31,305 nucleotides of DNA from a virus. A program made the position numbers and the translations under genes. Every line of letters starts with the position of its first letter. Position 1 is the first letter of the stretch. Under the pieces are notes generated by a model, which had not been told where the DNA came from, did no database searches, and worked only from the letters and a program-made list of their open reading frames with translations. The DNA is taken from the IMG/VR virus record IMGVR_UViG_3300025138_013593, positions 1 to 31,305 of that record; one strand, written 5' to 3'. Below, in pieces: positions 1-31,305 of the stretch.

Positions 1-132
1 TCATAGTACCCAGCCCGCGAAAGCGGCACCCAGAGCACGGCCGAGATGGACCGCGCCAAACGCGGCGGTCACCACGAAGGCTCCCGCAGCGAAGGCCAGG
101 AAGAGAATGAGGAGTCGACCGCGGGCGAACAT
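1..132 (-). CDS. Small hydrophobic membrane protein (43 aa)
   Basis: This 43-residue frame begins [10 protein letters not shown] and ends with a TGA that is the first triplet of the window. Its ATG overlaps the stop of the GapR-like gene (TGATG), so it is probably translationally coupled as the next gene of the early operon. The first half is strongly hydrophobic (residues about 7-28), consistent with one transmembrane helix after a basic N-terminus. I do not recognise a family. Similar tiny membrane proteins are common in phage early operons. Confidence rests on the operon fit and the clean overlap rather than on homology. Confidence 0.55.
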   Translation of the reverse strand: MFARGRLLILFLAFAAGAFVVTAAFGAVHLGRALGAAFAGWVL

Positions 133-368
133 CAGCCCATTCCCAGCGCGGCTTTGTAGGTGTCGAGGATGGTCTCTTCCTCGGACCTTTCATCGGGCTT
201 CATGCGGCGCAGCGAGATCACCTTGCGCATGATCTTGGTATCGTAGCCAACTGCCTTGGCCTCGGCGAAGACGTCGCGGATGTCTTCGGCGATGCCCTTC
301 TTTTCTTCTTCGAGACGCTCGATGCGTTCGATGAGCAGGCGCAAGCGGTCGTCGGTGGCCTCAGCCAT
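132..368 (-). CDS. GapR-like DUF2312 DNA-binding protein
   Basis: The 78-aa product matches the DUF2312/GapR pattern: an N-terminal coiled-coil ([18 protein letters not shown]), then the conserved stretch around residues 39-56 containing GYD.KIMRKV and LRRMK, and a C-terminal [13 protein letters not shown] helix. GapR of Caulobacter is a small nucleoid-associated protein that binds overtwisted DNA ahead of replication and transcription forks, and DUF2312 genes also occur in alphaproteobacterial phages. The ATG at 368 fits the family N-terminus; an in-frame ATG two codons upstream (374) is equally possible. It lies in the early operon, so a role in phage replication or host chromosome handling is a fair inference. 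Confidence 0.88.
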
Positions 369-642
369 TGTCATTCTCCAGTTCGGTGTGAAAGCTGCAT
401 GAGCCCGCCGCGGCCGGAACCAGTCGGCGGCGCTTCCCGGGGATGGGGTATTCGCAATAGGCCTCGCGGGCCTTGGCGGGATCGAAGTCGTCCTCGTCGC
501 GCTGCCAGTGGCGGCAAGTCCGGCAGGCCGTCCCGTGGGGTCCCGTGCCGGCAAGGTGCGCCTGACCGAGTTAGGTCTTGGCATAGCGGTCTTCGAAACC
601 GGCTTCGTGCAGGTGGCGATCGACAGGGACGTGAGCGGCCAT
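361..642 (-). pseudogene. Small cysteine-motif protein gene interrupted by a TAA stop
   Basis: An ATG at 642 has an excellent Shine-Dalgarno (GGGGGAGG, 8 nt upstream). It opens a frame of 23 codons that ends at an in-frame TAA (571-573). The same frame then stays open for 69 more codons to a TGA at 361-363 inside the start of the GapR-like gene, the overlap expected of an intact neighbour. The downstream part has a putative metal-binding set: CRTC plus HW, then CEYP and CSFH near the end. There is no in-frame ATG, GTG or TTG just after the stop that could restart translation. The simplest reading is a nonsense mutation in an early zinc-finger-like gene; a base-call error or stop readthrough are alternatives. 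Family not identified. Confidence 0.6.
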
Positions 643-646
643 CAGT

Positions 647-793
647 TTACCTCCCCCAGTCCAAATACTGGGCAGGGCCAAGCCCGCGCTGCTGCATTGC
701 AAGACCATAGGCCATGCGATCGGCGATATGCGCGACGCCGAATACGGTGAGCGCGATCGCGGCAAGCGGAAGGTGGCGAGCCAGGGCACGCAT
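647..793 (-). CDS. Small protein with hydrophobic N-terminus (48 aa)
   Basis: The ATG at 793 overlaps the TGA of the upstream 107-aa gene (TGATG). The 48-codon frame begins MRALARHLPLAAIALTVFG and has one hydrophobic segment at about residues 9-22, followed by a short polar tail ending QYLDWGR. Its last codons contain the GGGGGAGG ribosome-binding site of the next gene. It could be a single-pass membrane peptide. No family is recognised. Gene status is inferred from tight packing within the early operon. Confidence 0.55.
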   Translation of the reverse strand: MRALARHLPLAAIALTVFGVAHIADRMAYGLAMQQRGLGPAQYLDWGR

Positions 794-1116
794 CACGCTG
801 CATCCGGCCAGTCGGTTTCAGCAGCGCAGGTCGCGCTTGCGAGATCGCTGAAATAGGCAAGATCGAAATCGAAGACCCGGCGGGCCTTCAGGTGTTGCAG
901 CAGCATGCCGTAATCACCGGGCAAGTCGCGCTCCAGGCAATCGAGATCGTGGACGGCGCGGCGGCGATCGCCTTCGTGGACCGCAATCCTTTCGGCGACG
1001 GCGCGGTGAGTCAGACCGGCGCGGTCGCGGCATGACTTGATGTAGCTGCCGGGCGTGGCGCGGATCAGGTCGGTAAAGGAATGGGCCGCGGGATTGATGG
1101 CGGCGATGGCGCTCAT
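793..1116 (-). CDS. Hypothetical early protein, possible HTH (107 aa)
   Basis: The frame starts at an ATG (1116) with a GGAG about 10-13 nt upstream and encodes 107 residues. Residues about 25-45 (SYIKSCRDRAGLTHRAVAER) resemble an XRE-type helix-turn-helix, but the rest, rich in acidic and aromatic residues, does not match a family I know. It sits downstream of a 150-base structured gap and is overlapped by the next gene, which fits an early phage operon. A longer in-frame extension exists upstream, but its composition is low-complexity Pro/Arg/Ala and unlikely to be coding. Confidence 0.65.
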   Translation of the reverse strand: MSAIAAINPAAHSFTDLIRATPGSYIKSCRDRAGLTHRAVAERIAVHEGDRRRAVHDLDCLERDLPGDYGMLLQHLKARRVFDFDLAYFSDLASATCAAETDWPDAA

Positions 1117-1265
1117 TGGGTCGTACTCCGATGAAGGCAAAGGGGAAGCGCTTCCGGAAGCAGGCCGGAGGCGCAGCGGTTCGGGAAATGGCGGCGGGCG
1201 ACCGGGGGGCATTGGCGCCCGCCGCCGGGAGAGGCCGCGCACGGGCTTGCGCGGCCGGGGGAAGG
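1117..1265 (-). promoter_or_regulatory. Structured intergenic segment with stacked inverted repeats
   Basis: This gap inside the early operon contains two perfect long inverted repeats: an 8-bp arm pair at 1233-1240/1249-1256 (GGCCGCGC...GCGCGGCC) and a 10-bp pair at 1191-1200/1216-1225. These are followed by two overlapping perfect palindromes, GAAGCGCTTC (1145-1154) and GCTTCCGGAAGC (1150-1161). Read on the minus strand they lie between the CII-like gene and the 107-aa gene. They could form an attenuator or terminator, and the palindromes could be operator sites. No T-tract follows, so a classical intrinsic terminator is not supported. Confidence 0.4.
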
Positions 1266-1745
1266 TTAAGGCCCTAGCGCCTCGGGCGGCGCGTTTGCGT
1301 CGTCGAGGAGGAGAGGGAGGGTCTGCTTGAGTTTCTCGTAAGCCTCGGTGCATTCGCGCAGCGCCTCGGCGCGGTCGCGCGGTGAGGCCCCGGGCTGGGC
1401 TGCAACGACAAGCGCACTGCCTGCTTCGCCGCATTCGCGAATAACGTCGGCAGCCTGCCGGCCGAGCGCGACGCGATCGCAGTGACGGGCGAGCTCGAGT
1501 TGTTCACGCTGATGAGCGAAGGCTTCGAGAAAGGGTGAGCCGACGCCGCCTTGCTCGGCGAAGAAGAGATCGAAATCGAGCGCGACGTCGACCGGGATCT
1601 GCTCGGGCGTATCGGGATCGCCCCAGTTGCGCACGGTGCGTTCCTTGCGGCCACAGCGCAGAGCGAGGGCAGGCTTGCCGCCGACGGCGCCCGAGACGCG
1701 GTCAAGCGCATCCTCGAAAGACAGGGGGGCGCGAAGCTTGGTCAT
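1266..1745 (-). CDS. CII-like putative phage regulatory protein
   Basis: The 159-aa product starts MTKLRAPLSFEDALDRV. Its first 70 residues resemble phage CII-type regulators: a helical segment, a TVRNW motif in a putative recognition helix, and a DPDTPEQIPVDVALDFDLF stretch like those linking HTH domains to the dimerisation part. The C-terminal half is helical (EALRECTEAYEKLKQTLPLL). The ATG at 1745 overlaps the stop of the previous gene (ATGA), which sets the start. In P2-like phages such genes sit downstream of the Cox/Cro-type gene and act in early regulation or replication. The family assignment is by overall look and remains tentative. Confidence 0.6.
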   Translation of the reverse strand: MTKLRAPLSFEDALDRVSGAVGGKPALALRCGRKERTVRNWGDPDTPEQIPVDVALDFDLFFAEQGGVGSPFLEAFAHQREQLELARHCDRVALGRQAADVIRECGEAGSALVVAAQPGASPRDRAEALRECTEAYEKLKQTLPLLLDDANAPPEALGP

Positions 1746-1933
1746 GACTGGTGACGTCCTCCTCGCGGCGCAAGGGTGCGCTCGCACACGTCATCGAAAG
1801 GGAAGGGGCCGGGAAAGCCCTTGTCGAAGCTGGCGAGCCGGCGGCGCACAGTGGATTGCAAAGCGTCATCCGTCGGCAAGTGACGCGCGGCACGCCGCTC
1901 GGCATGATCGCAGGCGATGATCGAGCCAATCAC
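1742..1933 (-). CDS. Hypothetical early protein (63 aa)
   Basis: The frame opens with GTG at 1933, overlapping the TGA of the YdaS-like gene (GTGA), and ends with a TGA overlapping the next ATG (ATGA). This double overlap is the best evidence that it is translated. The protein is basic (ERRAARHL, TVRRRLASFDKG), with no membrane segment and no family I recognise. An alternative frame over the same bases (start at 1929) lacks these overlaps and is rejected. Confidence 0.55.
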   Translation of the reverse strand: MIGSIIACDHAERRAARHLPTDDALQSTVRRRLASFDKGFPGPFPFDDVCERTLAPRGGRHQS

Positions 1934-2199
1934 GATGCAGCCTCCGCGATCGGGAGAACAGCCTGCGGGGCCGGGGCGTCTTCACGCGGGTAGAGATCGG
2001 GGCGAAGGTCGTGGCGCGACACTCCTGTTGCGGCCTCGATCTTCAGGACGAATTCGGCCGAAGCTCGATGCGCCTTGTGGAGCATCTTCCAGACCGAAGC
2101 CTGAGCGACACCGATCTGACGCGCCAGCTCGGACTGCGATCCCGCGATCCGCACCGCTTCGTTCAGCGAATCAAGTTCAAGAGGATTACGTATTCCCAT
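1930..2199 (-). CDS. YdaS/Cro-like HTH regulator, first gene of the early operon
   Basis: The 89-aa product (MGIRNPLELDSLNEAVRIAG...) has a Cro/YdaS-type helix-turn-helix at about residues 20-45 (SQSELARQIGVAQASVWKML), followed by FVLKIEAATGVSRHDLRPDLYP, the usual C-terminal signature of YdaS-like proteins. Such proteins act as the anti-repressor, Cro or Cox-type partner of the lysogeny repressor encoded divergently. The ATG at 2199 lies 6 nt after a TATATA -10 box, so the upstream in-frame GTG at 2214 would not be in the transcript; I therefore choose 2199. Transcription is expected to be shut off by repressor binding to the palindrome over the -10. Confidence 0.85.
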   Translation of the reverse strand: MGIRNPLELDSLNEAVRIAGSQSELARQIGVAQASVWKMLHKAHRASAEFVLKIEAATGVSRHDLRPDLYPREDAPAPQAVLPIAEAAS

Positions 2200-2200
2200 G

Positions 2201-2215
2201 GGTGTTATATACACC
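2201..2215. promoter_or_regulatory. Operator palindrome over the early -10 box
   Basis: GGTGT-TATAT-ACACC is an inverted repeat with 5-bp arms and an AT-rich centre. It lies between the divergent YdaS-like and repressor genes and covers the -10 box of the early promoter, the expected place for a lysogeny repressor site. A second weaker dyad, AACC-TTT-GGTT, is at 2259-2269. Binding itself is inferred. Confidence 0.6.
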
Positions 2216-2233
2216 GAAAGGAATAAGGGTCAA
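2206..2233 (-). promoter_or_regulatory. Early promoter (TTGACC / TATATA)
   Basis: On the minus strand a TTGACC -35 (2228-2233) and a TATATA -10 (2206-2211) are separated by 16 bp. Only six bases separate the -10 from the ATG of the YdaS-like gene, so the transcript would begin at or beside the start codon. No equally clear promoter is visible for the repressor on the plus strand. Confidence 0.65.
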
Positions 2234-2283
2234 CGCCAAAAATAGCAGCGACGGGCAAAACCTTTGGTTGTAGACCTCATTCT

Positions 2284-2922
2284 GTGATTATCGCTGACCG
2301 ACTTAATGAGCGGACCGAGGCTGAGGGGATTTCCCAGAACGAGCTGGCTCGTCGGGTAGGGACCTCTCAGGCGACGATCTGGAAATTAGCGAACGGGCAT
2401 AATGCCAGTTCGAAGTTCATCTTTAAGATCGCTCGCGTGCTTAATACGACACCGGACTATCTTTTAGGGGAAACGGACGATCCTCATTCTGCGCATGATG
2501 TCGATCGAGTAAGCGACGCGATAGAAGTTCCCATGATCGATCTCGCCTATGGCATGGGCGGTACGTATTTGGATGATGAACCCGAGGTCAAGACGGAAGC
2601 ATTCCCGCTCGCGTTCATCCGGCGGTACACCGCGGCGAAGGCTGATAAGCTCGTGTTCGCGGAAGGTATCGGTGACAGCATGGCACCGACAATTCAGACG
2701 ACCGACCTTCTGCTGATCGACCAAAGCGACCAAACACTGCGCCTGTCGGACCAGATCTGGGCGTTCAGCTATGGCGGTGTGGGCATGGTTAAGCGTCTGC
2801 GACCACGTCCGGACGGCAGCGTCGCGATCCTGTCGGACAATCCTAATGTGCCTGAAGATCGGGCGGTCGACGACGAGCTGCACCTGATAGGGCGGGTCGT
2901 GGCGAAAGTGAGCAAACTTTGA
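2284..2922 (+). CDS. Lysogeny repressor, HTH + S24 peptidase fold
   Basis: This 212-aa CI-type repressor has an XRE helix-turn-helix at residues 17-40 (ISQNELARRVGTSQATIWKL) and a C-terminal S24/LexA-like domain. The catalytic serine is S132 in GDSMAPTI and the lysine is K170 in GMVKRL. It should bind the 2201-2215 operator and maintain lysogeny, while being the first gene of the plus-strand lysogenic operon. Translation starts at GTG 2284. The usual Ala-Gly or Cys-Gly self-cleavage pair before the peptidase domain is not obvious (the linker reads LAYGMGG at 87-93), so RecA-stimulated autocleavage cannot be assumed. The next gene follows after 21 bp. Confidence 0.92.
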   Translation: MIIADRLNERTEAEGISQNELARRVGTSQATIWKLANGHNASSKFIFKIARVLNTTPDYLLGETDDPHSAHDVDRVSDAIEVPMIDLAYGMGGTYLDDEPEVKTEAFPLAFIRRYTAAKADKLVFAEGIGDSMAPTIQTTDLLLIDQSDQTLRLSDQIWAFSYGGVGMVKRLRPRPDGSVAILSDNPNVPEDRAVDDELHLIGRVVAKVSKL

Positions 2923-2943
2923 TCGCAGGGAAGGGACGCAACC

Positions 2944-3330
2944 GTGGCTGAAGCAGCACATCCGTTTCAATCGAGGAAATTCGTTGGAAGCCCCACGGAA
3001 ATCGGGACCTCGGCCGATCGCTACCAGGCGTTCCTGATGCCGGGCGAAAAGGTTGTGATGGAATACAAGGGCCTGCGCGATGCCGCAGTCTTTACCGATC
3101 GCCGGTTAATGGTGATCGATCCGCAAGGCCTGCGGGGCAGGAAAGTGAGCGTGAGCAGCTTTCCATGGAAATCGATCACCGCATTCTCGCTCGAGAATAG
3201 CGGGACTTTCGATCTGGATGCCGAGATGAAGATCTGCGGGTCGGGCTGGGGGGTTTGCGAGCTGGAGTTTACCAGAGGCGTAGACGTCTCGGAGATTGCG
3301 GCTTTCGTGAACGAACGCATTTTCGATTGA
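2944..3330 (+). CDS. PH-domain protein (bPH/YvbH-like)
   Basis: This 128-aa protein resembles bacterial pleckstrin-homology domain proteins: AFLMPGEKVVMEYKGLRD, AAVFTDRRLMVID, then the SSFPWKSITAFSLEN strand and an alternating beta pattern, closing with a helix (VSEIAAFVNERIF). Translation starts at GTG 2944. It sits between the repressor and the Ltp-repeat protein in the same orientation and is probably co-transcribed in the lysogen. Bacterial PH domains of this type are soluble oligomers or membrane-associated; the role here is unknown. Position suggests a lysogenic-conversion gene. Confidence 0.75.
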   Translation: MAEAAHPFQSRKFVGSPTEIGTSADRYQAFLMPGEKVVMEYKGLRDAAVFTDRRLMVIDPQGLRGRKVSVSSFPWKSITAFSLENSGTFDLDAEMKICGSGWGVCELEFTRGVDVSEIAAFVNERIFD

Positions 3331-3352
3331 TCTAACAAGGGGGCACAAGAGG

Positions 3353-3994
3353 GTGGCAGGAACGAAACTTTGCCGGGAGTGCGGCACAGCGAACAGCGGC
3401 GATGCAGCGCAGTGTTCAAGTTGCGGGGCGCCGTTTCAACAGGCCGTGGCCGCGGATCCCGAGGTGGGTTCCGGTACGCGCGACCTTGGCGGAAAGATGA
3501 AGAAGGGCTGCCTTTGGATATTTGCGATCTTCATCGGGCTGCTCTTGCTTGGAGCAATTCTGGGCGATCCGGATGAGGGTGAGGAACAGATAGACGCCGA
3601 GGCCCTGATCGACGCTTCCGAACCGGCAACGGATGCGGAAGTGGCCGAAGCAAGCGCTCCCCCGGTGCCGCCGGCACCCATATTGACCGGCCCTCAGCGT
3701 AACGCGGTACGTTCTGCAAAAGCCTATCTCGACATGCAGGGTTTTTCGCGCGAGGGGCTGATCGAGCAGCTGAGCCTAGATGCGGGTGAGGGATACGCGC
3801 GGGCAGATGCAACCGCGGCCGTCGATAGCCTTGACGTGGACTGGAACAGGCAAGCTGCGCGATCGGCGCGAGGCTACCTCGATATGATGGGCTTTTCGTG
3901 CAGCGGGCTGATCGAGCAGCTCAGTTCGAGTTCGGGGGAGCAATACACGCGAGATCAAGCCGCATACGGCGCGCAGCAGGCGGGGGCTTGTTAG
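3353..3994 (+). CDS. Zinc-ribbon, membrane-anchored protein with two Ltp-type repeats
   Basis: The 213-aa product has four parts: a zinc ribbon (C7-x2-C10...C21-x2-C24), a transmembrane helix at about residues 53-70, a Pro/Glu/Ala linker, and two tandem repeats (about 114-159 and 164-208). The repeats share the pattern A.SA..YLDM.GFS..GLIEQLS...GE.Y.R..A. They match the Ltp module (host cell surface-exposed lipoprotein family). In the Streptococcus phage TP-J34, Ltp blocks superinfecting phage DNA injection. Position behind the repressor fits superinfection exclusion, although here a membrane helix replaces the lipoprotein signal and a cytoplasmic zinc ribbon is added. Translation starts at GTG 3353. 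Confidence 0.8.
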   Translation: MAGTKLCRECGTANSGDAAQCSSCGAPFQQAVAADPEVGSGTRDLGGKMKKGCLWIFAIFIGLLLLGAILGDPDEGEEQIDAEALIDASEPATDAEVAEASAPPVPPAPILTGPQRNAVRSAKAYLDMQGFSREGLIEQLSLDAGEGYARADATAAVDSLDVDWNRQAARSARGYLDMMGFSCSGLIEQLSSSSGEQYTRDQAAYGAQQAGAC

Positions 3995-4205
3995 GTTGCC
4001 GGTCTTCACATTTCTTTGCCTCGCAGCGGTCGCGTCAGTGGCGAAGAACCGCAGGTTGAAGGCGGCTGACAACAAGTGAAGTTCGTCGAAGAGGTGCCTG
4101 AGCAAGACTTCTGGCGTGATCCGGTTTGGCCGGACGAAGAAGGCTGAGAGAACATTCCGTAAAGGCCAGATCACGGAATCGGCGGCCGGTTAAGAGGGGG
4201 AAATC
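3995..4205. other. 211-bp gap with no supported gene
   Basis: No convincing gene, promoter or terminator is seen between the Ltp-repeat gene and the next one. Short frames exist on both strands, but none has a ribosome-binding site or recognisable product. The gap separates the repressor-PH-Ltp group from the 119/149-aa/NA37/RelA group, so it could hold a second promoter or mark the join of an inserted cassette. Confidence 0.4.
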
Positions 4206-4565
4206 ATGGAACTTAAACGAATTGGATTCGGCTTGGGATCGATCAGCTTTCATCCGAAAGTTGACGAGGTGCCGGCGTCATCGGCAAGACAAGGCAACGT
4301 CACGATTAATAATGCGGCGAGGCCAGGCACACCCGCCCATTTCATCGTGTCGAACCACATCGCGTGCGATTTCGAGCATGAAGGCGTGGAACAACATGAG
4401 TATATCAATTGGGGCGTCGTAGTTACCGGGTTCGACGGTCACGCCAGGTACGGCGAAGTCGAGAATGCAGCAGCTCGCAAGCTCGCGCCCATGCTTCGGG
4501 CATTGGCTGATGAGATCGAAGAAACCCTGAAAGAGAACGACAGTCAGCCTGAGCCAGGCGAATGA
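4206..4565 (+). CDS. Hypothetical protein (119 aa), start of accessory cassette
   Basis: The ATG at 4206 is preceded by AGAGGGGGAA, a good ribosome-binding site. The protein begins MELKRIGFGLGSISFHPKVD, looks beta-rich in the first 80 residues (GNVTINN, HFIVSNHIACDF, YINWGVVVTG) and ends in an acidic helix (KLAPMLRALADEIEETLKEN). It has no signal peptide or membrane segment. The stop overlaps the next ATG (ATGA), so the two proteins are probably made together. I do not recognise the family. Confidence 0.75.
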   Translation: MELKRIGFGLGSISFHPKVDEVPASSARQGNVTINNAARPGTPAHFIVSNHIACDFEHEGVEQHEYINWGVVVTGFDGHARYGEVENAAARKLAPMLRALADEIEETLKENDSQPEPGE

Positions 4566-5011
4566 GCGACGAACGGCTGAACAGGATCAAGCGATTGATG
4601 GCGGCCAAGCGTGAACGACAAGCGCAGGCGGCGTCCGAGGCTGCGGCGGCCAGCGCCACCAGGCAGTATGCCGCGGCCAATGCGGCGGCGGCATGGTCCG
4701 GCACGCAATCGATGATCCAAAAGGTGCTGGACGATATCAATCTCGAGCTGGACGAGGATGATCCCAAGCTGGTTCTGGAATTCGTGTTGCCGCAATCGGA
4801 CAATCGCCTGGGCGAAGGGTACGTTGGCCTTCGCCGGATCGACGGGCTGACCGATCTGTCCTTCACTGCCTGGAGCAGCGACGGAACGATCAGCATACGC
4901 CTGCCGGACGACGGCCGATCGAGGGAGCACAAGCTTCCGCTGCTCGAGCTGGATAAGGACCAGTGGCGCGAGCTGCTTTACGAGTACATGGAAGCGCGGT
5001 TGAAGGGTTGA
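4562..5011 (+). CDS. Hypothetical protein (149 aa) with Ala-rich coiled coil
   Basis: The product has an N-terminal basic helix (RLNRIKRLMAAKRERQAQAA), an alanine-rich helical region to about residue 45, then an alpha/beta part (LELDEDDPKLVLEFVLPQ... TDLSFTAWSSDGTISIRL...) and a C-terminal helix (WRELLYEYMEARLKG). It is coupled to the previous gene by ATGA, and its stop is 10 bp before the NA37 gene, whose ribosome-binding site (AGGGGG) overlaps that stop. No family is recognised. Tight coupling to the NA37/RelA pair makes it a possible further component of the same cassette. Confidence 0.75.
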   Translation: MSDERLNRIKRLMAAKRERQAQAASEAAAASATRQYAAANAAAAWSGTQSMIQKVLDDINLELDEDDPKLVLEFVLPQSDNRLGEGYVGLRRIDGLTDLSFTAWSSDGTISIRLPDDGRSREHKLPLLELDKDQWRELLYEYMEARLKG

Positions 5012-5021
5012 GGGGGCAAAA

Positions 5022-6074
5022 ATGGCACTAGAAGATCTGCAGATCACGCGTGCGGTCGTACACGAGGTGCACCTGAGGCCGGACGCGAAAACCCGTCTCG
5101 CGCCGACGTACGGGACCGAATTGCTGCCTTTCGATGCGGCTGCTTTGGCCACATTCCGCCAGCGCGTCGCCAAGGCATTCGCAAGTGATTCTCGGTCTGC
5201 GGAGATGTCGATCCGAGATTTCGTTGACGGAACAGTGCCGGCCCTTGTGAATGAGATTTGCCAAGCGTCCGAAGATGATTTCATCGATGGTAGCCGGTTA
5301 ATTGCAGATCGTCTCGCGGACGCCCAAACCTCACGCAATATCCCTGGGGGGCTCTGCGTAGTTTTCGATGGGACGGTCGGTGATCCAGTGCGACGCTTCG
5401 TGGGCGTTATGAAGGCGGAAACGCATTCGGGCTTCCAGAAGGGAGATGATCTGTCAGTCGCCTTTCTGACGGATCTATTTTTGACCCCGCAGGCCAAGCT
5501 CTATAAAATTGGTCTATTCGCAGCTTCCGGAGGAGATGGCTCGCGCTTCCCAGATGATTGGAAGGCTTTGCTCTATGACGACAAAATGTCAGCGGCTCGG
5601 CGGGAAGATGCTGCCACGTACTTTCACGACAGTTTCCTCGGGCTCGAAATACCGCAGGATTCTGCACAGATCACCAAGCGCTTTTTCGAAAGTGTTCGAA
5701 ATTTTGTCGAGCAATCCGATCTGGACCCTCAGTCGAAAGTAGACCTTAACAATGCGCTCTACACCGCGCTAAAAACCGACCAGCGACCTAACCTTCAACC
5801 AACGGAATTCCGGGACAACAACGTTCCAGTGGATCTCCATGATTCTTACGACGCAGCGATGCTAGCTGGCGGTATTCCTGACGGTGCCTTTATCAAAGAC
5901 TTGCGGGAAATATCTTCCCGACTTCGTCTTCGCCGCCTTTCGTTCTCGCATAGCGTCCAAGTGGTCGGTCCGACCGAAGCCATCGCTGACCACGTCAAGA
6001 TCGACACCAAGGACATCGATGGTGAGCGGTGGACGGAGGTTCTCATCCGAGGCACCCTAGAGAAACAGATGTGA
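5022..6074 (+). CDS. NA37 (NdpA/YejK-like) nucleoid-associated protein
   Basis: The 350-aa protein resembles the 37-kDa nucleoid-associated family. It has the short N-terminal TRAVVHEVHL strand, a central FVGVMKAETHSGF... and AKLYKIGLFAASGGDGSRFPDDWKALLYDDKM block (an A..YF...FLG helix follows at 196-207), and a long C-terminal part with paired helices and a beta segment ending TEVLIRGTLE. E. coli YejK binds double-stranded DNA. AGGGGG lies 5 nt before ATG 5022. The gene is clearly lower in GC (about 50% in sampled lines) than the structural genes. Its stop overlaps the GTG of the RelA/SpoT gene, so the two form one translational unit and probably one system. Confidence 0.8.
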   Translation: MALEDLQITRAVVHEVHLRPDAKTRLAPTYGTELLPFDAAALATFRQRVAKAFASDSRSAEMSIRDFVDGTVPALVNEICQASEDDFIDGSRLIADRLADAQTSRNIPGGLCVVFDGTVGDPVRRFVGVMKAETHSGFQKGDDLSVAFLTDLFLTPQAKLYKIGLFAASGGDGSRFPDDWKALLYDDKMSAARREDAATYFHDSFLGLEIPQDSAQITKRFFESVRNFVEQSDLDPQSKVDLNNALYTALKTDQRPNLQPTEFRDNNVPVDLHDSYDAAMLAGGIPDGAFIKDLREISSRLRLRRLSFSHSVQVVGPTEAIADHVKIDTKDIDGERWTEVLIRGTLEKQM

Positions 6075-7057
6075 GCCGCGACGCCGAATTTCTCGAACGT
6101 TGGGAAAGGGAAGAGCCTCGCTATAGTGCGCTTGGCTCGTTCATCGTAAGGTCGGTCATTCAGCGAATATCCGACAAGATCGCGGTGCCGCCAGAGATCT
6201 TCTTCAAGATAGCCCCCGGCTATCGTACCAAGGAGGCCAACTCACTCCTCGAAAAAGCCTTCTATCGAAACAAGAACTACCCCAACCCGTTCGAAGACAT
6301 CACCGACAAAGTCGGGGCCCGCTTCGTGCCGCTTCTAGGAAGCCAAATCGGGTTAATCGAGAAGGCCCTTCAATCTATCCCGGAGCTGGCTTTCAGGCTC
6401 GACCGGGATTATCAAGAGGAACAAAAGCAGAAACCGGTGGAATTTGATTATGCCGCAAAACACTACGTCGTGTGGCCGCAATCTGATCTGCAGGTAGATG
6501 GCGTAACAGTTTCCGCTGGCACTCCTTGTGAGGTACAGATCAAGAATGTCCTGCAACATGCCTATAGCGAAATGTCGCACGACACGATCTACAAATCGCA
6601 AGTCGGTCGTACGCCAGAGATGCTGCGAAACGCGGCGAAGGCCATGGCGCTTCTCGAGGCCACAAATGACTATTTCGAGAAGGTGGATACGCAAGTTTCT
6701 CAAGCGCTCGAAAGCGTGCGATCAATGACAGCAAAGCTGTCCGATCTTTATCGAGAACTTGTTCGGATATCCCCGCAGCCTTCCCAGCTGGAAGGTATCT
6801 TACTCGATGTATACGAGAATTCCGCGCCGCCGAAATTCGAAGAAGAAATTCGGGATATGTTTCGGGCTAAGGGATGGCTTACTGATCGGATCCGCGAGCG
6901 GGTAGGCCAGCGAAACCCTATCTTTCGACAACCCTCAGTGCTGTTAGTCTACCTGGACATCTACAAACGGCGGGCGCGTGCAAAATATGACTGGCCGTTG
7001 ACACCCGATGAGATGGAGCCGCTGCTCAACGATTTTGGTGAAACCGCTCAGAACTAG
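6071..7057 (+). CDS. RelA/SpoT-domain nucleotide synthetase (SAS/toxSAS-like)
   Basis: Starting at GTG 6071, which overlaps the NA37 stop (GTGA), the frame gives 328 residues. The synthetase motifs are present: DITDKVGARF (76-85, metal-binding Asp probably D79), a Tyr near 132 replacing the usual GY.S.H segment (AKHYVVW), and CEVQIKNVLQHAYSEMSHDT followed by IYK (153-175; E154 expected catalytic). There is no HD hydrolase domain. About 150 helical residues follow the synthetase. Related enzymes make (p)ppGpp or (pp)pApp or pyrophosphorylate tRNA, and some are toxins or phage-triggered defence effectors. GC is about 47-52%. The stop overlaps the convergent ogr stop. Confidence 0.88.
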   Translation: MSRDAEFLERWEREEPRYSALGSFIVRSVIQRISDKIAVPPEIFFKIAPGYRTKEANSLLEKAFYRNKNYPNPFEDITDKVGARFVPLLGSQIGLIEKALQSIPELAFRLDRDYQEEQKQKPVEFDYAAKHYVVWPQSDLQVDGVTVSAGTPCEVQIKNVLQHAYSEMSHDTIYKSQVGRTPEMLRNAAKAMALLEATNDYFEKVDTQVSQALESVRSMTAKLSDLYRELVRISPQPSQLEGILLDVYENSAPPKFEEEIRDMFRAKGWLTDRIRERVGQRNPIFRQPSVLLVYLDIYKRRARAKYDWPLTPDEMEPLLNDFGETAQN

Positions 7058-7374
7058 GTATTCGCTGGGTCCGGGAGCTCACCCGCCCCGCCAGTCCTCC
7101 CTGTTACCCGATCATTGTCGTTGCCTGCACTTCGCCTAGGCGGCGCTACCGGTAGTTCGACAGAATGATCGGGGCAGGCGCTTTGGGAAATCGTGTGCGT
7201 GATCGAAAGCGCGCTGGCGAAGGTGTGGCCGCAATCGAGGTTGCTGCACTGGTGATAGAGTTCGCGATAGAGCCGCGTTACCTGGCGGCTCGTTCGTACG
7301 GGTGCTGACTGTCCGCAGTGGGGGCAGTCGATGCTCGCGCTGGATTTGCGCGGAGCCTTGGTCTTCGGATGCAT
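7054..7374 (-). CDS. ogr: Ogr/Delta-type late gene activator
   Basis: The 106-aa product has the Ogr/Delta zinc finger with exact spacing, C17-x2-C20-x22-C43-x4-C48, and the internal TSRQVTRLYRELYHQCSN signature, followed by ALSITHTIS and a Pro/Asp-rich tail. In P2 and relatives Ogr binds a dyad near -55 of late promoters and recruits RNA polymerase. Three matching dyads occur in this window. ATG 7374 is chosen to fit the usual short N-terminus; ATG 7395 and ATG 7464 are in-frame alternatives. It is the last gene of the tail operon, as in P2, and its stop overlaps the convergent RelA/SpoT gene by 4 bp. Confidence 0.9.
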   Translation of the reverse strand: MHPKTKAPRKSSASIDCPHCGQSAPVRTSRQVTRLYRELYHQCSNLDCGHTFASALSITHTISQSACPDHSVELPVAPPRRSAGNDNDRVTGRTGGAGELPDPANT

Positions 7375-7494
7375 CGGTGTTCGACCCTGTTCCATAGACG
7401 CCGCGCCTTCCCCGCGCGCCGCGCCTGTCACCTCCCGAGAGCCATGTTCCGCAAATGTTTTCACATGGCAATGCCCAAATATTAGGCAGAACAG

Positions 7495-8550
7495 CTACTT
7501 CGCTTCGAGGGTCAGTTCGGACACGAGGCCACCGGACCCGCTGAGCGTGTGCCGGCATTCGCCGATCAGCCAATCCTGCGCATCGATTTCCGGCTTGAAG
7601 CCTGCGAGCGTCAGTGGCTTTTCGGGAAAGAGTTCGGGCCGGCCGAGCGCCAGATTGATGGAGAACTCTGCCTTGGCGCGGTCCATTTTCCTGCTCGCGC
7701 TGCGGGCGGCGCGGCGGGCGGTTTCCTCGCTGCCGTAGGTCCGCTTGAGACGCTTGGGCGGTTTGTCGCCGCCGGCGCCGATCTCGACAGTCGAGCGCTG
7801 GCCTTTCGCGCGGTCGTGCCACCTTGCCTCCACCCCGCCGAACTGGCCGCGTTCGCCGCGGCGATAGCGGAAGCTGTCGCCATCGCGGCGAGTGATCGTG
7901 CTGGAGCCCAGCGATCGACCGGAAGCGGAGCGGGCTTCGCCGACCGGCATGAATATCAGCTTGCCATCCTTCACCGTAGCCGCTGCATCGAAGCGGCGGC
8001 CGAGGATCCGCAGGAGCGCTGCGTCGGACAGCTCGTCCTGGTCGATGACAGGCAGGTGTTCAGCCGCGAGGTCCGGATCCACGATCGCGGTGAGCGATTG
8101 CGCGGATGCGATCTCGCGGATGATCTCGCCCAGCTTGCGGGCGACATGAGGCTTTTCGCGGCGGCGATCGAAGCTGGCAGCGAAGTCGGCCGAGCGAGCG
8201 CGAATGGTAATGCGATCGGGCGCACCTTCCCATTCGGCCTCGTCGACCTTGAAGCGGCCCTTGTCGACCAGGCCGGGCTCGACATCGGCGCCCCAGGCCC
8301 AGCCCAGCTGCAGCGAGAGGACCTGACCGGCTTGCGGAATCTCGAGCTGGCCGTCGCTGTCATCGAGGACGATGTCGAGACGATCGGCTTCTCCATCGCG
8401 CTTTTCGGTCAAGGTGAGCGAAACGAGGCGCGGAGAGAATTTCTCCATCAGCGCCGCGGCGAATTCGGGTAGGGCGGGGGTTCCCCCTGGGCCGAGCGAC
8501 TTGCCCTCAAGCGTGAGGCGATAGTCGGCGCGGTTCTGCCGATCAGCCAT
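7495..8550 (-). CDS. D: Tail hub / late control protein D
   Basis: The 351-aa protein matches gpD: an N-terminal beta domain (DYRLTLEGKSL..., LVSLTLTEKRDGEADRLDIVLDDSDG), a central IIREIASAQSLTAIVDPDLA stretch with the LLRILGRRFDAAATVKDGKLIFMP fold, and a basic C-terminal region (EETARRAARSASRKMDRAKAEF) ending in DWLIGECRHTLSGSGG. gpD forms the baseplate hub and is related to the VgrG and gp27 hub proteins. It follows U and the 66-aa gene and overlaps the latter by 8 bp. About 100 bp separate it from ogr. Confidence 0.95.
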   Translation of the reverse strand: MADRQNRADYRLTLEGKSLGPGGTPALPEFAAALMEKFSPRLVSLTLTEKRDGEADRLDIVLDDSDGQLEIPQAGQVLSLQLGWAWGADVEPGLVDKGRFKVDEAEWEGAPDRITIRARSADFAASFDRRREKPHVARKLGEIIREIASAQSLTAIVDPDLAAEHLPVIDQDELSDAALLRILGRRFDAAATVKDGKLIFMPVGEARSASGRSLGSSTITRRDGDSFRYRRGERGQFGGVEARWHDRAKGQRSTVEIGAGGDKPPKRLKRTYGSEETARRAARSASRKMDRAKAEFSINLALGRPELFPEKPLTLAGFKPEIDAQDWLIGECRHTLSGSGGLVSELTLEAK

Positions 8551-8743
8551 CGCAGTCGGCCATGTGGATCGCCGTCTTGTCGCGCAGCTTACTCAGGCTG
8601 GAGGCGTTGAAGCTGGCACCGCAGCGGCAGGTCGCGGAACAATCGAGATGCGCGCGCGCGGGGCCGCCGGTATCGCGGCCGACGGGCTGGCGCTGCGCGC
8701 CGGTATCGCGGCCATGAAAGCGGGCGGGTGTTCGATCGGTCAT
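8543..8743 (-). CDS. Small cysteine-containing protein between U and D
   Basis: The 66-aa frame overlaps U at its start (ATGA) and D at its end (8 bp), so it is embedded in the tail operon. The N-terminal half is Arg/Gly-rich; the C-terminal half has C35-x3-C39-x-C41 and C64, a possible metal site. P2 has no gene between U and D. It could be a baseplate accessory or a regulator, but the family is not recognised. Confidence 0.6.
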   Translation of the reverse strand: MTDRTPARFHGRDTGAQRQPVGRDTGGPARAHLDCSATCRCGASFNASSLSKLRDKTAIHMADCDG

Positions 8744-9114
8744 GAAACGCTCCGCAGTTCGAGGGAGAAGTCGGCCTTGCGGGCTTCGCCGGTGTCGATG
8801 AAGTGGGTGCGCGTTTCGTCGAGCGAGAGGATGGCAAAATCACCATATACGTAGCCCTGCGCGTCGACGAGCGGATGCGCTTCGCCTTCACTGGCCATTT
8901 CGCGCAGCGTGCGAAGGGCTGAATGGCGCCCGGCAATGCCAGGCGCGATGATACCCGAGAGGGTAACGGTGTCGTTGCCCGGGCCGAGATACTGGCCGGC
9001 CGGGGCCGCACCGACCCGCTCGGTTTCGCCGTGCCGCCATTCGCTGCGGCGGGCGAGTTGCTGGAAGGGGGCGCTGCCGGTTTCAAAGGCGAAGAGACCG
9101 AGGGACATGAGCAT
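8740..9114 (-). CDS. U: Tail protein U (tail terminator family)
   Basis: The 124-aa product has the gpU hallmarks: LGLFAFETGSAPFQQLARRSEWRH, LGPGNDTVTLSGIIAPGIAG, LRTLREMASEGEAHPLVDAQG.VYGDFAI..LDET and a final ADFSLELR. gpU-family proteins act in tail assembly and termination. ATG 9114 has GGAG 10 nt upstream. An in-frame TTG at 9123 overlaps the T stop (TTGA) and ATG 9108 is also possible. It is the gene after T, as in P2. Confidence 0.93.
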   Translation of the reverse strand: MLMSLGLFAFETGSAPFQQLARRSEWRHGETERVGAAPAGQYLGPGNDTVTLSGIIAPGIAGRHSALRTLREMASEGEAHPLVDAQGYVYGDFAILSLDETRTHFIDTGEARKADFSLELRSVS

Positions 9115-9119
9115 TAGGA

Positions 9120-11279
9120 TCAATCTCCGAAGGCCGAGTTCGCGCCGGCACGACGATCGCGCTCGATCGCTTCGAGCTCGCGGCGCACGCGCTGGGCGAG
9201 ATCACCCGCGTCTTCGCCGGGCTGCTGGTAGATCTGGATGGTGACCGGTCCCGATGAGACCGGGGCCGCGGAGGGTCCTAAGCCTGCACCACCGGCATAG
9301 GCCGGCGAGGACAGCGCGGCAGCTCCGGCGACACCGGTTGCGAGACGGCGTGCGCTCGCGAAGGCGTCGCTTCGCTTCCTGTCGATGCCGATCGCCATGC
9401 CTTCGGAGAGATTTCCGCCGAAGCCCATGAAGAGCCGCGAGGGGGAGTTGATCCCGAGCAGCTTCTTCACGTTGGTTACGCCGTTCATGACGATTGACTT
9501 CAACGCATTCCAGACGCGGCCAGGTGCGGATGTGATACCGTTAACCAAACCGCTGATCATACCCTTGCCGATCGACAAAAACTTGTCGCGCAGACCGCCA
9601 AGGAACGCGATGCCAGTGTTGAACGCGGCCTTGATCGTATCCCAGTTCCGGTAGACGGCGACGCCGACGACAGCGAGTACGGTGAGGAAAAGGCCGACCG
9701 GTCCGAGCATGAAGCGGAAAGCGACACCCAGCATCCGCACGCCAGTTGCGAGCTTGGGGAATGTCTCCGCAATCGAGCCGAGCGTCCGGTATTTCTTCCA
9801 TAGCTGATACCCCTTGGAAAGCGGTCCGAGCATGCCGCCGAAGGCGAACTGCAGGCCGCCGAGTGCGACGCGTGCTGCGCCGAAGCCTGCGACGGTCATC
9901 AGGATGGTCTTGGCCAGACCGGGATTCTCCCGTGCCCAGTCGGCGAGCGAGGCCACTAAGGGTGTGATTGCGCCGGTTAAAGCGGTGATCGCCGGGGTCA
10001 GGACGGGTGCAACTTCCAGAAAAAGACCAGCACCAGCGCTTTTGAGCGCGGCCATCTGTTTAGTAATATCGTTCGCCATGCGCTGTTCGAAGGCCTGGTC
10101 GGTTACGCCGTCGGCAGCGGCGATGTCCTTCTTCATCTGCCCGAACTTGTCGTAGTTCTGCATAAGCGCGGTCATCGCCCGGTTGGCTTCCTTGTCGGCG
10201 AAGAACATGCCCAGCTTCTTATCGTCGCCGCCGGTTGCCTGGTTGGTCAGAGCAATCATAGTTTCGAGCGGCGAGATGTTGTTCTCCAAGCCCTTTTCGA
10301 TCGCGCCAAAGGCATCGATGCCCGCCTTCTTGAAGGCGTTCATGGTGGCGGGAGCGGTGAGTTTGGAAAGCAAATCGGAGGACGCGGTGGCTGCTTCGGC
10401 GGACGTGCCCGTGCTGCCACGAACAATCTGAAGCATGGCGACGAGTTCGGCCCCAGCGGACTGCCCTGTCTGGCCGAGCTTCTTCATCTGGGCAGTCAGG
10501 CCTGGCATGGCAGCCGCCATGTCCTTGACTTCGAACGCGCCCTGGTTGCCGCCTTCAGCCATCATGTCGAGGAACTTCTGCGACTGGCTGAGCGGGATAT
10601 TGAGTGTCTCTATACCGGCATACAGCGAGGCTGCGGTGTCGGCACCCTGCGCCTTGAAGGCGGTCATGAAGCGGCCCATCGGCAAAGCAAGCTTGGCGGC
10701 CTGTTGCGGATCCATGCCCAGACCCGCGAGCGATTCCACCGATGCGGCGATTTCATCGGGCATTTGCGCGGACGCGCGCGAAGCATCGATGATGTTGTTG
10801 CGCATTTGCGCGGTCGCAGCGTCGGACAGGTTCGCCTTCTGCTGGATGTCGACCATCTGGCTGGAAAAGTCTGCGCCTGCCTTGGCTGCGACTGCCAAGG
10901 GTGCGAGGAGCGCAGCACCACCAATGGCGTTGGCGCGGCCGCGGCTGCGAAAATCAGCGCCCTTCGCCCGGATAGCCTGAGCTTTCTTGGAGGCTTCGTA
11001 GAGCTTGCCCTGCTTGCGCAGTTCGTCGTTGGCGCCTTCGAGTGAGCGCTCGAGCTGCTTCTCGCGATTTACGAGCTCGGTAATGTTACCGCTCGCGCCG
11101 TCGATCTGCTTTCGAACCTTTTCGAGTTCGCCTTTGAACCCGTCGGCTTCTCTCCTGAGGTTTCGAAAACTGTTCGCGCCGGACTTGCCGAGACCGACGA
11201 GATTCTTGAAGCCCCCCTTCAGTTCAGAAAGCCCCTTTTCGGAGAACTTGACCAGGAGGTTGAGGCTGTTCTTCGACAT
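9120..11279 (-). CDS. T: Tail tape measure protein T
   Basis: This is the longest gene in the window (719 aa). It has an N-terminal coiled coil (about 30-105), a PhageMin_Tail-type region with ALAVAAKAGADFSSQMVDIQ-like and MRNNIIDASRASAQMPDEIA segments (about 120-330), hydrophobic stretches near 450-570 and the typical closing module LISGLVNGI..., GINSPSRLF and GNLSEGMAIGID. The tape measure sets tail length and is ejected at infection. It begins 5 bp after the E' stop, the canonical position behind the frameshifted E/E' gene. The last 50 residues are Pro/Ser then Arg-rich. Confidence 0.95.
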   Translation of the reverse strand: MSKNSLNLLVKFSEKGLSELKGGFKNLVGLGKSGANSFRNLRREADGFKGELEKVRKQIDGASGNITELVNREKQLERSLEGANDELRKQGKLYEASKKAQAIRAKGADFRSRGRANAIGGAALLAPLAVAAKAGADFSSQMVDIQQKANLSDAATAQMRNNIIDASRASAQMPDEIAASVESLAGLGMDPQQAAKLALPMGRFMTAFKAQGADTAASLYAGIETLNIPLSQSQKFLDMMAEGGNQGAFEVKDMAAAMPGLTAQMKKLGQTGQSAGAELVAMLQIVRGSTGTSAEAATASSDLLSKLTAPATMNAFKKAGIDAFGAIEKGLENNISPLETMIALTNQATGGDDKKLGMFFADKEANRAMTALMQNYDKFGQMKKDIAAADGVTDQAFEQRMANDITKQMAALKSAGAGLFLEVAPVLTPAITALTGAITPLVASLADWARENPGLAKTILMTVAGFGAARVALGGLQFAFGGMLGPLSKGYQLWKKYRTLGSIAETFPKLATGVRMLGVAFRFMLGPVGLFLTVLAVVGVAVYRNWDTIKAAFNTGIAFLGGLRDKFLSIGKGMISGLVNGITSAPGRVWNALKSIVMNGVTNVKKLLGINSPSRLFMGFGGNLSEGMAIGIDRKRSDAFASARRLATGVAGAAALSSPAYAGGAGLGPSAAPVSSGPVTIQIYQQPGEDAGDLAQRVRRELEAIERDRRAGANSAFGD

Positions 11280-11284
11280 TGTGA

Positions 11285-11742
11285 TCAGCCTTTCTCTGTC
11301 CGGTTCAACCTGTTCCAGGTGGCCACGGCGATGCCGTGCCAGCGAAGGAGTTCATCGAGCTCGAGCGCGACGAGTTCGGAGCGTTGCCAGTGGAGGATCG
11401 CGGCGATTTCCGCGATCATCCGTTCGACATTCAGCGGGCCGTCATCTCCTCGACCTGCTTCTTCACCGTCGGGCTCATAAAAAAACCGAAGATCGTGCCC
11501 CCGATTTCGGCGAAGTCCTCGGCCTCGAGCTGGGCGACCTCGCTGTCGATCAGCGCGGGTTCGCTGATGCGGGGGATGACACTGAGCAGCGTATCGATGT
11601 CGCTTTCGAGCAGCTTCTGCAGGCTGAGGCGGCGCAGGTCGCCGGCCTTGGGCTTGCGCAACACGAGGTCAGCGATGTCGGCCCCTTTGCGCTTGATCGG
11701 GTGGACCAGTTTGACGGTTGCGGTTTCGGGCGTGTCACTCAT
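11285..11742 (-). CDS. E': gpE+E' fusion by programmed -1 frameshift
   Basis: At the T7 slip site (11479-11485) a -1 shift moves ribosomes from E into an open frame that runs without stops to TGA 11285-11287. The product is about 152 aa: 88 from E and 64 from the new frame. The final 44 residues (from ATG 11419) match the P2 GpE' family: MIAEIAAILHWQRSELVALELDELLRWH. In P2 and many tailed phages the two products act as tail assembly chaperones for the tape measure. The slip heptamer is correctly phased in E (ggT-TTT-TTT). Confidence 0.85.
11431..11742 (-). CDS. E: Tail assembly protein E
   Basis: The unshifted product is 103 aa (MSDTPETATVKLVHPIKRKGADIADLVLRKP...) and matches the gpE tail assembly chaperone family, including the LRKPKAGDLRRLSLQKLLESD segment and an acidic middle. 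The start at ATG 11742 excludes an upstream in-frame extension that is low-complexity. It lies between the tail tube gene FII and T. A covarying hairpin lies just upstream in the leader. Confidence 0.9.
   Translation of the reverse strand: MSDTPETATVKLVHPIKRKGADIADLVLRKPKAGDLRRLSLQKLLESDIDTLLSVIPRISEPALIDSEVAQLEAEDFAEIGGTIFGFFMSPTVKKQVEEMTAR
11479..11485 (-). other. -1 frameshift slippery sequence (T7)
   Basis: On the coding strand, seven T residues are read as ggT-TTT-TTT-ATG. This lies 46 nt before the E stop codon and is followed in the -1 frame by an open frame leading to E'. Both position and phase equal the known P2 E/E' slip site. Confidence 0.8.
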
Positions 11743-11761
11743 TTCGGGCCTCTCGGGATTT

Positions 11762-11789
11762 CGTCCTATCGCTTCGCTGCTTGAGGACG
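11762..11789. repeat. Covarying hairpin repeat, FII-E junction
   Basis: One copy of the intergenic hairpin: plus strand CGTCCT...AGGACG arms enclosing ATC-GCTTCGC-TGCTTG. It lies between the FII stop (11838) and the E start (11742). The inner GC-TTC-GC forms a second small stem. Confidence 0.85.
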
Positions 11790-11837
11790 TGGGAATAGTT
11801 GGCGGCGAACTTGTGCGGTTTGTCAGCCGCCGTTGAA

Positions 11838-12347
11838 TTACTGGCCGAGGATCGCGCGGACCGCGGCCATGCGATCGGTGCCGCCGATCATGTAGACGTT
11901 GTTGATCACGTCGATCTCGACTTCGACAGCGCCGTTGATGGTCCACTTGAGATAGGCGAGGGTGGAATTGACCTTCCATTCGGTGTCTTCGCCCGCCTTG
12001 GCGTTGCCGGGGTCGAGTTCCATGTGCCGGCCGCGCACGACCAGTTCAGCGGCAGTGGTCTGCATGGCGGAGCTGTCGCCCTGGTAGGCGCCGACGAAGC
12101 GGAGCATTGCGCCATCCACGCGGGTGAGACCGAACTGGCGCAGCACGCCGACGACGAGACCGCCATAGGTGGCCGACATCTCGAGCTTTTCGAGGCCGAG
12201 GTCGATATCGACCGGCGCGAGCATGCCGGAGCCGCGGTATTCCTCGCCCGCCATCTTCAGCTTGGGCAGCTCGATTTCCGAGGCGACGCCGAGATAATCC
12301 TGCCCGTCGTTGAAAACGCGGAAGTTCTTCAGTTTCTGGGGGAGCAT
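11838..12347 (-). CDS. FII: Major tail tube protein FII
   Basis: The 169-aa protein begins MLPQKLKNFRVFNDGQDYLG and contains PKLKMAGEEYRGSGMLAPVDIDLGLEKLEMS and the C-terminal LKWTINGAVEVEIDVINNVYMIGGTDR, the full gpFII tail tube pattern. It polymerises into the inner tube of the contractile tail. It lies directly downstream of the sheath gene, as in P2. AAGGATCACC before the ATG is the ribosome-binding site. Confidence 0.96.
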   Translation of the reverse strand: MLPQKLKNFRVFNDGQDYLGVASEIELPKLKMAGEEYRGSGMLAPVDIDLGLEKLEMSATYGGLVVGVLRQFGLTRVDGAMLRFVGAYQGDSSAMQTTAAELVVRGRHMELDPGNAKAGEDTEWKVNSTLAYLKWTINGAVEVEIDVINNVYMIGGTDRMAAVRAILGQ

Positions 12348-12360
12348 GGTGATCCTTTCT

Positions 12361-12441
12361 GCCCTACCGCGCTGCGCGCTGCTTAAGGGCGGGTTGTCCT
12401 ATCGCGTTTTCTTTCGTCCTATCGCTGAGCTGCTTGAGGAC
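12361..12441. repeat. Two covarying hairpins plus a half copy, FI-FII junction
   Basis: Copy one (12361-12390) has arms GCCCT/AGGGC and a longer inner stem. Copy two (12416-12441) has arms GTCCT/AGGAC with inner GC-TGA-GC. Between them, 12396-12406 repeats only the 5' half (GTCCTATCGCG). The GCCCT/AGGGC pair is a compensated change of the usual GTCCT/AGGAC arms. Confidence 0.85.
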
Positions 12442-12446
12442 AGGCG

Positions 12447-13598
12447 TCAGAGACGCGCGACCTGTTCGCCGAACTGGGCGTAGAAACGGTCGGTGATGCG
12501 CTGGTTGAGCGTCAGGCTTTCGAGCGGGGCGGTGTCGGTGAACTCGTAATCGAGCGTCAGTCGGCCTGCGGCTAGGCTGGCTGCCGAATTGATATTGGGG
12601 TCGATTGGCAGCACTTCGGCGCCGATGATCCGCCCTTCGGCCTTGAGCCCGCGAAAAAGCGCGTTGATCGTTTCGACGATGTCGCGGGCGAGCTGCGGGG
12701 TAAGCGGCTTGTCGATTGCCCAGGCGAGACCTTCGGCAATGGTGTCCTGCAGCGCCTGGCTGGTGCGGACACGGCTTTCGAAGGACCAGAGCTGGTCATC
12801 GCTGCAGGTGCGGTTGCCCCAGAAGCGGTGGCCGTTGAGACGGACCATCGTGGTGACATCACCATCGTTGAGCAGGCCGGCGGTGTTCGACGAGTCCTGG
12901 AGGTCGAAGTCGATATCCCTGGTAAGACCAGCGACCCCGGCAATGGCGACGTTGGAAAGCGTCTTGTGCCAGCCCGTCTGCTCGTCGATCTTGGCGCGCA
13001 ATCCGGCGGCGCGCGCGACGGCATCGCCCGCGAAGGCGGGGTCAACCGCGAAGTCTGGCCAGATCAGCATGAGCTCGCGCTGCGAAAAGTTGGCGCGATA
13101 GGCGAGGGTGGATGCGGTATCCGTCCCGGCCGCCGCAGCATAAACGAAGCCGCGCAGGCGCTGGGCCACGGTGACGAGTGCTTCGGTGACGGGCTGCGTA
13201 TCGTGCCCGGGCGCGACAAGGATGCGCGGCCGCACGCCGAGTTCGGTTTCAGCTGCGCGCAGCGCCTCGAGGCCGGTGAAGCTGCCATCGGTCACCCCGC
13301 CGATAATATTGGTTTCGGTTTCGGCCGCATCGGCGCCTTCGGGCACGCGAACGACAACAATGATCGGACTGGCCTGGTCCGCGATCGCGGCCAGCGCAGG
13401 GGCAAGCGTGCCGCTGGTGCCGGCCTTCGCAATCGCATCACGCATATCGGTGACGAGTGCGGGGCGGTTTGCGGGGAAGGCGGTATCATCGGCATCGGCG
13501 GCGGTGGCCACGAGACCGATCACGGCGGTCGCGACCAGCTTTAGAGCACGGATACCTTCGGCGGGTTCGACGACGCGGATCCCGTGATAATAGGGCAT
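12447..13598 (-). CDS. FI: Tail sheath protein FI
   Basis: The 383-aa protein matches the contractile tail sheath family: MPYYHGIRVVEPAEGIRALK, LVATAADADDTAFPAN, IIVVVRVPEGAD, the mid-domain RPRILVAPGHDTQPV, and the C-terminal handshake domain WGNRTCSDDQLWSFESRVRT... followed by TLDYEFTDTAPLESLTLNQR. It surrounds the tube and contracts to drive DNA delivery. It starts 18 bp after the W stop, so no separate F promoter is seen; P2 has one here. Confidence 0.96.
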   Translation of the reverse strand: MPYYHGIRVVEPAEGIRALKLVATAVIGLVATAADADDTAFPANRPALVTDMRDAIAKAGTSGTLAPALAAIADQASPIIVVVRVPEGADAAETETNIIGGVTDGSFTGLEALRAAETELGVRPRILVAPGHDTQPVTEALVTVAQRLRGFVYAAAAGTDTASTLAYRANFSQRELMLIWPDFAVDPAFAGDAVARAAGLRAKIDEQTGWHKTLSNVAIAGVAGLTRDIDFDLQDSSNTAGLLNDGDVTTMVRLNGHRFWGNRTCSDDQLWSFESRVRTSQALQDTIAEGLAWAIDKPLTPQLARDIVETINALFRGLKAEGRIIGAEVLPIDPNINSAASLAAGRLTLDYEFTDTAPLESLTLNQRITDRFYAQFGEQVARL

Positions 13599-13616
13599 GA
13601 AACGGTCCTTCCTAGT

Positions 13617-13979
13617 TCAGGCGGCCTGGTTGAGGCGGGGAAGCGGCACGGTAAGTCGCGCGAGGCTGTTGGGTTCGGGGCTGTCGGTACGGTAGCCCTC
13701 GATGAAGAGCGTGGCGGCACCGGCACCGGTTTTTTCGAGCGCGCAGCGCACGAGGCGCAGGCGCTTTTCCCAGCGGCGCAGCGCAGTGGCGGTCGCAGCG
13801 AACAGTGCGAGCCGGGTGGCATCGTTCAGGGGCTGATCGAGCAGCTGCGGCAGCAGCGAGCCGTAATCGCGCCGCATCACCCGGCTGCCGATCGGCGTCA
13901 GCAGGATATCGGCGACGGATTGCGCAAGGTGTTCATCACCATCGATAGCGGTGCCGAGGGTGCGGGACATGCCGGTCAT
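13617..13979 (-). CDS. W: Baseplate protein W (gp25-like)
   Basis: The 120-aa product has the GPW/gp25 pattern: HLAQSVADILLTPIGSRVMRRDYGSLLPQLLDQPLND, then RWEKRLRLVRCALEK and a C-terminal beta strand. It is a baseplate wedge component. Its ATG overlaps the V stop (ATGA). In P2, W is followed by J and I; here it is followed by the sheath gene. Confidence 0.94.
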   Translation of the reverse strand: MTGMSRTLGTAIDGDEHLAQSVADILLTPIGSRVMRRDYGSLLPQLLDQPLNDATRLALFAATATALRRWEKRLRLVRCALEKTGAGAATLFIEGYRTDSPEPNSLARLTVPLPRLNQAA

Positions 13980-14566
13980 GCGGGCGGCCCCGATTGTGAC
14001 TGGCCGGAGGCAACTTCGCCGTGAAGATGGTTCTCGAGGCTGACGCCTGCGCCGATCACGTCGCCGTCGGCGCGGATCGCACCGGTGATTTCGAGATCGC
14101 CGTCGATCGTCACATTGCCGGTGATCGCCAGTTCGGCCGAGCCGACGTCGATCGACACGCCGCCGGTCGAGCGAATGGCGAGGGTAGCGTTGTCGGGAAG
14201 GGCGAGTTCGAGATGGTGGCCTTCCGGATCGTAGCTCAGCTGTGCGCCGTCAGCGAAAAGAATGAGTTCGGTCAGGCTGTTGCCGGCCGGGGGAAAGCTG
14301 TCCCGCGGAATCGCGCCGATGCAGATCGCGCGTTCGAGATCGCCTTCGGGGCACAGGAGAAGGACCTGTTCGCCGACGCTGGGCGGTGACCAGATACGGG
14401 TGTCGCCCGCGCGCCCGGTGCTGAAACGAATGGGGGCGCTGCGGACCTCGCCGGTTTCGACCTCGACCGTGCCGGCGTCCAGATCGACGGCAAGGACGGT
14501 TCCTTCGCGCAGGATGGCGCGCGGATCGACGGGGTCTTCGTCTTCAGGGCGGGGCTGGATGAACAT
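13976..14566 (-). CDS. V: Baseplate spike protein V
   Basis: The 196-aa protein (from ATG 14566) resembles the gpV/gp45-like spike: an OB-fold part (REGTVLAVDLDAGTVEVETGEVRSAPIRFSTGRAGDTR.WSPPSVGEQVLLLCPEG), then a repetitive beta-helix tail (LAIRSTGGVSIDVGSAELAITGNVTIDGDLEITGAIRADGDVIG) and the HLHGEV motif typical of the metal-binding apex. It pierces the outer membrane. A TTG at 14575 is in frame, but it falls within the probable -10 box, so ATG 14566 is preferred. No Shine-Dalgarno is seen. Confidence 0.93.
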   Translation of the reverse strand: MFIQPRPEDEDPVDPRAILREGTVLAVDLDAGTVEVETGEVRSAPIRFSTGRAGDTRIWSPPSVGEQVLLLCPEGDLERAICIGAIPRDSFPPAGNSLTELILFADGAQLSYDPEGHHLELALPDNATLAIRSTGGVSIDVGSAELAITGNVTIDGDLEITGAIRADGDVIGAGVSLENHLHGEVASGQSQSGPPA

Positions 14567-14574
14567 CGCGGGCA

Positions 14575-14580
14575 ATCATG
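14575..14580 (-). promoter_or_regulatory. Putative -10 box of the V late promoter
   Basis: CATGAT on the minus strand is 31 nt downstream of the Ogr-type dyad and 8 nt before the V start codon. The equivalent hexamer before J is CATAGT with the same 8-nt spacing. Confidence 0.5.
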
Positions 14581-14611
14581 CCGCGAGAGGAAGCGTCATC
14601 CATCCCCGCGC

Positions 14612-14637
14612 TGTTGTGCGCGCGCTGCCCTACAACA
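14612..14637. promoter_or_regulatory. Ogr-type activator dyad before V
   Basis: TGTTGT-N14-ACAACA (14612-14617 and 14632-14637) is one of three identical-format dyads in the window. It resembles the dyad bound by Ogr/Delta about 55 bp upstream of P2 late starts. Its centre is about 58 bp from the V start codon. Confidence 0.75.
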
Positions 14638-14641
14638 GGGG

Positions 14642-14836
14642 CTAGCTTTCGGCGGCAACGGCCTGTTTGCGGGCCCGTGGAGCGGGAGCCACGTCGGCGG
14701 CGGCAATTGCAGCCTTCAGCGCATCGCGCTGCGGGCCTTCGGCCATGGCGGCTGCGGCAGCGCCGGCCTTGTCGACGAAGGCGCGGGGCAAGCCGCTGGC
14801 GTGGGTCAGAAGGTGGATGAACTTCTCGGTCGTCAT
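14642..14836 (-). CDS. Hypothetical protein (64 aa) after the spanin gene
   Basis: The ATG overlaps the stop of the spanin gene (ATGA). The product is MTTEKFIHLLTHASGLPRAF..., helical and Ala-rich with a basic tail (RARKQAVAAES). It is the last gene of the J-lysis transcript, just upstream of the V promoter. No family is recognised. Confidence 0.6.
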   Translation of the reverse strand: MTTEKFIHLLTHASGLPRAFVDKAGAAAAAMAEGPQRDALKAAIAAADVAPAPRARKQAVAAES

Positions 14837-15453
14837 GGCTGTATTTCCTCGGACTTGTTCGGATCGATCGCTGTCTGCCGGCGGATCCAGTCGATCAGGG
14901 CGTCGAGCTGGAGGGCCTGTTCAGTGGCGATGAGGTTTCGCTCGAGTTCTTCAGCGGCGGCGAGGGCTGCTGCAGGAAGTCGAGGATCCTCGGGCGCTCC
15001 AGCAATTCCTGCGGCGGTAGCGGATAGGCAGGGCACTGCGAGACCTGCGTGCGCAGCTGCAGGCTGGGTTCGGGCCTGTAGTTCTTTGCGCAGCCGGTCA
15101 GCGCGAGTGCGAGCAGCGGCAAGACGAGAAGCGTAGCCCTGGCGAATGGCATCGGAAATCTCCTGTTGTTCGATACTTATGCGTTCGAGGCGCGCGCGCT
15201 CGAGGCGCTGGGCTTCGCGTGCCGCCTCGGCGATCCGTATCTTGGTCTCTCGGTGGGCGGTGCGTTCGGCATCGCGCTCGTTTGCGCGCAGCTGCGCGGA
15301 CTTGATCCATCCGGTGACGCTGACCGGCCAGACGTGGAAGCCTTCAAGCCGTACGGTCTGGAGGACCAGCGCGGCGCACAGCAGGACGACGACCAGGCCG
15401 GTCAGCCCGATACGCGCGGCGAAAGCGGCGAGACGCTGTTGCAGGGACTTCAT
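14833..15453 (-). CDS. Rz-like inner-membrane spanin
   Basis: The 206-aa product has a basic N-terminus, one transmembrane helix (about residues 15-34, IGLTGLVVVLLCAALVLQTV) and a long Arg/Glu/Ala coiled coil (about 50-125), then a Pro/Ala-rich tail. This is the layout of i-spanins. Together with the o-spanin encoded inside it, it would fuse inner and outer membranes in the last lysis step. It follows the M15 peptidase gene (ATGA overlap). Confidence 0.8.
   Translation of the reverse strand: MKSLQQRLAAFAARIGLTGLVVVLLCAALVLQTVRLEGFHVWPVSVTGWIKSAQLRANERDAERTAHRETKIRIAEAAREAQRLERARLERISIEQQEISDAIRQGYASRLAAARTRADRLRKELQARTQPAAAHAGLAVPCLSATAAGIAGAPEDPRLPAAALAAAEELERNLIATEQALQLDALIDWIRRQTAIDPNKSEEIQP
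14895..15152 (-). CDS. Rz1-like outer-membrane spanin lipoprotein embedded in the Rz gene
   Basis: A second frame wholly inside the i-spanin gene encodes 85 aa with a lipoprotein signal peptide (MPFARATLLVLPLLALALTGC, lipobox LTGC, acylated Cys at 21) and a proline-rich mature part (QCPAYPLPPQELLERPRIL...). This is the classical embedded Rz1 arrangement. The mature protein would sit in the outer membrane and pair with the i-spanin C-terminus. Confidence 0.8.
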   Translation of the reverse strand: MPFARATLLVLPLLALALTGCAKNYRPEPSLQLRTQVSQCPAYPLPPQELLERPRILDFLQQPSPPLKNSSETSSPLNRPSSSTP

Positions 15454-15893
15454 GCCTGAATTCCCGGCAAGTAGCGGGTGCGGCCCGCAATACGCTTGGC
15501 CGAGAGTTCCATGTTGCGCAGCGTGCCGGCGCGATAGCTGACATGGACCCAGCGCCCGAATTCGTAGATCAGCTGGTCATACTGAAGATTGCGGCGCATC
15601 CACCTCGCCAGATCGAGGACGCTGACGCCGGGAACGGTAAAGTCGGCGGCTTCGCCCTTGCAATGCTGGCTGGTGGAAGACCCACCGATCGCGCGATTGA
15701 GTTCCGGCGAGCGATAGCCACTGGATACGATGACGGGCCGATCGAAGTGCGCGCGGAGGGGTTCCAGAACTTCGACGCAGAGCGTCATGAGAGCTGCGAT
15801 TTCATGGTCACCCGGCGTGTTGTCGATCCCCCGCCTTGCGGCGGTCTGCGAGGTGGTCATCTCGGCTAGCGTGAAGTGGGGAGAGAGTTTCAT
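15450..15893 (-). CDS. M15A peptidase (probable endolysin)
   Basis: The 147-aa protein matches the peptidase M15A family: SPHFTLAEMTTSQTA at the N-terminus, PVIVSSGYRSPELNRAIGG, then the zinc-binding H77 and D84 in SQHCKGEAADF, and H117 in RWVHVSY. It would cleave peptidoglycan cross-links. The start (ATG 15893) overlaps the stop of the upstream holin-like gene (ATGA). It has no signal peptide, so a holin is needed for export. Confidence 0.93.
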   Translation of the reverse strand: MKLSPHFTLAEMTTSQTAARRGIDNTPGDHEIAALMTLCVEVLEPLRAHFDRPVIVSSGYRSPELNRAIGGSSTSQHCKGEAADFTVPGVSVLDLARWMRRNLQYDQLIYEFGRWVHVSYRAGTLRNMELSAKRIAGRTRYLPGIQA

Positions 15894-16183
15894 GGTGCGT
15901 CGCTCCAATGCGGGGGCGGGACGTGGCGCATAATATGGACGAAACGCCAGGCTCCGTAGAGGATGAGGGCGAGGTCGCCGGACTGGCGCAGCCAGGGGAT
16001 CGCCTGGCCGGTGAGCCAGGCATCGATCTGGCCAATGCCCAGCAGGGCCAGAGCCACGCCGAGGAGCCAAGTTTTCCAGGCACGCCAGGTGCCGATACGG
16101 CGAAGAGCGGGCGCGGCATGGTGCCACAGAAGGACCGCAATGATGATTTCGACCAGTCCGGTCAGGAGGTGGAACAGTTCCAT
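15890..16183 (-). CDS. Small membrane protein, holin candidate (97 aa)
   Basis: The product begins MELFHLLTGLVEIIIAVLLWHH and has about three hydrophobic segments (5-22, 40-56, 70-86) with a His/Pro-rich C-terminus. The ATG overlaps the stop of the 124-aa gene (TGATG). Position immediately before the M15 peptidase makes it a candidate holin or antiholin, with no sequence match to a named family. Confidence 0.65.
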   Translation of the reverse strand: MELFHLLTGLVEIIIAVLLWHHAAPALRRIGTWRAWKTWLLGVALALLGIGQIDAWLTGQAIPWLRQSGDLALILYGAWRFVHIMRHVPPPHWSDAP

Positions 16184-16557
16184 CAGTCCTTTCCCCCGGG
16201 AAGGCGGAATTCGGAAGGCAATCTGCCGGCGCGCGCCACCGCGCCCTTGCCGAAATTCGCCAAGCAGCCGCCGACCCAACGGGAAGCCGCACCGGCGATT
16301 GCCATGACAAGCTGCAGCGGCCAAGCGGCGACCCCGAACGGCAGGTGCGGATGTGCGATGGCGGCGACGAGGCAAACGACGAGGCCAGCGAACAGCGTGG
16401 CCCAGACCGTCATTCGGGATTCGGGCGGGGTGAACAGCATCGAAGCATAGGTTGTCGCAAGCCCGACGATCATGCCGCCAACAAGATCCGGAAGTGGCGC
16501 AGTGATGCCCAAGGCCAGTGCGGCCCAGATGAGCAACGATTTCAATTCGAAGCCCAT
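16183..16557 (-). CDS. Membrane protein, holin or antiholin candidate (124 aa)
   Basis: The 124-aa protein has three to four hydrophobic segments (about 6-28, 30-44, 50-68, 75-92) and a basic C-terminal tail (KGAVARAGRLPSEFRLPGGKD). It lies 2 bp after the tailspike stop and overlaps the 97-aa membrane protein gene. Two small membrane proteins before an unsecreted endolysin is a common holin/antiholin layout. Which one forms the lesion cannot be told. Confidence 0.65.
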   Translation of the reverse strand: MGFELKSLLIWAALALGITAPLPDLVGGMIVGLATTYASMLFTPPESRMTVWATLFAGLVVCLVAAIAHPHLPFGVAAWPLQLVMAIAGAASRWVGGCLANFGKGAVARAGRLPSEFRLPGGKD

Positions 16558-16559
16558 GC

Positions 16560-18410
16560 CTAAAGTTTCCTGAATTCGAGCGTGGAGTTATAGATCGCAC
16601 TGCCGAAGACCACATCGTTCCCGGCGATCGTCGCCTTCAGGCTGACATTGTCGCCGGCGTTCAAATAGATCGATGCGCGGACCGGGATCACCAGAATGCT
16701 GGTGCCGAACGCCTTCTGCGGCATGTAGAGCATTGGGAAGACCGTTCCGGTCAAACCAAGTTCGACATAGCTGGCCGCTTCATCCAGCGCGGTTCCGGAG
16801 AAGACCAGATGCCCTTCGATCAGGTATCTGCCATCCATCCCCGGCGGGACAGCCAGAATTCCGGACGCGATGTCGAGGGCGCCGCGCTTGTCCCCGTCCG
16901 GATCGATCGTGGGGAAGACAAGCCTGGTCGCCGTAGAGCTGATGGGTTGCCCCGCTGCCGGCATTTCGCCTGCCTCGCGGCGTGCAGCGACATGGACCGG
17001 CGAAGGGTCATTGATCGATAGCCCCGTCGAACCGATCGTCCCAGGGCCGAAGCAGCGCATGATGATTAGCTTGCGATCATTGGCGCCGGTGTTGTTGAGG
17101 ACGACCGGACCATAATCGGGGCGCCAGTCGGCATCGACGATCCAGTTATAGCCGCTGCCGGGTCCAGGGTAATTGTAGAGGTTGCCGACATCGATCTTGC
17201 CGCCCCTGACGACACACCCGTTGCAGCCGTCGAACCAGATGTCGCCATCATAGATGTGGCACGCTTCGAAATCGAAACCCAGCGTTATGCCGTGCGCTTC
17301 GATGTTGAACGTCGCATTGTGACTGATGTCTGTGCCGACGCATTTGCCATGGCCGTGGTTCGGGCCTGCGATAAGAGAAATTCCGACGTAATTGTCGACC
17401 AGCGCGCCGCCCAGGAAGGTGTTGTTCCCAGCGCCAATGACAGCGCCAATAATGTTGCCGCTGCCAAGGAAGTTGACGAAGGTGTTGTATTCGGCGCCCG
17501 CGCCGGGCTGGATGATGATCGCCGTGCTGTTTTCATGGCCGCTGCAGTCGGTAAATTGCCCGCGATCGCCCCGATAATCCCCAGCTGCATCGCCATCGAG
17601 CAGGAAGGCGGCGCCCTTAAATTTGACGCCCTGAACCGCACGAACGCGGTGACGACTGCAAGAGGTAATATGAAGCCCAAACTGGTCAGTGTCCGAAGCT
17701 TCGACGAGGGTGCCTTCCAGATCGAAATTGTCGAGTGACCAACCATCCACCTGATCGGCGCGGAACAGCGCTTGTGTGTCGGTCAGGGCGCGCACTGTCG
17801 GCCGGTCGCCGCGCCAATTCTGGCCCGACCTGATCGGGACCGCGACTGAAGAATGATAGAGGCCGCGCGGCCAGAAGCAGCTGCCGTTTTCACCGACTTC
17901 GGCGCTTGCTTGCAGCAAATAGCCGGCAAGGTCCGCAGTGCTGGTGCGCAAGCGGATTCTGACCCGTTCCAGGAAGGGGATGAAGTCCATCACGGAAACC
18001 TGGTCAGAAAAGACATCGCCAATCGAACGCAGAACCGCGCCGACCAGAGATTGCTTGCCAGCGACAAGATCATGGCCGCCCTCACCGCCGAGGGCTGCAG
18101 TCGTCGCCAGTTTTCGTTGCCAGACCGCAACGTCTGTCTGGTTCTGGTAGATCGTGACTGTCGCATCGCCATCAGCAACAGCGAAGAATTCGCCATCAAC
18201 CGTGTCCGCCAATCCGGCAGCGGTGTCAGCGTAGGCCGGACGGACCAGACTTTCGGCAACACTTGAGGCGGCTTCGGCGCGCGTCGATATGGGCGCGACC
18301 AGTTGCCCGATCGTGACCTGATAAGTGGCCCCACCTCCGATGATCGGCAGCGCATCTTCGTCTGACAGTTCTGCCGGGTTGCGCTCCGGCAATAGGCTTA
18401 TTTTCGTCAT
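16560..18410 (-). CDS. Tailspike with right-handed beta-helix fold
   Basis: The 616-aa product starts at ATG 18410, overlapping the previous stop (ATGA). The N-terminal 100 residues look like a particle-binding head. The FSDQVSVMDFIPFLER segment resembles the entry to pectate-lyase-type beta-helices. Residues about 200-450 are Gly/Asn-rich short repeats (HENSTAIIIQPGAGAEYNTF, GNNTFLGGALVDNYVGISL), and the C-terminal 130 residues look like a compact beta domain. Such spikes bind and often degrade surface polysaccharide. No catalytic residues are assigned. Confidence 0.8.
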   Translation of the reverse strand: MTKISLLPERNPAELSDEDALPIIGGGATYQVTIGQLVAPISTRAEAASSVAESLVRPAYADTAAGLADTVDGEFFAVADGDATVTIYQNQTDVAVWQRKLATTAALGGEGGHDLVAGKQSLVGAVLRSIGDVFSDQVSVMDFIPFLERVRIRLRTSTADLAGYLLQASAEVGENGSCFWPRGLYHSSVAVPIRSGQNWRGDRPTVRALTDTQALFRADQVDGWSLDNFDLEGTLVEASDTDQFGLHITSCSRHRVRAVQGVKFKGAAFLLDGDAAGDYRGDRGQFTDCSGHENSTAIIIQPGAGAEYNTFVNFLGSGNIIGAVIGAGNNTFLGGALVDNYVGISLIAGPNHGHGKCVGTDISHNATFNIEAHGITLGFDFEACHIYDGDIWFDGCNGCVVRGGKIDVGNLYNYPGPGSGYNWIVDADWRPDYGPVVLNNTGANDRKLIIMRCFGPGTIGSTGLSINDPSPVHVAARREAGEMPAAGQPISSTATRLVFPTIDPDGDKRGALDIASGILAVPPGMDGRYLIEGHLVFSGTALDEAASYVELGLTGTVFPMLYMPQKAFGTSILVIPVRASIYLNAGDNVSLKATIAGNDVVFGSAIYNSTLEFRKL

Positions 18411-18850
18411 TCCACAGACTCCTGCGGCCAGGCCGGCTGTTCGGTCGGGTTGAAGTTTCCGATGTCTTCGGCGGCCAGATCGGCCAGTATGGCGATGGCA
18501 TCGTTGCTCGCCTTGCGAATGGCATCGATCCTCGCGAAGCGAGCTTCGCCCGCAGGAGTCGGCGTTCGCGCATCGTTCATTTGGCGCCAGATCGGGCTGA
18601 CCTTTTCGATCCTGCGAGCCGCTTCGCGGTTGATTTGTCTGCAAATGCGCGTGCGCAATTCGTGTGCGGTTAGGGTTTCCTGTCGGAAGCGCGGGGTGCC
18701 ATCGTCGTCGACATAGAGGATCTTACCTTCCGCCTGCGCTTCGATCAGCTGACGGTGGCGCGCCTCGCTGATGTCGACAGCATCAGCCGGAACTCGCGCG
18801 TGAATAGTGCGATCGTAGAAACCGCGCGTTGATGGGCTGAAGGTGATCAT
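18407..18850 (-). CDS. Putative tail fibre assembly / chaperone-like protein
   Basis: The 147-aa protein starts MITFSPSTRGFYDRTIHARVPADAV and contains EARHRQLIEAQAEGKILYVDDDGTPRF, a pattern found in tail fibre assembly proteins of P2-like and Mu-like phages. The C-terminal half is helical. It lies between the fibre gene H and the tailspike, with ATGA overlaps on both sides. This is the place of P2 gene G. Confidence 0.75.
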   Translation of the reverse strand: MITFSPSTRGFYDRTIHARVPADAVDISEARHRQLIEAQAEGKILYVDDDGTPRFRQETLTAHELRTRICRQINREAARRIEKVSPIWRQMNDARTPTPAGEARFARIDAIRKASNDAIAILADLAAEDIGNFNPTEQPAWPQESVE

Positions 18851-19929
18851 GCTGCGTTGACCTCCCCGATGGCGAAGAAACAGCAGGCGTCGCCGGTTTC
18901 ATTCGCATTGAAGACACCGAAACCGGTTGCGGTAATCTGAGAGGACCGAACTGCCGGATAGTTGTCCTGGGCGTTGGCGTTGGTGTCGCTGGTGCCGTCG
19001 GTTACGACCGACCAGGCCGGCGCCGAGTAAGCCAGGGGGAAGGCAATAGTGGATGTGGAATTAGACGGCGCCACGAACCGCCCCCATTGCAAGACAACAA
19101 GCCGTGCAGGGTTGGCGGTTGGAATCGAAATATAGCCCGACTGACCAAGGCTTTTGATGATCGGTCCCAGCGCTGCCGGCGTGATGGCCTTGTCGAGCGC
19201 TTCCCCAGCAAGAACATCGGCCTGAAGCGCCGCCGCGACCGCAATGGCGATATTTCCCGCGCCCAGCGTCCCGCTTCCAGTCGCCAAACCGGTGCCAGTT
19301 ATGCTGCGCGCTTGCAGCGTGTCGATCAGACCTTGCAGTGCATTATCGGCAGCTTCGCGAGTGGTGGTTTCATCAGCGATCGCAGCTAGGATCGGCAGAA
19401 GGCGCACTGCCAGTTTGGCAGGGGAAACGATCCGTTCATCGTCGGCACCCGCGGCGACTTCCTCATCTGACGCGATTTCCGCCACGCCTTTGACCGTTTC
19501 GGTCGCGGGCGGGTAAAGGAAGGTAGCGTCGCCGAGCGCGATGTCTTGGGCAATATTGCCGGAAAAGCGAACATCGAACGCCAGCAGAAAGCTGGCGATA
19601 GTGACTTTCGAAAAGATCGGGTCGGCCTGGCCAAAGCTGGCGAACAGGGTGCCATCTTCCAGGAACAGGCCGATTCCGCGCAGATCATAGGTCGCAGCGC
19701 TGGCATCCAGCGCAGTCATGTGGATGGTATCTGGCCCCGTCGACTGACCGGCGACGCTGGCCAGGCGTTTGAATTCGCCAGGCAGTGCGGTCAGCGTCGG
19801 CGCAGGATCGAAGGCGGCTTCGGTCAGGCCGATTTCGATGACCTTGACCGCGTCGGTGTTGCCGTTCTGGGCATCGACCAGCGCATCAAGGCCTGCATTC
19901 GTGATGATGAGATCGATCGGGTTGGCCAT
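18847..19929 (-). CDS. H: Tail fibre protein H (tail-collar type)
   Basis: The 360-aa product has the tail-collar fibre N-terminus (LIITNAGLDALVDAQNG..., VKVIEIGLTEAAF, LRGIGLFLEDGTLFASFG) and TVKGVAEIASDEEVAAG, IVSPAKLAVRL segments that recur in phage fibres, and it ends in a small beta-rich tip. It directly abuts the I stop (TAA then ATG). It is much shorter than P2 gpH (669 aa), so the separate tailspike may carry most of the host recognition. Confidence 0.88.
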   Translation of the reverse strand: MANPIDLIITNAGLDALVDAQNGNTDAVKVIEIGLTEAAFDPAPTLTALPGEFKRLASVAGQSTGPDTIHMTALDASAATYDLRGIGLFLEDGTLFASFGQADPIFSKVTIASFLLAFDVRFSGNIAQDIALGDATFLYPPATETVKGVAEIASDEEVAAGADDERIVSPAKLAVRLLPILAAIADETTTREAADNALQGLIDTLQARSITGTGLATGSGTLGAGNIAIAVAAALQADVLAGEALDKAITPAALGPIIKSLGQSGYISIPTANPARLVVLQWGRFVAPSNSTSTIAFPLAYSAPAWSVVTDGTSDTNANAQDNYPAVRSSQITATGFGVFNANETGDACCFFAIGEVNAA

Positions 19930-20571
19930 TTATGCGACTTCCAGGAAAAGGCCTTCGGCGCTGCGGATGGGCTCGCCATCTTCGGTTTGCAGGTAGTTCG
20001 CCCAGGCAGGGTTGTCGGGAACGGTCAGATCGGTGAAGCCATCGATGCGGGTCAGGCCGGCAACCTGGGCGGCGCCGACTAGCCAGGCGTCGGCTTGTGC
20101 AACCAGACGATGCACAGCGAACATATGCGCGCGCAGCGGTTTCACCGCCGCGATGTCGCGCAACAGCGCCGCGACCAGGGCTTCATCGTAATCGACCGCG
20201 CTATCGGCGCGCAGCGGCAGTTCCAGACGGAAGGTGTGTGGATCCAACGTGTCGCGATCTTCGAACCATTCGACGACTTCGATCAGCGGATCGAAGCGAT
20301 CGATGACGCGGCGAAGGCTGGCGGGCGTCCCCTTGCGCCGCTGGTCTTCGATGGCGGTGGCAATGGCGGCGCGCTTTTCGGTTTCGGCCCATTGCGAATC
20401 CCACAGGTCGATCGATACGCCCCAGGCGAGGAATGGCAGCAGGCCGGCAGGGCAGGTTGCCGGGTCCCAGAGCGAGCGGATCGGCACGGGCACGTCGCTG
20501 AGCCGCGCGCTGGCATCGGCCAGCGAACGCTCGAGCACGGTCGAACCGGGTGGTAAAAGATCCGCACTCAT
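19930..20571 (-). CDS. I: Baseplate/tail protein I
   Basis: The 213-aa product matches the P2 gpI family: LLPPGSTVLERSLADASARLSD, LWDPATCPAGLLPFLAWGVSIDLWD and then AIEDQRRKGTPASLRRVIDRFD. The C-terminal part (TDLTVPDNPAWANYLQTEDGEPI) is variable in the family. It is coupled to J by ATGA and to H with no gap. Confidence 0.94.
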   Translation of the reverse strand: MSADLLPPGSTVLERSLADASARLSDVPVPIRSLWDPATCPAGLLPFLAWGVSIDLWDSQWAETEKRAAIATAIEDQRRKGTPASLRRVIDRFDPLIEVVEWFEDRDTLDPHTFRLELPLRADSAVDYDEALVAALLRDIAAVKPLRAHMFAVHRLVAQADAWLVGAAQVAGLTRIDGFTDLTVPDNPAWANYLQTEDGEPIRSAEGLFLEVA

Positions 20572-21470
20572 TCCGCCGAGACCTGGGCGGTGAGCGTGAT
20601 TGCCCCGGGCGCCGGGACCTGGGTGCGCGCGATCGCGACGTCGGCAGCTGGCGATTGCAGGTTGACGCGCTCGACGCCGCCGACGTGTAGCGCGGCGATG
20701 ATCGCGCTGCGCGGCACGTCGCGGCCGATGCGGCGCGAGCGATCGTAGAGGGCAGCGAGCGAGGCGGCGGCCTGTTCGAGGATGAGGTTCTGGTCGGGCC
20801 CGGCAAAGACCTCGAGCACAGCCACGGTGTCAAAAGGTACGAGCTGGACTGCGTGCACCGTGACCTGGTCAGTAAGCGGGCGAACGGTATCGCCTGCGAC
20901 AGACGCCGCGACAGTTTCAAGCACTTCGGCGGCCGGGACGCCGTCGCCCGAGCGCGAGAGCACGACGACGACGACTTCGCCCGGGGCGGGACTGAAGGCA
21001 TCGGCATCGGCAACGTCCGGATCGGCGGAGAGGGCGTGGTAGCGATACGCACCGACTGGTCCCGCGACCGAATAGCTTTCGGGCGCGAGGAGGATCCGTG
21101 TGCGCAGGTCGAGATCGCTTTCATAGACGGCAGGGCTCCCGGCGCCGGGATCTTCCGGCACGAGCACGAGCCGGGAGACGCCGAAGAGCGCGCCAAGCTG
21201 GTCGAGATCGGCGCCGGTGGCCGAAGCCACCATGACCGCGCGGCAAGCTTCGTTCACCCGCTGGCGCAGGAGCAGCTCGCGATAGGCGGCGACCTGCAGC
21301 ACCTTGATCGCCGGATCGGCATCGCCGAGCTGGTCGAAGGCGGGATCGCGCGCGACGAGATCGGCCTTCATTGCAGCAAGGATGGTTTCGTAATCGAGCT
21401 GCTCGACGACATCGGGCGCGGCGAGGCGCGAGAGGTCGACAGCGGTAGAGGAGGAAATGGAGCCGGGCAT
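20568..21470 (-). CDS. J: Baseplate wedge protein J
   Basis: The 300-aa product is a clear baseplate J family member: DYETILAAMKADLVARDPAF, LQVAAYRELLLRQRVNEACRAVMVASATGADLDQLGALFGV, then YRYHALSADPDVADADAFSPAPGEVVV and a C-terminal VPRSAIIAALHVGGVERVNL. It is the first gene of its transcript. The ATG lies 8 nt after a CATAGT hexamer and has no Shine-Dalgarno, suggesting a leaderless message driven from the Ogr-type site at 21517. Confidence 0.95.
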   Translation of the reverse strand: MPGSISSSTAVDLSRLAAPDVVEQLDYETILAAMKADLVARDPAFDQLGDADPAIKVLQVAAYRELLLRQRVNEACRAVMVASATGADLDQLGALFGVSRLVLVPEDPGAGSPAVYESDLDLRTRILLAPESYSVAGPVGAYRYHALSADPDVADADAFSPAPGEVVVVVLSRSGDGVPAAEVLETVAASVAGDTVRPLTDQVTVHAVQLVPFDTVAVLEVFAGPDQNLILEQAAASLAALYDRSRRIGRDVPRSAIIAALHVGGVERVNLQSPAADVAIARTQVPAPGAITLTAQVSAE

Positions 21471-21478
21471 CGGGCGCG

Positions 21479-21484
21479 ACTATG
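21479..21484 (-). promoter_or_regulatory. Putative -10 box of the J late promoter
   Basis: CATAGT on the minus strand, 32 nt downstream of the Ogr-type dyad and 8 nt before the J start codon. It is the counterpart of CATGAT before V. Confidence 0.5.
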
Positions 21485-21516
21485 CGCTTGGCCCGGCAGG
21501 CGGGCGAAGCGGGCGC

Positions 21517-21542
21517 TGTTGTGCGAGCGCCCGCTTACAACA
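21517..21542. promoter_or_regulatory. Ogr-type activator dyad before J
   Basis: TGTTGT-N14-ACAACA (21517-21522 and 21537-21542). Same arms and spacing as the sites before V and between O and P. It lies between the 72-aa gene and J, about 60 bp from the J start. Confidence 0.75.
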
Positions 21543-21545
21543 TGG

Positions 21546-21764
21546 TCAGCCGGGTAAGGGGTCCGGGCCTTGGGTTTCCTGCCGCCGCAGCAGATCGACG
21601 ATCCAGAAGTCCAGCCCGCGCAGCAGCGCGGCGAGCGTGTGCGGCGCGGGCTGGTCCTCGAGCGCTTCGAGCATTTCGGCAAGCCCGGCGATGGCGCTGC
21701 CGATATCGGAAATCTCGCCGATCAGTTCGGCCCGGCGCAGCAGGTCGGCATCGTGCCGGGTCAT
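21546..21764 (-). CDS. Hypothetical protein (72 aa)
   Basis: The frame starts at ATG 21764, overlapping the previous stop (ATGA). The product is helical and amphipathic (MTRHDADLLRRAELIGEISDIGSAIAGLAEMLEALE...), ending in a Pro-rich tail. It is the last of three small genes between the plus-strand RHH cassette and the J promoter. No family is recognised. Confidence 0.6.
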   Translation of the reverse strand: MTRHDADLLRRAELIGEISDIGSAIAGLAEMLEALEDQPAPHTLAALLRGLDFWIVDLLRRQETQGPDPLPG

Positions 21765-22012
21765 GCGATACCGATCTTCGAGACGATATCGCTGCCGCGT
21801 TGGAGGACATGCTCGCAATTGAGCGGGCCGCGGCGCTGGTCGATGCCGTAGCGCAGCCGGCCGGGGTAATGGCCGGGATGCTCGCCAAGGTCGAGCGGGT
21901 CGTATTCATCATCGGTGTCCTCGAGGTCGGGATCACCGTCGACGGCATCGAGCAGGCCAATCAGCTGATCGATCGCGGTTTCGATCGCCGCGCGGGACGA
22001 GGTATCGAACAT
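21761..22012 (-). CDS. Hypothetical acidic protein (83 aa)
   Basis: The ATG at 22012 overlaps the stop of the 45-aa gene (TGATG). The product begins MFDTSSRAAIETAIDQLIGLLDAVDGDPDLEDTDDEYDPLDLGEHPG: a short helix, then a strongly acidic segment, then a basic end. It is coupled on both sides. No family is recognised. Confidence 0.6.
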   Translation of the reverse strand: MFDTSSRAAIETAIDQLIGLLDAVDGDPDLEDTDDEYDPLDLGEHPGHYPGRLRYGIDQRRGPLNCEHVLQRGSDIVSKIGIA

Positions 22013-22149
22013 CACGCACCCCCTGCCAGCGGTGAACCGTCGGGCGCGTAGCCATCCCACAGGCGGCGCAGCAGCGCGGCGCGGGTGGCGGCGGGAACCG
22101 GTTGCGGGAATTTGAGGGTGGCGGTATCGGTGCGTTTAGCTTGGGTCAT
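22012..22149 (-). CDS. Small protein (45 aa) diverging from the RHH gene
   Basis: ATG 22149 opens a 45-codon frame (MTQAKRTDTATLKFPQPVPAATRAALLRRLWDGYAPDG...) coupled to the 83-aa gene. A decayed copy of its first 10 codons appears at about 22460-22495 beside the second RHH gene, which supports both the gene start and a local duplication. Function unknown. Confidence 0.55.
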   Translation of the reverse strand: MTQAKRTDTATLKFPQPVPAATRAALLRRLWDGYAPDGSPLAGGA

Positions 22150-22210
22150 CGGATTGTCGCTCCGTGGCTTGAGTTAGGGTGGCAGGGAGGTACGAACTCC
22201 CTTGCCACCC
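22146..22210. repeat. Upstream unit 1 with strong hairpin, before RHH gene 1
   Basis: The segment TCATCGGAT...TGAGTTAGG (22146-22178) is repeated imperfectly at 22492-22523. It runs into a hairpin at 22177-22210 with arms starting GGGTGGCA and ending TGCCACCC, a 7-nt loop and one bulge. No T-tract follows, so it looks more like a leader structure than a terminator. Confidence 0.6.
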
Positions 22211-22236
22211 GAACTTTATGCAGTTACAAACTTCCC

Positions 22237-22416
22237 ATGTCAAGCGTTGATAAAGTTAAAAAGCGCATTGGGCGCCCGCCGGTTGATAGCGAGCAAATAA
22301 CGGTGCGCATCCAGCGACCAATGCTCGACGCTCTCGACGACTGGCGCGAACGGCAAGACGACAAACCCGGTCGGCCCGAGGCGGTGCGCCGCATCCTGAA
22401 GAAAGAAATCGGCTGA
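22237..22416 (+). CDS. Ribbon-helix-helix-like regulator, paralogue 1 (59 aa)
   Basis: The 59-aa protein has a basic arm (KVKKRIGRPP), a beta strand (QITVRIQ), a helix (PMLDALDDWRERQ) and a second helix (RPEAVRRILKKEIG). This fits Arc/CopG-type ribbon-helix-helix DNA-binding proteins. It is about 45-50% identical to the gene 160 bp downstream, sharing the RPEA.RRIL.KE.G ending. It is transcribed against the late operon and is probably autoregulated through the conserved upstream segment. Confidence 0.75.
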   Translation: MSSVDKVKKRIGRPPVDSEQITVRIQRPMLDALDDWRERQDDKPGRPEAVRRILKKEIG

Positions 22417-22491
22417 GGCCGTGACGACACGCCGCGGCAGGATCGGCTTGCAGTATAGAAAGCGGGCGGATATCGGGGTGCCCAGCCTGGA

Positions 22492-22557
22492 TCATCGGAT
22501 GGCACTCCATGGTCTGAGTTAGGCCCCGGGGAGGAAGCGACCACTTCCCCCGGGGCC
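22492..22557. repeat. Upstream unit 2 with strong hairpin, before RHH gene 2
   Basis: TCATCGGAT...TGAGTTAGG (22492-22523) matches unit 1, and is followed by a hairpin at 22522-22557 with arms GGCCCCGGGG.. / ..CCCGGGGCC and a 6-nt loop. The hairpin sequence differs from unit 1 but the position and shape are the same, suggesting structural conservation. Confidence 0.6.
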
Positions 22558-22579
22558 GATTAGTTGATATCAACGCGCG

Positions 22580-22762
22580 ATGAGCAAATCGGAAATTGCG
22601 ACCAAGCCGCGCGGAAGACGCCCCGGCCAATCAGGAACCTTTGTCGGCGTCCGGCTCCAGCCCGGCGCGCTCGAGCCGCTGGACAACTGGCGGAAAGCGG
22701 AGCCGGATCAACCCTCGCGGCCCGAGGCCATCCGCCGCATCCTGAGAAAAGAATTCGGCTGA
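22580..22762 (+). CDS. Ribbon-helix-helix-like regulator, paralogue 2 (60 aa)
   Basis: The product (MSKSEIATKPRGRRPGQSGTFVGVRLQPGALEPLDNWRKAEPDQPSRPEAIRRILRKEFG) keeps the basic arm, strand, two-helix plan of paralogue 1. The strand residues (VGVRLQ versus ITVRIQ) and last helix align without gaps. It is coupled to the membrane protein gene by a TGATG overlap. Divergence in the recognition strand suggests that the two copies may read different sites or form heterodimers. Confidence 0.75.
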   Translation: MSKSEIATKPRGRRPGQSGTFVGVRLQPGALEPLDNWRKAEPDQPSRPEAIRRILRKEFG

Positions 22763-23082
22763 TGTGGGAAGCTGTCGTATTTTCCTGCTGGATCGGAACG
22801 ATATTCGCCCTGATCATTGCCGAGTGGCGGCATTCGGGGATCGACGCGATCGGCAAGTTCGGGGCTCCGATCCTGCTGGTTGCATCCTTGCTCGGCATCG
22901 GGCTGTCGGGCTGGTTCGTAATCGCGATCTTTTGCATGGCAGCGGGCGTGGCCGCGGCCCCGCAGAGTGCCGAACGCAAGGAAGAGATAGCGCGCAGCAA
23001 GCGCGAGATGGCCATTGAGTTGGATCCCGCGACGCGCGCTGAAGAGCTGAATGCCATCGAGGAAGATCAGAGGCAAGGCTGA
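22762..23082 (+). CDS. Two-helix membrane protein coupled to RHH gene 2 (106 aa)
   Basis: ATG 22762 overlaps the RHH stop (TGATG). The protein has two hydrophobic segments (about 5-20 and 35-66, the latter probably containing two passes) and a charged C-terminal tail (KEEIARSKREMAIELDPATRAEELNAIEEDQRQG). No family is recognised. Linked to a small DNA-binding protein, it could be a membrane effector (toxin or exclusion protein) of an accessory cassette; that is inference. Confidence 0.7.
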   Translation: MWEAVVFSCWIGTIFALIIAEWRHSGIDAIGKFGAPILLVASLLGIGLSGWFVIAIFCMAAGVAAAPQSAERKEEIARSKREMAIELDPATRAEELNAIEEDQRQG

Positions 23083-23131
23083 TCGCTGCCGCCCGGCGAC
23101 CGGCAGCTGGACGAGACCGGTTCAACCGCGT

Positions 23132-23620
23132 CTAACGCGACCACGCCGGGTTGTCGTCGAACCATTTGAGCAGTTCTTCGGTCAGCGCGTCCATGTCTTC
23201 GCTGTCGAGGCCCAGGAGCGGGCGGGCCGGGAAATCACCTTCGACCCTCCGCCCTTCCGAATCCCGGCCAACGGTCATCCGACCGCCGCTGTGGTGCCGA
23301 GCGGCGATGGGATTGGCGAAATAGACCTTGGCACTATCGGGCGTGGCGTGGAATTTCAGATGGTCCGCCTTGTAGAGGTTGCGGAACATCAGCCCACTCT
23401 TGATCGAGCGCTTGCCCCTGCGGATCCGGCGCTTGCGTTTACGCGGGGCCATCTTGCCGCCATCGGGTTCGACATTGCGCTTGATCCGATCGCGGTTCCT
23501 GCGGCGCAGCTCGCGCGCGATCTTGCCCGCCACTTTCTTGCGCTTCGCCGGCGAGAGATCGGATAGCATCGCATCGAAATACTCACCGACAGCCTCCATG
23601 GCTTCCACGCCCTCGATCAT
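23132..23620 (-). CDS. S: Tail completion protein S
   Basis: The 162-aa protein matches the gpS/virion morphogenesis family: helical N-terminus (EYFDAMLSDLSPAKRKKVAGKIARELRRRN..RI), an Arg/Lys-rich centre, SGLMFRNL, then YFANPIAARHHSGG and FPARPLLGLDSEDMDAL. It is coupled to R (ATGA). It ends 49 bp from the convergent RHH/membrane cassette. Confidence 0.92.
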   Translation of the reverse strand: MIEGVEAMEAVGEYFDAMLSDLSPAKRKKVAGKIARELRRRNRDRIKRNVEPDGGKMAPRKRKRRIRRGKRSIKSGLMFRNLYKADHLKFHATPDSAKVYFANPIAARHHSGGRMTVGRDSEGRRVEGDFPARPLLGLDSEDMDALTEELLKWFDDNPAWSR

Positions 23621-24093
23621 GAAGCCAGGTCCTCGCCGCTGATCACGAGGCCGGACAGACCAACCGCATCACCGATGCCTTCGAAACTGTCATCGATCGC
23701 CGGTTCGGGCAGATATTCGAACCCGTCTTCGGTCCGGCGCACCGCTTCGCTGAGCTCCAGCGAGAGCTGCAGATCGATGCGTTCGTCATCGATGATGTCC
23801 GCCTGCAGTTCCACCGGACTGCCTTCATGCGACAGCAGGAGTTCGGGCTGATGGATCCGCAGCCAGTCGAGCACGAGCGCGAGCACGGTGTTGGCATCGC
23901 CCTTGAAGTCGAGCAGCACCGCCTCGAGCCGATAGGCCCATTCGAAACTGACGACAGCAGTCGAGGTGCCGGGCGCAGGACGCGCGCGGACGCGGCCATT
24001 CTCGACATAGACGGCGAGCCTGTCGCGCGCGCGGCCGTTGAATTCGGGAAAGGCAGCGGCGAGATGATCGCGGAGGAGTTGGGGCTTGCGCAT
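23617..24093 (-). CDS. R: Tail completion protein R
   Basis: The 158-aa product has the gpR pattern: MRKPQLLRDHLAAAFPEFNGRARDRLAVYVENGRVRA, FEWAYRLEAVLLDFKGDANTVLALVLDWLRIHQPELL and an acidic C-terminal half. It acts with S at the head-tail joint. The AGGA in the 3' arm of the hairpin repeat (24100-24125, minus strand) is 7 nt before its ATG and could be its ribosome-binding site. Confidence 0.93.
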   Translation of the reverse strand: MRKPQLLRDHLAAAFPEFNGRARDRLAVYVENGRVRARPAPGTSTAVVSFEWAYRLEAVLLDFKGDANTVLALVLDWLRIHQPELLLSHEGSPVELQADIIDDERIDLQLSLELSEAVRRTEDGFEYLPEPAIDDSFEGIGDAVGLSGLVISGEDLAS

Positions 24094-24099
24094 TTTTGT

Positions 24100-24125
24100 G
24101 TCCTACCACTTCGTTGCTTGAGGAC
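24100..24125. repeat. Covarying hairpin repeat, X-R junction
   Basis: Arms GTCCT/AGGAC. The inner stem reads AC-TTC-GT instead of GC-TTC-GC, a compensated G-C to A-T change. On the minus strand the 3' arm AGGA lies 7 nt before the R start. Confidence 0.85.
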
Positions 24126-24137
24126 CGGGGGACACAT

Positions 24138-24347
24138 TCAATCCCACAGCTGGACGATGTCGCGGGTTTCGGGTGCGGCGATCGCTACGTCCGGCAGGAC
24201 GACGCGCGTGCCGAGGGGAAGGACCGGACCCAGATCGGCAATGCCGGGATTGGCTGCGACCGCGGCTTCGACAATCCCGGCGGTGCGGCCCAGCTCGCGC
24301 CAGCAGATGAGGTCGAGCGTGTCGCCTTCGATCGAGAGGACGTTCAT
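24138..24347 (-). CDS. X: Tail protein X (LysM-like)
   Basis: The 69-aa protein has the gpX pattern: MNVLSIEGDTLDLICWRELGRTAGIVEAAVAANPGIADLGPVLPLGTRVVLPDV, a single LysM-like module with the G-D-T-L-D-L-I-C-W core. It is needed for tail completion in P2. Its ATG is 2 nt after the AGGACC end of a hairpin repeat. Confidence 0.94.
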   Translation of the reverse strand: MNVLSIEGDTLDLICWRELGRTAGIVEAAVAANPGIADLGPVLPLGTRVVLPDVAIAAPETRDIVQLWD

Positions 24348-24348
24348 G

Positions 24349-24446
24349 GTCCTACCGCTTCGCTGCTTGAGGAGAGCATTTCCGGCCCTACCGCTTGGCT
24401 GCTTGAGGACGGTTTTGCGCGTCCTACCGCTTCGCTGCTTGAGGAC
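24349..24446. repeat. Three tandem covarying hairpins, L-X junction
   Basis: Copies at 24349-24374 (GTCCT/AGGAG, last pair unmatched), 24385-24410 (GCCCT/AGGAC, inner GC-TTG-GC) and 24421-24446 (GTCCT/AGGAC, inner GC-TTC-GC). Spacers are 10 bp each. Confidence 0.85.
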
Positions 24447-24450
24447 GGGG

Positions 24451-24930
24451 TCATATCAGCTCGACCGATGTGCGGGTGACGCCGAGCATGTCGCGTATCG
24501 CGAGGGTGGCCAGGCGGCGCAGTTCGCCGGCCGCATCGCGGCGGGCCTCGTTGCGTTCCTGGCCTTCACCGGTGGCGGCGATATCGGAATGGGTTTCGGC
24601 GAGTTCGGCAGCTGCGGCATGGAAGACCGCGCGGCGGTAGAGCAGCTCGACAGCCGGTTCGCCGTCAATCTCCTCGCTAGCAACCGCACCGAGGGTGGCA
24701 GCGCCCGCCAGGACGTGGCCCGCCTTCCAGAGCCGGAGTTCGCCGCGGACCTGTAGCATCCCGCCACGAAGCGCGGCGCGAAGGCGCGCAGGATCGACTT
24801 CTTCAGGGATGCGCATCTCGGACTGGAAACCCGCGATCGACAGGCCCGGCCAGAAGGCATCGCCCGCGACGAGGTCGGCAGGATCCTCGAGGTCGGGTCC
24901 CGAGGGAGGAGAGGCTACGAAGCCGGTTAT
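24451..24930 (-). CDS. L: Head completion protein L, apparent ATA start
   Basis: The family-like reading frame runs 159 codons from 24930. Its N-terminal residues (TGFVASPPSGPD... GDAFWPGLSIAGFQSEMRI) fit gpL, which normally begins upstream of the GDxFWP motif. No ATG, GTG or TTG occurs in frame between the preceding TAG and residue 39. The codon in the start position is ATA (24928-24930), 5 nt after a perfect AGGAGG. The first ATG (24816) would give 121 aa lacking the conserved N-terminus. gpL closes the filled capsid. Either ATA is used or the start codon has been mutated. Confidence 0.82.
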   Translation of the reverse strand: MTGFVASPPSGPDLEDPADLVAGDAFWPGLSIAGFQSEMRIPEEVDPARLRAALRGGMLQVRGELRLWKAGHVLAGAATLGAVASEEIDGEPAVELLYRRAVFHAAAAELAETHSDIAATGEGQERNEARRDAAGELRRLATLAIRDMLGVTRTSVELI

Positions 24931-24935
24931 ATCAG

Positions 24936-24963
24936 CCTCCTATCGCTACGCTAGTTGAGGAGG
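24936..24963. repeat. Covarying hairpin repeat just before L
   Basis: Arms CCTCCT/AGGAGG, a compensated variant of GTCCT/AGGAC, with inner GC-TAC-GC. On the minus strand the 3' arm AGGAGG is the ribosome-binding site of L, so folding would hide it. A half copy (CCTCCTATCG) follows at 24971-24980. The rest of the gap to 25084 is GC-rich with no supported gene. Confidence 0.8.
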
Positions 24964-25084
24964 GCTTTTGCCTCCTATCGAAAGCCACGAATCCGGGGGT
25001 GAGGAAGCGCGCTGCGCGGTTCCGGGGCGAGCCCCGTTCGTGCATGTCTTCCGCCCCCGGGCGCCGTGGGGCAGGTTTTTGTCC

Positions 25085-25110
25085 GTCCTACCGCTTCGCT
25101 GCTTGAGGAC
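25085..25110. repeat. Covarying hairpin repeat after the 36-aa gene
   Basis: Consensus copy: arms GTCCT/AGGAC with inner GC-TTC-GC. It lies 11 bp downstream of the stop of the small membrane protein gene. Confidence 0.85.
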
Positions 25111-25121
25111 GGGCGTTTGGT

Positions 25122-25232
25122 TCAGGCCAGCTTGGTGCCGACCCAGATAAGTCCGCCGACGATCGCGGCGATCGCCAGCACGTATTTCAGACATCCGAAG
25201 AGAAGCTTATTCTCCATGCCGGGCACCGCCAT
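25122..25232 (-). CDS. Small membrane protein (36 aa) between M and L
   Basis: ATG 25232 overlaps the M stop (TGATG) and opens a 36-codon frame, MAVPGMENKLLFGCLKYVLAIAAIVGGLIWVGTKLA. It has one transmembrane helix (about residues 16-32) and a Lys at each end. P2 has no gene here. Overlap and clean membrane profile support translation. Function unknown. Confidence 0.6.
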   Translation of the reverse strand: MAVPGMENKLLFGCLKYVLAIAAIVGGLIWVGTKLA

Positions 25233-26014
25233 CAGGCTTCCCCATCGGAGAGCTTGCGGATTGTGTTCTCGACGCGTTCGATCGATTTCTTGACGCCGGC
25301 CTTGTCGTCGAAGGCGAGGGCGCGCTTGTAGGCTTCGAGCGCGGTCTGGAAGCCGCGCTTGCGGCCACCGGCCTGCGCGAGATCGGTGTCTTCGGCCCCG
25401 TCGGTCGCACGCTCGATCGCCATGCCGATGGCCTTGTGCAGCTTGGCACGGGCCTGATCGGGCATGTCGTGATCGGTGGTGAGATCGGCGATTTCGACCA
25501 GCGGGGCATAGTCGGCGATGTGGGCCTTGTCGGTCGACATGGCCTTGAGCGCGGTTTCGGCGAATTCCTCGGCCACGAGGCAGCCGGGCGTGCGGTCGAA
25601 ACGCTGCGGCAATTCCATGCCGTGGCGGAAGAAAATGCGGATGCGCGGCAGGGCACGTTCGTGATCCGCGCAGTCGATCGCCCAGACCATGGTTTCGACC
25701 AGTACGTCGTCCTGGTCGATCAGCTGGCCCTTGCCTTCGGCGGCCTGGGCGGCCTCGAGGACGCCGTCTACCCAGGGATCGTATTTGGGAAGCATCGCGG
25801 CCTTGGCCTCGATCTTCGACGCGACCGACTGCATGTTCTTGAGCACGCCGAGGTCCTCGCCGATTGCGGCACGCTGCAGTTCGTATTCGTTCGCGCGGGC
25901 CGGATCCCCGGAAGCGACAGGCTGGGCGCTGGTGCCGGGGCGCGCCGCCGCCTTGGCAGGCGTTGCCTTGGCGGCGAGTTTCCGGGCGAAGCTGCGCTGG
26001 GCGGGACTGGGCAT
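25232..26014 (-). CDS. M: Terminase small subunit M
   Basis: The 260-aa product resembles gpM: PSPAQRSFARKLAAKATP, YELQRAAIGEDLGVLKNMQSVASKIEAKAAMLPKYDPWVDGVLEA, DDVLVETMVWAIDCADHERAL and IRIFFRHGMELPQRFDRTPGCLVAEEFA. gpM is the small terminase/endonuclease subunit acting with P at cos. GAGGATC lies upstream of the ATG, downstream of three tandem hairpins. The C-terminal third (helical KKSIERVENTIRKLSDGEA) is variable. Confidence 0.93.
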   Translation of the reverse strand: MPSPAQRSFARKLAAKATPAKAAARPGTSAQPVASGDPARANEYELQRAAIGEDLGVLKNMQSVASKIEAKAAMLPKYDPWVDGVLEAAQAAEGKGQLIDQDDVLVETMVWAIDCADHERALPRIRIFFRHGMELPQRFDRTPGCLVAEEFAETALKAMSTDKAHIADYAPLVEIADLTTDHDMPDQARAKLHKAIGMAIERATDGAEDTDLAQAGGRKRGFQTALEAYKRALAFDDKAGVKKSIERVENTIRKLSDGEA

Positions 26015-26042
26015 TGGGGAGATCCTCTGTTGGGTCTTTTTC

Positions 26043-26136
26043 GTCCTACCGCTTCGCTGCTTCAGGACGTTTCGGTGTCCTATCGCTTCGCTGCTTCAGG
26101 ACGTTTCGATGTCCTATCGCTTCGCTGCTTCAGGAC
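26043..26136. repeat. Three tandem covarying hairpins, N-M junction
   Basis: Three copies (26043-26068, 26077-26102, 26111-26136) repeat every 34 bp with near-identical 8-bp spacers (GTTTCGGT, GTTTCGAT). All three have TTC rather than TTG before the AGGAC arm, showing recent local amplification. Confidence 0.9.
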
Positions 26137-26192
26137 GGTCTGGCCGGGTGATTGACCCGGCCAGGCTATTCGATGTTCAGCGAGCCGCTGCG

Positions 26193-27212
26193 TCAGGCTG
26201 CCGGTGCGGCGGTGATGTTCTCGATCACGCAGCAGTAATCGTGGTCCTCGATCACATAGGCTTCGTTGTCCGAGCGGTAATCGGTGACGCGATCGTATTC
26301 GGGTTCGTCCTTCACCAGGCGGCGCTGCTTGCCTTCCTGGTCGTAGATCGAGAGGTTGTCGAAGCGGGTGATCATGACCGTCCCGGCCGGGAAGAAGGGC
26401 ACGCGGGTGGCCGGATGGCCGCCGAGGCGCTTGGTGGACATGATGACATCGCGCGCGAGCTGGTTTTCCGGATCGTGCTGGGCGTTGATCAGCGGAAAGT
26501 ACTTGTCGTGCAGCAGGTCGCGGCTGACGATGGCGACCAGTTCGGTGTCTTCCACCGCCCAGGGCGCGAGCAGCTGGTTGGTCGCATCGTAGATCAGTGC
26601 GTCGAGGTTCTCGTAATCGCCGCCCGGACCATAGGTGACCTGGCCGCTGGTATCGACGATTTCGTCCATCACGCGTTCGGGCGCTTCGGTGCGCATTTTC
26701 TCGAGCCAACCGATGTTGACCGTTTCGCCGAGCGGATCGGCCGCGCGGTCGACCACGGGAGCGGCGCTTTTGCCGTTCATGCCGATGCGGATCTTGTCGA
26801 GCGAGATTGCGCGGACGATGTGATCGCGGATGCGTTCGTGGAAGTCGGGGTATTTGGCCCACATGTCGAGCTTGCCGTAGCTCAGGAAAGTGTCGAAGTT
26901 GGTCTGGAACAGTTCGTAGCCGTGCTTGTCCAGGCCGCTCGGATCCGTCGGCTCGCGGCGGTTGCCGCCCGCGGTGTCGGTGCGGCTGCCGATGGGGGAG
27001 GCGACCGAGAGGCCGAGCTTCTCGCCCTTCATTTCCGGCACGGTGACCATGTTGATGCGGCTGAGGAATTCGGACGATTCCTGCTGCTTGTCGATCAGCG
27101 ACTGCTGTGCGGTCGGCTCGACGTTGAATTTCACGGTCGCGTCGGACACGCCGTTGAGCTGGGCGGTGTTCTCGAGATACTCGTTGAAGAGCTCGCGGGT
27201 CTGGTTGCGCAT
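26193..27212 (-). CDS. N: Major capsid protein N
   Basis: The 339-aa protein matches the P2 gpN capsid family: MRNQTRELFNEYLENTAQLNGV, FLSRINMVTVPEMKGEKLGLSVASPIGSRTDT, LFQTNFDTFLSYGKLDMWAKYPDFHERIRDHIVRAISLDKIRIGMNG, and C-terminal LGGHPATRVPFFPAGTVMITRFDNLSIY. Its AGGA ribosome-binding site is the 3' arm of a hairpin copy, 8 nt before the ATG. It follows scaffold gene O. Confidence 0.96.
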   Translation of the reverse strand: MRNQTRELFNEYLENTAQLNGVSDATVKFNVEPTAQQSLIDKQQESSEFLSRINMVTVPEMKGEKLGLSVASPIGSRTDTAGGNRREPTDPSGLDKHGYELFQTNFDTFLSYGKLDMWAKYPDFHERIRDHIVRAISLDKIRIGMNGKSAAPVVDRAADPLGETVNIGWLEKMRTEAPERVMDEIVDTSGQVTYGPGGDYENLDALIYDATNQLLAPWAVEDTELVAIVSRDLLHDKYFPLINAQHDPENQLARDVIMSTKRLGGHPATRVPFFPAGTVMITRFDNLSIYDQEGKQRRLVKDEPEYDRVTDYRSDNEAYVIEDHDYCCVIENITAAPAA

Positions 27213-27219
27213 TCTATCA

Positions 27220-27245
27220 GTCCTAACGCTTCGCTGCTTGAGGAC
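27220..27245. repeat. Covarying hairpin repeat, O-N junction
   Basis: Arms GTCCT/AGGAC, inner GC-TTC-GC, with AAC instead of ACC or ATC after the first arm. On the minus strand the 3' arm AGGA lies 8 nt before the N start codon. Confidence 0.85.
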
Positions 27246-27299
27246 GGAGGGGTCCGGGGACGGCAGCAGGGTGACGGGTGTGGGCGGTTCTGAGGGCGA

Positions 27300-28211
27300 T
27301 CAGCAGAAAGTGGAGAGGTCGGTGGTCTTGTTGCCGGTGGCGCGGGTGCGGCGCGGCGCGCCGGCATCGGTGTTCTCGATCGAAGCCTTGAGCGTGTCGT
27401 GTTCGCCCTGGAGCTTGTCGAGACGGGCGCCGAATTCGCTGCCCTGCTTCTCGATTGCGGCGGCGAGTTTGTCGAAGCCCTTGCCGAAATTGTCAGCAAA
27501 GGCGGCGAGATTGTCGTTCGCCGGGTCGCCCGAATTGTCATCGCCGCCAGCCTGCGAGAGCTGCTGCTGCGAAGCCTGTTCGACAGGCTTCCCGCCCTGG
27601 GCGAAGAATTCGCGCATCGAGCTGAAGAAGCCCTTCGCCTCGCCAATCAGCGCGCTGGCTTCGGTGCTGTCGCCTTCGTCGAAATCGAAACCGGAGACCT
27701 CGTGCGAGGCGGAGAAGAAGTTGCCCTTTTCGATCTTGCGTTCAGCGAAGAGGCTGGTGCCGCCGTCCTTCACCTTGCCGGCAGCGAATTCCATGATCTC
27801 GGTGCCGAGCGAGGCCGGGCTGTCGGTAACCGCGAGGCCCTGGAGATAGGCTTTGCCGGTGCCGGCGAAATTGGGATTGAGTTCGATCGAGCTGAAGAGC
27901 TTCTGGCCCTTGTTCTTGAGTTCGACCAGCGTGTCGAGCGCGTCGACCTGGGCGAAGAGACCGACCTTCTTTTCGGTCTTGCCGCCAAGCTGAAGTTCGA
28001 CATCGCGGGTTTCGAGCGCGACCACGTCGCCATAGGCGTTGAAGGGCGGTTCGGCGCTGAAGCCACGGATGTGTTCCATGTTCACCCGCGCGGTATAGGT
28101 CGCCGGGGCGTAGGTCTCGGCCATTTCATGCAGCGCGTTCGCATCGAGCGTGCGACCGTCGCAGGTGGCGCCTTCGACGGCGATGCAGAAGAATTTCGAA
28201 CGTTTGGCCAT
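27300..28211 (-). CDS. O: Capsid scaffold and maturation protease O
   Basis: The 303-aa protein matches gpO. The N-terminal serine protease domain carries D18 (ATCDGR), H47 (NMEHIRGF) and S107 (KLFSSIEL), which fit the P2 catalytic triad. The C-terminal part is the helical scaffold (FADNFGKGFDKLAAAIEKQGSEFGARLDKLQGEHDTLKASIE). It cleaves itself, N and Q during head maturation. It is divergent from terminase P. Confidence 0.94.
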   Translation of the reverse strand: MAKRSKFFCIAVEGATCDGRTLDANALHEMAETYAPATYTARVNMEHIRGFSAEPPFNAYGDVVALETRDVELQLGGKTEKKVGLFAQVDALDTLVELKNKGQKLFSSIELNPNFAGTGKAYLQGLAVTDSPASLGTEIMEFAAGKVKDGGTSLFAERKIEKGNFFSASHEVSGFDFDEGDSTEASALIGEAKGFFSSMREFFAQGGKPVEQASQQQLSQAGGDDNSGDPANDNLAAFADNFGKGFDKLAAAIEKQGSEFGARLDKLQGEHDTLKASIENTDAGAPRRTRATGNKTTDLSTFC

Positions 28212-28240
28212 GGTCTACTCCGGCTCCCGTCAAACACAGC

Positions 28241-28270
28241 GGGCTCCGGCGAGAGGGGGGACCGGAGCCC
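28241..28270. promoter_or_regulatory. Leader hairpin upstream of O
   Basis: A perfect 9-bp inverted repeat, GGGCTCCGG (28241-28249) and CCGGAGCCC (28262-28270), lies in the O leader between the Ogr-type site and the gene. The 199-bp O-P intergenic region holds this and the dyad at 28357; nothing else is supported. Confidence 0.5.
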
Positions 28271-28356
28271 GGCCGCGACGGCCCCAGGGAATGAGAGCCG
28301 CGCGACTGAGATCGGCGACAAGGGGCACGAGGCGGGCGTTCTTCTCAAGCTGGCGC

Positions 28357-28382
28357 TGTTGTAGGCGCGAGTTCACACAACA
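28357..28382. promoter_or_regulatory. Ogr-type activator dyad between O and P
   Basis: TGTTGT-N14-ACAACA (28357-28362 and 28377-28382), the third identical-format site. In P2 the divergent P and O promoters lie here. For P, a CAGCGT 31 nt downstream (28414-28419) would match the placement of the -10 hexamers before V and J. No matching hexamer is seen toward O. Confidence 0.72.
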
Positions 28383-28430
28383 AGCGGGGCGCGAAGCGGG
28401 CGCGCGGGGATGGCAGCGTGCGCCGACACC

Positions 28431-30263
28431 ATGCTGCTCGCCCCCATAGAAAGACCGCATTACGCCGATGTCCGCCGCGAGGCCCGCTCGCTTTACTGGC
28501 GGGGCTGGGGCCTGCGCGAGATCTGCGACGAACTGGAGCGCCTTGGCCTGAAGTGCGAGGAGACGGGAAAGCCGATCCCGTACCAGACGATTGCGAGCTG
28601 GAAGAAGCGCGAGAAGTGGGAACTGGCCCCGCCGCTGCGCGCGGCCGAAGAATCGGTGCTGGTTCGATACCAGCAGCTGGTGGCGAAGGAGGACAAGAGC
28701 GGGAAGGACTTCAAGGAGATCGACCTGCTTGGCCGCCAGATCGAGCGGTTCGAACGCTGCCGCAAATATCGCGACAGCGGCAATGAGGCCGATCTTAATC
28801 CCAAGGTCGCCAATCGCAACGCAAAGCCGAAAAAGGCCGCGCGGGCCAATCAGATCACCGCCGAGCAGGCCGCGCTGCTGAAAGAGAAGTTCGAGGAAGA
28901 GAACTTCGGTTTCCAGGACGGGTGGTGGAAGGCGGCGCATCACCGCACGCGTTTTATCCTGAAGAGCCGGCAGATCGGCGCGACCTGGTATTTCGCGCGC
29001 GAGGCGCTGATCGATGCGCTGGAAACCGGCCGCAACCAGATCTTCCTGTCGGCAAGCCGCCGCCAGGCTGAGATCTTCCGCAGCTACATCATCGAGTTCG
29101 TCTTCAAGTGGACAGGAGTGACGCTGAAGGGCGAGCACCTGCTGATCGACCGCGGTGACGACGAGGACGGGCAGCCGCTCGAACGGCCGAAGCTGTTCTT
29201 CCTAGGCGCGAATTTCCGCACCGCGCAGGGCGAGCATGGCAATTTCTATTATGACGAGTGTTTCTGGGCGCAGGACTTTGAGCGGATTGACGAAGTCGCC
29301 AGCGGCATGGCCAGCCAGAAGCGGTACCGCGAAACCTATTTTTCCACGCCCAGCACCACCAGCCACGGGGCCTATCGCAAGTGGAGCTGCGAATGGTGGA
29401 ACGAGGGCAAGCCGAAGACCGACTGGACGAAGATCGAGGCTTACAGCCCCGAGCAGCTGGCCGAGGGCGTGCTGTGCGACGACGGGATCTGGCGCCAGCG
29501 GGTAACGATCGAGGACGCGGCGAAGGCAGGGTGCGACCTCTTCGACGTCGAGGAGCTGCGCCAGCGCAAGGCGCCCGAAGTCTTCGCCAACCTCTATCTC
29601 TGCGAATTCGTCGACGAGTCCGAGAGCGCTTTTCCGATGAAGGATCTCAATCCGTGCCGGATCGACAGTTTTTCGAAATGGCGCGATTACGATCCCTATT
29701 CGCTGCGCCCCTATGGCGACGGCGAAGTGGCAATCGGCTACGACCCGCAAGAAAGCAGCCAGGGCGACGATGCGGCGCTCGTGGTTGTCGCGCTGCCGAA
29801 AACGGTCGGCGGGGTATTTCGCGTGCTGGAAACGAAGCGGCTGCGCGGCGATTACGAAACGCAGGCGGCCGAGATCTTCGCCGCCATGGACCGGTACAAC
29901 GTCGTCGACATCGCGATCGACACGACGGGCGCGGGATCGGGCGTGGTGCAGCTGGTGCGCAAGCGCTTCGCCGCCGTCCGGTCGATCCAGTATTCCGCGC
30001 CGCTTAAGAACCTGATGGTCCTCAAGGCCAAGAACGTGATGCGCAACAAGCGCCTGCAGTTCGACGCCGGCAACAAGGACATCAGTGCCAGCTTTCTGTC
30101 GATCCGGCCTGAATTGACCGCCAAGGGCAGGCAGCTGACCTATGTCGCGAGCCGCAGCGGCGAAACCGGGCACGCCGACGTCGCCTGGGCAATCATGCAT
30201 GTGCTGTTCGACGAGCCGCTCGACGGCGAAGCGAAGAAACAATCCGTAGTGGAGTTCTGCTGA
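28431..30263 (+). CDS. P: Terminase large subunit P (ATPase and nuclease)
   Basis: The 610-aa protein (ATG 28431) matches gpP: an N-terminal HTH-like region (SLYWRGWGLREICDELERLG, TIASWKKREKW), a Walker A-type SRQIGATW (about 179-186), a Walker B-type FYYDECFW, and a C-terminal nuclease fold (GYDPQESSQGDDAALVVVAL, VDIAIDTTGAGSG, GHADVAWAIMH). It packages DNA into the capsid. An in-frame ATG at 28410 adds 7 residues, but would precede the likely transcript start if the late promoter is as inferred. Q starts 1 bp after its stop. Confidence 0.95.
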   Translation: MLLAPIERPHYADVRREARSLYWRGWGLREICDELERLGLKCEETGKPIPYQTIASWKKREKWELAPPLRAAEESVLVRYQQLVAKEDKSGKDFKEIDLLGRQIERFERCRKYRDSGNEADLNPKVANRNAKPKKAARANQITAEQAALLKEKFEEENFGFQDGWWKAAHHRTRFILKSRQIGATWYFAREALIDALETGRNQIFLSASRRQAEIFRSYIIEFVFKWTGVTLKGEHLLIDRGDDEDGQPLERPKLFFLGANFRTAQGEHGNFYYDECFWAQDFERIDEVASGMASQKRYRETYFSTPSTTSHGAYRKWSCEWWNEGKPKTDWTKIEAYSPEQLAEGVLCDDGIWRQRVTIEDAAKAGCDLFDVEELRQRKAPEVFANLYLCEFVDESESAFPMKDLNPCRIDSFSKWRDYDPYSLRPYGDGEVAIGYDPQESSQGDDAALVVVALPKTVGGVFRVLETKRLRGDYETQAAEIFAAMDRYNVVDIAIDTTGAGSGVVQLVRKRFAAVRSIQYSAPLKNLMVLKAKNVMRNKRLQFDAGNKDISASFLSIRPELTAKGRQLTYVASRSGETGHADVAWAIMHVLFDEPLDGEAKKQSVVEFC

Positions 30264-30264
30264 C

Positions 30265-31305
30265 ATGGCCGAAAACGCCTTAGCCACCCCTGCCGGCCAG
30301 GCGGCCGACGCACTCATCGACCAGGACGGGAAGGGCAATATGGTCGCCTTCACCTTCGGCGATCCCGAGCCGGTGCTAGATCGTGTCAGCCTGTTGGGCT
30401 TCATCGAAAATGCCTCGAACGGACGGTGGTACACGCCGCCCGTGTCGATGGACGGGCTGGCGCGTGCCTTCGACCTGCCCGGGCCGCACGCAAGCTGCAT
30501 CCGGCTGAAGGTCAATTTGCTGGCCAAGCATTTCGAGCCCTCGCGCTGGCTCGACCGGACGAATTTCCGCAAGTGGGCGCTGGACTTCCTCTCGCTCGGC
30601 AATGGTTATCTCGAAAGGCGTGATAATCTCGCGGGGCGCCCGCTGAAGCTTGAGCATTCGCTTGGGCGGTTCACGCGCCGCGGGACTGAGGATGGACGGT
30701 ATTTCTTCGTCCAGGGGTGGAAGAGCGAGCACGAGTTCGAGCCCGACAGCGTGTTCCATCTGATGCAGGAGCACCCGGCTCAAGAGATCTATGGCGTGCC
30801 TGAGTTTTTCGGCGCGCTGCAAGCGGGTCTACTAGACGAGGCCGCGACGTTGTTCCGCCGCAAGTATTACAAGAACGGCAGCCACGCTGGCTTCGTCTTC
30901 GTGAACCGGTCGGAGAAGATGACCGATCTCGACAGCGATGCAATACGGAAGGCACTGAAAGAGGCGAAGGGGCCGGGCAATTTCCGGAACCTCTATGTCC
31001 ATGCGCCCGGCGACAAGGAAAAGGCGATCGAGATCCTGCCGATTGGCGAAGTGACCGCGAAGGACGAGTTTTTCAATGTGAAGCGGGTCAGCCGCAACGA
31101 GATGCTGGCCGCGCACCGCACGCCGCCGCAGCTGGTTGCCATCATTCCGGAGAACAACGGCGGCTTCGGCGATGTCGAGAAGGCCGAGGGGGTGTTCTTT
31201 CGCAACGAGATCGAGCCGCTGATGTCCCGGTTTGAGGAACTGAATGACTGGATAGGGCTGCGGGCGGTGCAGTTCTTGCCTTACGAGGGCGCTGGACCGG
31301 ATTAG
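30265..31305 (+). CDS. Q: Portal protein Q
   Basis: The 346-aa protein is a clear PBSX/P2-type portal: FTFGDPEPVLDR, YTPPVSMDGLARAFDLPGPHASCIRLKVNLLAKHF, FLSLGNGYLERRDN, GVPEFFGALQAGLLDEAATLFRRKYYKNGSHAGFV, and the C-terminal FNVKRVSRNEMLAAHRTPPQLVAIIPENNGGFGDVEKA. It forms the head vertex ring. The TAG is the last triplet of the window, so any cos site lies just beyond. Confidence 0.96.
   Translation: MAENALATPAGQAADALIDQDGKGNMVAFTFGDPEPVLDRVSLLGFIENASNGRWYTPPVSMDGLARAFDLPGPHASCIRLKVNLLAKHFEPSRWLDRTNFRKWALDFLSLGNGYLERRDNLAGRPLKLEHSLGRFTRRGTEDGRYFFVQGWKSEHEFEPDSVFHLMQEHPAQEIYGVPEFFGALQAGLLDEAATLFRRKYYKNGSHAGFVFVNRSEKMTDLDSDAIRKALKEAKGPGNFRNLYVHAPGDKEKAIEILPIGEVTAKDEFFNVKRVSRNEMLAAHRTPPQLVAIIPENNGGFGDVEKAEGVFFRNEIEPLMSRFEELNDWIGLRAVQFLPYEGAGPD

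Follow-up and report, generated by a model that had tools for sequence, protein, structure and literature searches.

The DNA analysed here spans 31,305 bases of a virus record, and we call it the window. Judged by its gene content (terminase, sheath, gpU/gpD, tape measure and Ogr), it is a P2-like phage of the Peduoviridae type, and because of these P2-like genes its host is predicted to be Gram-negative. The window terminase matches 335 phage records, 319 of them over at least 80% of the query. Two stretches, 399-1330 and 22102-24958, received no clear assignment to phage genes. The genes considered here are listed below.

1930..2214, minus strand: YdaS-type HTH protein that marks the left slot edge, in divergent orientation to the repressor
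2284..2922, plus strand: HTH + S24 (CI-type) repressor
2944..3330, plus strand: bPH_1-domain gene, between the repressor and the Ltp gene
3353..3994, plus strand: anchored Ltp-domain protein, 213 aa, GTG start (PF07553, 1.2e-29; phrog_15667/phrog_4980)
4206..7057, plus strand: variable cargo, including two orphan ORFs
5022-6074, plus strand: NA37-like gene, cargo
6029-7057, plus strand: RelA/SpoT-domain protein, cargo (phrog_32462)
7054..7464, minus strand: Ogr/Delta-type activator (Ogr_Delta, 1e-18)
7495..8550, minus strand: gpD-like tail protein (phrog_52); right edge of the slot
9120..11279, minus strand: tape measure protein (phrog_28, 5e-83)

The 213-aa protein matched Pfam family PF07553 (Lipoprotein_Ltp) in two stretches, with 102.6 bits against a cut-off of 23.2 (E = 1.2e-29). 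Two PHROGs annotated as superinfection exclusion also matched, phrog_15667 over residues 92-213 (4e-46) and phrog_4980 over residues 48-208 (1e-33), such PHROG names being annotations and not tests. NCBIfam yielded no usable family for the protein, PADLOC has no model of it, and a nucleotide search against named phages returned nothing useful. Within the gene, the following parts were recognized.

3371..3436, plus strand: zinc-ribbon-like domain, aa 7-28, CxxC-x12-CxxC (Zn_Ribbon_1, 6.8e-5; AlphaFold2 pLDDT ~88)
3497..3559, plus strand: transmembrane (TM) helix, aa 49-69, Lys ahead and net -7 behind (hydropathy, AlphaFold2)
3560..3682, plus strand: acidic/Pro-Ala linker, ~40 residues, low model confidence
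3695..3832, plus strand: Ltp repeat 1
3839..3973, plus strand: Ltp repeat 2
3899..3901, plus strand: Cys183, first Cys of the co-conserved pair
3989..3991, plus strand: Cys213, second Cys of the co-conserved pair

The ribbon scored 23.0 bits with Zn_Ribbon_1 against a Pfam cut-off of 25, with the CxxC-x12-CxxC motif present, and the ribbon of a relative (L074) exceeded its cut-off (UPF0547, 33.3 vs 29). Hydropathy gave a single hydrophobic helix, the top 19-residue window (KD 2.65) lying at aa 53. An earlier note on this DNA had read the protein as an N-terminal four-Cys ribbon and a transmembrane helix, followed by a pair of Ltp modules, and the two PF07553 stretches, the cysteine motif, the hydropathy and the AlphaFold2 model all bear this out. 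The arrangement is not due to chance, since sister phages L003/L004 (97%) and L005 (84%) keep all of it. No lipobox was found in the window's protein, which has the ribbon and TM helix instead, and we therefore file it as an Ltp-domain protein rather than an Ltp lipoprotein. Its repeat domain is acidic (net -4, pI 4.59); several signal-peptide relatives are basic instead (pI 8-9).

An AlphaFold2 model built on 35 aligned sequences (mean pLDDT 82) places the ribbon in residues 1-30 (pLDDT blocks of 85, 92 and 88) and the helix in residues 49-69, with a low-confidence linker and an Ltp pair of six helices at a pLDDT of about 97. The model superimposes on Ltp of Streptococcus thermophilus phage TP-J34 (4eqq_A) with Z 16.1 and an rmsd of 1.5 A over 101 aligned residues at 29% identity. 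Foldseek matched it to the same fold (E = 2.1e-5), and a profile search of the PDB returned 4eqq as the only sequence relative (1.7e-11). RecX was the second-best structural match of the Ltp pair (Z 8.3, rmsd 2.1, 89 aligned), and the ribbon model overlays RanBP/NZF-type ribbons weakly (Z 2-3). Like TP-J34 Ltp, the window's protein has an N-terminal membrane anchor, a flexible spacer and an acidic domain of two helix-turn-helix repeats, and its gene lies in a lysogeny module. TP-J34 Ltp is a lipoprotein, however, whereas the anchor here is a zinc-ribbon-like domain with a TM helix, and the aligned stretch of 4eqq has no Cys pair. Exclusion has been demonstrated for TP-J34, a Gram-positive siphophage, while for the P2-like window phage it is what we propose.

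On one strand, 21 nt separate the repressor gene from the bPH_1 gene and 22 nt separate the latter from the Ltp gene. Such spacing makes a single transcript likely, and one is assumed below; no sigma-70-like promoter was found in 2100-4300. This same-strand run behind an S24/HTH repressor agrees with the lysogeny-operon position given in the earlier note. The bPH_1 gene has three relatives in viral contigs, all of them in known sister phages, and is therefore not a fixed partner. Elsewhere a HIRAN-domain gene is common between the repressor and the slot protein (7251-7670 in L061, 7285-7734 in L092), and some phages have no gene there. The cargo differs as well: L003 has ORFs without assignment in place of the window's NA37-like and RelA/SpoT genes, and sister L042 carries, beside Ltp, the A and B genes of PADLOC system PD-Lambda-5 (2e-125 and 2e-122).

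Homology, charge rule and paired cysteines together indicate that the Ltp repeats very probably face the periplasm, as had been suggested earlier. The N-terminal flank of the helix has four K/R and the C-terminal flank none (net -7), which obeys the positive-inside rule and would put the N-terminal side in the cytoplasm and the repeats outside. The ribbon, of a cytoplasmic type, is on the Lys-rich side of the helix. A cleavable signal peptide precedes the Ltp domain in proteins of Pantoea, Serratia, Erwinia, Paraburkholderia and Oceaniradius, and in the four signal-peptide proteins aligned this domain is 69-73% identical to the window's. Lipoboxes precede the domain in L006/L069, L062/L063/L102 and L088. 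In E. coli, an Asp next to the lipobox Cys holds lipoproteins at the inner membrane; in the lipoprotein version of L062 and L102, an Asp follows the lipobox Cys.

The two cysteines, which lie in and after repeat 2, were both present in 59 and both absent in 24 of 88 distinct sequences. Among the other five, L075 ends before the second Cys, L128 is a multi-repeat protein that was mis-registered, and L146, L150 and L151 were left unplaced by the script and have neither Cys when read by eye. Both residues were found in all 35 sequences of A2 and in all seven genomes that were found by HMM rather than by pattern. The frequency of the first Cys in the viral-contig search is biased because one of the two search patterns contained it; the second Cys was in neither pattern, and the A3 scan was designed to sample sequences that do not have it. 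This joint presence or absence of the two residues suggests that they form a disulfide and lie in an oxidising compartment.

Ltp domains are not confined to Gram-positive phages and also occur in Gram-negative prophages. By tblastn they were detected in 154 of 50,697 phage records, mostly of Gordonia and also of Acinetobacter and Psychrobacter. Plasmid records with a match numbered 34 of 72,556, among them some from Serratia, Pantoea and one cyanobacterium. They are rare in genomes, with 3 of 385 in the class and 5 of 398 in the phylum of the Oceaniradius genome, counts that include this genome itself (G001), which was reached through its Ltp match; leaving it out gives 2 of 384 and 4 of 397. 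This is a correction to the earlier note, in which the Ltp modules were described from a Gram-positive phage. The Ltp protein of a Picosynechococcus plasmid (NZ_CP016480.1, L032), a case outside phages and Proteobacteria, carries a double zinc ribbon together with a helix.

The N termini of the Ltp proteins in 66 viral contigs were classed as ribbon-TM (7), SHOCT-TM (1; SHOCT domain 1e-8), one TM (19), at least two TM (10), lipoprotein (8, L048 being uncertain), signal peptide only (16), unclear (2) and cut (3), these classes being hydropathy and motif calls finished by eye without a trained topology predictor. Mapped onto a tree of 51 Ltp pairs, the anchor label has to change 21 times where 5 is the minimum possible; shuffled labels needed a mean of 27.4, and none of 200 shuffles was as low as 21. 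For the ribbon, a minimum of two changes is already required by the starred branches of the tree. The premise of the earlier note, a single re-anchoring for a Gram-negative host, is therefore too narrow, as there are six kinds of N terminus that have been exchanged many times. According to a 2016 paper (PMC5137146), every Ltp-domain protein reported from another species was a lipoprotein with a lipobox. In the openly accessible literature searched, we recognized no paper on zinc-ribbon- or SHOCT-anchored Ltp proteins or on a shuffled slot of this kind.

The order YdaS(-) or its position, repressor(+), zero or one gene, Ltp(+), gpD(-) was found in 22 of the 66 contigs (tblastn, 1e-5), among which L003/L004, L006/L069 and L062/L063/L102 are near copies. 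YdaS was detected in 21 of these 22, L055 being the exception. Every one of the seven ribbon-TM versions occupies this slot. Moraxellaceae-type phages carry the Ltp gene among their late genes and not in the lysogeny module. It was seen there between the sheath and tape measure genes in L048, L079 and L081, and just upstream of the tape measure gene, the proposed target type, in L091 and L097. The Ltp genes of Psychrobacter phage Psymv2 and Acinetobacter phage AbIPP1, which are annotated as 'superinfection exclusion', likewise belong to Gram-negative phages and encode the same Ltp pair, including the Cys pair, behind a single-helix anchor, but they have no ribbon and are placed in the late region, flanked by head-tail connector genes.

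Comparisons between close relatives show what is replaced within the slot. L092 and L094 are 92-96% identical in the flanks on both sides, while the block of repressor and anchor is unrelated apart from short patches; similarity returns at the anchor/Ltp junction, with 342 bp at 90.9%. Their repressors share 37%, their Ltp pairs 99% and their tape measure proteins 98% at the protein level, and the unrelated anchors are a plain helix in one and a ribbon plus helix in the other. Between the window and L003, the DNA-binding half of the repressor is 31% identical (81 residues), the C-terminal (peptidase) half 99%, the bPH protein 100% and the Ltp protein 99%, and by this comparison the window repressor is chimeric with respect to that of L003. 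The same Ltp is therefore kept by phages whose repressors differ in the DNA-binding domain and presumably in immunity.

With gpD as bait, we collected 80 loci, 68 of which extend at least 4 kb beyond gpD; Ltp was present in four of these 68 and a repressor in 38. All of the repressor-bearing slots except that of L182, where the match abuts gpD, were examined (37 of 38). By our own reading, 17 of the 37 hold an anchored protein with a separate head, and none was seen in the other 20. Counted by locus, the heads were Ltp (4), H2 (6), a PF12869 OB head (3, one of which also has H2), DUF3862/BamE-like (1) and unassigned (4). The H2 head has four invariant cysteines in all six aligned sequences. 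The loci with other heads are L159, L169, L170, L172, L174, L175, L185, L191, L199, L211, L212, L214 and L233, and their heads are often Cys-paired.

A ribbon-TM anchor is common to L061 (Ltp) and L185 (H2), with 66% identity over 68 aa, and a SHOCT-TM anchor to L057 (Ltp) and L170 (OB), with 59% over 75 aa, as well as to L169 (BamE-like) and L170, with 60% over 78 aa. L191 and L233 have a two-TM anchor in common (65% over 60 aa). BLAST found no convincing similarity between heads of different types, the best E-value being 0.02; E-values for heads and anchors were computed without composition correction on a 28-sequence database, and matches that covered no more than the membrane helix (under ~45 aa) were not used as evidence. 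Judged by these alignments, anchors and heads in the slot are exchanged independently.

In a follow-up scan for H2, the slot order was the same in three of four full-length matches (L235, L236 and L238), and the fourth (L237) ends 600 bases upstream. In the corresponding OB scan, six of eight matches were in the slot, with SHOCT-TM, TM or ribbon-TM (L249) anchors. The PF12869 OB head matched phrog_8545, annotated 'superinfection exclusion Sie-like' (E = 4e-27 and 9e-26). It resembles Ltp in occupying the same repressor-linked slot on ribbon-TM, SHOCT-TM or TM anchors, but it belongs to another head family and no sequence similarity to Ltp was found. The model of the H2 head from L185 is a helix bundle with no Foldseek match at E <= 0.001. 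Its best structural match was to a designed bundle, with a Z of 12.8 that the comparison tool rates as uninformative for helical bundles.

We consider it probable that the window's gene encodes a repressor-linked, inner-membrane superinfection-exclusion protein of a P2-like temperate phage, which would block DNA entry in the periplasm. The zinc ribbon and Lys-rich end would be cytoplasmic, one helix would span the inner membrane, and the ~40-residue linker would hold two disulfide-locked Ltp repeats in the periplasm. Co-transcribed with the repressor, the protein would be made in lysogens. Its repeats may bind a part of the injection machinery of an incoming phage, most likely the tape measure protein, and thereby stall DNA entry, so that the lysogen would also be protected against related phages of another immunity type. 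The slot is a fixed one in P2-like phages, with anchors and heads exchanged independently and Ltp as one of several heads. An entry-exclusion locus appears the best explanation because a membrane-tethered, putatively periplasmic protein lies behind the repressor and beside defence cargo and has exchangeable heads, and because two of these heads, Ltp and OB, independently carry exclusion annotations.

TP-J34 Ltp is itself encoded in a lysogeny module and blocks DNA injection, a secreted lipid-free form acts on more phages, and two Ltp versions differ in their target phages (PMC3952083, in excerpt). This precedent fits the freedom of anchors and the diversity of heads, since the lipid-free form works and the versions differ in targets. 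Ltp action has been shown against phages of Gram-positive hosts; its extension to contractile-tailed phages and across a periplasm is our proposal. HK97 gp15 and P22 SieA are, to our knowledge, unrelated in sequence to the window's Ltp protein. They are inner-membrane, prophage-expressed blockers of DNA entry in Gram-negative phages and in this resemble the role proposed for Ltp (PMC10883804, in excerpt).

The tape measure protein is the most likely candidate target, and its binding is the step we favour. Across 16 slot phages, with L003 and L042 left out as near copies, the correlation between Ltp distance and tape measure distance was weak (r 0.21; p 0.07 by permutation) and gives this step no clear support. 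The values were r 0.24 (p 0.047) for gpU, r 0.13 (p 0.20) for gpD, r -0.14 (p 0.78) for the repressor and, in 15 phages, r 0.04 for the sheath. A basic C-terminal end was not found in the phage's own tape measure protein, whose last 60 residues have a net charge of -2; residues ~441-660 are basic. This charge decides little, as the true target would be the proteins of other phages.

Such a protein might instead act on its own tape measure protein, as a chaperone of assembly or release or by neutralising released virions. In some Moraxellaceae-type phages (L048, L091 and L097) the tape measure gene follows directly downstream of the Ltp gene, and L092 and L094 retain the same Ltp together with the same tape measure protein. 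In the window family, however, Ltp goes with the repressor and is encoded on the other strand than the tail genes, the protein is predicted to be exported whereas tail assembly is cytoplasmic, and Ltp is lacking in 64 of the 68 contigs that have gpD and a flank of 4 kb or more, all of which makes this reading improbable. An inverted topology, with the ribbon outside and the repeats serving in the cytoplasm as a RecX-like helical module in recombination or induction, would draw on RecX as second-best structural match, but a Z near 8 for a small helical repeat can reflect a common arrangement. We rejected it, leaving it only the slightest chance, in view of the signal peptides and lipoboxes that close relatives carry on the same domain, the N-in charge bias and the co-conserved Cys pair.

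Lysogenic conversion of the envelope deserves more attention, although we think it unlikely: the repeats would attach to a periplasmic protein of the host, or to a component of its wall, and alter envelope physiology, with no anti-phage role. A periplasmic, disulfide-bearing build suits any envelope role, Ltp domains also occur on plasmids (the 34 records above), and the Ltp domain of pneumococcal CbpL has another role, suggested to lie in interaction with the host (PMC5137146, in excerpt). Against this, the gene adjoins the repressor and defence cargo (PD-Lambda-5 in L042), a second, unrelated head of the slot matches a Sie-like PHROG, and diversified heads and anchors are more typical of a conflict gene.

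If exclusion at DNA entry is the function, a broader reading may be offered, though tentatively when its parts are taken jointly: P2-like prophages of Gram-negatives (GC-rich, probably Alphaproteobacteria) might carry a polymorphic exclusion locus directly behind the repressor. It would encode inner-membrane proteins whose exchangeable anchors would be zinc ribbon-TM, SHOCT-TM, TM, two-TM and lipid, and whose exchangeable heads, all disulfide-locked and periplasmic, would be Ltp, the OB fold, the four-Cys helix bundle and a BamE/DUF3862-like domain. The heads would differ in the phages whose DNA they keep out, and immunity by the repressor would thus diversify together with exclusion at entry, and the cytoplasmic domain of the anchor may tune assembly or placement. 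Exclusion at the entry step is known for a handful of phages, mostly from single genes at a time. A repressor-linked slot with shuffled parts would, if real, be a genome-readable source of Gram-negative entry blockers, and it would place periplasmic entry exclusion under diversifying exchange, as with restriction or repressor specificity. It would also pose a testable question, namely, whether Ltp acts across a periplasm and against contractile-tailed phages, and whether the anchor matters.

The lysogeny cargo of the window offers one further observation. At 5022-7057, the NA37-like nucleoid gene overlaps the RelA/SpoT-domain gene, and the pair could be an uncharacterised defence or toxin module.

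Follow-up and report, generated by a model that had tools for sequence, protein, structure and literature searches.

Hairpins placed directly before several genes of a P2-like phage are copies of one element, a member of a single family of short palindromes that are repeated at dispersed sites and in which the two arms of the stem covary. The window, as the whole stretch analysed is called here, comprises 31,305 nucleotides of IMG/VR record IMGVR_UViG_3300025138_013593. Our preferred reading, to which we assign a probability of roughly two in three, is that the family is a mobile-like palindromic repeat that has been co-opted as a ribosome-binding site (RBS) both in this phage and in bacteria.

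Architecture of the repeat

The repeat unit is 26 nt long and consists of a 5-bp stem, free in sequence but complementary, a single C outside the pairing and an apical core that is almost invariant (AAGYA-GCGNAGC-GRT); in the window the stem flanks TCAAGYAGCGNAGCGRTA. Within the core, GCGNAGC is able to form a GC-GNA-GC mini-hairpin, as do the d(GCGNAGC) sequences known as stable DNA mini-hairpins, for example in the promoters of phage N4; folded as DNA, the element has modest stability only. A 19-nt core pattern was matched 12 times in the window, every time on the minus strand (Table 1), and a reversed control pattern not at all. Together with a variant whose inner stem is extended to 4 bp, these 12 clear copies make about 13, and the set listed in the initial annotation was thus incomplete. 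Copies occur singly or in direct head-to-tail tandem arrays with a period of about 31-38 nt.

Table 1. Copies of the element and neighbouring genes in the window; ATG and ATA positions are those of the first base.
Feature	Position	Strand	Remarks
Hairpin before N	27220..27245	-	GTCCTCAAGCAGCGAAGCGTTAGGAC; sequence and core match; AGGA in 3' arm; then tgataga and ATG 27212, 7 nt past stem
Gene N, major capsid protein	26193..27212	-	phrog_70, E=1.2e-135
Copy M1	26111..26136	-	core match; not at RBS, no start codon there
Copy M2	26077..26102	-	core match; no start codon there
Copy M3	26043..26068	-	core match; no start codon there; own SD of M (AGAGGA) farther downstream
Gene M, terminase small subunit	25232..26014	-	phrog_74; ATG 26014
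Copy between 36-aa ORF (25232-25122) and L	25085..25110	-	core match; not at RBS, no start codon there
Variant before L	24936..24963	-	CTCCTCAACTAGCGTAGCGATAGGAG, core AACTAGCGTAGCGAT; sixth pair gives arms CCTCCT/AGGAGG; then 5 nt and ATA 24930, 6 nt past 5-bp stem
Gene L, head-tail adaptor	24451..24930	-	phrog_71; probable ATA start 24930
Copy X1	24421..24446	-	core match; no start codon there
Copy X2	24385..24410	-	core match, with G to C change in core; no start codon there
Copy X3	24349..24374	-	CTCCTCAAGCAGCGAAGCGGTAGGAC; then c, the one base before ATG 24347; AGGA only 2 nt from ATG
Gene X, baseplate hub	24138..24347	-	phrog_46
Element before R	24100..24125	-	GTCCTCAAGCAACGAAGTGGTAGGAC; inner stem G-C replaced by A-T; then acaaaa and ATG 24093, 6 nt past stem
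Gene R, tail terminator	23617..24093	-	phrog_65
Copy after tail sheath gene	12416..12441	-	core match with 2 core changes; away from start codon
Variant before tail tube gene	12361..12390	-	inner stem lengthened to GCGC-GCA-GCGC; away from start codon; gene has own SD
Copy before gene at 11742	11763..11788	-	core match; away from start codon; gene has own SD (GAGAGG)

In 104 matches collected without regard to the arms, so that pairing was not selected for, stem pairs 2-5 were formed in 88-93%, as against only 48-81% when the arms were shuffled, and pairs beyond the 5-bp stem showed no such covariation. Stem covariation was also seen in a pooled set of 383 copies, and in two copies the inner stem carries a double change from G-C to A-T. 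The 3' arm usually reads TAGGNN, but it covaries with its partner and is often not AGGA.

Stable, G+C-containing hairpins between genes might be taken for transcription terminators or attenuators. However, no T-run follows them, and in a gene-context table built from crude gene calls, and used solely for orientation and flank composition, the 3' flank of the element is A-rich and not T-rich. Terminator-like matches (four, against 3.4 in shuffled sequence) stay at chance level, and the sole one overlapping a copy (25100-25115) lies on the opposite strand. We therefore reject this reading as very improbable.

Gain, loss and spread

Phages with near-identical genes carry three, two or no copies in the array before M: one copy is missing in relative L343 and the whole array in relative L342. 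The hairpin before gene L is likewise present in L343 and absent from L342; these differences in presence could reflect loss instead of gain. In the sister phage without the whole hairpin, the AGGAGG before L persists, so that L has a Shine-Dalgarno sequence (SD) without needing the hairpin. At the junctions in question the element is absent from the P2-like relatives whose capsid identity is 61% or less; L344 and L345, the nearest of these, have GAGGA just before N.

The element also occurs in unrelated phages and, patchily, in bacteria, namely in 8 of 240 alphaproteobacterial genomes and in 15 of 66 genomes of the class Nitriliruptoria, with up to 115 copies in one genome. Host copies lie in either orientation. 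Some are found within 23S rRNA, where certain copies run antisense to the gene, and the element also lies in frame within pheS, where it encodes an insert of eight residues (ASSSEAVG). The host genes downstream of the element (holC, phnI, thiC and rbfA among them) are unrelated and thus form no regulon, and no partner gene accompanies the elements, recurring neighbours being orthologous loci only. In one holC gene, the element together with an ATG replaces the RBS and ATC start of close relatives. At holC and pheS the positions of the element are kept across genera, a pattern that may point to a function and not to insertion at random.

We propose that the family spreads among alphaproteobacteria, Nitriliruptoria and their phages as single or tandem copies that would be quickly gained and quickly lost. 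Because the 3' arm is usually TAGGNN, a copy that inserts close before a gene could serve as its SD if a start codon lies 6-7 nt past the stem; N, L and R of the phage would be cases of such co-option, as would many unrelated genes in other genomes. The placement of copies at starts would then reflect selection after insertion.

Known repeats and hairpins

A search for a mobilising enzyme found none. RAYT transposase (Y1_Tnp) was detected in the positive controls and in none of 32 genomes, 24 of which carry the element. Reverse transcriptase was present in 2 of 10 element-bearing versus 4 of 8 element-free genomes, and was set aside as a candidate as it shows no association. No Rfam family matched the window at gathering score, and the one match elsewhere in the region was at chance level (E=2). 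No description of the repeat was found in the literature searched, which lacks most subscription journals and in which the core string appears in just two papers, both unrelated.

Among the closest parallels are the GTAG- and CGTC-tagged REP sequences, which bear a conserved tetranucleotide at one stem terminus (Di Nocera et al., 2013; PMC3733652). Like these, the element is a short, dispersed, mostly intergenic palindrome with variable complementary stems, found in clusters, with some intragenic copies and a patchy distribution by species (PMC3733652). It thus shares with REP and BIME repeats the intergenic palindrome and the complementary stem changes, but differs in its 5-bp stem, its 16-nt conserved apical core, its direct head-to-tail arrays, its recurrent placement as an SD and the absence, in the 32 genomes above, of the Y1 transposase with which GTAG families are associated. 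Its stem ends are variable and without a GTAG or CGTC tag; G/ATAG only adjoins the apical core, and roughly one copy in four has GATAG there. Palindromic repeats that insert in frame into genes are also known from other alphaproteobacteria, as the Rickettsia palindromic elements, which are much longer; the present element, with its eight-residue insert in pheS, is unrelated to them in sequence.

Among phages, the start-associated sequences (SAS) of cluster K mycobacteriophages are 13-bp asymmetric repeats (GGGATAGGAGCCC) reported almost only before starts, and the associated ESAS repeats give no support for pairing at the RNA level (Pope et al., 2011; PMC3203893). Both they and our element place an SD-like repeat right before phage starts, and some SAS lie near inverted repeats (PMC3203893). 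The element nevertheless differs in sequence, its stem covaries, most of its copies lie elsewhere than at starts, and hosts carry it too. At N, R and L the hairpin overlaps the RBS of a phage gene, as does the MS2 coat-protein hairpin; unlike that operator, the element has copies scattered across whole host genomes.

Gene starts and translation

The initial annotation placed AGGA or AGGAGG of the 3' arm 8 nt before N, 7 nt before R, 5 nt before L and 2 nt before X, and these distances are correct on the coding strand. For L, the start position must be the ATA at 24930, because the frame has a TAG stop within the 3' arm and no ATG, GTG or TTG before 24816. Translation from this ATA, which is kept in three phages, gives an intact gpL, and the match to phrog_71 begins at residue 4 of a translation started two codons upstream of it; L thus probably starts there. 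The matching of AGGAGG by CCTCCT in the other arm, also pointed out earlier, is real, but the sister phage retains AGGAGG without the hairpin.

Among copies with an ATG downstream, the ATG lies 6-7 nt past the stem in 17 of 42 unrelated gene clusters (p=5e-6); a second set, fetched independently of the first, gives 12 of 18 (p=1e-7). On the opposite strand this spacing is seen in 2/20 and 1/9 clusters, respectively. The 3' arm therefore recurs at the SD position before unrelated genes in two phyla, well above chance, and a spacer of 6-7 nt is too short to hold a further SD. This peak is matched by N, L and R. The proposal that the 3' arm doubles as the RBS is accordingly supported by its position at these three genes, but not at X, whose ATG lies 1 nt past the stem and off the peak. 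Arms near starts are not enriched in AGGA relative to arms elsewhere (Fisher p=0.39), and in 3 of the 17 clusters the arms are TAGCG without AGG, so that the spacing may partly have another cause. As a general trend, the RBS reading appears to hold, and ribosomes would use the 3' arm.

The copies might instead act as a dedicated translational switch, the hairpin keeping the SD hidden at N, L, R and X until it is opened or bound by a ribosome, by a phage protein or by a host factor recognising the core, and in this way setting the ratio of head and tail proteins. An invariant apical core on a freely varying stem is what a protein-recognised hairpin would show, the placement before starts is sharp and orientation-specific in two phyla, and isolated hairpins including the SD are predicted at -4.0 to -7.8 kcal/mol. 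In predicted mRNA context (30-60 nt flank), however, the stem pairing probability at N, R, L and X is only 0.00-0.19, so that hiding of the site, as originally envisaged, is weakly predicted. Control of a head-to-tail ratio fares no better: most phage copies lie away from any RBS, near-identical phages lack the copies before L and M, and the same element precedes unrelated host genes and sits in rRNA and pheS. We regard such a switch as unlikely; under the co-option that we favour, any dampening by folding would be incidental. Equally unlikely, in our estimate, is a portable structured RBS module that has an invariant core bound by a conserved host factor and that, in passing between phages and bacteria of two phyla, would bring along an SD in the 3' arm as well as translational regulation.

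REP hairpins in enteric bacteria stabilise RNA between cistrons or provide sites for its processing, and the copies at late-operon gene junctions, often in tandem, could mainly do the same; overlap with an RBS would then simply follow from the shortness of the intergenic spaces. Nearly complete folding is predicted for two copies away from any RBS, those at 25110 and 11788 (stem pairing probability 0.98-0.99). Yet this account, which we consider rather improbable, leaves the one-strand peak at 6-7 nt unexplained and sits poorly with host elements in either orientation, some of them antisense to the gene in rRNA.

Co-option of this kind would mean that essential genes, a phage capsid gene included, may acquire their RBS from a palindromic repeat that moves about. 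The near-identical phages with and without the hairpin before L are a natural test of whether an SD hairpin matters. If the core is bound by a protein, the element would represent an unrecognised translational control element common to phages and their hosts in two phyla.

Structure of the repeated hairpin

The window derives from a P2-like phage (a 31,305-base virus record), whose late genes lie on the minus strand; PHROG matches give their order as O, N, M, L, X, R and S, with the sheath, tube and other tail genes after them. The hairpins at N (major capsid), R (tail terminator), L (head-tail adaptor) and X (baseplate hub) are instances of a single repeated element, whose core is AAGCAGCGAAGCGNTAGGA. 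A search of the window with this core, allowing up to three mismatches, gave twelve copies, every one of them on the coding strand; the reversed control pattern gave no match. A thirteenth copy has a longer inner stem (Table).

Table. Features of the late operon and of the element in the window
Feature	Coordinates	Strand	Description
Thirteenth copy	12390-12361		longer inner stem, GCGC-GCA-GCGC
Second hairpin upstream of L	25020-24936	-	CTTCCT...AGGAGG, longer loop
Start of L	24930-24928	-	apparently ATA, 5 nt past a perfect AGGAGG
Small ORF	25122-25232	-	conserved, 36 aa, one likely membrane helix, overlaps the M stop codon; also in sister phages L342 and L343

The consensus of 383 pooled copies is a 5-bp stem, an unpaired C and then AAGYAGCGNAGCGRT, with nearly all positions above 95%. 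Covariation was assessed in 104 matches fetched irrespective of the arm sequence outside the closing T-A pair. Of these, 88, 91, 93 and 88% form stem pairs 2, 3, 4 and 5, respectively, compared with 81, 48, 49 and 65% when right arms were shuffled among copies, and pairs outward of the 5-bp stem drop to 47% and then to about a third. The commonest right arms are GGGC, GGAC, GGCC, GGCG or GCGC, and AGGA is therefore one of several alternatives. GC-GNA-GC can form in the inner part of the element, and in two copies, that at R included, both sides of this inner stem are changed to A-T. Copies of the alphaproteobacterial and viral set are followed on the 3′ side by about nine A-rich bases.

The 3′ arm and translation starts

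The initial annotation took the 3′ arm to be the ribosome-binding site of N, R, L and possibly X, at spacings of 8, 7, 5 and 2 nt, which are exact on re-checking the sequence. The ATA of L is the only start codon available, because an in-frame TAG lies within the 3′ arm and the next ATG is not met before 24816; it is retained in the window and both sister phages despite changes in the bases around it.

Distances from stem end to ATG were tallied for copies with an ATG-started ORF within 15 nt, homologous proteins being merged. The ATG lies 6-7 nt past the stem in 17 of 42 clusters (uniform expectation 5, p=5e-6), and in 12 of 18 clusters (p=1e-7) of a second set, mainly from the class of the Nitriliruptorales, which was fetched afterwards to test this peak. 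Opposite-strand controls gave 2/20 and 1/9, respectively. As the spacers of the second set are not rich in A, the peak is not accounted for by a shared tail, and 6-7 nt is too short to hold another Shine-Dalgarno site. Measured in this way, N (7 nt), R (6 nt) and L (6 nt, to ATA) fall on the peak, which favours the proposed role for these three genes, whereas X, at 1 nt, falls off it. Two observations count against a strict Shine-Dalgarno reading: AGGA is not enriched in arms near starts relative to other arms (p=0.39), and a few arms near starts read TAGCGC.

Folding had also been proposed to hide the site. The isolated hairpins at N, R, X and L have predicted energies of -7.8, -6.2, -5.8 and -4.0 kcal/mol, but with 30-60 nt of flank their predicted stem pairing is 0.00-0.19, against 0.98-0.99 for the copies at 25110 and 11788; at N it rises to 0.48 with 100 nt of flank. 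These values make a switch less likely. The Shine-Dalgarno site is still partly occluded in these predictions, largely through other pairings. Since the energies omit non-canonical contacts in the conserved core, they may underestimate the stability of the hairpin.

Presence, absence and distribution of copies

Before M (terminase small subunit), three phages whose late genes are nearly identical have three, two and no copies. One of them, L342, lacks the hairpin before L and retains GATAGGAGGC TAAC ATA there, so the strong Shine-Dalgarno site of L is independent of the hairpin. The second hairpin upstream of L in the window is the one that precedes the L start in L342, and is perhaps a decayed copy. 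The element was absent from these junctions in P2-like relatives with at most 61% capsid identity, and an ordinary GAGGA directly precedes N in the two nearest. Among bacteria, holC of the closest relatives (L313-L320, Erythrobacter group) has no element and an apparent ATC or ATT start; the copy-bearing strain has the element and ATG instead.

Many virus contigs and more than 118 bacterial genome stretches carry the element, the latter from Alphaproteobacteria (Erythrobacter and relatives, Rhodobacteraceae, Caulobacter relatives, Robiginitomaculum, Hyphomicrobiales) and Actinobacteria (Euzebyaceae, Nitriliruptorales). Its distribution is patchy: class samples gave 8/240 alphaproteobacterial genomes and 15/66 from the class of the Nitriliruptorales bacterium, with a maximum of 115 copies per genome (exact core copies in G339; another rich genome, G116, has 49 in 1.7 Mb).

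Intergenic host copies occur in either orientation. Others lie in or beside the 23S rRNA genes of plasmid operons in Rhodobacterales; in three loci (L216-L218) they sit at about base 168 and 1325 of the 23S rRNA or just upstream, probably within intervening sequences and again in either orientation. In six Erythrobacteraceae-like loci (L106, L131, L149, L153, L154, L214) the element is in frame within pheS, encoding ASSSEAVG between FYFPD and RMLLRTHTSP, with three tandem units in L149. Genes directly downstream of copies are unrelated (holC, phnI, thiC, rbfA, phage tail and Mu-F-like genes). Overall, this profile is that of a dispersed repeat rather than a regulon.

No described repeat family was matched to the element. 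Tagged REP families were rejected, as the element lacks their tag and Y1 transposase was absent from the 32 genomes tested; membership in the mycobacteriophage start-associated sequences was likewise rejected. The best-supported reading is that of a short dispersed palindromic repeat with a Shine-Dalgarno-like 3′ arm, recruited as the ribosome-binding site of N, L, R and many genes elsewhere, and acting like a portable ribosome-binding site.
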